DNA from: Phyllobacterium endophyticum
GTDB taxonomy: Bacteria > Pseudomonadota > Alphaproteobacteria > Rhizobiales > Rhizobiaceae
Reading direction: 5' to 3'
NCBI RefSeq assembly: GCF_003010935.1
Contig: NZ_PGGN01000002.1
Coordinates: 620,001 to 684,000, forward strand
DNA length: 64,000 bases
The position numbers and the translations under genes were made by a program. Below the pieces are notes generated by a model, which saw only the letters and a list, made by a program, of their open reading frames with translations, ran no database searches and was not told the DNA's origin. Each line of letters starts with the position of its first letter. Within the stretch, counting starts at the first letter, position 1. Of the stretch, positions 1-64,000 are shown piece after piece.

Positions 1-81
1 CTGAAGGCCAATTGGCCAGGTCTTGTAATTGCCGCTCTTGGTGCTCTGATGTTGCTGATACCATCGGTCGATGGCCCTTAA
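1..81 (+). CDS. C-terminal end of an unidentified membrane protein (partial)
   Basis: An open frame enters the window at base 1 and ends at the TAA at 79-81, giving 26 residues. They include a hydrophobic stretch (GLVIAALGALMLLI) typical of a last transmembrane helix, followed by a short polar tail. The stop overlaps the stop of the convergent cinA gene by two bases. Too little is present to name a family; it may be a transporter, but this is a guess from hydrophobicity alone. Confidence 0.4.
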   Translation: MKANWPGLVIAALGALMLLIPSVDGP

Positions 82-569
82 GGTAGAGCCTCCAGCAGAA
101 TATCAAGAGCAGTGTTGACCGCAGCGGTTCGAATTGATGCGCGGCCTTGATCATCGAACACGCGCCGGGTCGCTACCGGTTGCTTTTCCCCGAACGCCAA
201 TCCGAACCAGACGAGACCGACTGGTTTCGCTGCCGTTCCGCCGCCTGGCCCGGCAATTCCGGTCACCGAGATCGCAATGCCAGCATTAGAATGCTCAAGC
301 GCTCCGGTCGCCATGGACAGAGCAACTTCCTTCGATACCGCGCCGTGTTTTGCGATCAATTCGGCCGGCACCCCGATCATCTCGTGCTTGGCGTTGTTGG
401 AATAAGTGACAAACCCACGGTCTACCACGTCGGATGAGCCCGCGATGTCGGTCAGCGAGGCAACAATCAAGCCGCCGGTGCAGGATTCTGCCGTAGTCAG
501 GAGAACACCATGTCGCCGGCAAGCCTGAAGAACTTCAATCGCCTTAGCTTTGGCAATCATCCCGCTCAT
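78..569 (-). CDS. cinA: CinA C-terminal-domain protein, nicotinamide-nucleotide amidohydrolase (PncC type)
   Basis: This 163-residue protein is the stand-alone CinA C-terminal domain, which deamidates nicotinamide mononucleotide to nicotinic acid mononucleotide in pyridine-nucleotide recycling. Family motifs are visible: TAESCTGG near residues 26-33, [12 protein letters not shown] near 56-67 and [11 protein letters not shown] near 101-111. The COG1058 N-terminal domain of long CinA proteins is absent, as in E. coli PncC. The ATG overlaps the TGA of ispDF in an ATGA junction, so the genes are probably translationally coupled. A second in-frame ATG three codons in (ending at 560) is an alternative start. 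Confidence 0.93.
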
Positions 570-1759
570 TCCGGCAGCCCTCCCGGATAGATGACCGAGG
601 CTGTGGCAATCGCCGCGATGCCTTCCTTGCGGCCGATGAACCCAAGTTTTTCGTTGGTGGTAGCCTTCACCGAAATTCGGTCCGTCGAAATTCCAAGCAT
701 TTTCGACAAAGCCGCTGTCATCGCTTCGCGATGGGGGCCGACCTTTGGGGCCTCGCAGATCAGGGTTATGTCGGCATTGGCGATCCTGCCACCGGCATCC
801 TTGACGATCTTGACGGCATGTTCAACGAAGATCTGAGAAGCTGCGCCCTTCCACTGTGGATCGGAGGGGGGGAAATGCGTCCCAATATCGCCGGCACCGC
901 GTGTCGCCAAGAGGGCGTCAGTGAGTGCATGCAAAGCTACGTCCGCATCCGAATGGCCAGATAGCTTGCGATCGTGTTCGATGAATACACCTGCGAGCAT
1001 GACGCCGCTGCCCGCTTCGAAAGAGTGCACGTCGTAACCGTTTCCGGTACGAACGTCCGGAAAAAAGGGCTGTTTTTGTGAGAGGCGCTCGTCCGCCATT
1101 TCTATGTCCTTTGCCCACGTCAATTTTGTATTGTCCACCGATCCTTCGACGATGCGAACCGGCAAGCCATGCCATTCCGCGATGGCCGAATCGTCGGTGA
1201 AATCGGATCGGCCGACCGCGAAGGCTGCGTCATGCGCGCTGAGGATAGGCTGGTAAGGAAACGCCTGCGGTGTCTGCGCCGCATAAAGGCCGGCACGTGG
1301 CACCGTGGCGCTGACCATCGCGTCAGACCCCGCGGACTTCAACGTGTCGGACACGGCAAGGACCGGCAAAACACCAATATGCGGCGTAAGGTTGAATATT
1401 ACGCGTTCGAGAAGATCGGCGGTGATGAACGGCCGGACACCATCGTGGATCAGTACGTGGTCCGGCGACTTGTCCTTGAGCGCAAGAAGCCCCAGACGCG
1501 TCGATTCCTGGCGAGTGGGTCCACCGATAACCGCCGTGACACGGGAGATCTGGTCACCAAGGGCGAGGGCGAACAGCGCCTCATCTTCCTTGTGGATCAC
1601 TGCGACGACGTGGTCGATGGAGGGACAATCCAGAAAGGCGCGCATTGTGTGTGCCAGAACGGCCTCACCGCCAATCCTGCGATATTGCTTCGGTCCCTCG
1701 ACGCTCTGGCCAGCACGCTCGCCGCGGCCTGCCGCCACGATGACCGCAGCTACCCGCAT
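566..1759 (-). CDS. ispDF: Bifunctional IspD/IspF enzyme of the MEP isoprenoid pathway
   Basis: This is a fusion of two MEP-pathway enzymes, about 397 residues. Residues ~1-225 are IspD (2-C-methyl-D-erythritol 4-phosphate cytidylyltransferase), with the nucleotide-binding AAGRGERAG motif at the start and PKQYR just after it. Residues ~238-397 are IspF (cyclodiphosphate synthase), with the metal ligands in GYDVHSF and the GHSDADV motif. The fusion is typical of alphaproteobacteria. The frame stays open upstream to 1969, but that would overlap the divergent dusB start; the ATG at 1759 places the cytidylyltransferase motif correctly and has AAGAAG before it. The gene is followed by cinA in an ATGA overlap. 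Confidence 0.95.
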
Positions 1760-1961
1760 CTTCTTGTTGTCTGTCTTCCCCGGCACGCTTCTCTCCGTAA
1801 CGATGCAGACTGCGTTACCCTTTGACAGAGGGAAAGACCAGAACTTTAGCGAAAAGGGCTGAAATCGGAGCATTCCACGACCTGCAATGCCTTGCGAAGA
1901 AGCACGGACGTGTCTAAAGGATAGGCTGTTGTAGAATTGCATACGAAACAGGCAGAATCGC

Positions 1962-2957
1962 GTGATCAATCTGGATCAACCACTGGATGTCGGCGGCGTT
2001 GGCTTGCGGAACCGCGTGTTTCTAGCACCAATGTCCGGTGTCTCCGATCTTCCATTCCGCAAGCTGGCGTGGCAAGCCGGGGCAGGAATGGTCGTGTCAG
2101 AAATGGTTGCAAGCGCCGAACTCTGCACCCGCGAACGCAGCAGTCTGCTGCGCCTGAAGGGCGACGGTTTGGGAACCCACGTGGTGCAAATCGCAGGCCG
2201 TGAAACCCGCTGGATGGCGGAGGCAGCCCGTATCGCGGAAGGTGAGGGTGCTCATATCGTCGATATCAATATGGGATGTCCTGCCAAGAAGGTGACGGGC
2301 GGTTTTTCAGGTTCAGCGCTGATGCGCGATCTTGATCATGCGCTAACCCTGATCGAAGCAACAGTTGGTGCCGTCAAAGTCCCGGTGACGTTGAAGATGC
2401 GGCTTGGCTGGGATGAGAATACCATCAATGCCCCGTCGTTAGCCGCGCGCGCGGAACAGGCGGGAATCAGAATGGTCACGGTTCACGGTCGCACGCGGTG
2501 CCAGTTCTATCAGGGCAAAGCTGACTGGCATGCAATTCGTGCCGTAAAGGAAGCAATTTCCATACCTCTGGTGGCGAATGGCGATGTTCTTGGCCGGGAT
2601 GACGCAACAGCAATCCTCAAAGCCTCGGGGGCGGATGCGGTGATGGTCGGTCGTGGATCGTACGGGCAGCCGTGGCTGCCCGGGCACATCGTCAAGGGCA
2701 CTCCACAGGATACCAGTGAGACGATAGCAGACTATGCAGTTGCACATTATGAGGCGATGCTCTCGCACTATGGTGAAGCGACTGGCATTCGTCACGCACG
2801 CAAACACCTGGGGTGGTACCTCGACATTCATGCGGGTGACGCAGGTGCCGCAACGCGCGGTCCGATCATGACCGAGTGCGATCCGCACATGGTCGCACGA
2901 CGTCTTCACACTGCGCTCTCGCATTCCAGTACAGATGAATTCAAGAAGGTGGCCTGA
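1962..2957 (+). CDS. dusB: tRNA-dihydrouridine synthase DusB (NifR3 family)
   Basis: This FMN-dependent enzyme reduces uridine to dihydrouridine in the tRNA D-loop. It has 331 residues, a normal length. The N-terminal [13 protein letters not shown] flavin-barrel motif is at residues 21-33, and the catalytic Cys is in [10 protein letters not shown] (Cys106). The start is GTG at 1962. The stop overlaps the ntrB ATG (TGATG), the classic nifR3-ntrB-ntrC operon of alphaproteobacteria. The divergent ispDF starts about 200 bases upstream, so promoters for both lie in 1760-1961. Confidence 0.95.
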
Positions 2958-4111
2958 TGACAGCATCGGACAAATCAATGCTGGGAGACAGACTTGCAGG
3001 CATCGTTCTCAATTCTATCCGGCACCCGGTGATAATGCTCGATGATGCAGGTTACATCTCCTATGCCAATGCCGATGCCGAAGCGTTCTTCCGCTCAAGC
3101 GCCAACATATTGAGTCGCAATACGCTCGATATGCTCTTGCCGTTTGGCAGCCCGCTTCTGGCATTGGTGAAGCAGGTGCGCGAGAGCCCGTCTCCTATCA
3201 ATGAATACCGCGTCGATGTTTCGTCCCCTCGGCTGGGGCAGGATCGCATCGTCGATCTTTACGTCACCCCAGTCGGCGAATCTCCCGGTTCCATCGTCAT
3301 TCTGTTCAAGGAGCGCTCGATGGCAGAAAAGCTTGACCGTCAGATGACACATCGCGGTGCCGCCCGCTCGGTTACCGGCCTTGCGTCCATGTTGGCGCAT
3401 GAGATCAAGAACCCGCTTTCCGGTATTCGTGGTGCCGCGCAATTGCTCGAGACGGGCCTCAATGATGACGACCGGGCACTCACACGCCTTATTACAGATG
3501 AGACGGACCGGATCGTGTCACTCGTCGATCGTATGGAAGTATTTTCGGACGAACGTCCGATCGAGCGGGAAGCGGTGAACATCCATGTGGTGCTTGATCA
3601 TGTCAAAGCCATAGCGAAGAATGGTTTTGCGAGCCATATCAAGTTCCACGAGGATTACGATCCGTCTTTGCCTTACGTTTTCGCAAATCGGGATCAGCTC
3701 GTTCAGGTTTTTCTCAATCTTGTGAAGAATGCCGCCGAATCCATCGGCGCCAACGAAACTGGAGAAATCACTCTCACCACTGCCTTTCGGCCAGGTATCC
3801 GACTGTCGGTGCCCGGCATGCGTACCCGCGTGTCGCTGCCGCTTGAGTTTTGCGTTTCAGATACGGGCTCGGGTGTATCCCCCGACATCATGCCGCATTT
3901 GTTCGACCCCTTCATTACGACCAAACCCAATGGCTCGGGCCTTGGCCTTGCATTGGTGGCCAAGATCGTCGGTGATCACGGCGGCGTGATCGAATGCGAT
4001 TCCGTACCGCGCAAGACGACGTTCAGAATTCTCATGCCTGCATGGCAGAGCGGTCCGGTTGATGACGCCCATGCAGATGACAGTCCATACACGAAAAAAG
4101 CAGGATCCTGA
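2957..4111 (+). CDS. ntrB: Nitrogen regulation sensor histidine kinase NtrB
   Basis: This cytosolic kinase and phosphatase for NtrC reads nitrogen status, normally through the PII protein. It has 384 residues with no membrane segment. A PAS domain occupies about residues 15-125; the H-box [11 protein letters not shown] has phospho-acceptor His148; the N-box NLVKNAAES and the G-box GSGLGLALV of the ATPase domain follow. It starts inside the dusB stop and is followed three bases later by ntrC, so the three genes form one operon. Confidence 0.95.
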
Positions 4112-4113
4112 AT

Positions 4114-5574
4114 ATGAGCTTGGGCAGCATTCTCGTCGCGGACGACGACGCGGCAATTAGAACGGTCCTCAATCAGGCTCTTTCCCGGGCAGGCTACGAC
4201 GTCCGCATAACATCCAATGCCGCAACGTTGTGGCGCTGGATTTCGGCCGGCGACGGCGATCTGGTGATCACCGATGTGGTGATGCCCGACGAAAATGCCT
4301 TCGATCTCCTGCCGCGGATCAAGAAGTCCCGGCCTGATCTGCCTGTCGTCGTGATGAGCGCTCAAAACACCTTCATGACTGCCATCCGTGCGTCGGAGGC
4401 TGGGGCCTATGAGTATTTGCCAAAGCCATTCGATCTGACGGAACTGGTCAGTATCGTTGGCCGCGCTCTTTCGGAACCCAAGAAAAAGCCTGAGAAGTGG
4501 GCTGCCGAGGAACAAGCCGATACAATGCCGCTCGTCGGCCGTTCGCCCGCTATGCAGGACATCTACCGGGTACTGGCGCGTATGATGCAAACAGATCTTA
4601 CGGTTATGATCTCCGGCGAATCCGGCACTGGCAAGGAGCTGGTGGCAAAGGCGTTGCACGAATATGGCCGCCGGCGCAAAGGTCCGTTTGTCGCGATCAA
4701 CATGGCAGCTATTCCGCGGGACCTGATCGAATCAGAATTGTTTGGGCACGAGCGCGGAGCGTTCACGGGTGCGCAGAACCGGTCGAGCGGCCGTTTCGAG
4801 CAGGCCGATGGCGGAACATTGTTTCTTGACGAGATTGGCGATATGCCGATGGAGGCACAAACGCGGTTGTTGCGGGTGCTCCAGCAGGGTGAATACATGA
4901 CCGTCGGCGGGCGGACCCCGATCAAGACGGACGTGCGGATCGTTGCTGCAACCAACAAGGACCTGCGCACGCTGATCAATCAGGGTCTCTTTCGCGAAGA
5001 TCTATACTACCGTCTCAACGTCGTGCCGCTGCGCCTGCCTCCGTTGCGCGAACGCGGCGAGGATATTCCGGATCTCGTACGCCACTTTTTCAAAATGGCG
5101 GCTAAAGACGGTCTGCCTGAAAAGCGCATCACAGCTGATGGCCTTGACCTGATGCGCCGCTATCCCTGGGCAGGGAATGTGCGCGAACTGGAAAACCTTG
5201 TGCGCCGCCTCGCGGCACTCTATCCGCAGGAGGAAATCAATGCGGAAGTGATCGAGGCCGAACTCAAGGCGGATCTGCGCCCGACAGAGCCCTCGTCCAA
5301 CTCCATCGCGAATGAAGATGTCACCATTGGGCAGTCGGTCGAATTGAATATGCAGCGCTACTTTCTATCCTATGGTGATGATTTGCCGCCCGTTGGTCTT
5401 TATCAACGGGTGCTGGAGGAAGTGGAGTACCCGCTTATTCTATCCTGCCTTACGGCGACACATGGCAACCAGATCAAGGCGGCAGAACTTTTGGGACTTA
5501 ACAGGAACACGTTGCGCAAGAAGATCCGCGAACTCGGCGTCAATATCTACAAGAGCACAAAGAATGATCGGTGA
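4114..5574 (+). CDS. ntrC: Nitrogen response regulator NtrC, sigma-54 activator
   Basis: This 486-residue protein has an N-terminal receiver with phospho-acceptor Asp54 (VITDVVMPD), a central AAA+ domain with Walker A GESGTGKE (168-175), the sigma-54 contact motif GAFTGA (215-220) and Walker B FLDE (237-240), and a C-terminal Fis-type helix-turn-helix (around 455-480). All elements needed for sigma-54 activation are intact, unlike in NtrX downstream. It is the last gene of dusB-ntrB-ntrC; 183 bases without a gene follow. Confidence 0.96.
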
Positions 5575-5757
5575 GCGCCAACGTCCGGATTAGTAAAGCT
5601 TTCACCAATTTATCCGCAAAGCACCGAACGTTAAAATTGTAATTACTGCAACAGAGCCTTTTTAAGGTGACCATGTGCAGAGTAGTCACCAGAAATCTCG
5701 TGATTGAACGCAACCGGCAAGGTGCCGAATTGCAATTGGATCATACGGAGGTGCGTG

Positions 5758-6231
5758 GTGTTCAGTTTTGCAGAACGTTTAATGTTGTTCAATCAGTACG
5801 AAATCCTGAAGAAGCTTGATCCTCAGAAATCAAGCCTTTACTCCCGGCATCAGGAAGTCGTCGAAAAAGGCTTCGAGAGCTTCTACGAAGACCTTGGTAT
5901 CTCAACGACTACGCTGAGCAAGGAAGACGCTCGAGAAGTGGACGATATCCTTGCACTGTTTCGCGCTATCAAGGCCTCCAGCCTTGGGTCCGCCAGTAAC
6001 ATGCCGGGCAAGACGGAGTTTGTAGGGTTTGGCGCCAGCCAGCCTGACGAACGTTTCGCGTATGCAGACTTCCTCAGCAATATCCTGAAGTTTCCTCAGG
6101 AAGTGTCGACGAGCCCAGATAATCGGCCGGATCTACAACTTGAGAAGTATCGTACAATGCTGAAGCGCTGGGACGAGATCGGAAGAAAGCGCGAGTTGTC
6201 CGCAGACCAGATTGAACACCTGGTTGCCTAG
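5758..6231 (+). CDS. YfbU family protein
   Basis: About 157 residues resembling E. coli YfbU: an N-terminal FAERLMLFNQYEILKKLDP block (E. coli has AQRLILSNQYKMMTMLDP), a central FVGFGA block and a C-terminal LSADQIEHLV block. E. coli YfbU is a cytosolic alpha-helical protein without a settled biochemical role. The GTG at 5758 is chosen because GGAGG lies at 5747-5751; the longer frame from 5704 has no such site. It sits between ntrC and ntrY, which usually adjoin. Confidence 0.8.
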   Translation: MFSFAERLMLFNQYEILKKLDPQKSSLYSRHQEVVEKGFESFYEDLGISTTTLSKEDAREVDDILALFRAIKASSLGSASNMPGKTEFVGFGASQPDERFAYADFLSNILKFPQEVSTSPDNRPDLQLEKYRTMLKRWDEIGRKRELSADQIEHLVA

Positions 6232-6239
6232 TCAGCCAA

Positions 6240-6275
6240 AACGACGCTGGCCGGAATCGCCCAGCCAGCGCCGTT
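6240..6275. terminator. Inverted repeat between convergent genes, probable bidirectional terminator
   Basis: A 12-base stem (6240-6251 with 6264-6275, one G:T-type mismatch) and a 12-base loop fill the gap between the stops of the yfbU-like gene and the DUF1993 gene. No strong T-run follows, so termination is inferred from position and stem. Confidence 0.55.
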
Positions 6276-6279
6276 ATAC

Positions 6280-6789
6280 TCAGCTCAAAGCACCTATGTA
6301 ATCGAGTTTTCCGACCGGAACGCCATTGTGACGCAAAATGTTTTGCGCCGTCGTGACGTGGAAATAGAAATTGGGCAGGACGAACTTCAGAATATAGTCT
6401 TCGCCGCTCAACGTCACTTCCATTTTGCCGAACTTCAGCGTGACTTTCTTGCTCTCACTGCCATCGAGGGCCGAGGTATCAACGCTTTCGAGGAACGCTA
6501 CGGTTTTCGCGATTCGATCTCTCAGCTGTGAAAAGTCCGCTTCGTCGTCCGGGAATCGAGGAGCCTCAATGGTCGTCAATCGAGCGACCACGCCCTTGGA
6601 CGTATCACTTACCCGTTGAATTTGACCTGAGAACGGCAGCATATCTGGTGCAAGGCGGGCGTTGAATAGTATGGCTGGATCGATCTTCTTTTCCGCTGCA
6701 AAGGCTTCAGCCTTGTCGATCAGCGACGAAAGAATGGAAAAGCCGCGAATGAATGCAGGAACCGTAATTTTGTACATGGAAAGTGACAT
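6280..6789 (-). CDS. DUF1993 family protein (DinB-like four-helix fold)
   Basis: A 169-residue protein matching the DUF1993 pattern: an N-terminal SMYKITVPAFIRGFSILSSLIDKAE block, a central MLPFSGQIQRVSD block, and a C-terminal FVLPNFYFHVTTAQNILRH block with the HNGVPVGKLDYIG ending. The family is predicted to have the DinB/YfiT helical-bundle fold; its reaction is unknown. It is transcribed convergently with the yfbU-like gene and shares orientation with the upstream aldo/keto reductase. Confidence 0.8.
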   Translation of the reverse strand: MSLSMYKITVPAFIRGFSILSSLIDKAEAFAAEKKIDPAILFNARLAPDMLPFSGQIQRVSDTSKGVVARLTTIEAPRFPDDEADFSQLRDRIAKTVAFLESVDTSALDGSESKKVTLKFGKMEVTLSGEDYILKFVLPNFYFHVTTAQNILRHNGVPVGKLDYIGALS

Positions 6790-6865
6790 GGGCGCTCCTC
6801 AAGCATTTGCATTGCATCTTGATTGTCATTGGTTTCAGCGGCGCAGCGTTGAACTGCAATATTAC

Positions 6866-7840
6866 TCAGGCAAAGCCCGTGACCCTATGCGGAACATAGG
6901 GTGCTTCCAGGGCGGCTATTTCTTCCGTTGAAAGCTGAACTTCAAGGGCTGCAACAGCATCGTCCAGATGCGTTGCCTTTGTTGCGCCCACGATAGGGGA
7001 TGTGGTTTTGGTCAATACCCACGCCAGCGCAACTTGTGCGCGCGGTAGGCCACGATCAGCTGCGATCTTCGCGACAACTTCCACGACCTTTCTGTCTGCG
7101 TCTTCAGTTCCAGTATAGAGCGTCTTGCCGAATTCGTCCGTTTCAGAACGAGCGCTGCTTTCGTTCCAGTCGCGTGTCAGCCGTCCGCGAGCGAGGGGAC
7201 TCCATGGGATGACTGCTATGCCCTCTGCTTTGCACAGGGGCAGCATTTCCCGTTCTTCCTCGCGGTAAAGCAGGTTCAGATAATTCTGCATGGATACGAA
7301 GCGTGTCCATCCCCTTCTTTCTGAAGTTGCCAGCATTTGCGCAAACTGCCACGCATACATGGACGACGCACCGATATACCTGGCCTTTCCCGACTTGACG
7401 ACCTCATGGAGAGCCTCAAGCGTTTCCTCGATATCTGTTCCATAGTCGAACCGGTGAATCTGGTAGAGATCCACATAATCGGTTCCCAACCGTCGCAGAC
7501 TTGCATCGATCTCAGCAAAGATCGCCTTGCGCGACAGACCCGCTCCGTTTGGTCCTGGGCGCATTCTGCTGTTCACCTTGGTCGCGATGACAACTTCTTC
7601 ACGCGACGTAAAATCCTTCAATGCGCGACCGACGATCTCTTCACTTGAACCATCTGAATAGACATTAGCCGTGTCGAAAAAATTGATTCCGAGGTCCAGT
7701 GCCTGCTTGATGAAAGGTCGGCTCTGCTGTTCCGGCAGTGTCCAGGCGTGATTGCCGCGAGCGGGCTCACCATAGCTCATGCAACCGAGGCACAACCGTG
7801 AAACCTGCAGTCCGGTGTTTCCGAAACGTACGTATTCCAT
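6866..7840 (-). CDS. Aldo/keto reductase
   Basis: An NADPH-dependent oxidoreductase of the AKR superfamily with the (beta/alpha)8 fold, 324 residues. The N-terminal GNTGLQVSRLCLGCMSYG block, the FFDTANVYSDGSSEEIVG block (catalytic Asp and Tyr), the KVNSRM segment (catalytic Lys) and YQIHRFD (catalytic His) are all seen. The C-terminal SPIVGATKATHLDD block binds the cofactor. Start at 7840 is set by GGAGGA a few bases upstream; the frame extends further but lacks family similarity. The substrate cannot be inferred. It is divergent from ntrY. Confidence 0.88.
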   Translation of the reverse strand: MEYVRFGNTGLQVSRLCLGCMSYGEPARGNHAWTLPEQQSRPFIKQALDLGINFFDTANVYSDGSSEEIVGRALKDFTSREEVVIATKVNSRMRPGPNGAGLSRKAIFAEIDASLRRLGTDYVDLYQIHRFDYGTDIEETLEALHEVVKSGKARYIGASSMYAWQFAQMLATSERRGWTRFVSMQNYLNLLYREEEREMLPLCKAEGIAVIPWSPLARGRLTRDWNESSARSETDEFGKTLYTGTEDADRKVVEVVAKIAADRGLPRAQVALAWVLTKTTSPIVGATKATHLDDAVAALEVQLSTEEIAALEAPYVPHRVTGFA

Positions 7841-8108
7841 CTCAGTCCTCCACAATTTTTCAAGCTCAGCCTTGGATGAGGTATGGCGATTGCACCGAAC
7901 TAGTAGGCGCAGAGGCGTTGTAGCAAATTCAAAGCGGCGGTGTGAGCGTATAACGACAAGTTTACCTTCGCCAATCGTCGGGCAGCGACGATTACTTTCG
8001 GTGGATTTCGCGAGCAAGTACTTAATTTCAGTAGTGGTCCGGGACAAAACGTTGCATTTCCGCCACAATGTGTTGCATGAGTGCCACGTGGTGGGAATCA
8101 CGACTGCA

Positions 8109-10376
8109 ATGATCTTAGCAAACTCGGTCAATCCTTTTGGAAATTCGGTGGCTGGCGCGACGAGCGTTGGCACGCAGAAGTTCTATTCGCGAGCTGGAAT
8201 CGCAACTGTAATCCTGGCATTGCTTACTACAGGCGTGACATTTCTGATTCTGACCGGAATAACGCCTATCCATCCAGATAGCCGGATTACCTTGCTGCTG
8301 ACCGGCATCAACGCGGTTCTCATCGTGGTATTGATTGCTCTCATAGGGCGAGAAATATACCGTATTGCACGGGCCAGGACACGGGGGAAGGCGGCCTCGC
8401 GCCTGCATGTTCGCCTTATCGTGCTGTTTTCACTCGTTGCTGCGGTTCCAGCGATGATCGTAGCCATCGTTGCGTACATAACGCTCGACCTCGGCCTCGA
8501 CCGATGGTTTGAAATGCGTACGACTACCATAGTAAACTCATCCATCAGCCTGGCAGACTCCTACATCCAGGAGAGTGCCCGCAATTTGCAGGGCACAACG
8601 CTGGAGATGGTCAATGACCTTGATAGCCAGCGGACGCTCTACAATCTCGATCGGAGCGGTTTTGCGAGATTGCTCACACAACAGGCTCTCGGACGGGGTT
8701 TGGTTGCCGCATCCTTGATCCGGACCAACGGCGAAACCGCTGTTCGAGCCGATATCAAGACCGACGTGATCATACCAACTGTCGCAAAGTCAGTGCTCGA
8801 CACCGCGTCTGACGGGAAGCCGGTGCTTATTCCACCGGAACAGACCAATCTCTTGAGTGCTGTGATAATGATGCGCGAGATACCCGGCATGTTCCTTTAT
8901 GCCGTGCGGCGCGTCGATGCAGACATTCTCAGTTCCAGTCGTTTGATGGAGAAGCGAATGGCCGACGCTCAGAATACGGCTGGCGACGGCATAAGCACTC
9001 AGATCCTGTTTGCACTCCTTTATTTTGGTCTCACGCTCACTCTTCTCCTCTCCGCCATCTGGACCGGCATTGCGGTGGCGGACCGGCTGGTGCGCCCCAT
9101 TCGCCTCTTGATTGGCGCAGCCGACGACGTTGCGACGGGCAATCTTGATGTTTCAGTCCCCGTTCACCGCAATGACGGCGACATTGGATCGCTCTCCCAG
9201 ACGTTCAACACGATGGTCCGGCAGTTGGGGACGCAGCGCAGCCAGCTTGTAGCCGCCAAGGATCAAATCGACGAGCGCCGGCGCTTTTCCGAAGCGGTAC
9301 TCTCTGGCGTAACCGCCGGCGTGATAAGCGTCAATGCCGATGGGGTAATCGGAATTATAAACCGCTCTGCTGAAACAATGCTCTCGCTCGATCCGGCAAT
9401 AGCTACCGGTAAGAACCTGACCGCACTCGTTCCCGAAATCGGCCTGGTCTTCGAAGTCGCTCATGCGACCGGACGTTCCGTCTACCGCGAGCAAGTCATC
9501 ATGTCCCGGCGGGGAAGCGCGCGCACATTCAACGTTCAGGTCACCGTGGAAGACGCGGAAACCATTGATCATTCCTATGTCGTGACGGTGGACGACATCA
9601 CTGATCTCGTTGAGGCGCAGCGGTCTTCAGCCTGGGCCGATGTGGCGCGGCGCATCGCGCACGAGATCAAGAACCCCTTGACGCCGATCCAGCTGTCCGC
9701 AGAGCGCTTGCGTCGCCGCTACGGCAAAGTCATCACCGAAGACCGGGAGGTTTTCGACCAATGTACCGAGACAATCATTCGGCAGGTGGGGGACATCGGC
9801 CGCATGGTGGATGAATTTTCCTCCTTCGCGCGCATGCCGAAACCAGAAATCAAGGCGATGGATCTGCGTGAGGCGTTACGGGAAGCGTCGTTTCTCGTTG
9901 AAGTCAGCCGGAGCGACATCCGTTTCGAGCGGGATTTCGGCATCGTGCCGCTCGTCGGGCAATTTGACAGCCGCCTCATGGGGCAAGCCATCGGAAACGT
10001 CATCAAGAATGCCGCTGAATCCGTTGAGTCCATCGTGAAAGAGACCCATACGGATGGACATATCCTCGTCAGATCCAGACGCGACGGCGAGAGCATCGTG
10101 GTTGAAGTTCTTGATAATGGCAAAGGACTGCCGCGCGAGCACCGGCAGCGTCTTTTGGAACCCTATATGACAACGCGCGAGAAGGGCACCGGACTTGGCC
10201 TTGCTATCGTCAAGAAGATTGTCGAAGACCATGCGGGGCACCTCGAACTGCATGATGCGCCTGCCGACTTCTATGGTGGCCGCGGCGCAATGATCCGCAT
10301 GATTTTCCCAGCCACCCAGACCGGTACTCAGGTCGATGAAAATACCGATCCAAATTCGGAACAGCAGGTGAATTAA
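8109..10376 (+). CDS. ntrY: Membrane sensor histidine kinase NtrY
   Basis: This is the partner kinase of NtrX, about 755 residues. Four hydrophobic segments are visible: three near the N-terminus (ending with VAAVPAMIVAIVAYITL) and one near residue 300 before the HAMP region, with a periplasmic domain between them. A PAS domain, the H-box [14 protein letters not shown] (His about 518), the N-box IKNAAESV and the G-box GTGLGLAIV follow. The ATG at 8109 fits the length of known NtrY proteins; in-frame GTG codons at 8070, 8088 and 8091 are alternatives and no ribosome site decides between them. ntrX starts one base after the stop. Confidence 0.93.
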   Translation: MILANSVNPFGNSVAGATSVGTQKFYSRAGIATVILALLTTGVTFLILTGITPIHPDSRITLLLTGINAVLIVVLIALIGREIYRIARARTRGKAASRLHVRLIVLFSLVAAVPAMIVAIVAYITLDLGLDRWFEMRTTTIVNSSISLADSYIQESARNLQGTTLEMVNDLDSQRTLYNLDRSGFARLLTQQALGRGLVAASLIRTNGETAVRADIKTDVIIPTVAKSVLDTASDGKPVLIPPEQTNLLSAVIMMREIPGMFLYAVRRVDADILSSSRLMEKRMADAQNTAGDGISTQILFALLYFGLTLTLLLSAIWTGIAVADRLVRPIRLLIGAADDVATGNLDVSVPVHRNDGDIGSLSQTFNTMVRQLGTQRSQLVAAKDQIDERRRFSEAVLSGVTAGVISVNADGVIGIINRSAETMLSLDPAIATGKNLTALVPEIGLVFEVAHATGRSVYREQVIMSRRGSARTFNVQVTVEDAETIDHSYVVTVDDITDLVEAQRSSAWADVARRIAHEIKNPLTPIQLSAERLRRRYGKVITEDREVFDQCTETIIRQVGDIGRMVDEFSSFARMPKPEIKAMDLREALREASFLVEVSRSDIRFERDFGIVPLVGQFDSRLMGQAIGNVIKNAAESVESIVKETHTDGHILVRSRRDGESIVVEVLDNGKGLPREHRQRLLEPYMTTREKGTGLGLAIVKKIVEDHAGHLELHDAPADFYGGRGAMIRMIFPATQTGTQVDENTDPNSEQQVN

Positions 10377-10377
10377 T

Positions 10378-11739
10378 ATGGCATCTGATATCCTTGTAGT
10401 CGACGATGAAGTTGATATCCGTGAACTTGTGGCTGGCATCCTCAGCGACGAAGGGTATGAGGCCAGGGTTGCCTCCGATGCGGACAGTGCACTGGCGGCA
10501 ATCGATGACCGTATACCGAGATTGATTTTTCTGGATATCTGGATGCAGGGTAGCCGGCTCGACGGATTGGCATTGCTCGATGAGATCAAGCTGCGGCATC
10601 CCGAAATTCCCGTGGTGATGATTTCGGGCCATGGAAACATCGAAACAGCGGTATCGGCGATCAGGCGCGGCGCCTATGATTTTATCGAGAAGCCGTTCAA
10701 GGCCGACCGCCTGATCCTGATTGCCGAGCGCGCCCTTGAAACCTCGAAGCTACGCCGTGAAGTATCAGACCTGCGCAAACGTTCCAGCGAAAGCTTCGAA
10801 CTTCTCGGCAGTTCGCTTTCGATGAACCACCTTCGCCAGACCATCGAGCGCGTGGCTCCGACGAACAGTCGTATCATGATCACCGGCCCCTCTGGTGCGG
10901 GTAAGGAACTTACGGCGCGCGCCATTCACGCCCTGTCGACCCGTTCCAAGGGTCCATTCGTCAATCTCAATGCCGCGACCATCACTCCGGAACGCATGGA
11001 AGTCGAGTTGTTCGGCACTGAGTCTGATGGTGGTGAGCGCAAGGTGGGGGCGCTGGAAGAAGCGCATGGGGGTATTCTCTATCTCAATGAGATTGCAGAT
11101 ATGCCGCGCGAAACCCAGAACAAGATCCTGCGTGTTCTCGTGGATCAGCAGTTCGAGCGCGTCGGAGGCACCAAGCGCATCAAGGTCGATGTGCGCATCA
11201 TCTCCTCCACGGCGCAGAACCTTGAGGCAATGATAGCCGAGGGGAGGTTCAGAGAGGATCTGTTTCATCGGCTTGCCGTGGTACCCGTTATCGTACCACC
11301 ATTGGCCGACAGGCGTGACGACATTCCCGCACTTGTCGAGTTCTTCATGGGGCAGATTGCCGATCAGGCCGGAATCAAGCCACGCAAGATCGGGCCGGAT
11401 GCAATGGCGGTGCTCCAGTCGCACTCATGGCCAGGGAATATCCGCCAGCTGCGCAACAATATCGAGCGCCTGATCATTCTTGCTCGAGGAGATGATCCCG
11501 AGGCTGTCATCACTGCCGATCTTCTGCCTGCCGAAATTGGCGATACGTTGCCAAAACCACCGACGGACAAGGATCAGCACATAATGGCTCTGCCCTTGCG
11601 CGAGGCGCGTGAACGATTTGAAAAAGATTATCTGATTGCACAGATCAATCGCTTTGGCGGAAACATCTCGCGCACCGCCGAATTCGTTGGTATGGAGCGG
11701 TCGGCCTTGCACCGGAAGCTGAAGTCGCTAGGCGTATGA
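10378..11739 (+). CDS. ntrX: NtrX response regulator with degenerate AAA+ core
   Basis: A 453-residue NtrC-family regulator paired with NtrY. The receiver has phospho-acceptor Asp53, the AAA+ domain has Walker A GPSGAGKE (170-177), and a Fis-type helix-turn-helix ends the protein. The GAFTGA loop that contacts sigma-54 is missing: GTESDGGERKVGALEE stands at that place, as is usual in alphaproteobacterial NtrX, which therefore probably acts on sigma-70 promoters. In addition Walker B reads YLNE, with Asn237 where Asp is expected, so ATP hydrolysis may be lost. The stop overlaps the next gene by four bases. Confidence 0.94.
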   Translation: MASDILVVDDEVDIRELVAGILSDEGYEARVASDADSALAAIDDRIPRLIFLDIWMQGSRLDGLALLDEIKLRHPEIPVVMISGHGNIETAVSAIRRGAYDFIEKPFKADRLILIAERALETSKLRREVSDLRKRSSESFELLGSSLSMNHLRQTIERVAPTNSRIMITGPSGAGKELTARAIHALSTRSKGPFVNLNAATITPERMEVELFGTESDGGERKVGALEEAHGGILYLNEIADMPRETQNKILRVLVDQQFERVGGTKRIKVDVRIISSTAQNLEAMIAEGRFREDLFHRLAVVPVIVPPLADRRDDIPALVEFFMGQIADQAGIKPRKIGPDAMAVLQSHSWPGNIRQLRNNIERLIILARGDDPEAVITADLLPAEIGDTLPKPPTDKDQHIMALPLREARERFEKDYLIAQINRFGGNISRTAEFVGMERSALHRKLKSLGV

Positions 11740-12524
11740 ACAAATTGAAAAGCAGCCACATGAAATTGCAGCTCGTTCGCAACGCAACGCTGAAGCTGGA
11801 TTATGCCGGAGCGACGATCCTCATCGATCCGGATTTTGGTCCCAAACATAGCCGGCCGTCATTCACTGGCCGCTCACCTAACCCGATGGTCGATCTTCCA
11901 GTCCCGACGGAAGAAGTTCTTGCGGGGGTGGACTTCGTTGTGGTTTCCCACCTTCATTCAGATCATTTTGACGAAGTTGCAAAGGATCTGATTCCCAAGG
12001 ACCTGCCGCTTGTTTGCCGTCCGGGTGATGAGGAGAGTATCCGTTCATTCGGCTTTTCCGATGTCAGACCGCTCGACGATGAACTGACGATCGATGGCAT
12101 CCATTTGATCCGCCGCGAGGGCAATCATGGCTCAGGCCCCGTACTTGCAAAAATGGGGGAGGTCATGGGGTTCAGTATCGATGCAGTTGGGGCGCCATCA
12201 ATATACTGGACGGGTGATACGATACTGTATGCGCCCGTGATCTCGACGATCGCGGGCACCGCGCCGGATCTTATCATTACCCATTCTTGCGGAGCCAAAT
12301 GGGACGACATATTCATAGTCATGGATGCGGAGCAGACCGTCGAGGTCTGCCGCGTTGCTCCCGAACATACAAGGATCGTCGCGGTACATATGGAAGCTCT
12401 CGATCATGCCACAGTGTCGCGCAGCGACCTTCAAACATATGCGAAAACCCATGATATTGCCAAACACAGGTTACTTATTCCCGAGGATGGAGAGGTTCTC
12501 CTTCTCACAGTCCCGAACGCATGA
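11736..12524 (+). CDS. MBL-fold metallo-hydrolase (UlaG-like)
   Basis: A 262-residue protein of the metallo-beta-lactamase superfamily. The metal-binding SHLHSDHFD motif (HxHxDH) is near residue 72, preceded by ILIDPDFGP, and further ligands are probably in GNHGSGP and WTGDT. The pattern is like UlaG-type L-ascorbate-6-phosphate lactonases, but the substrate is not predictable. It starts in an ATGA overlap with ntrX and ends in an ATGA overlap with the lactonase gene; an ATG eight codons in is an alternative start. Coupling to ntrX suggests co-expression. Confidence 0.82.
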   Translation: MNKLKSSHMKLQLVRNATLKLDYAGATILIDPDFGPKHSRPSFTGRSPNPMVDLPVPTEEVLAGVDFVVVSHLHSDHFDEVAKDLIPKDLPLVCRPGDEESIRSFGFSDVRPLDDELTIDGIHLIRREGNHGSGPVLAKMGEVMGFSIDAVGAPSIYWTGDTILYAPVISTIAGTAPDLIITHSCGAKWDDIFIVMDAEQTVEVCRVAPEHTRIVAVHMEALDHATVSRSDLQTYAKTHDIAKHRLLIPEDGEVLLLTVPNA

Positions 12525-13636
12525 GATCAACAATGTCAAAAACCTTCGCTTTCGTCGGTAATCTCAACCGCAGCGCGCCCCCAGGCCAAGGCAAGGGCAT
12601 CAGCGTTTTTCAGTTCGACAGTCAGACAGGGGATTTGTCTCTTGCAAGCGAGTTTCTGGCAATCGACAACCCTGGATATCTGGCAATCGACGAAAAGCGC
12701 AAACGGTTATACGCCGCTGTGGAAATACCAGCCTGGAACGAAAACCTGGCGGCAGCCTTCGACATCGATCCGTCGACGGGCGCGTTGTCCTTCATCAACA
12801 TGCAGCCGACACTCGGTAACACCACCTGCCATCTCGGGTTCGACCAAACTGGCGGAGTGATTTTCGCGTCGAACTATACGGTTGCGGAACTCGGCACGCG
12901 GCCGGGCAATGCTGTTGCCGCTTTTGCAATACGTGCCGACGGCGGGCTCGATCCCGCCTTTGCTGCCGCAATCCACGAAGGGCCGGACGCCGTTCTCCCG
13001 ACAACGAAGCGCCAGCACGGCCATTGTGCGGTTCCCAGTCCCGACAACAGGTCCGTTTTCGTGTGCGATCTCGGGCTGGACAGGATCATTGCGTATAATG
13101 TTCCGGGGCAAGGCGACCGGCTGACGCTGGCCGCAACGCCGTATACTCAATTCCCCGATGGAGCCGGACCTCGGCACATGACTTTCCACCCAAACGGGAA
13201 ACAAGCATATGTAATCAACGAGTTAAATTGTACAGTTTCTGTTTTGGATTATAACCCTGAAACCGCACAACTCACAATCGTCCAGACTCTCCCGGCCTTG
13301 CCGGACGGGTTCAGCGAAACCAATACCTGCGCAGAGATTGCAGTTAGCTCCGATGGACGGTTTCTATATGGCTCAAACCGCGGCCATAACAGCATCGTCA
13401 CCTATGCTATTTCTGAAACTGGCCGGATCACGTTGATTGGCTGGACGCCTTCCCAAGGGATCGGGCCGCGGAATTTTGCTATCGATCCATCCGGCAAGTT
13501 CATGCTTGTCGCCAATCAGAAGGGTGGAGGCATTGCAATATTCAAACGCGACATCGACACAGGTGCGCTTGAGGACACCGGTAAGCGCGTCGATCTCGAC
13601 ACGCCCATGCGTATCGTTTTCGGAACATTCAACTGA
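12521..13636 (+). CDS. Beta-propeller lactonase family protein (YbhE/6-phosphogluconolactonase-like)
   Basis: A 371-residue protein with the seven-bladed beta-propeller pattern of the YbhE lactonases: repeated GxLxF/GxLxL strand motifs, HGHCAVPSPDNRSVFVCDLGLDRI in the middle and GPRHMTFHPNGKQAYVINEL later, a typical catalytic-face signature. E. coli YbhE hydrolyses 6-phosphogluconolactone; related proteins act on other lactones. The ATG at 12521 overlaps the previous stop; the ATG at 12533 is the likely alternative. It sits between an MBL hydrolase and the D-amino-acid aminotransferase gene. Confidence 0.85.
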   Translation: MRSTMSKTFAFVGNLNRSAPPGQGKGISVFQFDSQTGDLSLASEFLAIDNPGYLAIDEKRKRLYAAVEIPAWNENLAAAFDIDPSTGALSFINMQPTLGNTTCHLGFDQTGGVIFASNYTVAELGTRPGNAVAAFAIRADGGLDPAFAAAIHEGPDAVLPTTKRQHGHCAVPSPDNRSVFVCDLGLDRIIAYNVPGQGDRLTLAATPYTQFPDGAGPRHMTFHPNGKQAYVINELNCTVSVLDYNPETAQLTIVQTLPALPDGFSETNTCAEIAVSSDGRFLYGSNRGHNSIVTYAISETGRITLIGWTPSQGIGPRNFAIDPSGKFMLVANQKGGGIAIFKRDIDTGALEDTGKRVDLDTPMRIVFGTFN

Positions 13637-13648
13637 CGGGGAGACGCA

Positions 13649-14515
13649 ATGTCGCGCATTGCCTATGTAAACGGCCAATACGTGCAGCATTCCGAGGCTG
13701 CAATTCACATCGAGGATCGCGGTTATCAATTCGCGGATGGCGTTTATGAAGTTTGCGAGATCGCTCGCGGCAATATCATGGACATGACACGTCATCTCGA
13801 CCGCCTTGACCGTTCGCTTGCTGAGTTGAAGATAGCCTGGCCCATGGGGCGCAGCGCGCTTCAGATCGTGATCAAGGAGGTCGTGCGTCTTAACAAGGTG
13901 CACAACGGCCTCGTCTATATGCAAGTCACGCGCGGTGTCGCCAGGCGCGATCATGTTTTCCCCGAGGTAGATACGCCTCCAGCGATCGTCATCACTGCGA
14001 AACGCACGAGCCCCCAGGCATCGGCCGCGCGGGCTGCCAAGGGAATCAAGGTCATTACCGTTCCAGAAAATCGCTGGGACCGTGTCGACATAAAATCGAT
14101 CGGGTTGCTGCCAAATGTTCTGGCGCGCCAGCAGGCGAGGGAGGAGGGCGCGCAAGAGGCCTGGTTCGTTGATCCCGACGGCACCGTCAAGGAAGGTGCC
14201 GCAACCAATGCCTGGATAGTGACCAGGGATGGTGTATTGGTCACGCGACCCGCTGAATCAGGCATCTTGCGCGGTATCACCCGTACGACGATTTTCGACG
14301 TCGCAAAGAAACTCGGACTTAGAATCGAGGAAAGGGGTTTTTCCGTCGATGAAGCGAAGAAATCCAAGGAAGTCTTCATGACAGCAGCATCCACTGTCGT
14401 CATGCCGATTGTTGCGATCGACGGCGAATCGGTGGCAAATGGACATCCTGGAACAACTACACTTTCCTTGCGGGAAGCGTTTTTTGACGTTGCGGAAAAA
14501 ACGCCATCCTGTTAA
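13649..14515 (+). CDS. dat: D-amino-acid (D-alanine) aminotransferase, PLP fold type IV
   Basis: A 288-residue class-IV aminotransferase. The PLP lysine is Lys149 in the VDIKSIGLLPNVL motif; the N-terminal GYQFADGVYEV block and the TRGVARRDHVFP block (Arg and His near 98-102, which bind the alpha-carboxylate in D-amino-acid aminotransferases) favour D-amino-acid over branched-chain specificity. It would interconvert D-alanine and D-glutamate with their keto acids, linked to peptidoglycan precursors. It lies upstream of hfq, as in related Rhizobiales, and GGGGAG precedes the ATG. Confidence 0.88.
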   Translation: MSRIAYVNGQYVQHSEAAIHIEDRGYQFADGVYEVCEIARGNIMDMTRHLDRLDRSLAELKIAWPMGRSALQIVIKEVVRLNKVHNGLVYMQVTRGVARRDHVFPEVDTPPAIVITAKRTSPQASAARAAKGIKVITVPENRWDRVDIKSIGLLPNVLARQQAREEGAQEAWFVDPDGTVKEGAATNAWIVTRDGVLVTRPAESGILRGITRTTIFDVAKKLGLRIEERGFSVDEAKKSKEVFMTAASTVVMPIVAIDGESVANGHPGTTTLSLREAFFDVAEKTPSC

Positions 14516-14637
14516 CCGGAGAGTGAGGGGACTAACAGAAAGCTATTTTTCACCTCCTGGCGAAGCAAAGAAAGTTTGCTTCCGCCGCAGAATTTTGTAT
14601 GAGACACGTTTGCTGATCGCATAAAAGGACAAAAACA

Positions 14638-14877
14638 ATGGCTGAACGATCGCAGAATCTTCAGGACCTTTTTCTGAATTCAGTCAGAAAACAGAAGATT
14701 TCTCTGACAATTTTCCTTATTAACGGCGTAAAATTGACTGGCATTGTCACATCATTTGACAATTTCTGCGTGCTTTTGCGCCGCGATGGCCATTCACAAC
14801 TGGTCTATAAACACGCGATCTCGACCATTATGCCGAGTCAACCTGTGCAGATGTTCGAAGTTGAAGAGAGCGAATAA
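14638..14877 (+). CDS. hfq: RNA chaperone Hfq
   Basis: A 79-residue Sm-like protein that forms a hexameric ring and helps small RNAs pair with mRNAs. It has the Sm1 segment ([15 protein letters not shown] to [12 protein letters not shown]) and the Sm2 signature YKHAISTI. The C-terminal tail is short, ending in an acidic VEESE, as in other alphaproteobacteria. It is followed after six bases by hflX, the usual partner. The 122 bases upstream probably carry its promoter; no element is distinct enough to mark. Confidence 0.97.
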
Positions 14878-14883
14878 TCACTT

Positions 14884-16296
14884 TTGACAAAAGAATCTAC
14901 GCGTAACGCACAGAACGATGGCGGATCGACCGGAAACGGAGAAACGGCCAGGGAGCCTACGCGCGCAATTGTGGTCGTGCCCGTCCTGCCTCAGCGTTTT
15001 GCCGATGGCGGCCGGTCAGACGGAAGCGGACGTCCGACAATCCAGCGCGAATTTCAGCGCGGCGATGAGGCAAGGCTCGAGGAGGCGGAAGGTCTCGCAC
15101 GGGCTATCGATCTCGACATTGTCCATTCCGATATTGTGCAGGTTTCAGCGCCTCGACCGGCCACATTGCTCGGGACCGGGAAAGTCGACAGCATCGGCGA
15201 GATTATAGAGGCGTCTCACGCGGAGCTGGTGATCGTCGACCACGCATTGACGCCTGTGCAGCAGCGCAATCTCGAAAAGGAGTGGAATGCCAAGGTTCTC
15301 GACAGGACCGGGCTCATTCTTGAGATCTTCGGTCGGCGTGCACAGACGAAAGAGGGCGCCTTGCAGGTTGAATTGGCGCACCTGACCTATCAAAAAGGCC
15401 GGCTGGTTCGTAGCTGGACCCACCTCGAGCGCCAGCGCGGCGGTGGCGGCTTTCTTGGCGGCCCGGGTGAAACCCAGATCGAGGCAGACAGACGCGCCTT
15501 GCAGGAAAAAATCCTGCGCATCAAACGCGAGCTTGAGACAGTGGTGCGCACACGCACGCTGCACCGGGCCAAGCGCAAGAAAGTCCCTCATCCCGTGGTC
15601 GCACTTGTCGGTTATACCAACGCCGGCAAATCCACACTGTTCAACCGCCTGACTGGGGCAGGGGTCGTTGCCGAGGATATGCTCTTCGCCACCCTTGACC
15701 CGACGCTACGGCGTATCCGGCTCGAGCACGGGGAAACTATCATCCTCTCAGATACTGTCGGGTTCATCTCGAACCTTCCGACGCATCTCGTTGCCGCGTT
15801 CCGCGCGACACTGGAAGAAGTTGTCGAAGCCGAACTCATCCTGCATGTTCGCGACATTTCCGATCCGGATACGGCCGCGCAAGCAGAAGACGTGCACGCA
15901 ATCATGGAAAGTCTTGGCATCGAACGGGGTGATTCCAAGCGCGTCATCGAGATCTGGAACAAAATTGATCTCCTCGACGATGCTGGACGCGAAGCCGCGC
16001 AACGCTTGAGCATGGCCGCCTTGGGCGACGAGCATCCCATCCCGGTGTCGGCGATTACGGGCGAGGGCGTCGATGCCTTGCTTAAAGAGATAGAAAACCG
16101 GATCGCCGGCAAGCTCACCAAGGTCAAGGTCACGTTGCAGCACAACCAGATGCGTCTGATGGACTGGATTTATCAACATTCGAGCAATGTGAAACGCAAG
16201 GACCTCGATGACGGCTCGATCACCCTGACGATGGACATGACCGCAGCGTCGAGCAAGATACTCGACGATAAACTGCTGAGCGGAAGCAATCGCTAA
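14884..16296 (+). CDS. hflX: Ribosome-associated GTPase HflX
   Basis: A 470-residue translational GTPase that splits stalled ribosomes. The HflX N-terminal domain (residues ~30-190, with LLGTGKVD and GGGGFLGGPGETQIE) is followed by the G domain: G1 GYTNAGKS, G3 DTVGFI, G4 NKID and a C-terminal region. The start is TTG at 14884, six bases after the hfq stop; no ATG lies nearby in frame and the family core begins about residue 28. The last gene of the dat-hfq-hflX group. Confidence 0.94.
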   Translation: MTKESTRNAQNDGGSTGNGETAREPTRAIVVVPVLPQRFADGGRSDGSGRPTIQREFQRGDEARLEEAEGLARAIDLDIVHSDIVQVSAPRPATLLGTGKVDSIGEIIEASHAELVIVDHALTPVQQRNLEKEWNAKVLDRTGLILEIFGRRAQTKEGALQVELAHLTYQKGRLVRSWTHLERQRGGGGFLGGPGETQIEADRRALQEKILRIKRELETVVRTRTLHRAKRKKVPHPVVALVGYTNAGKSTLFNRLTGAGVVAEDMLFATLDPTLRRIRLEHGETIILSDTVGFISNLPTHLVAAFRATLEEVVEAELILHVRDISDPDTAAQAEDVHAIMESLGIERGDSKRVIEIWNKIDLLDDAGREAAQRLSMAALGDEHPIPVSAITGEGVDALLKEIENRIAGKLTKVKVTLQHNQMRLMDWIYQHSSNVKRKDLDDGSITLTMDMTAASSKILDDKLLSGSNR

Positions 16297-16432
16297 GGCG
16301 CACTCTACTCATCCGTCTTGCCTAGCTGCCGCAGAGCTTGCCTTTCCACAACACGCGCTCACTTCATACCGCGCCGGGCGAGGGCAGCCAATCTGCCCCC
16401 GCATAACTAGCTACTTGCGGCGCGACGCCGGC

Positions 16433-18103
16433 CTATTCTATGAATTGGATGGCCTTATCAGCCACCTTTTTTGTCGGTATGGGGTTGTTCGCAACGACTT
16501 CATCGGCGGGTTGATCCACATCCAATTTCCACACCAGTACGGTACCTGGTTTCATTTTATCGAGGATGTTCGGAATGCCCGTTGTGTCGGCATCCTCCGG
16601 CGTGACGAACGCGTCCGTTTGATCGATTGCGATCTCCCCTTTTTTCGTGTCCTGGGCCGAATCTGCATCCAGTGGGGCAAGATTGTCCCCGCTAATTGTT
16701 CCCGGTCTATTTCCTTGAGCCTTGGTGTAGGTCAGTTTCCACGCCTCCGCCCATCCGCCGATTCCTTCAGTGTGCATCGCATATTGAATGTAGGGCGTGT
16801 CGGCATAATTGCTGGTGCTCAAGCTCATGCCCGCTGAAATAAGGAAATCTAGCTTGAATTCCCTCTCATCGAGCTGAGCAATGCGATACTTGTCCTTCTG
16901 CACGCTGGCTTCGCTGTAGTCCAGGCAAATATCGATACCGAATGGCAGGCCTTCGATAATGTCGTTCTGGAAGATCGTCGAAAGAGGATTGCCCATGCTG
17001 TCGAATGATCGCGCGACTGATGAACTGACGCGTTCGATAAAAACAGTCAGTCCGTTTTTGCTGTTCAGAACACATTTTTTCAGAGTGTTGTTCAGGTCAG
17101 GATTGGTGGGGTTCTTGTTCAGTATGGCCAAATCATCGTCACACCCCTCGGTGTCTTTATAATCGATCCACGAAACAACACGCTTGGGCCAGATCATGTA
17201 GGCCGGGCGGGGAAAGCTTTTGTCGTCCAGCGGCAGATTGTGCGTGCATGTGAGATGATTTGCGGCGTTATAGATAGCTATGGCGCTGCCATCAGGTTTG
17301 GTAGCATCATAGCTGCGCTTCAAGGTTGCAATAGTCCCGGGCAGCAAGACGATGTGTCCATATCTCTTCGCTGGAAACTTCGAAATTAGTGTTCGCGCGT
17401 TGCGCGTCACAGTTTCGAGGTAAAGCTTCGTCGACAATTGCAATTCCGCCTCGGTCAAAAAATCTCCAAAAGGTACGTTCCAATAGAATTCCGGAGCGGT
17501 GAAGAAGCTGACATCGAATTCTTTGGGCGAGTGCTTGGTAAAAGCCGCAAGCATGGCCCGGTGGAGCAAAGCGAACCGGTTATCTAATGCACGCTTCAGA
17601 TAGGTTTCGATCCCCTCATACGTTACAAAAATGAATTTACCCGCGTCTTCCGGATCGGGGCTCATCGTCGTAACGGAACCAGGTGTCCCCGCAGCCACGT
17701 TCCTGCGTGTGGCAACCTGTTTGTACGAATCATACTGCAGGCTGTAGACGCCGACGGTCTTCGGCTTGCTCGGTACCGGCAGTTGTTTTGGTACGTGGGT
17801 GACTTCGACAGATCCCGTTATCTGCTTGTCCAGTTTTGGGGGCAAAGCCTGATTCGTCTCGTTGAATGGCGGCAATTTGAGATCCAGCGGATCGCTTATT
17901 GCGTTTGCGGGAACCTTGACTGGCGGTGGTGTAAACGTTGATGCTTCGCCGGGAAGACCGTCATCGCCATCGCACCCGCCCAGCATCGCCAGCAGCGGTG
18001 CTGCGGGCAAATAGGCGCAGGCCTTCAAAATTCTCCGTCGCAGCGGGGAGGGCTGATCGGTGTCGAGAACCGGCTTGCGGCCCGTTTCAAAAATGTCTTT
18101 CAT
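16433..18103 (-). CDS. Predicted nitrilase-superfamily lipoprotein, exported
   Basis: A 556-residue exported protein of unknown substrate. The N-terminus has an arginine cluster (PLRRRILK) and a hydrophobic stretch ending in the lipobox LGGC, so it is a lipoprotein with a Tat-like signal. Counted from the ATG at 18103, a nitrilase-type triad can be proposed: Glu205 in FFTAPEFYW, Lys307 in IWPKRV and Cys393 in GIDICLDYSE, with an ILLPGT-like block (VLLPGT) between. The start is chosen because GGAG lies seven bases upstream; the frame begins six codons earlier. It is flanked by hflX (convergent) and mazG. The family call rests on my reading of the motifs. Confidence 0.6.
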   Translation of the reverse strand: MKDIFETGRKPVLDTDQPSPLRRRILKACAYLPAAPLLAMLGGCDGDDGLPGEASTFTPPPVKVPANAISDPLDLKLPPFNETNQALPPKLDKQITGSVEVTHVPKQLPVPSKPKTVGVYSLQYDSYKQVATRRNVAAGTPGSVTTMSPDPEDAGKFIFVTYEGIETYLKRALDNRFALLHRAMLAAFTKHSPKEFDVSFFTAPEFYWNVPFGDFLTEAELQLSTKLYLETVTRNARTLISKFPAKRYGHIVLLPGTIATLKRSYDATKPDGSAIAIYNAANHLTCTHNLPLDDKSFPRPAYMIWPKRVVSWIDYKDTEGCDDDLAILNKNPTNPDLNNTLKKCVLNSKNGLTVFIERVSSSVARSFDSMGNPLSTIFQNDIIEGLPFGIDICLDYSEASVQKDKYRIAQLDEREFKLDFLISAGMSLSTSNYADTPYIQYAMHTEGIGGWAEAWKLTYTKAQGNRPGTISGDNLAPLDADSAQDTKKGEIAIDQTDAFVTPEDADTTGIPNILDKMKPGTVLVWKLDVDQPADEVVANNPIPTKKVADKAIQFIE

Positions 18104-18390
18104 CAAAAAACTCCAAAGCAAAAATTGCTGAAATATCGGTCGTAGCGTTTCGTGGTTAATAGAACCACACGCTTTCTCAGCAAGTAACGTGCCAAGTGAC
18201 TATACTGTGCCGGGATTTTGCTTTGCTGGAGCCGATTGACAAATTCAAGCCAAGACGGACCATTTGGTCGCGTTGAATTCGCGCTAACCGGCCACAACCA
18301 TCAAGCAGGAGTTGTAATGAGCTGTAGCGAATGCCCAATATCTATTCGCCATCTGCGAAATGCCTAACAATGATGCATGATAAGTGGGCG

Positions 18391-19212
18391 CTACTTCGCG
18401 GCCTTGGCCTCCTGCCAGAGCGCTTCCATTTCATCGAGTGTTGCATCTTCCAATGATTGTTGCCGTTCGGTCAGCTTGCGCTCGATATAGTGGAACCGCG
18501 TGCAGAATTTTTCATTGGTGCCGCGCAGGGCGCTTTCGGGCTCCAGTTCAAGATGACGGCCCAAATTGACGAAGGCAAAGAGCAGATCGCCATATTCTTC
18601 TCGGGTATCCTGCTGATTCCCGCTCGCGATTGCCTCTTTCAGCTCCGCGATTTCTTCCTCGATCTTGTCAAGGATCGGACCGGCTTCTGACCAGTCAAAA
18701 CCGACTTTGGCAGCTTTCTGCTGCAGTTTCAGAGCTCGCATCAATGCGGGAAATCCATGTGGAATATCGTCTAGAAACCCGCTGGCTTCCGCCGGTCCCG
18801 GACCAAGGGCGGCGCGTCTCTCGCGTCGTTCGGCTTTCTCCTGTGCCTTGATCTTGTCCCACATGCCTTTGGCCATGCCTGCGCCGCGAGCGGCATCTTC
18901 GCCGAACACATGTGGATGTCGGCGTATCATCTTATGAGTGATGGCGTGTACCACGTCGCCAAAGTCGAACGCGTCGAGTTCTTCGGCCATGCGTGCGTGA
19001 AAAACGACCTGGAGGAGCAGGTCGCCTAATTCTTCTCGAAGATCATCTATGTCGTTGCGCTCTATTGCATCCACGACCTCGAAGGCTTCCTCAAGCGTAT
19101 ATGGCGCGATAGATTTGAAATTCTGTTCAAGGTCCCAGGGACAACCGGTTCCTGGCGTACGCAGCGCTGCCATGATTTCGAGAAGACGGGCAATGTCATG
19201 TGATGGTTTCAT
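18391..19212 (-). CDS. mazG: Nucleoside triphosphate pyrophosphohydrolase MazG
   Basis: A 273-residue house-cleaning enzyme that hydrolyses (d)NTPs to monophosphates. Two MazG repeats are visible: the first with CPWDLEQ and the metal-binding EEAFEVVDAI...LREELGDLLLQV helices, the second with GFDWSEAGPI and EEIAELKEAI...EEYGDLLFA. The ATG at 19212 is preferred over an upstream TTG. It is the usual neighbour of hfq-hflX in Rhizobiales, here separated by the nitrilase-like lipoprotein gene. Confidence 0.94.
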   Translation of the reverse strand: MKPSHDIARLLEIMAALRTPGTGCPWDLEQNFKSIAPYTLEEAFEVVDAIERNDIDDLREELGDLLLQVVFHARMAEELDAFDFGDVVHAITHKMIRRHPHVFGEDAARGAGMAKGMWDKIKAQEKAERRERRAALGPGPAEASGFLDDIPHGFPALMRALKLQQKAAKVGFDWSEAGPILDKIEEEIAELKEAIASGNQQDTREEYGDLLFAFVNLGRHLELEPESALRGTNEKFCTRFHYIERKLTERQQSLEDATLDEMEALWQEAKAAK

Positions 19213-19311
19213 TGGCAAACACTAGGCCAGGTTGCATGCAGCGAATATGATGAAGAGGTTTCGCCATAGGCTTGTCCACAACATCCAAGTCACGTGGAAC
19301 CGACGGCGGGC

Positions 19312-19614
19312 CTACAGCGATCGAGGTGGAACATAGAGGCAGATCGACCGCCGCGCCCTGGGAGATGCGGTGGCGGTGCAGCGATGGAAGAATTGGTCCC
19401 TTGACGATTTTACGCGCGTATCGCCATAACCGATCAGTTCTCCGGTCGCGATGACGCGATAGCCCTTCGGCGTCTCCAAAATGGCGCCGTCCTTCTCCTG
19501 CCAGCAATCTATGAAGCTGCAGCACTCAGCACCATAAGCCCAACCCAACGGAGCGTCGTGAGCGAATGCCGGAACTGCGAAGAGCAGGGCAGCCGTTAAG
19601 AGCTCCTGGCGCAT
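19312..19614 (-). CDS. Small conserved periplasmic protein with ECCS/DC cysteine motif
   Basis: A 100-residue protein with a signal peptide (LLTAALLFAVPAFAHD, cleavage probably after AFA) and a mature part that begins with an AHDAPLGW block, followed by ECCSFIDC, a GYRVIATGELIGYGDTRVKSS strand block and a final ICLYVPPRSL. I know this pattern from short hypothetical proteins widespread in rhizobia; their function is not established. The conserved cysteines suggest a disulfide-stabilised periplasmic domain. Confidence 0.7.
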   Translation of the reverse strand: MRQELLTAALLFAVPAFAHDAPLGWAYGAECCSFIDCWQEKDGAILETPKGYRVIATGELIGYGDTRVKSSRDQFFHRCTATASPRARRSICLYVPPRSL

Positions 19615-19698
19615 GGCATATCTCCGCTCTTGTGGCCAGACGGGTTGTCCTGCCTGCCTAAGGAATAACGCGGCACCCGCACTCGAGTATCAAGGCCA

Positions 19699-20063
19699 TC
19701 ACTCGGTCAATTCTGCCGGCGTAACAGTTTCACGAGGAACTTGTTCCTTGGTGACTTCATAGCTGTCGCAGTGTCGCGGGAGGGTGTCTGGCCGGTGCTC
19801 GCGCAGGTACTGCCAAAGCTTGATCGCATGCCCGTGCGGCGAATAGGCGAACTTGTAGATCGTCTCATGGCTCACACAAATCGGATGCCGCTCCAGCTGC
19901 AGCCGGCCGGCTATCTGTTGCGGCGACAGCCATGCATAATACGCTCGATCACGGATTGGCGCAGATGCGAGAACCGTGCCAGCTTACGCAGCTTGGCACG
20001 CCGGTCCCGCGCCATATCGTTGGCCGTCACACAATAGTGGCCGTTGAGCTCCGGCATTTGCTG
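19699..20063 (-). pseudogene. IS30-type transposase remnant, frameshifted and truncated
   Basis: Read on the minus strand, 20063-19934 encodes ELNGHY...DMARDRRAKLRKLARF, and after a one-base shift near 19932 the frame continues as WLSPQQIAGRLQLERHP, then VSHETIYKFAYS and a tail to a TGA at 19699. This matches the middle of IS30-family transposases (the SPQQIAGRL and SHETIY blocks). The N-terminal helix-turn-helix and the whole C-terminal DDE core are gone, and I see no terminal inverted repeats, so it is an old non-functional fragment. Confidence 0.65.
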
Positions 20064-20211
20064 AATCAATCAGGGAGTAGGTGCGTTCCATGGGCAAGTC
20101 ATTGCGCGTGATATCTATCGCAAGTCGCACTTCATCCTTGAACCCACCCGGCTAAGACAAAGATCACATAAGATAGATTATGGAACAGACGGGAACACAC
20201 TGGTGGACCGA

Positions 20212-20682
20212 TCAGCCCGCAATGTCGGCTACCTGCGCCTTGGCAGCTCTAATCAGCGCCGCAGGATCACTTGGGAAAACGAAATTGGTTCCGCCTGCAG
20301 CAGCCCAGACTACATCGAACTGCATGAGGCATTGGTCGGCGTATGCCTTGATATCGATCAGATGGCCGAGCGGTGCAACGCCGCCAATCGCAAAGCCGGT
20401 TTTCTTTCGGATGAACTTTGGGTCAGCACGATGCAAGCTTTCTCCGGTCAGTCTTGCGGCCTTCTCGAGATCGAGCTTGCGCGGTCCCGATACGAGGAAC
20501 AGATAAAGGTCTTTTGTCTCGGAGCCTTGAAATATCAGCGATTTGACGATTTGCGCCACCGTAACGCCGCACTGGATTGCCGCATCTTCCGCGGTGTGGG
20601 TAGAGTCCGACATCTGACGTATTTCGATTTGGAGACCGGCCGCGTGCGCGGCTCGTCGAACGCGCTCCACGCTCTTGCTCAC
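20212..20682 (-). CDS. YbaK/EbsC-family aminoacyl-tRNA deacylase
   Basis: A 156-residue protein of the YbaK/ProX superfamily, which clears mischarged tRNA (for example Cys-tRNA(Pro)). The family lysine is in AQIVKSLIF near residue 47, and the GFAIGGVAPLGH block near 97-108 is the most conserved family signature. The exact substrate cannot be told from sequence alone. The ATG overlaps the stop of the upstream MBL hydrolase by four bases, which suggests translational coupling. Confidence 0.85.
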   Translation of the reverse strand: MSKSVERVRRAAHAAGLQIEIRQMSDSTHTAEDAAIQCGVTVAQIVKSLIFQGSETKDLYLFLVSGPRKLDLEKAARLTGESLHRADPKFIRKKTGFAIGGVAPLGHLIDIKAYADQCLMQFDVVWAAAGGTNFVFPSDPAALIRAAKAQVADIAG

Positions 20683-21488
20683 GCGATGGCCTCGAAAGAC
20701 AATCCGTCAAATGCGGGCTCTACATGATCGGGAGTGCTACGCAGGACAGTTTCATAGTCCAGCGGTATGTGCATATGGGTCAGAAAGGCTCGCCGCGGCT
20801 TTAGCTTGTCTATCCAATCCATTGTTTCTTCTAAAGAAAAGTGGCTTGGGTGTGTCTTGTATTGCAAAGCGTCGATCACAAGCGTGTCGAGCTCGAACAA
20901 TTGTGCAGCCGTCGTGTCGGGAAAAGAACTGACGTCTGAGCAATAGGCCACATCGCCGATGCGGAAGGCCAGAGACAGGATGTCACCATGGACCTGGGGC
21001 AATGGCAGAAAACGGATAGTGCCACCAGGGCCATCGATATCAAAGGCCTCGTGATGGATAATCTCGTGCGGCCGCAGGATCGGCGGATAACTCGAGCCTT
21101 CCGGCGTTCTGAAGCAATAGCCGAAGCCTTCCATCAGGCGCCGCTGGGTCACCGCATCCGCATAGATGTTCACCAGATCGCGGCGATCGATCACAAATGT
21201 TCTAAGATCATCGAGCCCGTGAATGTGATCGGCATGCGCATGCGTATAGACAACGGCGTCGAGTTTACCGGAGCCAAAATCGATCATCTGCGAGCGGAAA
21301 TCCGGTCCTGTATCGATGACAACAGTGGTGACGCCGCCATGCTCCGCAATGCGCTCGACAAGCATGGACGCCCGGCGCCGGCGGTTCTTCGGGTTCGCGG
21401 GATCGCACCTGCCCCAGTCGCCATTGATACGCGGCGTGCCTGGAGAGGAGCCGCAGCCAAGAATGGTGAACCGCAGGCGATCAGGCAT
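20679..21488 (-). CDS. MBL-fold metallo-hydrolase (PhnP-like), tatD neighbour
   Basis: A 269-residue metallo-beta-lactamase-fold protein. It has the GCGSSPGTP N-terminal block, the metal motif THAHADHIHG near residue 97, a C-terminal LTHMHIPLDYE block and SDVSSFPD, resembling PhnP phosphodiesterases. A cysteine-containing RCDPANPKNRRRR segment follows the first strand. The gene overlaps tatD by eight bases; metG-tatD-MBL is a conserved order in Rhizobiales, which suggests a housekeeping role that I cannot name more exactly. Confidence 0.85.
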   Translation of the reverse strand: MPDRLRFTILGCGSSPGTPRINGDWGRCDPANPKNRRRRASMLVERIAEHGGVTTVVIDTGPDFRSQMIDFGSGKLDAVVYTHAHADHIHGLDDLRTFVIDRRDLVNIYADAVTQRRLMEGFGYCFRTPEGSSYPPILRPHEIIHHEAFDIDGPGGTIRFLPLPQVHGDILSLAFRIGDVAYCSDVSSFPDTTAAQLFELDTLVIDALQYKTHPSHFSLEETMDWIDKLKPRRAFLTHMHIPLDYETVLRSTPDHVEPAFDGLSFEAIA

Positions 21489-22269
21489 GATCCGGCCTGG
21501 GCATCTTGGTGAACAGGCGGAAAACGTTTTCCGAGGTCAAAGTGCCGAGTTCTGCTTCGCCGACTCCGATCGTCTGTGCCAGAACGGCTGCCGTATGCCG
21601 CACAAAGCTTGGCTCGTTGCGCCGGCCGCGGTGTGGCACCGGAGCGAGGTAGGGCGCGTCAGTTTCGACCAAAAGCCGGTCATGCGGCACGTTGCGCGCA
21701 ATGTCGCGCAGCTCGGTCGAGTTCTTGAAGGTGAGAATGCCCGAGAACGAGACGTACCCGCCAAGTTCTACGCCTACCCGCGCCAGTTCTGCCCCGGACG
21801 AAAAGCAGTGCAAAATGAAAGGGAAGGCGCCCTTCCCTGTTTCTTCCGTCAAGATCGAAATCATATCCTCGTCGGCGCTGCGGGCGTGGATGACCAATGG
21901 CAAGCCGGTGGCGCGCGAGGCTGCGATATGCGTGCGAAAACCCTGCGCCTGTGCCTCTCTAGGCGCGTGGTCGTAATGGTAGTCCAGCCCCGCCTCACCG
22001 ATCGCCACCACCTTTGGATGTTCCGAGAGCCGGATCAGGTCTTCCGCGGTTACATCCAGCTCCTCGTGCGCGTTGTTTGGGTGCGTTCCGACCGATGCGT
22101 AGACGCTAGCATATTGCTCTGCGATCCGGATGATATCGGCAAAGCGTTTGACCCGCGTGCAGATGGTTACAAGCCGAATTATATCATGATCAAGCGCCCG
22201 CTGGACAATGGCGTCGCGCTCCTCGGCGAAGTCCGCAAAGTCCAGGTGGCAGTGACTGTCGACCAGCAT
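21481..22269 (-). CDS. tatD: TatD family metal-dependent DNase
   Basis: A 262-residue TIM-barrel metal hydrolase. The N-terminal metal ligands are in VDSHCHLDF at residues 3-11; further ligands are in IGEAGLDYHYDHAP, IHARSADED and LLVETDAPYLAP. The family includes 3'-5' exonucleases. The ATG at 22269 is preferred: the frame continues 26 codons upstream, but these would overlap metG and carry no family sequence. It follows metG after four bases. Confidence 0.93.
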   Translation of the reverse strand: MLVDSHCHLDFADFAEERDAIVQRALDHDIIRLVTICTRVKRFADIIRIAEQYASVYASVGTHPNNAHEELDVTAEDLIRLSEHPKVVAIGEAGLDYHYDHAPREAQAQGFRTHIAASRATGLPLVIHARSADEDMISILTEETGKGAFPFILHCFSSGAELARVGVELGGYVSFSGILTFKNSTELRDIARNVPHDRLLVETDAPYLAPVPHRGRRNEPSFVRHTAAVLAQTIGVGEAELGTLTSENVFRLFTKMPRPDHA

Positions 22270-22273
22270 TCGA

Positions 22274-23821
22274 TCAGGCTTCTTTGTCAGCTTCGACGTA
22301 GCGCGGAAAAATCGGCTGCGGGGCCGGAAGATCAGCGCCTGGCACAAGGCTGCCCCCTGTCAGATCCGCGAAGTTGCGCTTGTCCGCGGGAACCGCCAGA
22401 ATGTCGAGCAGTTTTCCTGCGGATCCAGGTATGAAGGGTTGGCACAGAATGCCGACGCGCCGGATGACTTCCGCAGTGACATAAAGGACCGTCTCCATGC
22501 GTGCCGTATCCGTCTTCCTCAGCGCCCAAGGCTCTTGTGACGCAAAATAGCGGTTTGCCTCGGCGACCACTCCGAAGATGGCGGCGAGAGCCAGATGTAA
22601 CGCCTGCGAGTCGACGGCTTTGCGTGCAATCTCAAGCGCTGCGACAGCCTGCGCGAATATCGCCTCGTCAGCATCGGTGAACGTACCGGGCTGCGGAACT
22701 TTCGCGTCGCAGTTCTTGGCGATCATCGAGAGCGAACGCTGTGCCAGATTGCCAAGATCGTTGGCGAGGTCGGCGTTGGTCCGGTTGACGATGGCCTCAT
22801 GACTATAATTACCATCCTGGCCGAACGGTATCTCGCGCAATAGGAAGTAGCGCAGCTGGTCCAAACCATAATGCGCAACCAATGCACTTGGATCGATGAC
22901 ATTACCGACGGACTTGGACATTTTCTCGCCGCGGTTGAACACGAAGCCATGGCCGAAAACACGCTTTGGCAATTCAATGCCCGCGGACCACAAGAACGCT
23001 GGCCAATAGACCGAGTGAAAACGGATGATATCCTTGCCGATAATGTGTACGTCGGCTGGCCAATAGCGCCAACGCCCGGCGTCTTCATCGGGATAGCCCG
23101 CAGCCGTGATGTAATTCGTCAGCGCGTCGACCCAGACATACATGACGTGCTTTTCGTCGCCCGGAACAGGGATACCCCAGTCGAACGTCGTGCGTGATAC
23201 GGAAAGGTCCCTAAGACCGGATTTGACGAAGGAGACGACTTCGTTACGCCGCTCATCCGGACCGATGAAACTCGGGTTATCGGCATAGAGCTTCAGCAGG
23301 CGATCCTGATAGGCCGACAGGCGGAAGAAGTAGCTCTCTTCCTCGATCCATTCAACCGGCGTTCCCTGAGGACCGTAGCGCACGTTGTCAGCACGAACTT
23401 CGGTCTCGTCCTCCTGGTAATAGGCTTCATCGCGCACTGAATACCAGCCGGCATAGCCACCTTTGTATATGTCGCCCGCATCGGCCATTTTCTGCCAGAT
23501 TGCCTGCGATGCCTCGTAGTGCCGCGCCTCGGTGGTCCTGATGAAGTCATCATAAGATGCATTCAGAAGCACGCCCATCTCGCGGAAAAGCTTGGCATTT
23601 CTGTCCGCCAGTTCACGCGGCGAGATGCCTTCCTTGCGTGCCGTCTGCAGCATCTTGATGCCGTGCTCGTCCGTGCCGCTGAGGAATAGCACGTCCTTGC
23701 CGTCGTGACGGTTGAACCGCGCGATTGCGTCAGTCGCAATCAGTTCGTAGGCATGACCGATATGCGGGCTACCGTTGGGGTAGGAAATGGCAGTTGTGAT
23801 GTAAAATGTTTCGCGGCTCAT
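22274..23821 (-). CDS. metG: Methionyl-tRNA synthetase
   Basis: A 515-residue class-I synthetase that charges tRNA(Met). The HIGH motif is at residues 20-23 (SPHIGHAYE) and KMSKS at about 298-302 ([10 protein letters not shown]). It lacks the zinc-knuckle cysteines and the C-terminal tRNA-binding domain of the longer forms, so it is the short metG2-type enzyme usual in alphaproteobacteria. It lies between holB and tatD; 106 bases separate it from holB, so it may have its own promoter there. Confidence 0.97.
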
Positions 23822-23927
23822 AGGTAACCTGATTTCGTCTTTGATTTCGGTAATCTGGGAAAAAACGTTCGGCTGACATAACGCAAGTCAGGCCTGATTG
23901 CCATACTCCACGCCCATAACGATACCG

Positions 23928-24989
23928 TCAACTTGGCGACCAAAGAGCCCGGTGCGTCCTGCCGAGGAAAATCAGTACAGTCTGCTTGCGATCAAGGTTG
24001 AAAGCAGCGGCCTCCCTCGCCTCATTCTGCATTTCCTGCCAGATGGCAGACCAGCGGTTGGCTTGCGAAACGTCGCCCTGCTCTGCGCCCAGCCGCGCCT
24101 TCACGGCGATGCGTCCCAGCAGATCATCTAGGAAAAGGTCATATTGAATCTCGGCGTCGCGTGCGGACAGCGCCGTTGCAAGTGCATGCGCCTTCGGCAC
24201 GTCGAAAACACGATTGCTCAACACGGCATCGACTGCGCTGGAAATTTCAAGCCCGCCAAACGCCAGAAGCAAGGCCGCCTTGCGAACGCTGCCATCGGCT
24301 TGGGCGATAAGCGAATCCGCGTCCGGCAATTGTGCGGGATCCAGATTAATAGCCATTAGCGCTGCCAAGAGGTCATTGCGCTCAAGCGGCTCGAACCGGA
24401 TCGATTGGCAACGGGATCGGATTGTCGGCAGCAGCCGGCCAGATGAATGCGAGATCAAAATGAACAGTGTTCGTTTCGGTGGTTCTTCAAGTGTTTTCAA
24501 CAAGGCGTTGGCCGCATTGCGATTCATGTCATCGGCAGGGTCGACGATGACAATGCGCCATGCGCCATCATGAGCCGTGCGATTGAGAAAATGGGTGACA
24601 CGTCTGATCTCGTCGACCGTGATGCCGGTCTTGAACTTGCCGGTCTTGGCGTCAACGGGCCGGCTGATATGCAGCACCGAAAGATGCGTTCCACTTGCGA
24701 GCTGCCTGTAAGGTGCGGCCGCGAAATCCGGCACGGCCAGCGTGATCGGTGCGTCGCGTTCCCGTGGATACTTCAGCATATGACCCGCGAGATGAAACGC
24801 CAGGGTAGCCTTGCCCACACCTTGCTGACCTTCGAGCAACAGTGCGTGGTGCATCTGGCCCGACTGATAGACCTGCGCCAGGAACGACCTGATGCCGCCA
24901 TGACCAAAAAGTGCAGGATTGGCAGACGGCGCAGGAATACCGTCGATCGAGTCGTGCGTTGCAGGAACGTCGAGAACGGCGTCGCTCAT
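23928..24989 (-). CDS. holB: DNA polymerase III delta' subunit
   Basis: This clamp-loader subunit has 353 residues. The AAA+ Walker A is GQQGVGKA (54-61); sensor and Walker B regions include [28 protein letters not shown], a delta' hallmark, followed by the [11 protein letters not shown] block. The zinc-binding cysteines of E. coli delta' are not visible. The ATG overlaps the tmk stop (ATGA); tmk-holB pairing is common. Confidence 0.94.
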
Positions 24990-25666
24990 TTCACCACCTC
25001 AATACTTTGCGAATTCATCCCCCGGCTGGCCTTCAATTGGTCAGACAGCGCGGCGATGTCGAGCGCAATTTCATCTGGAGGGCGATCTGCATCGACGACC
25101 TTGCACCGCTCTGGCTCCGCGCTCGCGATGGCAAGATATGCATCGCGCCGTTTTCGCTGCAGGTCGATGGTTTCCCTTTCAAAGCGATCGGCCGCTACCT
25201 CCCCGCGCCGTGCATTAGCGCGTTGCAAGCCAATCTCGGCGGGCAGATCAAGGATGATTGTCATATCCGGCATTAAGCCGTTGATGGCTGCCTGCTCGAT
25301 GGCACGCATGAGCGCGGGATCGAGGTCGCCAGTAACGCCCTGATAGACGCGACTTGAGTCGATATATCTATCGCACAGTACCATTTGTCCCGCCTTCAAT
25401 GCCTGGCGGATCACCTGCTCGACGTGGTCATTGCGTGCAGCGGCAAACAGCAACGCTTCCATTGCCGGTCCGAAGGGTTCGGCAGCGCCGCTCAATATGA
25501 CATGGCGCACGGCCTCTGCGCCTGGAGAACCGCCCGGCTCTCGCGTCACAAGCACGTTGTCGCCGCCTGCCCGCAGATGCTCGGCCAATCGGGCGATCTG
25601 CGTCGATTTACCGGCGCCCTCGCCTCCTTCGAATGTAATGAAAAGTCCTTGCACGCTGTCAGCCAT
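24986..25666 (-). CDS. tmk: Thymidylate kinase
   Basis: This enzyme phosphorylates dTMP to dTDP. The P-loop GGEGAGKST is at residues 14-22, the DR(Y/H) motif in LCDRYIDSS near 102-110, and a lid region with [15 protein letters not shown] follows. The ATG at 25666 is taken as start; an upstream ATG at 25684 adds six residues and has no better ribosome site. It is coupled to holB by an ATGA overlap. Confidence 0.95.
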
Positions 25667-25739
25667 CTTTCGATACGAAGTCACTGTTCGTGCAGATGGT
25701 TCTAGCCTCCGGAAAAGAAAAGGTCGAGGCGCTATCGTT

Positions 25740-26963
25740 TCAGAAATCGAGTTGCCGGACCCAGCCTGTGGCCAGTTCCAATACGGCGTCGAGGGATCGC
25801 TTTTTCAGGTCACCGCTGTCGATTGCTTCTGCCGTATAGACCGGAGTCTCCTGAACAAGCGCATCACCGATCCAAATGCGCAATATACCTACCTGCTGAT
25901 CGGCCTTGAGCGGAGCCACCAGAGGACCCTGGTATACGACATGTGCTTTCAGACGATCACGATTGGCGACCGGTATCAGAATACTGATTTTCTCATGTGC
26001 TTTCAGCGCGACACCGGATCTGACCCCGCCAAACACCTTTGCCTCGCCGACGATTTCGTTTGCCGCAAAAATGTCGGCCTCCTCAAACGCCTGATAGGCC
26101 CATTCGAAAATGCGCTTGGCCTCTTCGGCGCGTTCCTTGTCGCTGGCAAGCCCGCTGAGTGCCGCGATATAGCGCCGGCCGTTCCGCTCTGTGGAGCCGA
26201 CGATGCCGTAGCCGGATTGCTCGGTATAGCCGGTTCCCATTCCGTCAGCGCCAATGTCCAACCGCAACAAAGGATTGCGATTGCGCTGGAAGATGTTGTT
26301 CCAGGTGAAGTTGTCCTGCGCGTAAGTCCGGTAATATTCCGGGTATTCCCGTTTGATATGGCGAGCCAAGGCGACCAGATCCGTCAAGGACATTCGCTGC
26401 TTCGGGTCGGGCAGTCCAGTCGAATTGACGAATGTCGAGTGCTTCAACCCGATGGCCTTCGCGCGCGAATTCATCATCTCTGCAAATTTCTGTTCTGAAC
26501 CGGCAATGCCTTCCGCCAGGATGATACAGCCATCGTTGGCCGATTGAACGATGACCCCCTGGATCAGGTCGCCAACGCTGACGGAGGATTTCAGCTTGGC
26601 AAACATAGTCGATCCGCCTGAAGGCGCTCCGCCTGTCCGCCAGGCGTTTTCGCTGACAACATACTGCGTCGATAGTGCGATCTCGCCTGTCTTGAGGCCA
26701 TGAAAAACTACTTCCATGGTCATCAGCTTGGCAAGCGCGGCCGGTTCGATCAGCGTGTCAGGCGATTTCGCATAAAGGATGGTTCCGGTCTGGTCTTCGA
26801 CCATCAAGGCTTGCTTGGCCTTGGTTTCGAACTGCGTGTCCTGCGCTTTGGCCTCACCAGCCAACGCAAGCGCCGCGCCAAGGGCGATACTGCGAACCAA
26901 CGCCGTCAGGAATTGGCCAAGTCTCCGAAAATCAATTGCCGTCATCGCGAACGACGAAGGCAT
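25740..26963 (-). CDS. D-alanyl-D-alanine carboxypeptidase homologue (PBP5/6 family) lacking SxxK serine and KTG lysine
   Basis: A 407-residue exported protein with a signal peptide ([16 protein letters not shown]) and the peptidase S11 fold. The SxxK motif, where the acyl-enzyme serine sits, reads ALAK (PAALAK; Ala76, codon GCG at 26738-26736), and the KTG box reads GTG ([10 protein letters not shown]; Gly243). The SxN motif is kept (SAND). It should therefore be unable to cleave D-Ala-D-Ala by the normal mechanism. A C-terminal PBP5-type beta domain is present. The start at 26963 has AGGAG upstream and overlaps the rlpA end by 32 bases. Neighbours are tmk and rlpA, the usual place of this gene in Rhizobiales. 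Confidence 0.85.
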
Positions 26964-28281
26964 CGACAGCTCCTGCGTTCCATGCCGCTTGGAGCAGCGC
27001 GTCGGTGTTCCTGCTTGTACCTGCACGAGCCGTCAAGCCAATCCTTGGCCCTTCCGGGCTGGCAATCTCAGCAAGATCAACCTTGCCCAATGTGACAAGT
27101 GCTGACATCACCCTTCTAGCATCTGCCTCGCTGGCGAATAGCCCGACATCCACATACTCGCCCGAAGGGATAATGGCTTGCGGCTGGCTCCGATTTTTCC
27201 ATGCATTCGAAATAGCGTCTGGCGAGAGGAGATTATTTGCAGCCTCAACAGTGTCGTTGGCGCTTGCCACACGCTCGCTGGCGTAGGAACTGATGAACGG
27301 AGATGCGGCCTTTCCGCGTTTGAGCGAGCCAACAAGAATGGTTGGCTTGTCCTCGATAAACGGTCCGATCAACGGAAGAACCGGAACGATATCCATATTG
27401 AAGGACAGGCCTGAATTATCCATCAGGCTGGCCGTCGGCTCCGACATTTGTGGCGCCCCAAGTTGCGCGGCCTGATCGTTCAGCGACATCGGCTGATTGC
27501 CTATGCTTGCAACTTGCACGCCGGTTGGTTGAGCTTGCCGCATGCCCGGAATCGCTACAGGCGCACTCTGTGTCGGCGTCGGTCCATTCATGGCGATCAT
27601 GATCCCGGACGCAGGCTGACCGAACGGATCAGGCGCATTGGGGCCACGGTAGGAGGCCATCAGGAAACTGTCGTCGCGGCCCTCAAGTGGAGCACGGCCG
27701 ACATATTCGACCTTGACGCTAGCGGTTCCGGTATCATGGTAATCGAGAAGCTGGGCGGCGCGTTGCGACAGATCGATCAGACGATTGCTGTGATAAGGAC
27801 CGCGATCGTTTACGCGGACGATGACAGAACTGCCATTGCTGAGGTTGGTGACGCGCGCGTAGCTTGGCAGCGGCATTGTCGGATGAGCAGCCGACAGGTG
27901 GTTCGTGTCATAGACCTCGCCATTGGCGGTCAAGCGTCCGTGAAACGCCGAACCATACCAGGATGCCCTGCCCTTGCGGACATAACCCGGCTCTTCCTTC
28001 GGATAGTACCACTTCCCGGCAACCTGGTAAGGCCGGCCCGTCTGGTTCCGCCCGCCGCCACGCGGCATGTTGCGGGAGTTGATGACGACGCGCGGACTTG
28101 CCTTCACGCCGTATTCCGATTCAGCGAAATATTCCTTGCCATGGCTTTTCTTGGCTGCCGTGGTGACCTTCGGCGATGACGCGCACGCCGCCATCATGGC
28201 GCCCATCGCGACTACACCCATAACTCTTAAAGCTTTGGCTTTTGACAATGCAAACCGCCGGCCACGCGGGACCGCCCCCAA
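26932..28281 (-). CDS. rlpA: RlpA septal-ring lytic transglycosylase-like lipoprotein with SPOR domain
   Basis: About 449 residues. The N-terminal signal ends in the lipobox MMAAC. Residues ~100-200 are the double-psi beta-barrel: GRASWYGSAFHGRLTANGE, LPSYARVTNL and the catalytic-type Asp in VRVNDRGPY. A low-complexity Pro/Gln/Ala-rich linker follows, and the last ~80 residues form a SPOR-like domain (YVDVGLFASEADARRVM), which binds denuded septal glycan. The start is uncertain: TTG at 28281 is the longest; TTG at 28248 would give a normal signal peptide; the ATG at 28221 is too close to the lipobox. Confidence 0.88.
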   Translation of the reverse strand: MGAVPRGRRFALSKAKALRVMGVVAMGAMMAACASSPKVTTAAKKSHGKEYFAESEYGVKASPRVVINSRNMPRGGGRNQTGRPYQVAGKWYYPKEEPGYVRKGRASWYGSAFHGRLTANGEVYDTNHLSAAHPTMPLPSYARVTNLSNGSSVIVRVNDRGPYHSNRLIDLSQRAAQLLDYHDTGTASVKVEYVGRAPLEGRDDSFLMASYRGPNAPDPFGQPASGIMIAMNGPTPTQSAPVAIPGMRQAQPTGVQVASIGNQPMSLNDQAAQLGAPQMSEPTASLMDNSGLSFNMDIVPVLPLIGPFIEDKPTILVGSLKRGKAASPFISSYASERVASANDTVEAANNLLSPDAISNAWKNRSQPQAIIPSGEYVDVGLFASEADARRVMSALVTLGKVDLAEIASPEGPRIGLTARAGTSRNTDALLQAAWNAGAVDAFVVRDDGN

Positions 28282-28494
28282 GAATTTTATATTTGATAGA
28301 CAGATCAGAATGCCGGTGCAACCACATAACCTGTCATGGGATATACACCATGCCTATCAATGCCACCGATAGATTGATACCAGCTTAACGATATAGGGCT
28401 AAACTGGCGCAACGACCGCGCTTCTACCCGCCTGGATGGCGCCCAATGCAATCAATTCACTTTTTGTGTTCGCCGGACTCACAGCGGGAGTTGT

Positions 28495-30951
28495 TCAGTG
28501 TTTGATCTTCTTGGGTTCTGAGGCGAGCTTGTCCCTTACCCGGTCGGTCAGCATCTCGACGATCGACTCGGCATCTTCGAGATGCAGATTAACGTCCCGC
28601 TGCGGATAGGGTATTTCGATCCCCTCCTCGGCAAAGCGGTCGATCAGAGTAAAGCGAATTTCGTTCTGCACCGTACCGGAGTTGGAAAGATCGGCGAGAT
28701 GAACGCGAATTTCAAACTGCATGACTGACTCGCTTATGGCGTTGAACGCGACGAACGGTTCGGGATTCTTCAAGACGAGCGGGTGATTGCGGGCGATTTC
28801 CATCAGAATATCATGCACACGCCTCGGGTCCACCTTGTGCGAGACCCCGATCGGAATATCCACCCGTCCCAACTTGTTCCGGTGCGTCCAGTTACCAACA
28901 CTGCCATTGATGAAACTTGAGTTCGGAATGATGAGAGACTGTCGCTGAAAGGTTTCGACTTCCGTTGCGCGAACGCTGATTTTCTTGACGATGCCACCTA
29001 CCCCACCGGTTTCGATCCAGTCTCCAACCTTGAAGGGACGTTCAGCAAGAAGAATAAGGCCGGAAACGAAGTTGGATACGATTGCCTGCATGCCAAAACC
29101 GATACCCAGCGAGAGGCCGCCGGCGACGAGTGCGAGACTGGAGAGATTGATGCCAGCCGCCGATATGCCAATGACGCCGGCAACACCGAGGCCAAGATAA
29201 CCAACAGCGGTTCGGATCGAGTTTCGAACGCCGGAGTCGAGCCTTCCCCGCGCCATGACCCGATTGTCCAGCCAGTTCTGGAACCAGCGGGTGAATCCGA
29301 AAAAAAGCGCGAACAACAGGAGGCCGATGGCGATCGCCACCAGGGAAATATTGACCGAACCGATTTGGAAGCCGGTTGCGATTGCCACAAACCATGCCGA
29401 CATCTCGCTCCACTGGAATCCCCACAGCAGCAGGATGATCGGAATTCCCAGCATCACCACCAAGATGTTGATGACGATGCTCAGCACCAGACCCAACTGA
29501 TCCAGAGCTGTCTCATCGAGACCGAGTCGCGCCTGTACAGCACGCCCGAGCTTCGTGCCAGCGAGTGCATTCTCGTCGGACACAGCCCTTGCCGTCAGGA
29601 AGCCGAGATACATCGTCACAATCACTGCGCCATTTATGACGATCTGCTGAGATACGAAGCGGGCCAGACCGATATAGCCCATAAGCGCAGCAACTATGGG
29701 GACAAGTCCGACGAGATAGAGAAATACACGCATGGCCTTCGGCCAAGGTTTGACGTTCCCTGTCTCCTCGTCTTCAAGCGGCTTGAGCAACGCAATGGCA
29801 ATGATGAGAAGCCCGACCAGGACAGTGGCAAAAAGGCTCTTTGCAACGGTAAGCGACAGTGGCGATGCGGCAATTTGGTTGATTGTATCGGCGATGTAGT
29901 CGAGTCCGGTAATCGTCGCGGTAGCGGTGATCAACACCATCAGGATGCGCCCGGGGCGCGGCGCGACACGCACCAGACGCCAGTTTGGAGCGCCAGGGCA
30001 AATCACCGCCTGGGCAAGAGCGTGCACGAAATAGACAATGCCGATGATAGAAAAAAGCATGTAAAAAAGCGATGCGATATCCGGTCGCAACACATTGAAA
30101 TAGTTCATGAAGAGATAGGTTGTGGCGAGAAAGACCACGACGGTCGCCGATCGCATGAGCGTCGACCAAAAGGCGACAGCAAGACGGCTCAGGTAGGATG
30201 GAGATTCGATACGCGCATCGCGCAGGTACAGATGGCCAAGTGTTCTTTGACCGCCGATCAGCAGCACGAGAGCCGCAAGGGCGGCAAAAAAGGCGGCGGC
30301 CAGCATCGATTGCCACTTGAATGCGATAACGAAGCGCCACCAGGACGAGATGACCTGGTTCATCGTGCGCAGTTCCTGGCCGTAAGCATCCGCAATTTCG
30401 CTACCGAGCGAGTAGTTGATGTCGACACGCTGCGAGAGCGTGTTGGCAAACAACTCCCGCCTCGCGTCCACTGTACCATCGACCAGTTTGTTCACGGCGA
30501 TCAGCTGATCCTCGGTTTCACCGAGGACAGCGTTGATCTCGGCCTTTTCGGTCGTCAGTTTCGTCCGTTCATCGGTTACGATCTGGGCTTCCGGCGGCTG
30601 ACCCTGAGCTGGTGGAGGACCCAGTTGATCCAGACGTGAGTTGATCTCGGTGACACGCGGCCTGAACGACACGCCTATTTCCAGCAGCTTTTTCGCCGTG
30701 GCCTCGAGATTCAGGCGCAGGTCCGCCAACGCCGCGTCGGTATCGGCCTTTTCCAATTGCTGCGCGTAGTCTGCGATCTGCTTCTTCACGGCATCGATCA
30801 CGGGACGCTGTTCAGCGACAATTCCGGTGACCGGGGGTTGGGCCGTGGCCGGAGCCTGTGCCGCCGCTGGATTGAGCGTGCCCGCAACGAACAAGATCGT
30901 GGAAATCGCCAGAAAAATCTGCCGGACGAAGGAAGGAATCACGAGGGTCAA
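28495..30951 (-). CDS. Large mechanosensitive channel protein, MscS family with DUF3772-like N-terminal domain
   Basis: An 818-residue inner-membrane channel. A signal-like N-terminus (ending AAAQA) leads into a periplasmic coiled-coil-rich domain (~30-205) of the DUF3772 type, then about eleven hydrophobic segments and the MscS core (from about residue 595): the pore helix with Gly/Ala spacing (LVAGGLSLGIGFGMQAIVSNFVSGL), the beta domain with VGDWIETGGVGGIV, and a cytosolic tail. The role is osmotic-downshift relief. TTG at 30951 is the listed start; a GTG at 30942 is an alternative. Confidence 0.88.
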   Translation of the reverse strand: MTLVIPSFVRQIFLAISTILFVAGTLNPAAAQAPATAQPPVTGIVAEQRPVIDAVKKQIADYAQQLEKADTDAALADLRLNLEATAKKLLEIGVSFRPRVTEINSRLDQLGPPPAQGQPPEAQIVTDERTKLTTEKAEINAVLGETEDQLIAVNKLVDGTVDARRELFANTLSQRVDINYSLGSEIADAYGQELRTMNQVISSWWRFVIAFKWQSMLAAAFFAALAALVLLIGGQRTLGHLYLRDARIESPSYLSRLAVAFWSTLMRSATVVVFLATTYLFMNYFNVLRPDIASLFYMLFSIIGIVYFVHALAQAVICPGAPNWRLVRVAPRPGRILMVLITATATITGLDYIADTINQIAASPLSLTVAKSLFATVLVGLLIIAIALLKPLEDEETGNVKPWPKAMRVFLYLVGLVPIVAALMGYIGLARFVSQQIVINGAVIVTMYLGFLTARAVSDENALAGTKLGRAVQARLGLDETALDQLGLVLSIVINILVVMLGIPIILLLWGFQWSEMSAWFVAIATGFQIGSVNISLVAIAIGLLLFALFFGFTRWFQNWLDNRVMARGRLDSGVRNSIRTAVGYLGLGVAGVIGISAAGINLSSLALVAGGLSLGIGFGMQAIVSNFVSGLILLAERPFKVGDWIETGGVGGIVKKISVRATEVETFQRQSLIIPNSSFINGSVGNWTHRNKLGRVDIPIGVSHKVDPRRVHDILMEIARNHPLVLKNPEPFVAFNAISESVMQFEIRVHLADLSNSGTVQNEIRFTLIDRFAEEGIEIPYPQRDVNLHLEDAESIVEMLTDRVRDKLASEPKKIKH

Positions 30952-31177
30952 ATCCAGTTATGAACAGCTTGCCGCTGACGATTGCCCGTTCATCTCGGCA
31001 CAATCAAGGCATTTTACGCTTTATCGAGGAAGAGAAGCCCACGATTGTTACCCGCCAGCATCCAGAACCCAACCGGGGAGATGTTGACGCGGCCATTCGT
31101 TAGTCTATATAGACCGCCGAAACGCAGATAGCACCGCATGGGCGCACGCCTAAGGTGAGAACAGGCGTTTACGGGCT

Positions 31178-31267
31178 GGAGGGGTGGCCGAGCGGTTTAA
31201 GGCACCGGTCTTGAAAACCGGCGTAGGTGAGAGCCTACCGTGGGTTCGAATCCCACCCCCTCCGCCA
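31178..31267 (+). tRNA. tRNA-Ser (anticodon UGA)
   Basis: A 90-base class-II tRNA. The acceptor stem pairs GGAGGGG (31178-31184) with CCCCTCC (31257-31263). The anticodon arm is ccggt-cttgaaa-accgg with anticodon TGA; the long variable arm (GCGTAGGTGAGAGCCTACC region) is typical of tRNA-Ser. The T-arm carries GGTTCGAATCCC, and CCA is encoded at 31265-31267. The D-arm box is TGGCCGAGCGGTTTAAGGCA. Confidence 0.97.
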
Positions 31268-31328
31268 CACCTCTCATAAGAGAATTCCACGACTCAAATT
31301 CAGACTGCCTCGGATTTCATCCACTCTG

Positions 31329-31354
31329 GGAACATTCGATATGTTCTGAGGTTC
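31329..31354 (+). promoter_or_regulatory. EcfG-type general stress promoter candidate upstream of Mn-catalase
   Basis: GGAAC at 31329-31333 is followed after 16 bases by GGTT (31350-31353), close to the alphaproteobacterial EcfG consensus GGAAC-N16/17-CGTT. It lies about 70 bases before the Mn-catalase ATG and after the tRNA gene. Confidence 0.5.
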
Positions 31355-31421
31355 GTCGGGTTCACCGGGTCTTGACCCAGCGTTTCCCCACTCGAATTCA
31401 GACTAACAGAGAGGAAGATTG

Positions 31422-32249
31422 ATGTATTATACGGACAAGAAGCTGCAATTCCCAGTGCGTGTCGAAAAACCAAACCCGGTCTTTGCACGAGCCTTGCAGC
31501 AAGCCATAGGCGGTGTTGAAGGCGAGATTCGCGTCGCACTGCAGTATTTTTTCCAGGCTTGGGGCGCACGCGGCCCGACGAAATACCGTGACATGCTCCT
31601 CAACACTGCCACGGAAGAGCTCGCACATATCGAGATGCTGGCCACCGCTGTAGCCCTGAACCTGGAAAATGCCCCGCTGTCCATGCAGGAGGAAGTATCG
31701 GCGGATCCGATAGGTGGCGGCGTTCTCAACGGTATGAACTTCAGACATATCCTCTCCACCGGCCTCGCTGCCTTGCCCGAAAACGCCAATGGAATTCCCT
31801 TTTGTGCGTCCCACGTCTATGCCAGTGGCAATCTGGCTGCGGACATGATGGCAAACGTCACCGCCGAAAGCAGTGGCCGCGTGCTTGCGGTCAGGCTTTA
31901 CAACATGACGGACGACCCCGGCATGAAGGACATGCTGTCATTTCTTATTGCCAGAGACACCATGCACCAGCAACAATGGCTGGCGGCAGTTGAGGATATG
32001 GGCGGGCTGCAGGCCTCGCTGCCTATCCCGAATTCATTCCCGCAGACTGAGGAGCAGGAAGGTTTCAGCTATGCCTTTGTCAACTGCCTGGTTGATGGCG
32101 TGGAGCCGCCGGAAGGTCGCTGGTCAAAAGGAACGTCGATCGACGGCAAAGGAGAATTCGCCAGCGTCGTTGCAGAGCCTCTTGGCGGCGAACCCGTGCT
32201 TGCTCCGCCGCGTCCTGAAAGCGGTTCCCAAGTAGAACAGCTCAAGTAG
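31422..32249 (+). CDS. Manganese catalase (non-heme, ferritin-like)
   Basis: A 275-residue dimanganese catalase that disproportionates hydrogen peroxide. The metal ligands of the family are at the expected places: Glu35 (GEIRVALQYFFQ), Glu66 and His69 (EELAHIE), Glu149 (AESSGR) and His182 (RDTMHQQQW), nearly the same numbering as the Lactobacillus enzyme. GAGGAAG precedes the ATG at 31422. An EcfG-like promoter upstream fits stress induction. A strong hairpin lies downstream. Confidence 0.93.
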   Translation: MYYTDKKLQFPVRVEKPNPVFARALQQAIGGVEGEIRVALQYFFQAWGARGPTKYRDMLLNTATEELAHIEMLATAVALNLENAPLSMQEEVSADPIGGGVLNGMNFRHILSTGLAALPENANGIPFCASHVYASGNLAADMMANVTAESSGRVLAVRLYNMTDDPGMKDMLSFLIARDTMHQQQWLAAVEDMGGLQASLPIPNSFPQTEEQEGFSYAFVNCLVDGVEPPEGRWSKGTSIDGKGEFASVVAEPLGGEPVLAPPRPESGSQVEQLK

Positions 32250-32307
32250 TTGACTATCCTGGTCTGTCCGAGGGAGAGCGCGGCTCGCGGTGGCCTTGCA
32301 GCGTTCA

Positions 32308-32335
32308 CTCGGCCGGTCCGCTTGGTCCGGCCGAG
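32308..32335. terminator. GC-rich hairpin between convergent genes
   Basis: CTCGGCCGG (32308-32316) pairs with CCGGCCGAG (32327-32335) around a GC-rich apex with a GCTT tetraloop. It lies in the 187-base gap between the stops of the Mn-catalase and the amino-acid ABC ATPase, so it may end both transcripts. No T-run follows on either strand. Confidence 0.55.
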
Positions 32336-32436
32336 GTTCCGTAGACGCTGGACCCTTGCCCAATTTCGCACGGCGCGTCACCAGCCGACCTAAGCAGCTC
32401 TCTTTTCAAGGCAGCCAACATCGCGGTATGATCAAC

Positions 32437-33210
32437 TCAGAAGCTGTTGCGCTCGTGATAGGTACGCAAGAACGACTGAATACGCGCGTCCTGAGGACGA
32501 TGTAAAATGCGATCGGGGCTGCCGATGTCGATCAGTTCACCTTTCTCCATGAAGCCGACCTGGTCGGCGACGTGGGCGGCAAAACCCATTTCATGCGTCA
32601 CAACAACCATCGTCATCCCCTCGTCAGCCAGGGTCCTCATGACGCTGAGCACCTCGCCCACAAGTTCCGGGTCAAGCGCGGATGTGGGTTCATCGAAAAG
32701 CATCAGCTTGGGTTCCATTGCGATTGCGCGGGCAATTGCAACGCGCTGCTGCTGACCGCCGGATAGCCGCGATGGATGGCTTGCGAACTTGTCTGCAAGC
32801 CCCACCTTGGCCAGTGCCTCGCTGGCACGCCGATCCGCATCGGCTTTCGACATTCGGCGCACGCGGATCAACCCCTCAGCCACATTCTCCTTGGCGGTCA
32901 TATGCGGCCAGAGGTTGAACTGCTGGAACACAATGCCGATCGATCGGCGCATTTCGCGGAGCTTGCGGCCCGACATCTTCTTGTTAGGCGCATCATAGCC
33001 GATAAGCTGACCATCAATGCGAACTTCACCGGAATCATACTCCTCAAGAAAATTTATGCAGCGCAGGAGGGTCGATTTCCCCGAACCCGAAGGGCCAATG
33101 AGACAGGTGACCTTCCCGGGTGGTATCGACAGATCGACGTCTTTCAACGCTTGAAACTTGCCGTAATATTTGTTGACCTTGCGCATTTCGACTGATGACG
33201 CCGCAAGCAT
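32437..33210 (-). CDS. Polar amino-acid ABC transporter ATPase (GlnQ/HisP type)
   Basis: A 257-residue ABC ATPase. Walker A GPSGSGKST (about 39-47), Q-loop VFQQFNLWPH, signature LSGGQQQRVAIARAIA, Walker B MLFDEPTSALD and the switch His in VVTHEM are all present, with the pattern typical of amino-acid importers. It is the last gene of the SBP-permease-permease-ATPase operon; AAGGA precedes the ATG and the previous stop is two bases upstream. Confidence 0.93.
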   Translation of the reverse strand: MLAASSVEMRKVNKYYGKFQALKDVDLSIPPGKVTCLIGPSGSGKSTLLRCINFLEEYDSGEVRIDGQLIGYDAPNKKMSGRKLREMRRSIGIVFQQFNLWPHMTAKENVAEGLIRVRRMSKADADRRASEALAKVGLADKFASHPSRLSGGQQQRVAIARAIAMEPKLMLFDEPTSALDPELVGEVLSVMRTLADEGMTMVVVTHEMGFAAHVADQVGFMEKGELIDIGSPDRILHRPQDARIQSFLRTYHERNSF

Positions 33211-33211
33211 C

Positions 33212-33874
33212 TTACGTCCTTTCGATCAGATGTTTGGTGATGCGCGCTTCCAATCTTAGTCCGACGCGCGAGATCGTCTCTACCAGGCCCCAGAAGAACA
33301 ACGCCAGCACCAGATTTGCCTCCACGTAGCGGAAGGTTTCTGCGGACATGCGCTGCACCTGGTACAGCAGTTCGGGAACGGTAATGATCGATAGGATGAC
33401 CGTTTCCTTGGTGAGGATGATCGAGAAGTTTACCAGCGCCGGCAGAGAAGAAACCAGGCCGAGAGGAAGCAGTATACGCCGCACGACATCTGCTTCCGAC
33501 ATACCGATCCCACGGGCTGCCTCGATCTGTCCATGAGGTACGGCGCGGAAGCCGGAACGGAATATCTCTGCGAAATACGGACTGCCATAGATTGTCAGAC
33601 CGAGCAGGCCTGCAGGCAGTGCGTCAAGGCGCAGGCCGACGAGTGGGCCGCCATAGTAGAGCACGAACAACTGGACCAGGAAGGGCGTGCCGCGGATCAC
33701 TTCGATATAGGCCTGGACAATCCATCTTACCCAACGTGGCGCATAGCGTTGAATGAGCGCGATGACGAGGCCAAGCGCCATGCCGAAGACAGTGCCAAGC
33801 GCCCAGCACAGGATGGTGTTGCCGAAGCCCTTTAGCAGCGAAGGGCCGTATTGCTGCAGAACGCTCCATTCCAT
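33212..33874 (-). CDS. Amino-acid ABC transporter permease (HisM/GlnP type)
   Basis: About 220 residues with five membrane helices and the conserved EAA-type cytoplasmic loop EAARGIGMSEADVVRRILLP. The N-terminal GFGNTILCWALGTVFGMALGLVIAL helix is typical of the His/Glu/Gln/Arg permease family. The ATG at 33874 overlaps the stop of the first permease (TGATG); the frame opens further upstream but only inside that gene. It works as a heterodimer with the next permease. Confidence 0.92.
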   Translation of the reverse strand: MEWSVLQQYGPSLLKGFGNTILCWALGTVFGMALGLVIALIQRYAPRWVRWIVQAYIEVIRGTPFLVQLFVLYYGGPLVGLRLDALPAGLLGLTIYGSPYFAEIFRSGFRAVPHGQIEAARGIGMSEADVVRRILLPLGLVSSLPALVNFSIILTKETVILSIITVPELLYQVQRMSAETFRYVEANLVLALFFWGLVETISRVGLRLEARITKHLIERT

Positions 33875-34521
33875 CAAACGTTTGTCCTGTGTTCGATATA
33901 ACGTCCCAGCGCCGCCAGACACAAATTGATCAGCAGATAGATGCAAGCGGCCGCTATATAGACTTCAAGCGGGCGGAAGGTGGTGGCGGCCTGCGCCTGG
34001 CTGGCGCGAGTGATTTCGAGAATCCCGACGACCGAAACCAGCGAAGATGCTTTCACCAGCAAGATGAGTTCATTGATCAAAGCCGGCAGCGAAAGCGCCA
34101 CGGCCTGCGGAAGGATCACCCGGGTCCAGACGTCGACGGGCGTCATGCCGATGGCGTCCGCCGCCTCCGCTTGTCCTTTCGGCAGCGCCGCAATCGCGCC
34201 GCGCCAGATTTCGGAGATATAGGCGCTGGCGCAGATGCCCACAACAACGACGGCGGCGACCATTGCCGGCACGTCCAGGCCGATGACTGGCAAGGCATAG
34301 TAAAACACGAGCAATTGCACCAGGAGTGGAACGCCGCGCAAGAAGCTGACCCAAATCCCCGCAAAGCTGCGCAGTTGCGGGTACGGCGACAGGCGAGCGG
34401 CACAAATGAGCGTGCCGATTACGATACCCAACCCGATGCCAAGAACCGAGATCAGCAGTGTATATCGCGCCGCCCAAAACAATGGCCCGAAGCTTTGAAA
34501 GAATACCGCTAAGGAAAACAT
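33874..34521 (-). CDS. Amino-acid ABC transporter permease (HisQ/GlnP type)
   Basis: A 215-residue inner-membrane permease of the same family: TLLISVLGIGLGIVIGTLI helix, FLRGVPLLVQLLVFYYALP block and the EAA loop EAADAIGMTPVDVWTRVILPQA. It overlaps the second permease gene by one base and lies 54 bases after the binding-protein gene. The two permeases differ enough to form the usual heterodimer. Confidence 0.92.
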   Translation of the reverse strand: MFSLAVFFQSFGPLFWAARYTLLISVLGIGLGIVIGTLICAARLSPYPQLRSFAGIWVSFLRGVPLLVQLLVFYYALPVIGLDVPAMVAAVVVVGICASAYISEIWRGAIAALPKGQAEAADAIGMTPVDVWTRVILPQAVALSLPALINELILLVKASSLVSVVGILEITRASQAQAATTFRPLEVYIAAACIYLLINLCLAALGRYIEHRTNV

Positions 34522-34575
34522 CCGCCCTCGCTATGCCCAGGCCTGCAGGCGGAGCTATCTCCGCCCGCGAGCAAG

Positions 34576-35394
34576 TTACTTGGTCGGAACTTCCCGGGGC
34601 AATTCGGTATAGCTGCCCAGCCACTTCTCCTGGATAGACTTGATGCGCCCGTCATCGGTCATTTTGATCATCGCGTCGTTGATGGCCTTTCTAAAGCTTT
34701 CGCTTTCAGCATTCTTGCGCACCACCCATGCGAAATATTTCGGCTCACCGAACTGGGCTGGCGTAAACAGAGCAAAGCTCTCCGGGCGGGTCTTTACAAG
34801 ATAAGTGAGGTTTGGGAGTGACCCAGCAACCGCATCCAGGCGGCCGGCCGCGAGATCGGCATAGGCTTCGTCCGTGGTGCCGTATTCCTTTATCGTCACA
34901 CCGCCCAGCTTTTGGCCATAGGCCTCAAGCTGCTTGAATTGCGCGGTGCCCTGCTGGACGCCGACGGTCTTGCCCTTGATGTCTTCAGGTTTGGTAAGTT
35001 CGCTGTTGTTCGCGCTCTTGAGCAACGAGACGGTCGCATCGGCAATAGGCAAAGTAAAGCCATAGCGCTCCAGCCGCTCCGGTGTAATGGTGACCGGGGC
35101 GATCACGATGTCGAACTTCTTCACCTCAAGTCCCGGCAACTCGGCAGTCCAGGGAATATCCTGGTACACGGGCTCGGCCCCTATTTCCTTGGCAACTTCA
35201 TCGAACAAGTCCTTCGTCATGCCCTCATAGGTGCCGTTATTCAACATGTCGAATGGTGCGTAGTGCATGTCGGTGGCGGTGACGATCTTCCCAGCCGCCT
35301 TGATATCTGCGAGCTGGTCGGCTTCGGCGGCGCTGGCAAGACAAAGTGCAGCCAAGCCGAGAAGCGTGCCTTTGACTTTCATGTGAATGCTCAT
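34576..35394 (-). CDS. Periplasmic amino-acid-binding protein of the ABC importer
   Basis: A 272-residue solute-binding protein of family 3. The signal peptide ends at about SAAEADQ. The mature part opens with KIVTATDMHYAPFDMLNNGTYEG, which contains the ligand-binding core, followed by KGKTVGVQQGTAQ, a family-3 signature. The ligand is a polar amino acid, not further defined. Start ATG at 35394 has GGAG about ten bases upstream; the frame opens earlier but without a signal. Confidence 0.92.
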   Translation of the reverse strand: MSIHMKVKGTLLGLAALCLASAAEADQLADIKAAGKIVTATDMHYAPFDMLNNGTYEGMTKDLFDEVAKEIGAEPVYQDIPWTAELPGLEVKKFDIVIAPVTITPERLERYGFTLPIADATVSLLKSANNSELTKPEDIKGKTVGVQQGTAQFKQLEAYGQKLGGVTIKEYGTTDEAYADLAAGRLDAVAGSLPNLTYLVKTRPESFALFTPAQFGEPKYFAWVVRKNAESESFRKAINDAMIKMTDDGRIKSIQEKWLGSYTELPREVPTK

Positions 35395-35732
35395 TGCAGT
35401 TGCTCCTTTTTGAACCAACGGGATGAATACGAACAACATTACGTCGCTCCTATTCCAGATAAGGGTGCCGTACCGATGCACGTGTTTGGGCGCAACCGGC
35501 TGCCTCCACCTTCGAGTTATCGTCAGCGTGACGCATCACGTCTCGCCGCGCAAGAACGCCATGTCTGAACGCACGAGAAGACCTTGTTTCCGCGAGTCGG
35601 CCAAGCAACCGAACTCGGGAGTCTACTCATACGTTTCAGCCGCGAGGGAAGGCAAGAAGATTGACGTCATATCCGTATCGTGCTCGCTAAATGCGCTGCC
35701 GATGCTGGGCGCAAACGCTTGAGAGGGTAATC
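35395..35732. other. Intergenic region between divergent genes
   Basis: This stretch separates the amino-acid importer from the exonuclease gene. Promoters for both must lie here, but I see no operator, hairpin or credible small gene. A short frame on the plus strand has no ribosome site. Confidence 0.5.
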
Positions 35733-36365
35733 ATGAAGACAGCTATTATATTTGATTGCGAGTTTCTGTGTATCGAGGGGTCGCAGCGCCGCTTTTGGTG
35801 CGCTGCGATCGACCCCGACCCAGTTATAGCCCAAATCGGAGCCGTCAAGCTGGGTCTCGAAGGCGAGTTTCCTATCCTGGATAGCTTCAAAGCATATGTT
35901 CGACCGATTGATCGGTTTGGCAAACGATATCCGCTCGATCCCTATTTCACCAACTTGACCGGCATCACCGAAGAGAACATCGCCGCCGAGGGCCTGACCT
36001 TGCAGGAGGCCCTTTCTACCCTTGATGATTTTTCCGATGGTGCTCGATTCTGGTCCTGGGGCAAGGATGAGCTGAACATGGTTGCCATCAGTTGCTATGT
36101 CGCGGGGATTCACCCTGTCATACCATCTTACCGGTTCGACAATGCTGTCAAACTTCTCATTGCGGCGGGCATGCCTGTCGAAGATCTCGCAAGGACCCCT
36201 AGCAACAAGTTGGCAGACTACTATCACGTTGAACATCCACCATTGCAGGGGCATGATGCGCTAGACGACGCCCTGTCCATATCGTACACGCTGCAATACC
36301 TGATGAAGACCGGTAGATTGCAGCCCGAAGTCTTCGATCGAACCTCGCCTTTCGTATCGTCTTGA
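35733..36365 (+). CDS. 3'-5' exonuclease, DEDDh (ERI-1/KapD-like) family
   Basis: A 210-residue protein with the RNase-H-like exonuclease fold. Exo I residues are Asp8 and Glu10 (IIFDCEFLC), Exo II is in FWSWGKDELNM, and Exo III is the His and Asp pair in GHDALDDALS. The insert after Exo I with VIAQIGAVKL is typical of ERI-1/KapD-like RNA exonucleases, so RNA processing is possible, but the substrate is unproven. The ATG at 35733 is preferred to an earlier in-frame start because the Exo I strand should begin within the first residues. Confidence 0.78.
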   Translation: MKTAIIFDCEFLCIEGSQRRFWCAAIDPDPVIAQIGAVKLGLEGEFPILDSFKAYVRPIDRFGKRYPLDPYFTNLTGITEENIAAEGLTLQEALSTLDDFSDGARFWSWGKDELNMVAISCYVAGIHPVIPSYRFDNAVKLLIAAGMPVEDLARTPSNKLADYYHVEHPPLQGHDALDDALSISYTLQYLMKTGRLQPEVFDRTSPFVSS

Positions 36366-36659
36366 AGTCAACGCGGGCAACCGAGACCGTGGGGAACATC
36401 TTGGAAAGCGACGAGGGGAATATCGCAGCATCCCGAGTTTACTTATTTTGACTTCAACTGTTCACAGACAAACCCAACCAGCACGCCGCCCAAACGGAGG
36501 TTTCAAGCATCCGACTTCCACTGCGAGCACATGGTCGGCACAGCCACGCGTAACGCCCGTATGCGAGATAACAGGGAGTTGCGCGGCGCAGTAGATGGGC
36601 AGCATTAGGTCAGACACCGACAGTTCAAGGTCTTGATCAAAAGAGACCGTGTCTTATGT

Positions 36660-38762
36660 CTACGGAATGCCCATCGGACCTGGAGTTTGTGGTAGCGGGG
36701 ACGGTATTTTCGGCATTATGGGGTCGGATGTTGGCGGCAATGGGGACGGTATTTTCGGCATCGCGGGAGTGGGTATCGGAGGTATCGGGGACGGTATAGT
36801 CTTGATTGTGGGAGCGTTAGTGGACGATAGCGGGGAAGGTATCGGAACATTGAAGCCAGGAATGGGCGATATTGGGGATGGTATCGTCGGGCCTGTGCCC
36901 GAAATTCCGGGCAAACCACCTAGTACCTGCGGCAGGGGCAGCCCTCGTTCCTTGAAGAACCCCGCAAGCTCTTCGTTGCCGCCAAATTCAAGATCGCCGA
37001 TCGTCAGCGCCAAGCCGGGTTCGCCCGGGCAGTTTGTCCTGACCTGTCCTTTGACTGCCGCAGCAGCCAGCTTGCTCTCTGCAGCAGCCCGATCGTAGCC
37101 CGCCGACTCCGAGCCAAGCAATCTGGTGCTCAGGCTGGCTGCAATCCAGAGACCTCCATCATCACCTTCGACCCGTCTTGGGACGAACGCGTATTGGGCC
37201 TCGGTCCACGCCGGGGTGAACAGGAAGTGGTCGTCTCCTGCTATGACCTTGAGCGGGCTGCCATCCGCGCCACGGCCCTGTCTCCGAAAAGGCAAATCGC
37301 TCAAGAGCAGCAAATTCGAAACGGTCTGCGGGCCAAGCGGAAGTGTTATGTCTGCGCCGACTGACGGAACTCTTACCCAAGCTTCCTCGAACTCCGCTTT
37401 TCCATTTGTCTTGAGTGCCAGCTTGATGTTGCGGCAACCGATGTCGGGCTTTAGCATCACGATTGTGTTGTCACCCACCTCCCCTATTTCGAAGCGTGCA
37501 TCGAACCCCGGCTCTATGGCTGTGTTTCCGACCAGTTCGACCGTCGTACGGACACCTCTTCCTGTGACGGGGCGGACATGCAGATCTACGGATGCCTTGG
37601 TTTCGACCTTCGCATCGAGCGAAACCTTCAAGCGCCTGCCTTTGGTCCACGATATGCCGACTGCTTTCGTCACTATTGTCGCCGCCACGGCCCCTGGATC
37701 GGCAAGCTCGGCGAAAACTTCGCCTTCACCGAGAACTTCGTTTCTCCATTCGTGATCGGCAAGCCGACCGTTGAATTGCTCCGATTTGACGGTCGCGGTC
37801 CTGTTTGCAGCAGGGAGTTGGTTGAATTTGTCTTGAATAAGGCGAGCTACTGTCCCGTTTATCCAAAAAGCAATATCGGCGTCGTTCAATTTAGGTGTCC
37901 GGATTCGCTCCAGATTCTTCCGCAATCTGACAATGTCATCCTGAATCTCGGGCGGAGGCTCACCTATCATACTGCTTGCCACTCGTTTTTCGTTGAGATC
38001 CGTCAGCAGCCATATCCCGCCATTGAGGACGACAGCGTTGGCGGCGTGAATCTTTTGCGACAGGTGGTTTGGCGGTACGGCGATCTGGACCTTGATCCAG
38101 TTTTCATCTTTCGGATCGCGGACCGGAACCGTATATGTGAAATCTTGCTTCAAATCGTAGGCGAAGCTGTTTTTAAACGGGAGATCCATGGTGAACGCCT
38201 CGACGAACTTTGGCATCAGGCCAGTTTTGATGAGGTCGCTCGCATAATCCCTCGATGTGATATTGAACCATCCCCATCCAAAGTCGGGATCAAGTCTCAA
38301 CAGTGAGAGCGCGAACACCGCTTGCGCTTCGCCATTTGCTTCTTCTTTTATCCCTTTGAAGACGAGTGAGGCTTGACCATCAAACCTTACGGTCAGATTC
38401 CTTTTCTTCGAATAGGCATCGAGGCGGAGGAATGCCCAGGCGAAACCAGGTTGAACGTCGACGCTAACATTCCGCAGGTGTACGACTGTATCCTCATCTG
38501 CCTTCAATTCGGGATCGTAGGCAATTTGTGCGTCTTTCAAGCTCTCGAGTGCCGTGTTCAATCCCCGCTCCGAAATAAACAAGCCCGCTGCCCACGCTTC
38601 TGGAATCGGCTTTTGCCTGAGCAGGTTTTCGGCTTCAGACAGTGATCTCCACTCTGGCAGGGTGCGGTCGCGCTCAAAACTTAAATCCTGAAATGCCAGC
38701 CATGCGACACCCATGGCTGCAAACAAAGCAATTGCAAAAATGACGCGTGCGCCCATGCCCAT
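36660..38762 (-). CDS. Unknown 700-residue membrane-anchored envelope protein with C-terminal IPSP repeats
   Basis: I do not recognise this family. One hydrophobic helix (VIFAIALFAAMGVAWLAF, residues 7-24) anchors it, and the rest would be periplasmic. The long middle part is rich in beta-type sequence with no catalytic motif that I see; a Cys pair (CRN, NCPG) is far apart. The last ~75 residues are Pro-rich, in a 15-residue repeat that always starts IPSP. The protein is flanked by a DEDDh exonuclease (convergent) and a sugar importer (divergent), which tells little. An ATG two codons in is an equal start. Confidence 0.72.
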   Translation of the reverse strand: MGMGARVIFAIALFAAMGVAWLAFQDLSFERDRTLPEWRSLSEAENLLRQKPIPEAWAAGLFISERGLNTALESLKDAQIAYDPELKADEDTVVHLRNVSVDVQPGFAWAFLRLDAYSKKRNLTVRFDGQASLVFKGIKEEANGEAQAVFALSLLRLDPDFGWGWFNITSRDYASDLIKTGLMPKFVEAFTMDLPFKNSFAYDLKQDFTYTVPVRDPKDENWIKVQIAVPPNHLSQKIHAANAVVLNGGIWLLTDLNEKRVASSMIGEPPPEIQDDIVRLRKNLERIRTPKLNDADIAFWINGTVARLIQDKFNQLPAANRTATVKSEQFNGRLADHEWRNEVLGEGEVFAELADPGAVAATIVTKAVGISWTKGRRLKVSLDAKVETKASVDLHVRPVTGRGVRTTVELVGNTAIEPGFDARFEIGEVGDNTIVMLKPDIGCRNIKLALKTNGKAEFEEAWVRVPSVGADITLPLGPQTVSNLLLLSDLPFRRQGRGADGSPLKVIAGDDHFLFTPAWTEAQYAFVPRRVEGDDGGLWIAASLSTRLLGSESAGYDRAAAESKLAAAAVKGQVRTNCPGEPGLALTIGDLEFGGNEELAGFFKERGLPLPQVLGGLPGISGTGPTIPSPISPIPGFNVPIPSPLSSTNAPTIKTIPSPIPPIPTPAMPKIPSPLPPTSDPIMPKIPSPLPQTPGPMGIP
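36697..36884 (-). repeat. In-frame 45-base tandem repeat encoding IPSP-type units
   Basis: The 11-base core GGGGACGGTAT or a close variant recurs at 36697, 36742, 36787, 36832 and 36874, with periods of 45, 45, 45 and 42 bases. On the minus strand each unit codes for about 15 residues beginning IPSP(L/I), at the end of the 700-residue unknown protein. Confidence 0.85.
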
Positions 38763-39136
38763 GACCTGATCCCAACGCCAAATGATTACAGTGCCGAATT
38801 GATGATAGCACTTATTATACCGGCATGGGCCGACGGCAACGTTAACTTCTTTCTTCCGCCCCTACCCGCCGTCGCAATTAGAAAGCGCGCTACCAAGCTT
38901 TCCTGCCCGATGTGGCGTTTGGATACCGAATTGTGGGCGCAGTGAATAAGACGATCTTCAATGATAGTACTATATGATAAATCGATTTACTAATTGCAGT
39001 CTGCTCATTAAAGTCTCAGGGCTGAATGGTGGAACACCGTTCATCCGTTGCCGGTGATCATAGGAGGTGGCCCGGCGTCGATAACGGATTGACAACCTGG
39101 ACCAGCGAATACGTTGAGCCAAATGGGAGGTTAGAC
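38763..39136. other. Intergenic region upstream of the sugar importer
   Basis: A 374-base gap between divergent genes. It is AT-rich from about 38940 to 39010 and holds a 12-base palindrome listed separately. GGGAGG at 39125 is the ribosome site of the binding-protein gene. No gene is seen. Confidence 0.55.
38978..38989. promoter_or_regulatory. Palindrome TAAATCGATTTA, possible operator
   Basis: A perfect 12-base palindrome with central CG lies in the AT-rich part of the region upstream of the sugar importer. LacI-family regulators of sugar importers bind palindromes centred on CG, so this could be such an operator. No regulator gene lies next to it. Confidence 0.3.
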
Positions 39137-40096
39137 ATGAAATCCGCAATATCTATTGCTGCACTTTGCGCTGCGTTGATGCTTGGCGCGTCGATGCCAA
39201 TTGTTGCCTATGCCGCTGATAAGCCGACGCTGGCCTTTGTGGTGAACGGCGCATCTGACTTCTGGAAGGCTGCAGAAGCGGGTGTCAAGAAGGCACAAGC
39301 CGAATTGCCCGACTACAACCTGGAGCTCAAATATCCCGAGCAATCCTCGGTGGCCATCCAGCAACGGCTGATGGATGATCTCGTAACTGCCGGCGTCAAG
39401 GGCATTATGGTGTCAGCCGTAGATCCGAAGACGTCCACCGACGGTCTCAACAAGATCGCGTCCGAAACAGCCCTCTTCACCACGGATAGCGACGCGCCTC
39501 AGACCAATCGCATCGCCTATATCGGTTCATCGAATGTGGATGCAGGCAAACAGGCAGCGGAAATCGCAAAGAAAGCCATGCCTGAGGGCGGAAAGTGCCT
39601 TGGATTTGTCGGGCTGCTCGGCGCCGATAACGCCAGGGAACGGATTCAGGGCATGAAGGACGGTCTGGCTGGTACAAAAATCGAGCTGGTGGATGTTCGT
39701 GGAGATGACATAGACCAGACGCGTGCCAAAAAGAACGTCGAAGACGCGTTGGTCGCGAGCCCGGATGTAACCTGCATGGTTGGTTTCTACTCGTACAATA
39801 CACCTCGCATCTACGAAGCTTTGCGTGATGCAGGTAAACTGGGTCAGATCACCGTGGTCGGGTTTGACGACGATCCAATCACGTTGGGCGGCGTGAAAGA
39901 GGGCACCGTCGCCGCAACAGTGGTGCAGCAGCCGTTCGAATGGGCTTATCAGGGAATGAAGATGATGGCTGCTTACCTCAAGGGCGACAAGTCGAGCATC
40001 CCTGAAAACAAATTGCTGATCATCGATACCGTGATTGTTGGCAAGGACGATGTCGATGCTTACGCTGCCAATCTGAAAAAGATGGCCGGGAACTAA
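39137..40096 (+). CDS. Sugar ABC transporter periplasmic binding protein (RbsB-like)
   Basis: A 319-residue family-2 periplasmic binding protein. The signal peptide (ALCAALMLGASMPIVAYA) is followed by TLAFVVNGASDFWKAAEAGVKKAQAEL, the first binding-domain motif. The GVKGIMVSAVDP and TVVGFDDDPITLGGVKEG blocks are the standard hinge and ligand-side motifs of ribose/galactose/xylose-type proteins. The exact sugar is not told. GGGAGG precedes the ATG. It heads an SBP-ATPase-permease operon. Confidence 0.9.
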   Translation: MKSAISIAALCAALMLGASMPIVAYAADKPTLAFVVNGASDFWKAAEAGVKKAQAELPDYNLELKYPEQSSVAIQQRLMDDLVTAGVKGIMVSAVDPKTSTDGLNKIASETALFTTDSDAPQTNRIAYIGSSNVDAGKQAAEIAKKAMPEGGKCLGFVGLLGADNARERIQGMKDGLAGTKIELVDVRGDDIDQTRAKKNVEDALVASPDVTCMVGFYSYNTPRIYEALRDAGKLGQITVVGFDDDPITLGGVKEGTVAATVVQQPFEWAYQGMKMMAAYLKGDKSSIPENKLLIIDTVIVGKDDVDAYAANLKKMAGN

Positions 40097-40122
40097 GCGG
40101 CCATTGAACAAAGCTTGACGCT

Positions 40123-41709
40123 ATGACCGGCAATGGTTTCACCGCAATAGGTGGCGCTAACCAGAACGAAGCCATTTCGTTCGAGGTACCTTCTGACGCA
40201 CGTCATCAGGCACATTTTCTAAGCCTGCATGACGTGCGGAAGACTTATCCCGGCGTCGTGGCACTGGATGGATTCTCCATCGAAGTCACACAAGGCGAAG
40301 TAATCGGCATCGTTGGCGAGAACGGCGCCGGTAAATCGACGCTGATGAAAATCCTTGGTGGTGTGGCGGCGCCCGATAGCGGCACCATCAGAATTGACGG
40401 CACGGATCATGATCGTCTTACAGTCAAACACAGTCTGGAAGCCGGCATAGCCTTCGTCCATCAGGAACTGAACCTTTTTGACAACCTTGACGTGGCAGCC
40501 AATATCTTCCTTGGCAGAGAGCCCCTGCGCGGCGGCCCTCTGAAACTCGTAGATCGTGCCAAGCTGCGCAAAATGGTCGTACCGCTCGTCGAACGGGTCG
40601 GCGCGAATTTTAAAGCGGACACCCCCGTGTCGAAACTGTCACTGGCTCAGCAACAGATGGTGGAGATTGCCAAGGCGCTCTCGATCAAGGCAAGGCTCGT
40701 TATCCTGGACGAACCCACGTCAAGCCTCCCCACCGCCGAAACCGAGAAACTGCTTAGCGTAATAAGGGGTCTGAAGGCGGACGGTATCAGCGTCATCTTC
40801 ATCTCACACAGACTGCATGAGGTGGAACGTGTCGCCGATCGGGTTATTGTACTTCGAGATGGAATGCTGGCGGGCACATTAACCAACGACGCCATCAATC
40901 ACGACCAGATGGTGAAGCTGATGATCGGACGAGCACTAAAGGCTCGTACCAGTACGTCATCCCGCGACGCGGGTAGCGTCGCGCTATCTGCAAGGGGCAT
41001 CCGGACCACGGCCTATCCTCATCGAACCGTTGATCTGGATGTGCTGCATGGCGAGATTCTCGGGCTTGCCGGGCTCGTAGGATCGGGTAGAACCGAGTTT
41101 GCCCGTGTTGTTTTCGGCATCGACCGGAGCTTTGGCGGAGAACTGCATCTCGATGGCAAACCTATAATGCCTGGTTCTTCCGCGGATGCGGTGGCTGCAG
41201 GTATTTTTCTTATACCCGAAGACCGGAAGCTGGCCGGTATTCTTCTCGACTTCGCAATCGCACAGAACATTTCATTACCCAACCTTCCGGCGCACGCGAG
41301 CAACTTCATCGTTTCGGCTGCAAGCGAGAACGCAACTGCCGAAACGCAGCGCAGCAGCCTTGGTATCAAGGCTCCATCGATAGCGACCCGTGTTGGAACA
41401 TTGTCAGGCGGCAATCAACAAAAAGTCGTACTGGCAAAATGGTTGGCGATGCAGCCCAAAATCATGATCTTCGATGAACCGACGCGCGGTATCGACATTG
41501 GCGCCAAGGCAGAAATTTATCGTCTCATGCATGCCCTCGCCGATGCCGGTGTGGCGGTACTCATGATTTCGAGCGACATGGAAGAGGTAATCAGTGTTTC
41601 GGACCGCGTCGCGGTGATGCACGAAGGACAAATTTCCGGAATTCTGATGAAGGACCAGTTAGACCAAGAAAACGTGCTTTTGCTCGCAGTGGGCAAATCC
41701 GCAAGATAG
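40123..41709 (+). CDS. Sugar ABC transporter ATPase with two ABC domains (RbsA/MglA-like)
   Basis: A 528-residue duplicated ABC ATPase. The N-terminal half has Walker A GENGAGKST and the signature-like LSLAQQQMVEIAKAL with Walker B VILDEPTSSL. The C-terminal half has a degenerate Walker A (GLVGSGRTEF) with LSGGNQQKVVLAKWLA and IFDEPTRGID, the normal asymmetry in this family. It is 26 bases after the binding-protein gene and 24 before the permease. A non-conserved tail of about 30 residues precedes the first ABC domain. Confidence 0.92.
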   Translation: MTGNGFTAIGGANQNEAISFEVPSDARHQAHFLSLHDVRKTYPGVVALDGFSIEVTQGEVIGIVGENGAGKSTLMKILGGVAAPDSGTIRIDGTDHDRLTVKHSLEAGIAFVHQELNLFDNLDVAANIFLGREPLRGGPLKLVDRAKLRKMVVPLVERVGANFKADTPVSKLSLAQQQMVEIAKALSIKARLVILDEPTSSLPTAETEKLLSVIRGLKADGISVIFISHRLHEVERVADRVIVLRDGMLAGTLTNDAINHDQMVKLMIGRALKARTSTSSRDAGSVALSARGIRTTAYPHRTVDLDVLHGEILGLAGLVGSGRTEFARVVFGIDRSFGGELHLDGKPIMPGSSADAVAAGIFLIPEDRKLAGILLDFAIAQNISLPNLPAHASNFIVSAASENATAETQRSSLGIKAPSIATRVGTLSGGNQQKVVLAKWLAMQPKIMIFDEPTRGIDIGAKAEIYRLMHALADAGVAVLMISSDMEEVISVSDRVAVMHEGQISGILMKDQLDQENVLLLAVGKSAR

Positions 41710-41733
41710 CTGCCATGGGCTTGGGAGATCACG

Positions 41734-42717
41734 ATGAACAAAAAAGATGCTGGATTGTTGATCCTTATAGTCGTCGTGGGAGCCATCGTTGCGATGATAA
41801 ATCCCCGCTTCTTGCTACCCATCAATCTCGCCAATACAGCCAACTTGATCGGCCTCTTCGGTATTCTTTCCATAGGACAAGCGTTTGTTATCATAACCGG
41901 CGGCATCGAGCTTTCGGTCGGTTCATTGATCGCGCTGCTCGGGGTACTATTCGTCGATTTGATTGCCAATCTCGGCATGGATTGGCCATTGGCTTTCATG
42001 CTCATCCTCGTTTTGGGCGGACTGATTGGTTTGGCCCATGGCTGGCTGATCACGCGTCTGAATCTCCAGCCATTCGTGGTGACCCTGTGCGGCCTGTTGA
42101 TTTATCGAGGCATCGCCCGGTTCTATACTGCGGACGGAACTGCCGGATTTGGTTTTGGCCAAAACTTCCCCACGCTCGAATTTCTTACAGCCGGCCGCAC
42201 CTATGGAATACCGAACAGTTTCATCGCCCTTCTGATTATCATGGGCGTAACCTGGGTCGTGTTGCACCGTTCAGTCTTCGGGCGCTATCTCTACGCCATA
42301 GGCAAGAATGAAGAGGCGGCAAGATATTCTGGGATCAGGACAGGCCGAATGGTGATGGCCGCCTACGTCATCTGCGGTGTTTTGACGGCTCTCTCGGCGA
42401 TCTACTTCGCAATGTATACAAGGTCGATTTCTCCTGCCAGCCACGGTAATTTCTATGAGCTCTATGCAATCGCAGCTGCTGTGCTCGGCGGCTTTTCGCT
42501 GCGTGGCGGTGAAGGGTCGATCTTCGGCGTGATTCTCGGAACTATTCTGCTGCAAGAGCTGCAAAATCTGGTCAACCTTCTCGGTATTCCATCGTCGCTG
42601 AATTTTGCGGTTATGGGAGGTGTGATCCTTATTGGTGTACTGGTCGACCAACAGTGGGATGTTTTCCGGGCGAGACGCCGACTAAGCAAGGCCGCGCATT
42701 TTACACCATCAAATTAG
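41734..42717 (+). CDS. Sugar ABC transporter permease (RbsC-like)
   Basis: A 327-residue permease with eight to ten hydrophobic helices and the family blocks GQAFVIITGGIELSVGSLIAL, ALVHGWLI-like (GLAHGWLI), and the loop AIGKNEEAARYSGIRTG, the ATPase contact region. The C-terminal region has GGFSLRGGEGSIFG. It closes the operon and is convergent with the DUF2161 gene 43 bases on. Confidence 0.92.
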   Translation: MNKKDAGLLILIVVVGAIVAMINPRFLLPINLANTANLIGLFGILSIGQAFVIITGGIELSVGSLIALLGVLFVDLIANLGMDWPLAFMLILVLGGLIGLAHGWLITRLNLQPFVVTLCGLLIYRGIARFYTADGTAGFGFGQNFPTLEFLTAGRTYGIPNSFIALLIIMGVTWVVLHRSVFGRYLYAIGKNEEAARYSGIRTGRMVMAAYVICGVLTALSAIYFAMYTRSISPASHGNFYELYAIAAAVLGGFSLRGGEGSIFGVILGTILLQELQNLVNLLGIPSSLNFAVMGGVILIGVLVDQQWDVFRARRRLSKAAHFTPSN

Positions 42718-42760
42718 AACTGACTGGCCGGCAGGAGCCAGGTGCCAGCTGTGGCGAAGT

Positions 42761-43471
42761 TCAAGCCAGAGACGTCTCTGCCGACGGCAGCAAGGAATCC
42801 TGACAACTGTCCCCTTGCACAAGGGATTGCGGCCATCGTTGCAGCGCGACCACTCCAGCGTCCGTCAAAGCGTAGACACCCCTGTCGAGCCGCTCGAACC
42901 AGCCGTAGACATTTGCAAGCAATATCTTGCCCGCGTCCGGTATGTTGGTTCTGACATCACGCACCCGCAGCGGTCCTGCCGCCAGAGTTGCAGCACAGGC
43001 GAGCGCCTGCTGTCTATAGGCCGTCATGATAGGCGTGCGGCTGCTGCCACCAAGCACAGGATCTCCGCGTCGTTTCTTGTGTTCGCGCATAAGCCTCGAT
43101 CGACGTTTTGAATCGGTCCGCGGCATTGGTGATACGGAACCAACGATGACGCTCACCGCGCCGGCATCTGAAACACCCAGCATGCCAAAGCCGAGCCTGC
43201 GGCAGAGATTGCGGTAACGCTTATCGGCTTCACGGCCTTTGCCACTGGACGATATCCTGGCAGCGATCCAGACCTCGTCTGAAATGTTCGCCCGATCGAC
43301 CGCCTGCAAAATGAGCTCCAGATTAAAACTCAATTTGAGCTCGCAGACGACCACGACAGGCGGATCGTCATCACTGAGGCCGACAAGATCGCAGCCGCCA
43401 ACCTCGCCCTTGACGACGTAGCCTGCCTGTTCAAGAAAGCCTTTCACCGGTAAATAGAGCGACGTTTCCAT
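42761..43471 (-). CDS. DUF2161 family protein, putative PD-(D/E)XK-type nuclease fold
   Basis: A 236-residue protein. The N-terminal part has a pattern like PD-(D/E)XK nucleases: Glu23 before the core, Asp28 in GGCDLVG and the ExK pair in VVVCELKLSF (Glu44, Lys46). A basic middle (KRRSRLMREHKKRRGDP) and a winged-helix-like C-terminus (VRTNIPDAGKILLANVYGWFERLDRGVYALTDAG) follow. The family is common in alphaproteobacteria and has no proven role. It is convergent with the sugar importer. Confidence 0.75.
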   Translation of the reverse strand: METSLYLPVKGFLEQAGYVVKGEVGGCDLVGLSDDDPPVVVVCELKLSFNLELILQAVDRANISDEVWIAARISSSGKGREADKRYRNLCRRLGFGMLGVSDAGAVSVIVGSVSPMPRTDSKRRSRLMREHKKRRGDPVLGGSSRTPIMTAYRQQALACAATLAAGPLRVRDVRTNIPDAGKILLANVYGWFERLDRGVYALTDAGVVALQRWPQSLVQGDSCQDSLLPSAETSLA

Positions 43472-43612
43472 GTGTTCGGATCAAACTGAGAATCGTTTGA
43501 ACGAAACTACACTCATACGGGAATTGCGGCTACCGCTCCACCTTGCGATGCGTAGTGTGCCAACACGAAGCACCGGTGAAAACGCTTGGGGTAAGTGTTT
43601 GGCTCAGAGACT

Positions 43613-45427
43613 CTACACAGCTTCGTCGACACTCAGTCCCTCAGCCTGCAGCCGCCACATTCTGTCGAACATTCCACCTTTGGTGCGCAGTTCGGATACG
43701 GAACCGTCCTCGATAATTCGGCCCTCATTGATGACTATGATCCGGTCGAAGGATGCCAGGGTTGAGAGACGATGTGCCACAGCGATGACGGTGCGGTTGC
43801 TCATGACCGTAACGACAGCTCGCTGAATCTCCATTTCCGCCTCTGTATCGAGGGCCGACGTCGCCTCGTCGAGAATGATGATAGGTGCAGTCTTCAGGAA
43901 CGCGCGGGCAATGCCGATGCGCTGGCGCTGTCCCCCCGACAGCTTGATTCCCCGCTCTCCCACCAAGCTGTCGTAACCCTCGCCAAGCCTTCTGATAAAG
44001 CCATCGCAATGTGCAGCGCGGGCAGCTGAAAAGACTTCCTCATCGGTGGCATCGGGCCGTCCAAACCGGATGTTTTCCATTATTGTTCTATGGAAGAGCG
44101 TGATCTCCTGCGGCACTACCGCCAGGGCCTCACGCAACGAGTCCTGGGCGGTTGTTTCGATTGCCTGACCGTCAATCAGGATTTGTCCCTCCTGCACATC
44201 ATAGAGGCGCTGCAAGAGGTGGACGAAGGTTGACTTTCCAGCGCCTGATGGGCCGACGATCCCGATTTTCTGCCCGGCAGGGATTTCCAGGCTGAGGCCC
44301 TTTATGGCTTCACTGTCACGACCGTAGCCGAAGTGCACATCGCGGAAAGACACGGCGCCCGCATAAGCGATAAGTCGGGGCGCCCCTGGAAGATCACGAA
44401 CTGTCTGCGGCTGGCCTATGACGCCTAACGTGTCCTCGATAAAGCCGAGATTCTGGACAGTATCGACCAACGAGAGGGCCAAGTCGCGCGAGCCATGCAG
44501 GATCCGAAATGTGAGGGCGCTTACAACGACGACGTCACCGGGGGAAATTTGCCGTTCGCTCCACAGGCTTACCGCCCACACAAGCATGCCGCCGGCCATG
44601 AGCCACAATGCAATATCATGCAGCAGACGAGCCTTTTCGGTATACATCCAGCTGGCTCGCTGTGCAGCCGCTTCCGTTGCAAAGTGCCTGGCAAGCCGTT
44701 CCCGTTCGCGCAGTCTAGCCGAGAAGGCTTTTACCGACCACATGTTGGAGATGACGTCGATAAGGTCGCCGCCTGCGCGAGTCGCTTCTGCCGCGTAGGC
44801 CCGGTGCAGGTAACGGCCGCGCTCCCCGAAGATGAGCAGACCGATCATTATGACAAGGACAGCCGCGGCCAGTGCCAGCATCATATGCAAATCCACTGTA
44901 TAGAAAATGATCAGCGCACCGACGAAATCTACGCATGGCGGTAGGACCCGCCACACAATGGTGTTGGCCAATGCGCCGAAATTTCCTGCAGTGGAGGTCA
45001 GCCTCTGACCGAGGGACCCCGCAAGGTTTTCGGCGAAATACCGCATGGGCTGTCCGTTCAGATATCCAAACAGGTCGAGCCGCATGTCCACACCTATCGC
45101 GATCGTAACGCGGCAACCAAGCCAACCGCTGAAGCGCCACAAGAGACTTTCGACGGCAATCAGTGCAATGAAGATCGAAAGCGCTATCCAGACGCCATTT
45201 CCTTCCTGCGGACCAGCCATTGCGTCCACGAGGAGCTTCATGACGTACTGGATGGAGATGGCGCATCCGGCGGCGCCCAAGACCATCGATATCAAAGCCG
45301 TGAATTGCACCCTTCTGCCGAGGACATAGTGCCAGACAAAGGCCCATGCTCCACGGTGGAACGGCGGCTGGCGACGAACCATTGGATCTGCCTGTTTGCT
45401 TTGCGCCTGCAGTCTGGCGAACAGCAT
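43613..45427 (-). CDS. ABC exporter, fused membrane and ATPase domains (type-IV/MsbA-like)
   Basis: A 604-residue half-transporter. About six membrane helices occupy residues 25-310; the ATPase domain follows with Walker A GPSGAGKST (about 401-409), signature LSGGQRQRIGIARAFL, Walker B IIILDEATSALD and the H-loop AHRLST. It resembles lipid/polysaccharide or multidrug exporters. It is the last gene of the glycan operon, 28 bases after the GH1-like gene, so it may carry the product or its lipid-linked precursor. Confidence 0.88.
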   Translation of the reverse strand: MLFARLQAQSKQADPMVRRQPPFHRGAWAFVWHYVLGRRVQFTALISMVLGAAGCAISIQYVMKLLVDAMAGPQEGNGVWIALSIFIALIAVESLLWRFSGWLGCRVTIAIGVDMRLDLFGYLNGQPMRYFAENLAGSLGQRLTSTAGNFGALANTIVWRVLPPCVDFVGALIIFYTVDLHMMLALAAAVLVIMIGLLIFGERGRYLHRAYAAEATRAGGDLIDVISNMWSVKAFSARLRERERLARHFATEAAAQRASWMYTEKARLLHDIALWLMAGGMLVWAVSLWSERQISPGDVVVVSALTFRILHGSRDLALSLVDTVQNLGFIEDTLGVIGQPQTVRDLPGAPRLIAYAGAVSFRDVHFGYGRDSEAIKGLSLEIPAGQKIGIVGPSGAGKSTFVHLLQRLYDVQEGQILIDGQAIETTAQDSLREALAVVPQEITLFHRTIMENIRFGRPDATDEEVFSAARAAHCDGFIRRLGEGYDSLVGERGIKLSGGQRQRIGIARAFLKTAPIIILDEATSALDTEAEMEIQRAVVTVMSNRTVIAVAHRLSTLASFDRIIVINEGRIIEDGSVSELRTKGGMFDRMWRLQAEGLSVDEAV

Positions 45428-45455
45428 GACTTGGACTTTCTACATATTGCGGACG

Positions 45456-46583
45456 TCACCCCTGGCGGGCATGAGCGTCAATCAGGGTGGTCTGACGCCG
45501 AAGCTCGGCGGCAGTGGCCTGTGAGACCTTGCGAAGACCGCATTGCGTTACATCCCCCAACAGGCCGACCCGGCACAGGCGATCATTGTCCCACCCCGGA
45601 TAGTCAAGGATGGGGTATAGGCAAATGCCCGTGATCTGTGTCTGTCTTCTTTGGGCGTGCTGAACTTCCGAGGATACGTAGTGGAGCCACGCTGCACGCG
45701 CCGAACCTTCCGCGCCTGTTTCCGCAATAAGAAGGGGGCGGCCATATCGATGGTAGACTTCCTGTAACATGGTGGAGAGCCGCCTGTAGGCGTGGTGCCC
45801 GAGCGGAATCGTAGGCCCTTCAAGGTACCATTGGTTGTCGGGGTAAAAATTCACCCCGACCAGGTCCAGATATTCCGGGCTGCCACCCAGGCCCGGATCG
45901 ATGCGGCCCGACAGCAGGTCGAGAGCTTCAAACTGGGAAAGACGGTAGCACTCCGCCTCGACGACATGTTCCGGTTCGGGCGACGGGCTGTCGACGTGGA
46001 TCAGTGGCTCGGCGGTTATGAATCGTGCACCCGGATCAACATCGCGAATTGCCTCGATGCTGGCAATCGCAGCCCGCACCAGGTTCCGTTTCAGCTCGTT
46101 TCCCCTCCCGAAGGAACAAGGATTGATCCGTCCTGTCTCCCCTCCGGCCCAAGCCCAGTAGGAAATCTCATTGACCGGGCAATAGAGGGCGACATCATCA
46201 CTCTCGTTGCGGATCAATTGAGCTGCTGCGGCCGCAAACCGCGCAAAGCGCTCGACGAAGGCAGGAGACCATATGTCGATGTCATCCGGCCAGCCGTAGT
46301 GACACAGGTCCCAGATTACCTGTGTGCCGGATCGGTTGGCGGCCTTGAGCATCGGCAGGAAGCTGGACCAATCATAATGACCCGGCCTGGTTTCGATCAG
46401 ATGCCAACGAAGTCCGTCACGTGCGGTGTGCACCCCATGGTCGGCAAGCTGGCGATAATCAGTCTCAGCCCTACGGTAGTGGTCTGTTGCCGCGAGCAGG
46501 TCCAGCCGTCTGCCGTCCGGCCGGCGGTGGGTCGAACACTCGAAGCCGGCGAGGAAGAAACTTTTAAAAACAGCGTTCGTCAA
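45456..46583 (-). CDS. GH1-like glycoside hydrolase-fold protein
   Basis: A 375-residue TIM-barrel protein. The acid/base Glu is in CPVNEISYW and the nucleophile Glu in LLIAETGAEG, in the clan GH-A pattern (NE and E near strand 7); QWYLEG and PILDYPGWDNDR follow. It is shorter than classical GH1 enzymes and may act as a transferase. The TTG at 46583 is taken as start because GGAGGG lies just upstream (46590-46585 region) and the barrel begins soon after; the open frame extends to 46778, inside the preceding gene. It lies 127 bases after the fusion gene. Confidence 0.78.
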   Translation of the reverse strand: MTNAVFKSFFLAGFECSTHRRPDGRRLDLLAATDHYRRAETDYRQLADHGVHTARDGLRWHLIETRPGHYDWSSFLPMLKAANRSGTQVIWDLCHYGWPDDIDIWSPAFVERFARFAAAAAQLIRNESDDVALYCPVNEISYWAWAGGETGRINPCSFGRGNELKRNLVRAAIASIEAIRDVDPGARFITAEPLIHVDSPSPEPEHVVEAECYRLSQFEALDLLSGRIDPGLGGSPEYLDLVGVNFYPDNQWYLEGPTIPLGHHAYRRLSTMLQEVYHRYGRPLLIAETGAEGSARAAWLHYVSSEVQHAQRRQTQITGICLYPILDYPGWDNDRLCRVGLLGDVTQCGLRKVSQATAAELRRQTTLIDAHARQG

Positions 46584-46710
46584 TTTCCCTCCGTCCAGCG
46601 TTGGGCAGCCGTTTCTGCTTGTTCGGGTAAACCAGCTGCGGCCCTGATCGGCTCTTGAGGTAAGCTTTGGTGAATATCGAACAGCATCGCGCCGCTCCGC
46701 TCCCGAGAGT

Positions 46711-48747
46711 TTATTCCGCTGCCAGTTGTGATGGCCGCCACGTGACTTCGCTATCCCGGAGGAAGCGCCAAAGCGCATTCGTCAAAGTTGGCATGAGCGC
46801 GCATTCCGGTTGTCCAGGATCGCGATCTTCCGGCACTGCTGTGAGTTCCGGCCCGACGAGAGCGGGATCCAAACCCGCACTTCTTGCAATGATCTGGCCA
46901 AAGTCAAACCAGGATAGGTCGTTGGAGTTGACAAGGCACCAGGCACCACGCGCGCCGTCGATCAGGAGATCAAGCGCCGCATTGAACAGGTCTGGAATGT
47001 AAGTGGCGGAGACCATATTTGCAGGGCTCAGCGCGATTTGACGGCCGGCGGTTAGCTCCTTCAGCACACGCACGATAAAATTTTCGCGTTCCCAAGGACC
47101 GAATAACCGGCCAGTTTGTATCCGCAAGCAGTGAGGGCCTGCCGGAAATTCCTTGTCCTGCGTGAAGCTGAGCTGTGGCAGACCCTGCCCGGCCGCAGCG
47201 CGATTTGGACTACCCGGGCTGTCAGCCGAAGGCTGTGTCAGTCCGCTAAGGTCGACGATCGCCCAAACCCGGTTTCCATTCAGGTGACGCTCCAGGTCTT
47301 TGCCCGCGAGTGGACCAGGTATGACAGTATGCGCCAACCCACGAAGATTTGCGGTTTCCCTGAACGCATCGGCGACCCTGCCGGAGGCGCCAACGACAAC
47401 AATCGAGCGGGGCAACGCTACCTTGCTTGCGGCTCCCAAGCTGCGAGGCGCATAGAATCGGTGCTCACTATGCCACCACCCAGGCGTATCCAGAACCGGA
47501 TGATCGAAGGAGCCTTCCGCAGCAATCTTCCTTACCGAATGTCCCACCGCAGTCAGCCGGGGGATCGGTGAACGGATATCGAAGGCGCCAGCCTCATAGC
47601 AGCCATTGCGCCTTACCAGAAGGCTGTTCCAGTCCATCACTCCGAAAAGTGCCCAGACGGAAACGGCCCGTATGTCTTTGCCTTCGGCGCGAAGTGCTGT
47701 CGCTGCGTTCCACATCTCCGCGAGCCATCGCAACTGTTCATCGCGCGTTGATCCATGGTGGGTCTCTGTGATGGCAGTTGGCCGTCGATAGCGCGCCCAC
47801 ACTTCACGCAAACGAGCTTCGGGGCCAGTCGAGCCGGAGGGCAGCGACGTGCGGACGGCCTCAAGATCCGCATACCGGTGCCGCCCGTTCCCACTCATGC
47901 GATGACCCGGCGGGCGATTGGCGCGCCTGTGTTCGAGGAAACGCTCACTCGTCAGATAATGATTGATACCCAGTATTTCGGGTGCACACGGTTCGTCGAC
48001 AAAGAACAGGAGTTCCTTTTCAGCGATGCCATGGTCAAGGAAAACCTTGTACCAGGGGTGCGTCCTGTCTACTTGGCCCAGCAATAGATCGAATGTCAGC
48101 CATCGCCGTTCATTTTCATAGTCTGCCTGATACCGCAGAAGCGGCGTGCTGAATGCCTTTCCGAGGTCCTCGGTTTGCACAAGTGTTGCATCGGGATTGA
48201 TCGCGCGGATGGCACGCATCGCAAGGACGATCCCGCGGCATTGGTTGATCAAAGCTCTTGCGAAATCGCCCGTCGAGCGACGGTGCGGATACCAGTGTCC
48301 GTATAGGCAGCTGAACCTAGCCGTCGTCAATGGTTCGTTGATGGGGGTGAACCGGTTGATCCAGGGATAACGCGCTGCCACCTCGCCTGCGTAAGCCGCC
48401 AGCAGATCTGGAAAGGCTGGATCGAGCAGGTTGGTGTAGCGCGGCCCGCTCCCATGATGTACCAGTCCCGCTATCGGCTCTATTCGCAGCTGCCTGAGTT
48501 TATGCAGCCGCCCGTCATGCCAGCCGAAGTCCATGTCATGGGGCGTCCGCGGTGCCACGCTTTCCCACAAGACTGGGTATCGCAAAGTCTCAATGCCCAA
48601 TCGGGAAATGGATTCCAGATCGTCCAGTCTCTCCCGGTGGCCTGTTTCCACCGATTGGTCCCGCCAGCGGTTGCGGATACGCACTATGCTGCATTCCACC
48701 CCGCCCCAAAGCTGCGGCCTGTCAGCGAGTTCGATCGGCATCGTCAC
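46711..48747 (-). CDS. GH1-like domain fused to RmlD-like sugar-nucleotide reductase domain
   Basis: A 678-residue two-domain protein. Residues ~10-415 are GH1-like, with acid/base Glu138 in TPINEPL and nucleophile Glu328 in AITETHHG. Residues ~447-675 are like dTDP-4-dehydrorhamnose reductases: VVVGASGRVADAF at 450-462, LRIQTGRLFGPW and MVSATYIPDLFNAALDLL. The central segment with the Y-x3-K dyad of active reductases is not present, and this part is shorter than usual, so the domain may be structural or inactive. The gene overlaps the GT-UGM gene by four bases. Confidence 0.82.
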   Translation of the reverse strand: MTMPIELADRPQLWGGVECSIVRIRNRWRDQSVETGHRERLDDLESISRLGIETLRYPVLWESVAPRTPHDMDFGWHDGRLHKLRQLRIEPIAGLVHHGSGPRYTNLLDPAFPDLLAAYAGEVAARYPWINRFTPINEPLTTARFSCLYGHWYPHRRSTGDFARALINQCRGIVLAMRAIRAINPDATLVQTEDLGKAFSTPLLRYQADYENERRWLTFDLLLGQVDRTHPWYKVFLDHGIAEKELLFFVDEPCAPEILGINHYLTSERFLEHRRANRPPGHRMSGNGRHRYADLEAVRTSLPSGSTGPEARLREVWARYRRPTAITETHHGSTRDEQLRWLAEMWNAATALRAEGKDIRAVSVWALFGVMDWNSLLVRRNGCYEAGAFDIRSPIPRLTAVGHSVRKIAAEGSFDHPVLDTPGWWHSEHRFYAPRSLGAASKVALPRSIVVVGASGRVADAFRETANLRGLAHTVIPGPLAGKDLERHLNGNRVWAIVDLSGLTQPSADSPGSPNRAAAGQGLPQLSFTQDKEFPAGPHCLRIQTGRLFGPWERENFIVRVLKELTAGRQIALSPANMVSATYIPDLFNAALDLLIDGARGAWCLVNSNDLSWFDFGQIIARSAGLDPALVGPELTAVPEDRDPGQPECALMPTLTNALWRFLRDSEVTWRPSQLAAE

Positions 48748-51074
48748 ACCGCATGCAATTCTGATACAATCTCGGTTGGGCGGTCTCGGCTTTGCATGCT
48801 CGTCCTTGGAATTTCTGCGTCGATACGGCGAAACGTTGCCAGAGCCTGCCCCACGACCTGATCCATATTATAGTAGCGATAAGTTGCGAGACGGCCGACG
48901 AAGCGTACACTTGTGTCTGCGCGGGCAAGCGCCTCGTATTTCTTGTACAATTCGGCATTTTCTGGCCTTGGCACTGGATAATAGGGATCGCCTACATCAG
49001 ATGGATACTCGTAGGTCAAGCTGGTGCGGGGACTGATCTGTCCGGTTAAATGCTTGTATTCCGTCACACGCGTGAAGTTGTGTTCCATTGGGTAATTGAT
49101 GACAGCAACCGGTTGATGCCATTCTTCGTCGAGCGTGAGGTGCTCAAAACGCAGCGAACGATAAGGCAGCCTGCCAAAACGAAAATCATAGTACTCGTCG
49201 ATGGGGCCCGTATAAATGAGCCTGCGATACCTGATCTTCCCTTCGATCTCCTTGAAATTCGTCTGCAACATGATCTTGATTTTCGGATGGTCGAGCATAC
49301 GTTCGAACATGCGCGTGTAACCACCCGCGGGCATGAACTGGAACTTGTCTTCGAAATAACGATCGTCCCGATTGGTTCTCGTCGGAACCCGGGCAGTCAC
49401 GGATTTATCCAGTTCGCTCGGATCCACACCCCACTGTTTGCGGGTGTAGCCGCGAAAGAACTTCTCATAGAGTTCGCGGCCAACTCTGTTGACAACCACG
49501 TCTTCCGATGTCCTGACATTCGCTACTGGCTCGGCCCGCGCCTGCAGCCAGGCCTCGACTTCTTCCGATGACAGATCAAGGCCGTAGAGCCTGTTGATCG
49601 TGTCAAGGTTGATTGGGATCGGCAGCAGCATTTTGTCGACTTCGGCAAGCACCCTGTGCTCGTATGGCCGCCACTGCGTAAACAGGGAAAGATAATTGAA
49701 CACCTGTTGCGAGTTGGTGTGGAAAATATGCGGCCCGTATTGATGAATGAGCAATCCTGCCGTGTCGTAGCGATCATAAGCGTTGCCGGCTATGTGCGGT
49801 CGTTTGTCGATAAGCAGGACCTTGTCCCCACGCTGGCTTGCCAACCTCTCGGCAAGGCAACTGCCCGCAAAGCCAGCTCCTACAATGAGCCAGTCGAATG
49901 ATGCACGCCGGGCAATTCCAAGCTTTCGCGACGGACGTACCGAACGTTTCATTGCCTGCTGCATCAGCGCGTTCATATCGCGCCAGGTGGCGTCCCAGGA
50001 CATGGTAGACAGAAATGCGTCTACTTTCTGCAGCCGGTCTTCTTTTTGCCCGGTTAACAGCATCTCGGCGCGATCCACCAATTCGCGGGCGTTCTCGATG
50101 ATCTCCACTAGGCCCATCTCGCCATAGGGGCGAACGACATCGTTGATCCTGGTTGATATTACGGGCAGCCCTGCCGCCAAGAACTCCGGCGTCTTGGTGG
50201 GGCTGATGAACCGGGTCGATTCATTGAGAGCAAAAGGCATGATACCGATGTCGACACCCGCCAAGAACTCCGGCAAATCAGCATAATTCATTTCGCCCAA
50301 CCAATGCACATTTGGGCGTTGCGGTAGAGACTGCGGGTCAATCTTGACCACGGGCCCGACCATCATGAACTGCCACTGCGGCCGCAAGTCCGCGGCTTCA
50401 GCGATGAGCTCGAGATTCATCCTTTCGTCGATGACGCCAAAAAATCCCAGGCTGGTCAGCAGATCGGACTGCCGGGTGTCAGCGCATGAGCGTGCTCTTG
50501 CAAAATGCGACACATCTATACTGCTGGGGAAGCAGTGGATATTCGCATGACGTTCCCTCTTGGATTCGTACAAGGACTGTCCACCTGTAAAAACGACACC
50601 CGCCCGGCGAAACAATTCACGTTCGAGTTCTATCATTTGCGATGACGCGCCCCGAAAAGCCGACAGCTCATCCATGTTGTCGTAGACACAAAGATCGGCG
50701 CTGATGTGGCGGCTGAACGGCAGCGCCATGGGTGTGTAGTACCAAAGGATCATCCGACCAGAGGGCAAGCTTGCCAGAAGTTCATCCAGCAGGGAACGCT
50801 GCATTTTGATGATATCCATGTCGCTCGCACCAAGCGGCAACTTCGGAACAAGCACGGTCACGCCCTCCGGGGTGGTCTGGGTTTCCAGATGCGGCACGAT
50901 TGCTTCGCTGAACTGCGGCTCTTCCATGAAGTAGACGGTACGAGAACGTGCGGCTCTACTTATGAGATGCTGCGGTCGCTGATATACAAAATTCCATCGC
51001 AAATGTGAAAAACAGAAGAGAAATTCAGAGGATGCCGCTTCCTTCAGCGCGCCATGGTCGAATGTTATACGCAT
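48744..51074 (-). CDS. Glycosyltransferase fused to UDP-galactopyranose mutase
   Basis: A 776-residue fusion. Residues ~15-375 are a GT-B glycosyltransferase with the family-4-like C-terminal block SPTKTPEFLAAGLPVIST (291-308). Residues ~393-770 are UDP-galactopyranose mutase (Glf), a flavoenzyme that makes UDP-galactofuranose: the FAD-binding WLIVGAGFAGS (395-405), HIAGNAYD (427-434), HQYGPHIFHTN (444-454), RVPTRTNRDDRYFEDKFQ-region and NYPMEHNFTRVTEY. It probably couples UDP-Galf formation to its transfer. It is the first gene of a four-gene operon, with an EcfG-like site about 170 bases upstream. Confidence 0.9.
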   Translation of the reverse strand: MRITFDHGALKEAASSEFLFCFSHLRWNFVYQRPQHLISRAARSRTVYFMEEPQFSEAIVPHLETQTTPEGVTVLVPKLPLGASDMDIIKMQRSLLDELLASLPSGRMILWYYTPMALPFSRHISADLCVYDNMDELSAFRGASSQMIELERELFRRAGVVFTGGQSLYESKRERHANIHCFPSSIDVSHFARARSCADTRQSDLLTSLGFFGVIDERMNLELIAEAADLRPQWQFMMVGPVVKIDPQSLPQRPNVHWLGEMNYADLPEFLAGVDIGIMPFALNESTRFISPTKTPEFLAAGLPVISTRINDVVRPYGEMGLVEIIENARELVDRAEMLLTGQKEDRLQKVDAFLSTMSWDATWRDMNALMQQAMKRSVRPSRKLGIARRASFDWLIVGAGFAGSCLAERLASQRGDKVLLIDKRPHIAGNAYDRYDTAGLLIHQYGPHIFHTNSQQVFNYLSLFTQWRPYEHRVLAEVDKMLLPIPINLDTINRLYGLDLSSEEVEAWLQARAEPVANVRTSEDVVVNRVGRELYEKFFRGYTRKQWGVDPSELDKSVTARVPTRTNRDDRYFEDKFQFMPAGGYTRMFERMLDHPKIKIMLQTNFKEIEGKIRYRRLIYTGPIDEYYDFRFGRLPYRSLRFEHLTLDEEWHQPVAVINYPMEHNFTRVTEYKHLTGQISPRTSLTYEYPSDVGDPYYPVPRPENAELYKKYEALARADTSVRFVGRLATYRYYNMDQVVGQALATFRRIDAEIPRTSMQSRDRPTEIVSELHAV

Positions 51075-51465
51075 GTGTTGACAATACTCCTGTTCAGGCG
51101 CTGCCCAAATTAGCTCTCGGTTGCTGCGTCAGCGGAACTCCTTCCGAAGTCGCACGAATATTCCTTTGCGCCGGCGAAGCTTTCCGCCGCGCGTCACACT
51201 TGAAACGAAGAATAGAGAAGACTTAATCTGGCGTTTCGTCGTCCAAACCTAGGTTCTGTCAATTGGTTCCCGCGCCAGTTGCAAGATATTTCCGTTGCAA
51301 GATGACAATAGCCTTTTGGACGCACCCGAAGCCGCTCTGTGAGGCGCATGGCAGACGTCAAATTCAAGTGTCGCTTGGACGAAAGCGCGCGGGATGAAAG
51401 GCAGAGTTCGAGACGAATCGATCAGCTACATTTCTCGACCGTGCTCGAACAATGTCAGGCCGCCA
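51075..51465. other. Intergenic region upstream of the glycan operon
   Basis: A 391-base gap that holds the EcfG-like site at 51246-51270 on the minus strand. I see no other gene. It also lies downstream of the small lipoprotein gene. Confidence 0.5.
51246..51270 (-). promoter_or_regulatory. EcfG-type promoter candidate for the glycan operon
   Basis: On the minus strand GGAAC (51270-51266), a 16-base spacer and GGTT (51249-51246) match the GGAAC-N16-(C/G)GTT stress-promoter pattern. It would start a transcript near 51239, giving a leader of about 165 bases for the GT-UGM gene. Confidence 0.45.
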
Positions 51466-51618
51466 CTAGACCCTGTCATCCACTCTAGGCGTGCAATTGG
51501 TGAACACGCGAGCATTGATGTCAGCAGGGCGATCGCAAAAGATCAGCGGGGTCGGAGTTCCGTTCGACGCGCATCCCGGCAATATGACCAGGCCTATCAT
51601 CAGGAATAGCTTTCTCAT
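51466..51618 (-). CDS. Small lipoprotein of 50 residues
   Basis: A very short gene: MRKLFLMIGLVILPGC gives a signal peptide with a lipobox (LPGC, Cys16), and the mature part is about 35 residues, with two more Cys. GGGAG lies eight bases before the ATG at 51618. Short lipoproteins of this size are frequent in rhizobia and generally uncharacterised. It lies between the glycan operon and the LOV kinase. Confidence 0.6.
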   Translation of the reverse strand: MRKLFLMIGLVILPGCASNGTPTPLIFCDRPADINARVFTNCTPRVDDRV

Positions 51619-51829
51619 GATTGCTCCCATCCGCCTTGGATTGTGTCGATTGAACCCCGCTCCACAGCGCCCAAGGCTAGACAACTCACCAATTTGAATC
51701 AACGCAATCCGATGATTTCCGCGCGCGAGCCGCGATCTTTTCTCGATGCCAACTATCAGCCTTCGTAGGCTGAAACTATCTGCGGTTCAGAAGCGTTCAT
51801 CCTGACCAACGCCAGTTCGAGAGAGTTCA

Positions 51830-52867
51830 ATGTCAGACAGTAAGCGCCCATCGCCAAAGCTACACGGAGATGATCCCGCCGCGTCTTCCCAACAAGGCTT
51901 CCTGGATCGAAAGGAACTCGCGGCGGCCGCATTTGAGCGGACGAGAATGCCGCTGGTGATAACGGATGCCTGCGAGCCGGATCATCCCATCGTATTGGCC
52001 AATCACTCCTTCCTCGCGCTGACAGGATATAACGCAGACGAAATTCTGGGACAGAATTGCCGAATTCTTCAGGGCAAGGGTACTTCACCCGCTGCCATCG
52101 CTCAGATTCGCGCCACCCTGAGAGCGGAACGCGAATTGGATATAGAGCTCTTGAACTACCGCAAGGACGGCTCGAGCTTTTGGAATCAGCTTCATCTCAG
52201 CCCCATCTATGACGATGATGGTCAACTGCAATACTATTTTGGCTCGCAGATCGACGTTACCGAATACCGCAAGGTCCAAGAGCTTGAGGCGGCGGAACAC
52301 CGGTTGCTCAAGGAGGTCGATCACAGGGCCAGGAATGTACTCGCCATTGTCGACGGCATTGTCCGCTTGAGTAAGTCGGATGACGCGGCACTTTATGCCG
52401 CCTCGGTACAGCGGCGCGTCCAGGCACTCTCGTTTGCCCATGCCCTGCTTGCAGAAACAGGCTGGCGGGAGGTAGCGCTCTCTGAGATTATCAGCCGGCA
52501 AGTAAAACCCTTTGACGTGGATCAAGTCACCTTGGAGGGTCCGGACATTCTGGTTCCGGCTCCTGTTGTTCAGCCCCTCGCCCTGGTGTTTCATGAATTG
52601 GCTGTCAACGCGGCTGTGCATGGTTCTTTGAGTAGCCATTCAGGCCAGCTGCGGATTCAATGGCACGGTGTTCCGGCACGAAACGGCTTCAAACTTCTGT
52701 GGGAAGAAGTCGGCGGACCTGCCCCTTCCACTGATCGCAGGCCTGGATTTGGCACGATCATGGTCGGTGCCATCATTGAAAAGCAACTTCAGGGCGAGCT
52801 GCAACGCGTCTGGAACCCGGAAGGGCTGGTGATCGAAATCATTCTACCCCTCGTGAGCTGCGTCTGA
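51830..52867 (+). CDS. LOV-domain HWE-family histidine kinase
   Basis: A 345-residue soluble sensor kinase. Residues ~30-150 are a LOV (PAS) domain with GQNCRILQG (74-82), whose Cys77 is the flavin-adduct cysteine of blue-light sensors. The kinase core is of the HWE type: His165 in EVDHRARN, HELAVNA (255-261) and the WEE motif at 291-293, with no canonical G2 box. In Brucella a LOV-HWE kinase feeds the PhyR/EcfG stress pathway. The gene lies at the head of a stress-gene cluster. No phospho-partner (PhyR or LovR) is in the window. Confidence 0.88.
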   Translation: MSDSKRPSPKLHGDDPAASSQQGFLDRKELAAAAFERTRMPLVITDACEPDHPIVLANHSFLALTGYNADEILGQNCRILQGKGTSPAAIAQIRATLRAERELDIELLNYRKDGSSFWNQLHLSPIYDDDGQLQYYFGSQIDVTEYRKVQELEAAEHRLLKEVDHRARNVLAIVDGIVRLSKSDDAALYAASVQRRVQALSFAHALLAETGWREVALSEIISRQVKPFDVDQVTLEGPDILVPAPVVQPLALVFHELAVNAAVHGSLSSHSGQLRIQWHGVPARNGFKLLWEEVGGPAPSTDRRPGFGTIMVGAIIEKQLQGELQRVWNPEGLVIEIILPLVSCV

Positions 52868-53057
52868 AGAATCGATGATTCGCCCCAGTGTTCTGGTGAA
52901 TGACTTGCGAACGCACGGATCGTAGCATTTCGTTTGCGCCAACGCCTGGATCAAGTCCGTGACGTCGATCGCGACCTTTTGGTGCTGTTCACTTGGTGTT
53001 CAGGCTCGAAGTGACAAACTGAACATTGTCAGAAGTCCCGTAAGAAGGATGTACAGC

Positions 53058-53357
53058 ATGAGTACGGAAACGATTGCAGCTATTGACCCAGCTTCGCCTG
53101 ACACGCGCAAAAATCTTCCTTTTCCGCATGTGACCGTAATGACAGACGAGGCGGGCAATACAAAGAAGGTCGAGTCTGTCGGTGAAGCTGCGTTGTGGCT
53201 GATCGAACGTTGGCCTGGGCAGGGTGAGAAGTTCAAACTTGCGAAACAAGCTTGCTTGGACGCACTGGACGGCAAGATCACTTGCACGGAGTGCAGGGAT
53301 GCCTTCATCGAGGCTGTCAAAGAGGCCGGTATCTACGTCGAAGAAAAGCGGCTTTGA
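53058..53357 (+). CDS. DUF982 protein (copy 1)
   Basis: A 99-residue soluble protein: VTVMTDEAGNTKKVESVGEAALWLIERWP at the N-terminal half and FKLAKQACLDALDGKITCTECRDAFIEAVKEAGIYV at the C-terminal half, the DUF982 pattern. The family is nearly confined to Rhizobiales and has no known function. AAGAAGG precedes it; an ATG at 53049 is an alternative start. The window has two further copies. Confidence 0.82.
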   Translation: MSTETIAAIDPASPDTRKNLPFPHVTVMTDEAGNTKKVESVGEAALWLIERWPGQGEKFKLAKQACLDALDGKITCTECRDAFIEAVKEAGIYVEEKRL

Positions 53358-53541
53358 CCTGCATCACGAGTTGCCCGCTGTCCCATTCCAGAATTGTAAG
53401 CCGACGAGTTAACCGCGTCTGCCTTCCGCGCTGAACCGACAAAAGTTTGGCGTCCGGCCACCATATCTCCGCACAGGACAGGAAGCCGTCTTGCGCTTAC
53501 AGGATCCTCTGCCTGACGTTCAGGTCTTTTGCTTCGACTCC

Positions 53542-53567
53542 GGAACCTTAATCGTGCCGAATGGGTT
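53542..53567 (+). promoter_or_regulatory. EcfG-type promoter candidate, 17-base spacer
   Basis: GGAAC at 53542-53546, 17 bases, then GGTT at 53564-53567, about 45 bases before the PepSY-like gene. Confidence 0.45.
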
Positions 53568-53612
53568 GATCTCCCGTTGAGCAACAGAAATCCTGCTTTG
53601 GGAGAACACTAA

Positions 53613-53933
53613 ATGAAACGTCTACTATTTGCTCTTGCTGCCTCGAGCGTGATCGCCACGGCACATGCACAAGAAGCGGCGAAGCCGTCCACCGATCCCC
53701 AAACCCCGGCGGTTGCCACCCCTGATACCCAAAATCCCGCCGCTCCGGTAGCAGGCGCCAATAGCTTTACCGAGGCACAGGCCAAAGAACGGATCGAGGC
53801 GAAGGGCTACACCGATGTCTCGGCTCTCACCAAAGGTGAAGACGGCATCTGGACCGGTACAGCGATGAAGTCCGGGAAGTCGTTCGAGGTAAAGTTGGAC
53901 TATCAGGGAAACATCACGGAAGCGGCGAAATAA
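53613..53933 (+). CDS. Small periplasmic PepSY-like protein
   Basis: A 106-residue protein with a signal peptide (ALAASSVIATAHAQ), a Pro/Ala/Thr-rich linker and a C-terminal fold of about 55 residues (FTEAQAKERIEAKGYTDVSALTKGEDGIWTGTAMKSGKSFEVKLDYQGNI) that fits PepSY/BLIP-type small domains seen in alphaproteobacterial stress loci. Function unknown. It is 28 bases before the stress-protein gene, so both are probably one transcript under the upstream EcfG-like site. Confidence 0.75.
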   Translation: MKRLLFALAASSVIATAHAQEAAKPSTDPQTPAVATPDTQNPAAPVAGANSFTEAQAKERIEAKGYTDVSALTKGEDGIWTGTAMKSGKSFEVKLDYQGNITEAAK

Positions 53934-53961
53934 AGAACAATAAAAAATTGGAGGTTTGACA

Positions 53962-54564
53962 ATGCAAACGATTACTGGACTTTACGACGACTATTCTGAC
54001 GCACGTGCTGCCGTGACCGCCCTGGAGGATGCCGGGATATCGTCATCGGATATCAGTATCGTTGGGCGCGACCATGACGGTGTTGAAACCGAGAGCAATG
54101 CCGGTGAAGGAGCCGCCGCGGGTGCAGGTATCGGCGCTGTTGTCGGCGGAACGGGAGGCCTTTTGGCAGGTCTCGGCATGCTTGCGATCCCGGGTATAGG
54201 TCCGGTCGTTGCCGCCGGTTGGCTCGCAGCGACTGCGGCCGGTGCTGCGGCAGGTGCAGTGGCAGGCGGTGCTGCCGGTGGGCTTATCGGCTCTCTGACG
54301 AATGCCGGAGTGGATGAAGATGAAGCCCATGTTTATGCGGAAGGCGTTCGCCGGGGCAGTACGCTGGTCTCGGCGCGAGTGGATAACGATCAAGCCGACC
54401 TCGCCCGCTCAATTCTCAACGAGAAACGGCCGGTTGACATAGATTCACGCCGGGCAATGTATCGAGAGGAAGGTTGGGAACGCTTCGACGCGGATAGCCC
54501 CGATCTTACCGAGGAAGAAATAGTACGCGAACGTGATCGCGCCAGAATGTACCGTCCGCTTTAA
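53962..54564 (+). CDS. General-stress-protein-like Gly/Ala-rich membrane protein (17M/YflT-like N-terminus)
   Basis: A 200-residue protein. The N-terminal ~35 residues (ITGLYDDYSDARAAVTALEDAGISSSDISIVG) match the YflT/general stress protein 17M domain, and the central ~70 residues are a glycine-zipper-like hydrophobic region (GAGIGAVVGGTGGLLAGLG...). A DEDEAHVYAEGVRRGSTLV block follows, with a charged tail. GGAGG lies seven bases before the ATG. It shares a transcript with the PepSY-like gene and is followed by a perfect hairpin. Confidence 0.78.
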   Translation: MQTITGLYDDYSDARAAVTALEDAGISSSDISIVGRDHDGVETESNAGEGAAAGAGIGAVVGGTGGLLAGLGMLAIPGIGPVVAAGWLAATAAGAAAGAVAGGAAGGLIGSLTNAGVDEDEAHVYAEGVRRGSTLVSARVDNDQADLARSILNEKRPVDIDSRRAMYREEGWERFDADSPDLTEEEIVRERDRARMYRPL

Positions 54565-54577
54565 GCGGATTTCACGG

Positions 54578-54609
54578 AGCCTGCGCAGCTGAAGTCGGCT
54601 GCGCAGGCT
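54578..54609 (+). terminator. Perfect 12-base hairpin after the stress-protein gene
   Basis: AGCCTGCGCAGC (54578-54589) and its exact complement (54598-54609) enclose an 8-base loop, 14 bases after the stop. No T-run follows, but position and stem strength suggest a transcription end. Confidence 0.6.
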
Positions 54610-54692
54610 AATTCAGATTTCAACCCGCTAACCCGCGTTCGGAGGGCTTGTTTCTCCATCGACACGGTGCAGTCCTCAGGAATCCGCACCTT

Positions 54693-54717
54693 GGAACATA
54701 CAGCGGTGGGTCGCGTT
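54693..54717 (+). promoter_or_regulatory. EcfG consensus promoter GGAAC-N16-CGTT
   Basis: GGAAC at 54693-54697, exactly 16 bases, then CGTT at 54714-54717: the full EcfG consensus. It lies just before the second DUF982 gene, whose ATG is only eight bases beyond the -10 element. Confidence 0.6.
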
Positions 54718-54725
54718 CCCTGTTC

Positions 54726-54980
54726 ATGACCAAACGCGTGTTCCAGCATGTGAATGTCGACACAGCCAATGCCGGCCGTATCTTGACGGTTGCTTCGGTG
54801 GAAGATGCGCTCGAGTTTATGCGGCGTCATTGGCCGCGCGACAAAGCCGGAAAGTTCAATGCTGCAGAACGGGCATGCCTGGAGGCGCTCGATGGCAGGC
54901 AGAGCGTGGAGGCAGCGCGCAGAGCATTCGTGGCTGCCACGCAGGAAGCTGGCCTTTATATAAAAGAACGAACCCCCTGA
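54726..54980 (+). CDS. DUF982 protein (copy 2), possibly leaderless
   Basis: An 84-residue DUF982 protein (VNVDTANAGRILTVASVEDALEFMRRHWP and ACLEALDGRQSVEAARRAFVAATQEAGLYI). The ATG at 54726 has no ribosome site, and the consensus EcfG promoter ends at 54717, so the transcript would start at or beside the ATG (a leaderless mRNA) unless the site is not functional. A downstream GTG at 54750 is another possible start. The membrane-protein gene follows after 18 bases. Confidence 0.78.
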   Translation: MTKRVFQHVNVDTANAGRILTVASVEDALEFMRRHWPRDKAGKFNAAERACLEALDGRQSVEAARRAFVAATQEAGLYIKERTP

Positions 54981-54998
54981 TCCGCTCCGGGAAAATCC

Positions 54999-55601
54999 AT
55001 GTTGTCAGATCCGACAGTTCTCATCCTCATGTATTTTATTCTGCCGGTCTGGCTGGTCGCCGGTTTCGCGGACTGGCTATGCCATCGTGCCTCCCATATC
55101 GAAACCACCACGGGAGCCAAGGAATCACTGATCCACCTCCTGATGTTCGCGGAGGTCGGGGTCCCGCTGCTTGCGGCGATGTTTCTCGAGGTGAACGCCT
55201 TGATCATCGCCGTGATGATCATCGCTTTCTTCGTTCACGAGGCGACGGCCATGTGGGACGTCAGGTACGCGACAAGTGCGAGGACGGTGACGCCTCTGGA
55301 ACAACACGTGCACAGCTTCCTGGAAATGATTCCGCTCATGGGAATCCTGTGTATCGTGTCCCTGCACTGGAACCAGTTCCTTGCCCTGTTCGGGCTGGGA
55401 CCCGAGACTGCTCGGTTCAATCTGGTCTGGAAGCCGGAACCGCTGCCCGTTGCTTACATTGCCTCGGTCATGGTTGTCATCGTGCTCTTCGAATTGTTGC
55501 CCTATATCGAGGAGTTCGTGCGCGGATGGCGCGCCAATCGGGGCCGGTTGGTTCCACCCAAGGCGCGCAAGGCGGCGCCTGGAAATACCAACCTGCGCTG
55601 A
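54999..55601 (+). CDS. Conserved membrane protein with His-rich motifs
   Basis: A 200-residue integral membrane protein of unknown family. About five helices are visible (starting LILMYFILPVWLVAGFADWL). Histidines are placed in or near helices (CHRASHIE, IHLLMF, VHEATAMWD, EQHVHSFLE), which recalls metal-binding membrane oxidases or hydroxylases, but this is only a pattern. It is 18 bases after the DUF982 copy, so probably co-expressed. Confidence 0.6.
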   Translation: MLSDPTVLILMYFILPVWLVAGFADWLCHRASHIETTTGAKESLIHLLMFAEVGVPLLAAMFLEVNALIIAVMIIAFFVHEATAMWDVRYATSARTVTPLEQHVHSFLEMIPLMGILCIVSLHWNQFLALFGLGPETARFNLVWKPEPLPVAYIASVMVVIVLFELLPYIEEFVRGWRANRGRLVPPKARKAAPGNTNLR

Positions 55602-55878
55602 GCCTGCAAGGCCAATTACAACGAACATCTCAGGTCCGTGCTGAAGGTTAGCTCCTTGCAAACATGATCGCATGTTGCCTCAGGTGAGCCGCCGCGGCTT
55701 TTCAGGAAATTTCAGGTTCCCCAACATTGCTTAAGTCGACTGCACGACCACCGGCACCTAGGATCATGGTGTCGGGGCCGTCCTCATTGCGAATATGACG
55801 ATCTCCCAAAGCAGTTTGTTTGGCCCGAAGAGAATCCGCAACCGGACTTGAGTTCGTCCAGCATGAAGGAGAGTTATC

Positions 55879-56466
55879 ATGAGGCATGCACAAGCAGATC
55901 TGAAACTCGAAGTGGCCGTTATCCCCGTTTCGGATGTCGATCGATCCAAGCGTTTTTATGAAAGCCTGGGTTGGAGGTTGGATGCAGATTTCGTCCGGGG
56001 CGACGGGTCCCGCGCCGTCCAGCTTACACCCCCGGGCTCGCCTTGCTCGATACATCTTGGTGTCCAGCCGAACTTGTTCCTCGTGGTATCGGACATCGAT
56101 GCGGCGCGCGCGGAGCTCGTCGAGCGTGGCGTGAACGTTAGTGAAGTGTTCCATCCCGGAGATGGGCCAGACAAGGTCGAGGGTCCCGATCCGCAGCGGC
56201 GCAGTTACGCGTCTTACGCTTCCTTCACCGATCCGGACAACAATAGCTGGCTCCTGCAGGAAGTGACCACCAGGTTGCCCGGTCGTGTAGATCCCGGCAG
56301 CACTGCGTTCAAATCATCGAGTGACCTTGCATCGGCATTGCGCCGTGCTGCGGCGGCACACGGCGAGCACGAGAAACGCGCTGGCGGTCAGCATGACGAG
56401 AACTGGCCTGATTGGTATGCCGAATACATTGTCCGCGAACAGGCCGGCGAGGAATTGCCATCCTGA
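55879..56466 (+). CDS. VOC-superfamily (glyoxalase-like) protein
   Basis: A 195-residue protein. Residues 8-130 form a vicinal-oxygen-chelate domain (LKLEVAVIPVSDVDRSKRFYESLGW, FTDPDNNSWLLQE). The last ~60 residues are a charged extension (SSSDLASALRRAAAAHGEHE, WPDWYAEYIVREQAGEELPS) that recurs in proteins next to VOC domains in Rhizobiales. AAGGAGAG precedes the ATG. The substrate is not predictable. Confidence 0.82.
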   Translation: MRHAQADLKLEVAVIPVSDVDRSKRFYESLGWRLDADFVRGDGSRAVQLTPPGSPCSIHLGVQPNLFLVVSDIDAARAELVERGVNVSEVFHPGDGPDKVEGPDPQRRSYASYASFTDPDNNSWLLQEVTTRLPGRVDPGSTAFKSSSDLASALRRAAAAHGEHEKRAGGQHDENWPDWYAEYIVREQAGEELPS

Positions 56467-56619
56467 AAGCTCGCCGGATCAAACGTCAGAGGCGCTGAAC
56501 GGGAAGTTCGGCAGGGGCAGAAAAATTCATTGAATACCGTGAAGGCAGGGTCATGCCCGCCTTGGTGCTGAACATCGGCAGCAATTCCGCTCGCCCTTGG
56601 TTATCATGGAGTGTCTGTT

Positions 56620-57330
56620 ATGAATAACGAACGCAAAGTCGCGATCATCACCGGCGGATCGCAAGGAATTGGTGCCGGACTGGTAGGGGCATACCGCGAG
56701 CGCGGCTACCGGGTTGTAGCAACCTCGCGGTCGATAAAGCCCGGTGCTGACGACGATATCATTTCTATTGCAGGCGATATCAGCGACCCTGAAACGGCCG
56801 GACGTATCGTGCGCGAGACAATAGCGCGCTATGGCCGGATCGACACGCTCGTCAACAATGCGGGTATTTTCATCGCCAAGCCCTTCACCGAGTACACCGT
56901 CGAGGACTTCGCGTCGAAGATTGCGACAAACGTCGCAGGCTTCTTCTACATCACGCAACGCGTCGTACCCGAGATGCTCAAGCAAGGCTCGGGACACGTT
57001 GTCAGCATCACGACGAGCTTGACCGATCAGCCTATTGATGGTCTTCCCTCGGTACTCGCCAATCTGACCAAGGGCGGCATCAACTCGGCAACCAAGTCTC
57101 TCGCCATAGAGTATGCGACGCGGGGAATACGGGTAAACGCCGTCTCGCCCGGCGTGATCAGTACCCCGATGCATCCTGTCGAGACGCACGCGTTTCTCTC
57201 AGGAATTCACCCGGTCAAGCGAATGGGGAACATTCGCGACGTCGTCGAAGCAGTCCTCTATCTGGAGTCCGCACCGTTTGTCACGGGCGAGATCCTGCAT
57301 GTAGACGGCGGCCAGAGCGCAGGTCATTAA
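56620..57330 (+). CDS. Short-chain dehydrogenase/reductase
   Basis: A 236-residue classical SDR. The NAD(P)-binding GGSQGIGAG motif (Rossmann TGGSQGIG) starts near residue 12, NNAG is at about 85-88. The catalytic Ser should lie in the SITTSLTDQP segment, where no standard Tyr-x3-Lys follows: the place reads NLTKGGINSATKSLAIEYA, with Asn-Leu-Thr-Lys, so the Tyr may be missing. GGAG lies eight bases before the ATG. A tautomerase gene follows after 11 bases. Confidence 0.85.
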   Translation: MNNERKVAIITGGSQGIGAGLVGAYRERGYRVVATSRSIKPGADDDIISIAGDISDPETAGRIVRETIARYGRIDTLVNNAGIFIAKPFTEYTVEDFASKIATNVAGFFYITQRVVPEMLKQGSGHVVSITTSLTDQPIDGLPSVLANLTKGGINSATKSLAIEYATRGIRVNAVSPGVISTPMHPVETHAFLSGIHPVKRMGNIRDVVEAVLYLESAPFVTGEILHVDGGQSAGH

Positions 57331-57341
57331 GGAGATATCCA

Positions 57342-57581
57342 ATGCCCATCGTCACAATAAAAATAACACGGGAAGGGTCTGGTTCGGGCCGCGATCGCGC
57401 GACGCGCGAGGAGAAAGCATCCTTGATCGCGGGGGTCAGCCAGTTGTTGCTTGACGTCCTCAACAAGCCTCTTGCGTCCACCTTCGTTGTCATCGAGGAG
57501 GTTGAACTGGAGAATTGGGGTTGGGGCGGCCTGCCCGTCCCGGAATACCGAAAGAAGATCGCTAAAGGCGGCGATCTCTAA
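57342..57581 (+). CDS. 4-oxalocrotonate tautomerase-like protein
   Basis: A 79-residue protein with Pro2 as the likely catalytic N-terminal proline (MPIVTIKI), a helix with REEKASLIAGVSQLLLDVLNKP and a strand with TFVVIEEVELENWGWGGLPV. The central Arg/Trp pattern fits the 4-OT family. AAGGAG precedes the ATG. It is in a probable operon with the SDR. Confidence 0.85.
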   Translation: MPIVTIKITREGSGSGRDRATREEKASLIAGVSQLLLDVLNKPLASTFVVIEEVELENWGWGGLPVPEYRKKIAKGGDL

Positions 57582-57730
57582 TCGGATTGTGGCCGGGGCC
57601 CCGGCGTTACTGTCCACCGCCAGACACACCATTGAACGCATTCGGATAAAGTCTTAATGACCTTGTTTAAGTCCTGTTGGTGGCGCCCCTTCGGGGGCAC
57701 GACGTCAGATCATTCGAGGGAGTTGATCCG

Positions 57731-57853
57731 ATGCAAATTGACTTCGATGACGATCCCGAAGGCCGCCCGAGCAAACTGGCCGTATCGATCTCGATCGCTG
57801 TCTTTTTCGGATGGCTTATGCTGGCGGCTCAGGTCGGGGGCTACCTGTGGTGA
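57731..57853 (+). CDS. Small membrane protein of 40 residues
   Basis: The frame ATG at 57731 to TGA at 57853 codes for a 40-residue protein with an acidic N-terminus (MQIDFDDDPEGRPSK) and one hydrophobic helix (VSISIAVFFGWLMLAAQVGG). GAGGGAG lies eight to nine bases before the ATG. Homologues of this size are easily missed; I cannot name a family. Confidence 0.5.
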   Translation: MQIDFDDDPEGRPSKLAVSISIAVFFGWLMLAAQVGGYLW

Positions 57854-57966
57854 AATCCCGGTCAGATCAAACGAAAGTTTCCCGGCGAACGTCATAGGAT
57901 TTTGACGGCATGCGCCGATGCGTATAACTCTTGCTGCATCAAGCAATCCCGCAAGACCAGTGCAGC

Positions 57967-59460
57967 ATGTCCCGCAAATTCATAATACGCCGCCTTGGTG
58001 TCTTTTCGATATTTCTTGAGCCATCCCGTCTGAGGGCGTTCGCCCGCAGCAGTGAACTCGGTCTCATATTCGCTGCCGCAGTGGTCGGTGTCGTTTCCGG
58101 GTGCGTCGTAACCGGCATGAGCCTGATCTCGCAGGCGATGCATCGAAGCATATTCCAGCTGGACGATGGAGTGCGACTGTCGTCCATAGCGGCAGCAGAC
58201 TGGACCCTTCTGTTTCTCGCACCCATAGCTGGCGGAGCTGTCCTCGGATTGCTGCTGTTCGTGCTGACGCGTTACCGCAAGAAGCCGATGGTGGATCCGA
58301 TCGAGGCCAACGCCCTGCATGGCGGCCGATTATCGCTCAATGACAGTTTGATCGTCGCCGCTCAAAATCTCATATCCAATGGGTTTGGCGCATCTGTAGG
58401 CCTTGAAGCTGGGTATACCCAGCTCGCTTCAGGTTTCGCATCGAAGATCGGATTGTTGCTGCAACTGCGCAGAGCAGATCTTCGAATTCTTGTGGGATGC
58501 GGTGCGTCTGGCGCGATTGCAGCCGCTTTCAATGCGCCACTGACCGGTTCCTTCTATGCGTTCGAGCTTATCATCGGCTCATATGCGATCGTCAGCCTTG
58601 CACCTGTTATTGTAGCTGCACTGATATCCAACCTCGTTGCGAGGGCATTCGCAGCCGACAATTTCCTCATCGAAATCGGCAATTTCGGCTCTGTCATTCC
58701 AGCAGATTATATTCCCGCTCTGATGCTCGGGTTTTTGTGCGCCGGCGCAGGCATTCTCCTCATGAAGGGTGTCGCCTTCGTTGAGGAGACGGCGCGGAAA
58801 AGCTTCATTCCACCCTATTTGCGGCCCCTTATCGGAGGTGCGCTTGTTGGCGGTCTTGCGCTCGTCACTCCGCAGGTCCTTTCCGGTGGTCATGGCGCAC
58901 TGCATCTCAATCTCGACCAACAGGGCACGATGATGGCGGTGCTTGGCATACTGCTCCTGAAGGCCTTGGCGTCTGCCATATCGATCGGTTCTGGCTTCAG
59001 GGGTGGTCTGTTTTTTGGTTCACTTTTCATGGGCGCGCTCCTTGGCAAGCTATTCGCCTTCTTTGCGACTTTGGTATTCGCCCACACAACCTTTACACCG
59101 GTTACCTACGCTCTTGTGGGAATGAGTGCGCTCGCCGTATCGGTTATTGGCGGCCCGCTGACGATGACGTTTTTGGCACTTGAGATTACCGGCGACTTTC
59201 CGATCATGGTCCTCGTTCTGGCCGCCGTAATCACTGCGTCAGTGACGGTACGCAACACCTTCGGTTATTCATTCGCCACCTGGCGCTTTCACCTCAGGGG
59301 TGAAAGCATCCGCAGCGCGCATGACGTTGGCCTGGATACGCAATTTAACCGTCGGAAAACTGATGCGTGCGGATGTGCGGACAGCATCTGTCCACACGTC
59401 CGTCAAGCAGTTCCGCCAAGATTTTCCGCTCGGCTCCAGCCAGCGTGTGATCATCCTTGA
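57967..59460 (+). CDS. ClC-family chloride channel/antiporter, frameshifted before its CBS domain
   Basis: The channel part is intact: GLEAGYTQ (a variant of GREGP), GASGAIAAAFNAPLTGSFYAFE and GSGFRGGLFFGSLFMG, with about ten to twelve membrane helices. In frame, the protein then reads through unrelated codons to a stop at 59460. If one C is removed from GGCCTGG near 59331, the frame continues as WIRNLTVGKLMRADV into a CBS domain that ends at 59761, giving a 597-residue ClC-CBS protein, the usual Rhizobiales form. Start ATG 57967 is chosen over a TTG at 57931. Confidence 0.85.
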   Translation: MSRKFIIRRLGVFSIFLEPSRLRAFARSSELGLIFAAAVVGVVSGCVVTGMSLISQAMHRSIFQLDDGVRLSSIAAADWTLLFLAPIAGGAVLGLLLFVLTRYRKKPMVDPIEANALHGGRLSLNDSLIVAAQNLISNGFGASVGLEAGYTQLASGFASKIGLLLQLRRADLRILVGCGASGAIAAAFNAPLTGSFYAFELIIGSYAIVSLAPVIVAALISNLVARAFAADNFLIEIGNFGSVIPADYIPALMLGFLCAGAGILLMKGVAFVEETARKSFIPPYLRPLIGGALVGGLALVTPQVLSGGHGALHLNLDQQGTMMAVLGILLLKALASAISIGSGFRGGLFFGSLFMGALLGKLFAFFATLVFAHTTFTPVTYALVGMSALAVSVIGGPLTMTFLALEITGDFPIMVLVLAAVITASVTVRNTFGYSFATWRFHLRGESIRSAHDVGLDTQFNRRKTDACGCADSICPHVRQAVPPRFSARLQPACDHP

Positions 59461-59761
59461 CGACAATGGCAAATATGTCGGAATTGTTCTGGTTCCCGAA
59501 GCTCACGCGGGAGTTACGGAGAATTCAGACGAAGATAAATTGATCACGGACCTGATCCGGTACCAGAACGACTTCCTCCAGCCGGAGATGAACGCCAAGC
59601 AAGCTGCTCGTCTGTTCGACGAGACGGAAAGCGAAGCCTTGGCCGTAGTCAATGACTTTATCGAACGGCGTGTTGTGGGACTGCTTACCGAGAGTCATAC
59701 GCTTCGCCGCTACAGCGAAGAGCTTGATCGCCAGCGCCGTAGTGCGGCGGGCGAAATCTGA
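59300..59761 (+). CDS. CBS-domain C-terminal part of the ClC channel, separated by a frameshift
   Basis: This frame has a GTG at 59300, but the true domain probably begins at the shift point near 59333 (WIRNLTVGKLMRADV). It contains CBS-type strands (VIILDDNGKYVGIVLVPEAH and VVNDFIERRVVGLLTESH). As a separate protein it has no convincing start or ribosome site. Whether it is a sequencing error, a strain mutation or a real split is not decidable here. Confidence 0.7.
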   Translation: MKASAARMTLAWIRNLTVGKLMRADVRTASVHTSVKQFRQDFPLGSSQRVIILDDNGKYVGIVLVPEAHAGVTENSDEDKLITDLIRYQNDFLQPEMNAKQAARLFDETESEALAVVNDFIERRVVGLLTESHTLRRYSEELDRQRRSAAGEI

Positions 59762-59793
59762 CGTCTAGGTCTGCAACGCCTCTTGCCCCTCTT

Positions 59794-60435
59794 CTATTTG
59801 GCCAACACGACATGGGTTGCAAACTCGGTTGCAACATGTTCGACCACCTGAAAGCCCAGAGCGGGCAGATCGATACCGTCAAACATCGCTTCCCCGCGTC
59901 CGAGGATTATCGGTGCCACGGCAAAATGCAGCTCGTCAACCAGTCCCGCCTGCAAATATTGGCGCACGGTACTCACACCCCCGCCAATCCTGATATCCTT
60001 ACTGCCCGCCACTTTCCTGGCTTTGTCGAGTGCGGCCTCGATGCCATCGGTGACGAAGTAGAAGGTCGTGCCGCCCTCCATGGGAATTGGCTCGCGCGGG
60101 TAATGAGTGAGGATGAAAGTCGGTGTATGATAAGGCGGATTATCGCCCCACCAGCCCTTCCACGACTCGTCAGGCCAGTCCCCGCGGATGGGTCCAAACA
60201 TGTTGCGCCCGAGAATGAATGCGCCCATCCCAGCCATGGCGCGGCTCGCGTAGCTCTCGTCTATGCCCTGCGTTCCTCCGGCTTTGCCCATCATGGCGTT
60301 CATCGTCCGCGTGCCGAAAAACCAACGATGCAGTTCCATGCCCCCTTTGCCCAAGGGATCATTCAGGCTCTGGTCTGGCCCAGCGCCGAAACCGTCAATG
60401 GAAATCGAAAAACCCGCTACTTTCACCTTCGACAC
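59794..60435 (-). CDS. DHFR/RibD C-terminal-domain reductase-like protein
   Basis: A 213-residue protein of the dihydrofolate-reductase-like (RibD_C) fold: SISIDGFGAGPDQSL at the start, FILGRNMFGP, the GGGVSTVRQYLQAGLVDELHFAVAPIILGRGE block and a final ATEFATHVVL. The family is used by various NADPH-dependent reductases, so the substrate is unknown. The start is GTG at 60435, chosen because GGGAGGAG lies just upstream. Confidence 0.8.
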   Translation of the reverse strand: MSKVKVAGFSISIDGFGAGPDQSLNDPLGKGGMELHRWFFGTRTMNAMMGKAGGTQGIDESYASRAMAGMGAFILGRNMFGPIRGDWPDESWKGWWGDNPPYHTPTFILTHYPREPIPMEGGTTFYFVTDGIEAALDKARKVAGSKDIRIGGGVSTVRQYLQAGLVDELHFAVAPIILGRGEAMFDGIDLPALGFQVVEHVATEFATHVVLAK

Positions 60436-60529
60436 GACAACTCCTCCCGCCTGCGACTTGCGACTTTTAACCGCATAATCGCCGGTAGTGAAGACACGGG
60501 CCGCAATCTCACTGTAGATCGCGTTCTGT

Positions 60530-60871
60530 TCACCGAAGCTGCAAATGTCCAAAGGCTTCCTGGGGCCAGTCTCCCTCCCGTTCGTTTGCCACTACTTCGC
60601 CAGCTACGGCGTCCAGATGGCGCAGCGCGTTCATTATGGCGTCGAAGCTGACCGGTTGCGATGTGCCCGGCGGCTGGCGCAACGCCGGCATCGACTCCAC
60701 AGCACATGCATCTGACGCCCAAGAGGCGAGGATGGCGCGTTTTTCCTGGAGATCCAGCGTGCCATCGCGGAGGATATCCTCAGGACGAGCGAAATGCTGC
60801 GATGGATTCAGCAGGCGATCGATGAATGGATTGTCGTTCCGAAAAGCAATCGTCGGAGGCATTAGATCCAT
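60530..60871 (-). CDS. Conserved small Rhizobiales protein
   Basis: A 113-residue protein with a central block NPFIDRLLNPSQHFARPEDILRDGTLDLQEKRAILASWASDACAVE, found in many rhizobial small proteins of unknown function. It ends in a charged helical tail. GGAGGA lies eight bases before the ATG at 60871. It is 13 bases after the third DUF982 gene, so probably co-transcribed. Confidence 0.72.
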   Translation of the reverse strand: MDLMPPTIAFRNDNPFIDRLLNPSQHFARPEDILRDGTLDLQEKRAILASWASDACAVESMPALRQPPGTSQPVSFDAIMNALRHLDAVAGEVVANEREGDWPQEAFGHLQLR

Positions 60872-60884
60872 GGCGGTCCTCCGT

Positions 60885-61190
60885 TCAACTTGCCCTTGGT
60901 GCATTGCCCGGCGTCTTGAGGGCATTGGACGCAATGGCAGCAGTCACATCGGGTGCCAGAAGGTCATTTTTACGGGCGAAGGCAACGAAGGCATCCCGGG
61001 CAGTCTCGGCGTCGATCTCACCCGCAAAGGCCGCCCGGCAAGCGGTCAGCGCCAGTGAATGCAACGCGTTGGGGCGAGGCTGCGTCCAATCGTTGAGAAA
61101 CGAATAGGCATCCAGGACCGTTGAGATCCGTGCCGGGTACCCGAGTCCGGCAACGATATGAACGGGCTTTCTGAACATATGTACTTTCAT
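60885..61190 (-). CDS. DUF982 protein (copy 3)
   Basis: A 101-residue DUF982 member (VHIVAGLGYPARISTVLDAYSFLNDW and CRAAFAGEIDAETARDAFVAFARKNDLL). It is the most diverged of the three copies. GGAGA precedes the ATG at 61190; the longer frame to 61313 is spurious. It lies downstream of the Hsp20 genes in the same direction. Confidence 0.78.
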   Translation of the reverse strand: MKVHMFRKPVHIVAGLGYPARISTVLDAYSFLNDWTQPRPNALHSLALTACRAAFAGEIDAETARDAFVAFARKNDLLAPDVTAAIASNALKTPGNAPRAS

Positions 61191-61256
61191 TGGTTCTCCT
61201 TCCCTGAACTTTAACCAGAAGGCAGCGGCTGCCCCTACACCGAGCACGGAGCGCGC

Positions 61257-61285
61257 CGAGGGCTGTGCAAATGCACAAGCCCTCG
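61257..61285 (-). terminator. Stem-loop downstream of the second Hsp20 gene
   Basis: CGAGGGCTGTGCA (61257-61269) pairs with TGCAC (61272-61276) and AGCCCTCG (61278-61285) with a one-base bulge, 12 bases after the Hsp20 stop on the minus strand. Confidence 0.5.
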
Positions 61286-61296
61286 CCCGCGTTCCC

Positions 61297-61800
61297 TCAG
61301 CTGTTGATGGCAATGCGCTTGACCTGCGATTGCGCTCTTTCCGTTTTCGGCAGAGTCACCGTAAGCAAGCCATTGTTGAAGCGGGCATTTACGCCGTTCT
61401 CGTCAACCTCGTACCCGAGCGGTATTCTCCGCTCGAATTGGCCATAGTAGCGCTCGGAGAACTTGCGATCTCTGTCCTCGGTTTCGGCGCGCTTTTCACC
61501 TCGCAACGTCAGCACGCCGTCGGTAAGAAGAACCTCGATGTCCTTCTGTTCGAGGCCAGGCACCTCGGCAGTGATCTTTAGCTCCTTTTCTCCATCAGAC
61601 ACTTCGACCTTTGGCCAGCCGGCACCCCGGGAGCCAAATCCGCCGAAGGTTGGAAGTTGGCTGTCGAAGCCACGGAAGACGTCGTCGAACAGCCGATTGA
61701 CTTCCCTGTGCAATGACAGGAACGGGTCTCGTACATCGTCTTTATAGAGGGATGGAGTTTGGTTGCTCCGCCCCCATGGGATCAGATCCTTTACACTCAT
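61297..61800 (-). CDS. Small heat shock protein Hsp20 (second gene)
   Basis: A 167-residue alpha-crystallin-domain chaperone. The domain spans about 55-160 (WPKVEVSDGEKELKITAEVPGL to the GLLTVTLPK strand, the I/V-x-I/V-like AINS tail). It binds unfolding proteins. AGGAG precedes the ATG. It follows the first Hsp20 gene after 82 bases, which contain an 11-base hairpin. Confidence 0.92.
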   Translation of the reverse strand: MSVKDLIPWGRSNQTPSLYKDDVRDPFLSLHREVNRLFDDVFRGFDSQLPTFGGFGSRGAGWPKVEVSDGEKELKITAEVPGLEQKDIEVLLTDGVLTLRGEKRAETEDRDRKFSERYYGQFERRIPLGYEVDENGVNARFNNGLLTVTLPKTERAQSQVKRIAINS

Positions 61801-61832
61801 TGTCCTATCTCCTCTGGATCGTGTGGTAGCAC

Positions 61833-61863
61833 TTCCGGTGCCGATCTACGTCCGGCACCGGAA
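61833..61863 (-). other. Perfect 11-base inverted repeat between the two Hsp20 genes
   Basis: TTCCGGTGCCG (61833-61843) is complementary to CGGCACCGGAA (61853-61863) with a 9-base loop, in the 82-base gap between the genes. It may be a terminator/attenuator or a processing site that sets the ratio of the two proteins. Confidence 0.5.
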
Positions 61864-61882
61864 CTCCTGGACGCTCATGGCT

Positions 61883-62350
61883 TCAGGCGGCGTGCTTTTC
61901 CGCCTCGATCTGCGTTGGCTTCCCCTTGCCGGCGCCGGCAATCTCGATCCGGCGTGGCTTCATCTCTTCGGGGATTTCGCGCTTGAGCTCGATCGTCAGC
62001 ATGCCGTTCTCGAGCTTCGCACCTGCTACCTTGACGTGGTCGGCAAGCTCGAACCGGCGCTGGAACGAACGCCCGGCGATGCCGTGGTGCAGATATTGTC
62101 CGCTTTCCTCGCCGGACTTTTGTCCGCTGACCATCAGCATGTTGCGTTCAAGGGTGATGTCGATCTCGTCTTGACCGAAACCCGCCAGCGCCATGCTGAT
62201 GCGATAGTCGTCCTCGCCCAATTTGGCGATGTCGTAGGGCGGGAAGTTGTCGGCGGCGTCTACGCGGCTTGCGCTTTCAAGCAAGTCGATCATTCGGTCA
62301 AAGCCGATACTTGACCGGAACAGGGGAGAGAAATCGAAGTTTGTCCTCAT
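61883..62350 (-). CDS. Small heat shock protein Hsp20 (first gene)
   Basis: A 155-residue alpha-crystallin-domain protein. N-terminal arm MRTNFDFSPLFRSSIGFDRM; core strands with YRISMALAGF, FELADHVKVAGAKLENGMLTIELKR; the SGQYLHHGIAGRSFQRRF region is typical of class-A rhizobial Hsp20. The ATG at 62350 has AAGGAGG at a good distance; an ATG six bases upstream is too close to it. Heat induction probably uses the promoter and leader upstream. Confidence 0.92.
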   Translation of the reverse strand: MRTNFDFSPLFRSSIGFDRMIDLLESASRVDAADNFPPYDIAKLGEDDYRISMALAGFGQDEIDITLERNMLMVSGQKSGEESGQYLHHGIAGRSFQRRFELADHVKVAGAKLENGMLTIELKREIPEEMKPRRIEIAGAGKGKPTQIEAEKHAA

Positions 62351-62440
62351 GGCCATATCCTCCTTGTGAGCAATATGAACGCCAGAGAGTGCCAAAGAGC
62401 CGGCGCCCCCTGACTGGCCGAATCCTCTATGGGCTTTCGG
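62351..62440 (-). promoter_or_regulatory. ROSE-like RNA thermometer candidate in the Hsp20 leader
   Basis: The last 25 bases before the ATG read, on the minus strand, TTGCTCACAAGGAGGATATGGCC. ROSE thermometers pair a UUGCU-type strand with the ribosome site; here TTGCT sits nine bases before AAGGAGG. Two further GC-rich stretches upstream (CCGAAAGCCC..., GGGGGCGCCGG) could form other hairpins. Structure was not computed. Confidence 0.4.
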
Positions 62441-62447
62441 CAACAAA

Positions 62448-62477
62448 TTATTTGGTTTGTCGATTATCTGCGTCAAG
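62448..62477 (-). promoter_or_regulatory. Heat-shock-type promoter candidate
   Basis: CTTGACG (62477-62471) is followed, after about 14 bases, by CCAAATAAT (62456-62448), resembling both the alphaproteobacterial sigma-32 and the sigma-70 patterns. It is placed about 100 bases before the first Hsp20 gene. Confidence 0.4.
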
Positions 62478-62518
62478 AGTTGCGCCGAAAAATTTTTGGA
62501 CATGCGTCTTTTGGTTTC

Positions 62519-62544
62519 GGAACCAAGAAAAGGGCGCCGCAGTT
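62519..62544 (+). promoter_or_regulatory. EcfG-type promoter candidate for the glycosyltransferase gene
   Basis: GGAAC at 62519-62523, 17 bases, then AGTT at 62541-62544, about 80 bases before the ATG at 62624. The -10 is one base off consensus. Confidence 0.35.
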
Positions 62545-62623
62545 TCGTCCCAAATGCCCGGGGGCTCAATGTAAAACGTTGCGATTGAAGTTTTCGTGGC
62601 GAGAGACAAGAGAAGGGTGTCAA

Positions 62624-63676
62624 ATGAAAATTGCTCAAATCGCCCCGCTTGCCGAACGGGTTCCGCCGAAGCTTTACGGGGGAACAGAGCGAATAGTATC
62701 TTACCTGACAGAAGAATTCGTCCGGGACGGTCACGACGTGACCTTGTTCGCCAGTGGCGATTCAATGACCAGTGCAAAGCTCGTTGCTTGCTCGGACGTT
62801 GCACTGAGGCTAAATCCCGCAGTCCAGGATCCTATTCCGCATCAGGTTCTGATGCTTGAGGAAGTTCGGCAGCGCGCGCACGAATTCGATGTGCTTCATT
62901 TTCATGTAGATGTCCTGCATTTTCCGATAATCCGGGACTTCGCCGCAAGAACGGTAACCACCCTGCATGGGCGCCTGGACCTTGCAGATCTCCAGCCGTT
63001 CTACAGGGCATTTCCGGATATACCCCTGGTCTCGATCTCGGATAGCCAGCGCCAGCCTATGCCGCCGGTAAACTGGCGCGGAACCGTGTATCATGGTCTT
63101 CCGATAAGCTTGCTGCCATTTACAGAAAAGCCGCAGAATCCCTACCTTGCCTTCCTTGGCCGGATCTCACCGGAGAAACGTCCGGATCGGGCCATAGAAA
63201 TTGCCTTGAGAACCGGTCTTCCACTCAAGATTGCCGCAAAGGTGGACAAGATCGATGAGACATACTGGCTCAACGTCATCAAGCCATTGATAATGAGCAA
63301 TCAGAACGTCGAGTTCATCGGCGAAATTGCAGAGCACGAGAAGCCGGATTTTCTCGGTAATGCAAGTGCCCTCCTCTTTCCGATAGACTGGCCGGAACCC
63401 TTCGGTCTGGCAATGATCGAAGCAATGGCGTGCGGGACACCGACGCTCGCTTTCCGCTGCGGGTCTGCTCCGGAGGTGGTGGATGACGGTATTTCTGGTA
63501 TCCTCGTCGATAGCATGAGTCAGGCAGTCGCGAGTATCGGAGAGGTGATCGGCCTCGACCGCCGAAAGGTCAGAGCAACCTTCGAGCAGCGGTTCACCGT
63601 GCAGCGGATGGCGATGGATTATCTGGATATCTACCGCAGTCTGCCCGACTCCAATGCTCACTGGGCGGCGGAGTAA
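62624..63676 (+). CDS. Glycosyltransferase family 4 protein
   Basis: A 350-residue GT-B glycosyltransferase. The N-terminal domain begins IAQIAPLAERVPPKLYGGTERIVSYLTEEF, a pattern of GT4 sugar-nucleotide transferases; the C-terminal domain has the EX7E-type block PFGLAMIEAMACGTPTLAF. The acceptor is unknown; the next gene is an amylo-alpha-1,6-glucosidase, so a storage or osmoprotective glucan is possible. An EcfG-like site precedes it. Confidence 0.88.
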   Translation: MKIAQIAPLAERVPPKLYGGTERIVSYLTEEFVRDGHDVTLFASGDSMTSAKLVACSDVALRLNPAVQDPIPHQVLMLEEVRQRAHEFDVLHFHVDVLHFPIIRDFAARTVTTLHGRLDLADLQPFYRAFPDIPLVSISDSQRQPMPPVNWRGTVYHGLPISLLPFTEKPQNPYLAFLGRISPEKRPDRAIEIALRTGLPLKIAAKVDKIDETYWLNVIKPLIMSNQNVEFIGEIAEHEKPDFLGNASALLFPIDWPEPFGLAMIEAMACGTPTLAFRCGSAPEVVDDGISGILVDSMSQAVASIGEVIGLDRRKVRATFEQRFTVQRMAMDYLDIYRSLPDSNAHWAAE

Positions 63677-63717
63677 TTGTCCGCCAAGAGTCACCTGATA
63701 GCTAAAAGGGGAAACTC

Positions 63718-64000
63718 ATGTCCACTGCCAATGCTGAACCCCGTGTTGAGACGCTTGGCGTGTCGGCTATCGATGCGCCAGCCACCCCGTTTTACATCCC
63801 GGCTGCGGAATCTCTCCAGGAGCGGCGTCCGCGAACCTTGAAACATGGCGATACGTTCGGGGTCTTCGATCACAATGGCGATGCCCGCGTTGGTTCTGGT
63901 ATGCCCGAGGGGCTTTTCCATCGTGATACCCGGCACTTGTCGCATTTATCCCTGAGCATAAACGGCGCGCGGCCAATGCTTCTGTCGTCGACGTTGCGCG
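63718..64000 (+). CDS. Amylo-alpha-1,6-glucosidase / glycogen-debranching-type protein (N-terminal part)
   Basis: The gene runs out of the window; 94 codons are present. The ATG at 63718 has AAAGGGG about ten bases before it. The segment GVFDHNGDARVGSGMPEGLFHRDTRHLSHLSLSINGARP is the N-terminal GDE domain pattern of debranching enzymes, with the DTR signature. The gene follows the GT4 gene by 41 bases. Confidence 0.85.
   Translation, partial: MSTANAEPRVETLGVSAIDAPATPFYIPAAESLQERRPRTLKHGDTFGVFDHNGDARVGSGMPEGLFHRDTRHLSHLSLSINGARPMLLSSTLR

Follow-up and report, generated by a model that had tools for sequence, protein, structure and literature searches.

The window, a 64,000-nucleotide stretch of DNA from Phyllobacterium endophyticum, carries four minus-strand genes whose existence and placement, as given by a first-pass annotation, were confirmed. 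The first gene (48744..51074) encodes a fusion of a TuaH-like glycosyltransferase (GT; approximately residues 19–375) with a UDP-galactopyranose mutase (UGM; approximately residues 392–750). GH1a (46711..48747) joins a GH1 barrel (approximately residues 12–420, with E138 and E328) to an RmlD-like tail (approximately residues 440–678). A second GH1 barrel makes up GH1b (45456..46583), a 375-residue protein with a TTG start, of which the catalytic glutamates are residues 139 and 288, equivalent to 204 and 353 in the 440-residue open reading frame (ORF). The last gene (43613..45427) encodes an exporter with transmembrane and ATPase domains on a single chain. An EcfG-type promoter-like site, GGAAC-N16-GGTT, lies on the minus strand at 51246..51270, with 196 bases separating it from the fusion gene downstream. 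The ten ORFs scanned around the locus encode a sugar importer, a DUF2161 protein, a PAS-HWE kinase, a DUF982 protein, a YflT-domain protein, a glyoxalase-like protein, and unassigned proteins.

UGM converts UDP-galactopyranose to UDP-galactofuranose (UDP-Galf). The UGM of the window passes both TIGR00031 (390.3 bits, cut-off 303.75) and PF03275 (258 bits, cut-off 26.3), and the fusion is the only UGM match in the genome at an E-value of 1e-40. Its closest solved relative is PDB 3HDQ with 571 bits, the next best scoring 300. All five FAD-binding and active-site motifs, which we take to be markers of UGM, are present in the window protein and in 48, 47, 48, 48, and 47 of the 48 cassette UGMs, respectively. 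We infer from these matches that the product of the fusion is UDP-Galf. The GT is only distantly TuaH-like (91 bits, cut-off 550), and the name TuaH was rejected for it. GT and UGM are fused in 11 of the 48 cassettes; a twelfth fused ORF listed (L139) corresponds to separate genes by annotation. In an unrooted tree, the 48 cassette UGMs split from five others, and the distances among GTs correlate with those among UGMs (r = 0.82, n = 48), as shared host descent would likewise produce.

Both window barrels showed a GH1 profile match and, as predicted structures, the GH1 fold, in a comparison that covered Foldseek-preselected chains and barely included the RmlD-like tail. At a threshold of 0.001, neither matched PF00232, a model that GH1a of the relative L012 passes (37 bits, cut-off 22.6). 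The catalytic residues of GH1a are conserved among relatives, with the acid/base glutamate of the NEP-type strand in 42 of 43 sequences, the remaining one being cut off, and the nucleophile glutamate of the TEN-type strand in 43/43; in GH1b, each is found in 36/36. Classical GH1 enzymes have a glutamine in the first-strand part of the sugar pocket, at which position the cassette barrels have a glutamate. The pocket is also altered at the C-terminal FEW motif, where the glutamate is replaced by aspartate in 38 of 43 GH1a and by glycine in 31 of 36 GH1b sequences. The RmlD-like tail is probably not a working reductase in the window protein: YxxxK, kept in 16 of 29 relatives' tails longer than 200 residues, is missing, and the scores fall below the cut-offs of PF04321 (20.5 bits, cut-off 27) and TIGR01214 (28.8 bits, cut-off 224.05). 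We rejected that function for it.

The exporter is of the ABCB type by sequence. Identification by name as an MsbA lipid A exporter or a ChvA/NdvA glucan exporter was rejected, all models being under their cut-offs (333.6 of 602 for TIGR02203, 284.5 of 585.4 for TIGR01192, and 321.5 of 733 for NF010178). Among the stretches compared, this ABC exporter occurs only beside GH1b, and its homologue is missing from the fetched stretch in 20 of 36 GH1b loci and in all 39 loci with GH1a only. Such absences could mean that the product is a Galf solute or reserve that stays in the cytoplasm and protects against stress, with the ABC gene as an accessory, and the stress-type genes beside some loci, such as those for manganese catalase, ferritin-like protein, Ku, and LigD, might fit that idea. 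However, in all 16 loci that have the ABC gene, it lies immediately behind GH1b in the same orientation, which argues for a role in the same pathway, and we regard the solute or reserve as improbable.

The cassette is modular, consisting of GT and UGM, one or two intracellular GH1 proteins, and an ABC exporter. The exact four-gene order was found in only one other of 76 stretches (L021), where GT and UGM are unfused. GH1b-ABC often runs divergently from GT-UGM, and loci with a single GH1 type are common. Within Phyllobacterium, 2 of 20 genomes carry GH1a; the second (L143) has GT-UGM and GH1a, and no GH1b or ABC match within 19 kb. The first-pass annotation had treated the four genes as a unit and had itself named scattering in relatives as evidence against it; because the genes are scattered, the strict four-gene unit fails, and what persists is the association of GT-UGM with GH1. 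A strict GT-UGM-GH1 unit was rejected as well, since GH1a lacks GT-UGM in many of the stretches compared. In L012, GT, GH1a, GH1b, and ABC are present, and nothing in the 17.8 kb of this stretch matched UGM.

Among 297 genomes of the order, the UGM subfamily was found in 25 (those taken in from 36 genomes matching at 1e-40), GH1a or GH1b in 26, and both in 24, and in 22 of these 24 UGM and GH1a/b lie within one fetched stretch. The 11 UGM genomes left out comprise G106 and G070, with 58–59% identity and no GT match, and nine at 39–47%; adding G106 and G070 gives GH1a/b in 24 of 27 UGM genomes. For GH1a, 6 of 11 genomes matching at 1e-20 were kept (at least 47% identity), and G135 and G210, below this limit, were counted via GH1b. 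The search scored the best 3 to 6 candidates per genome, so some matches might have been missed. Related cassettes, often plasmid-borne and some with a GH1b-GT fusion, are found in other phyla. In Pantoea and Noviherbaspirillum an Amino_oxidase-type flavoprotein takes the UGM slot, and Galf is therefore perhaps not universal in the cassettes.

A rival reading takes these genes for the visible remnant of an ordinary envelope polysaccharide locus. UGM is common in O-antigen, capsule, and exopolysaccharide loci, and the distant TuaH likeness of the GT would be in keeping with such an origin. Against this, none of the ten flanking ORFs encodes a polysaccharide polymerase or flippase, the annotated plasmid relatives inspected are mostly stand-alone cassettes, and GH1a/b is absent from all 11 genomes of the order that have only other UGMs. 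We consider an envelope locus quite unlikely.

The conserved EcfG-type promoter motif is new here; the first-pass annotation had missed it, as it had the spread over phyla. GGAAC-N17/18-GTT lies upstream of GT in 37 of 43 alphaproteobacterial loci, including the window, and in none of 12 others. The motif is missing from six of these 43 and from two of three loci left out of that count, L078 and L147, the latter having its nearest site roughly 1 kb upstream; with these and the matching L096 restored, the count is 38/46. In a controlled test, the motif stood at the heads of 34 of 40 GT genes from Alphaproteobacteria, none of 12 from elsewhere, and 28 of 420 control ORFs. All Fisher values count related genomes as independent and are therefore too strong. 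The control ORFs came from a longest-ORF caller and include spurious ones, so that 28/420 may be too low for real genes, and at least one of the 28 matches is a cassette remnant (L069). A search naming no motif ranked the EcfG-type motif first, in 29 of 35 independent upstreams, compared with five shuffles that kept base content only. The −10 element of the window is the relaxed GGTT. The strict consensus with CGTT occurs in 7 of 63 heads against a shuffle mean of 0.2, and once in the entire 64-kb window, where the chance mean is 1.08; not being found at the locus, it was rejected as the window promoter. The relaxed −10 was therefore checked against the search that named no motif and against published motifs, GGAAC-N17-20-GTT or GGAAC-N16-CGTT in the available text of regulon studies (PMC6599016, PMC3892343, PMC7083833). 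Across the 63 heads, the relaxed form gave 36 forward against 19 reverse-strand matches and the strict form 7 against 4; because many heads face a divergent cassette gene, the reverse-strand control was replaced by the control-ORF test. The window genome encodes NepR (PF18557, 56.6 bits, cut-off 25.7), the component of the PhyR-NepR-EcfG switch that was searched. It appears that the general stress response turns the cassette on.

The earlier proposal is supported in part: the locus reads as a Galf locus centred on UGM, together with a GT, GH1-type barrels in which the catalytic residues are retained, and an exporter whose class is fitting. We favour, at somewhat better than even chances, a self-contained Galf pathway under the alphaproteobacterial general stress response (PhyR-NepR-EcfG). 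UGM would convert UDP-galactopyranose to UDP-Galf, and the fused GT would pass Galf to a cytoplasmic acceptor. GH1a and GH1b, as cytoplasmic retaining glycosidases, might then either trim the glycoside so formed or modify it through transglycosylation (extension, branching, or capping). Once complete, the oligosaccharide or glycolipid would cross the inner membrane through the exporter, which is coupled to GH1b. The best reading is a cassette for a general-stress Galf glycan or glycolipid, possibly with a protective role. As the first-pass annotation had suspected, our literature search, in which most subscription papers were outside reach, found no description of this gene set.

The direction of the GH1 reaction leaves room for another explanation, in which UGM-GT makes a Galf glycan in stress and cytoplasmic GH1 hydrolases trim or recycle it, much as adjacent genes serve both the synthesis and the breakdown of glycogen. 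The retained catalytic residues of retaining glycosidases would suit such turnover, and further genes of glycosidase type are found repeatedly in the vicinity (10 of 62 clustered stretches have a GH2-like and 9 a GH43-like gene, and Sphingobium and Pantoea loci have GH5-like genes); GH2, GH5, and GH43 include known Galf-hydrolases. Yet several relatives have GH1b-GT fusions of one kind or another (GH1b-GT-flavoprotein, GH1b-GT, and GT4-GH1b), and in the window GH1b shares an operon with GT-UGM, so a synthetic or finishing step fits at least equally well, and turnover seems to us possible but doubtful. We propose, only tentatively, that cytosolic GH1a and GH1b might be synthetic transglycosidases in bacterial glycan assembly, transferring from or extending a Galf glycoside to give a general-stress glycoconjugate, with genes spread across several phyla.

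The general stress response aids survival of Alphaproteobacteria in soil and on plants, and to our knowledge the chemistry of many of its outputs is not known. A conserved Galf cassette behind an EcfG-type motif is a concrete candidate for such an output, and the presence of related cassettes in several bacterial groups far from one another hints at a sugar compound, linked to stress, that has yet to be described. If true, this pathway would place the mutase of Deinococcus radiodurans, the structure of which is well known, in a biological context and provide a candidate bacterial counterpart to glycoside-building plant GH1 enzymes.

The EcfG regulons of Sphingomonas melonis, Rhizobium etli, and Sphingopyxis granuli, as far as their available text goes, share the promoter motif of the cassette, and a search for the word "mutase" gave no hit in the main text of any of five papers on such regulons. 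The sequence of 3HDQ is the glf product of D. radiodurans (DR_A0367), which a homologous GT adjoins; there UGM is separate from its GT, whereas the window UGM is fused. The D. radiodurans replicon also carries, at another place, a fusion of GH1b with an acyl-CoA dehydrogenase, and no EcfG-type site was found upstream of the D. radiodurans GT. Compared with GH1 beta-glucosidases such as those of Thermotoga maritima and Thermus, the cassette proteins differ at the FEW glutamate (mostly Asp in GH1a and mostly Gly in GH1b), and their genes sit with GT-UGM instead of with sugar uptake. The plant GH1 transglycosidases, soapwort SoGH1 and SFR2, use other donors and acceptors; the precedent they offer is that of SoGH1, described as a cytosolic GH1 protein serving a biosynthetic pathway (PMC11782082).

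The glycosyltransferase-mutase fusion (GT-UGM, 48744..51074, (-)) and the proteins of the two GH1 genes, GH1a (46711..48747, (-)) and GH1b (45456..46583, (-)), served as separate queries against one set of 297 genomes of the order. The UGM subfamily was found in 25 genomes, GH1a or GH1b in 26, and both in 24; 22 of these 24 carry UGM and GH1 in one fetched stretch. In the remaining two, G068 and G135, they lie on separate contigs, and G068 has an EcfG-type motif upstream at both places. The exceptions to co-occurrence were G230 (UGM only), G250 (contig ending within GT) and G210 (distant GH1b), and none of the 11 genomes having only other UGMs appeared in either GH1 list from the 297.

The first-pass annotation had treated the four genes as one ordered locus. 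The association of UGM with GH1 held in the 24 genomes having both, but the fixed order did not. The 76 stretches around relatives' loci are a biased sample, found mostly via GH1, and 48 of them contain UGM. Of these, 20 have GH1a but not GH1b, 24 have GH1b but not GH1a, three have both and one (D. radiodurans) has neither. GT and UGM are fused into a single protein in 11 of the 48. Among the 76, the complete order of the window recurs in L021 only, where GT and UGM are separate genes; L012 keeps the order GT, GH1a, GH1b, ABC but has no UGM match, and L087 has every module, split into two divergent groups. GH1a occurs in two of 20 Phyllobacterium genomes, the second of which (L143) encodes a second GT, a GT-UGM fusion and GH1a, with no match to GH1b or ABC in that stretch. 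The locus is patchy and modular.

GT, UGM and GH1 occur together in Alphaproteobacteria, Caballeronia, Deinococcus, Gloeothece, two Chloroflexi MAGs, a Bdellovibrionales MAG (with a more distant UGM) and Chryseobacterium, and GH1a alone in a Dyadobacter stretch and several betaproteobacterial stretches. A plasmid of the cyanobacterium Gloeothece encodes an 808-aa GT-UGM plus GH1a-RmlD, and a GH1b plasmid search returned 106 records, 40 of them typed conjugative. Fusions link the cassette parts to each other: GH1b-GT-flavoprotein in Pantoea, GH1b-GT preceding glf in Comamonas, and GT4-GH1b in Rhizobium. The flavoprotein of Pantoea and Noviherbaspirillum is of the Amino_oxidase type, and the sugar made there may therefore be a different one. 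The GH1b of Deinococcus carries a fused acyl-CoA-dehydrogenase-like domain (L128:4860-7373, L135:7938-10277), a hint that the same molecule also undergoes a redox or acyl step. Nine loci (L008:4415-5374 and eight others) have a GH43/GH32-like protein of about 320 aa next to GT-UGM, upstream and divergent in eight. An operon of Rhizobium leguminosarum encodes a 1079-aa protein (L137:4637-7876) combining GT4, Gfo/Idh/MocA and zinc-dehydrogenase domains.

The cassette is very probably under general-stress control. The fusion gene is preceded, at a distance of 196 bases, by the motif GGAAC-N16-GGTT (51270-51246, (-)). Scanning for EcfG-type sites with the first -10 base free, we found one upstream of 34 of 40 alphaproteobacterial GT genes, compared with 0 of 12 from other phyla or classes (Fisher, 9e-8) and 28 of 420 control ORFs in the same loci (3e-28). 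It was rarer upstream of GH1a (3/9) and GH1b (6/26). When any 5-mer/gap/3-mer pair was allowed, with three later loci added to the GT upstreams, GGAAC-N17/18-GTT ranked at the top: it occurred in 37 of 43 upstreams overall and in 29 of the 35 independent ones, and the best pair in five shuffles reached 6 or 7. Among the 43 alphaproteobacterial upstreams, the EcfG-type motif had no match at L017, L077, L087, L088, L090 and L136; three more GT loci, one matching, brought its count to 38 of 46. Passages of PMC6599016, PMC3892343 and PMC7083833 give the EcfG motif as GGAAC-N17-20-GTT for Sphingomonas melonis, and for Rhizobium etli and Sphingopyxis granuli as GGAAC-N16-CGTT. NepR, of the PhyR-NepR-EcfG switch, is encoded in the genome.

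The sole strict EcfG match in the window (GGAAC-N16-CGTT, 54693-54717, (+)) lies about 110 bases ahead of an ORF of 273 aa without Pfam match (54830-55651, (+)) and, by count, could be chance. A PAS-HWE histidine kinase (51830-52867, (+)) is divergent from the cassette, and its cluster occurs in 10 of 62 clustered stretches, the window counted. HWE kinases are described in part of PMC12148442 as an input to the general stress switch.

Enzymes of the UGM family produce UDP-Galf, the galactofuranose donor. The window UGM aligns over its full length with PDB 3HDQ (571 bits), the sequence of the D. radiodurans glf product, and has all FAD and active-site motifs. A Galf step in the pathway is highly likely; UDP-Galf from UGM would be consumed by the fused GT. 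A table in PMC7022480 lists DR_A0367, the D. radiodurans mutase, as reduced (log2 -1.13) in a strain mutated in a heat-stress RNA, which is suggestive, no more.

Classical GH1 enzymes have Gln at a first-strand position that is Glu in 42 of 43 GH1a and all 36 GH1b proteins surveyed from the 76 stretches. All 36 GH1b and 42 of 43 GH1a have the acid/base Glu, the one remaining GH1a row coming from a contig-edge fragment; the nucleophile Glu is present in every protein of both groups. At the Glu position of the C-terminal FEW motif in the reference row, 38 of 43 GH1a have Asp and 31 of 36 GH1b have Gly. Both GH1 types are probably active, on a substrate other than an ordinary glucoside. Of 29 GH1a proteins with an RmlD-like tail of more than 200 aa (29/43), 16 keep a YGxSK-like motif and 13 do not; the window protein is among the latter, and no YxxxK was found in its tail. 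Since the GH1 cores start close to the N-terminus, with no space for a signal peptide, and relatives have GT fusions, the most likely site of action of the GH1 proteins is the cytoplasm, on the molecule that GT-UGM works on; there they would add, move or remove sugars. That they are enzymes of the Galf pathway is likely; that they are synthetic transglycosidases is a tentative and rather doubtful proposal, for which part of PMC11782082 offers a precedent in a cytosolic plant GH1 transglycosidase.

The ABC exporter gene (43613..45427, (-)) accompanies GH1b in 16 of 36 loci, in every case downstream and in the same orientation, and is absent from all 39 GH1a-only loci; this test is weaker than it appears because several GH1b loci are closely related. 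Where GH1b occurs, the exporter would move the product, a role we somewhat favor. Just past it, three genes encode a sugar ABC importer made up of a binding protein, a double ATPase and a permease (39026-42717, (+)), and an ORF of 700 aa at 36660-38762 (-) has no Pfam match at E 0.001.

In the literature searched, which included few subscription papers, the gene set is undescribed and no link between UGM and EcfG was found. Compared with known systems, the cassette would represent known enzyme families in an apparently undescribed arrangement, common to several phyla and lying behind a predicted general-stress promoter motif.
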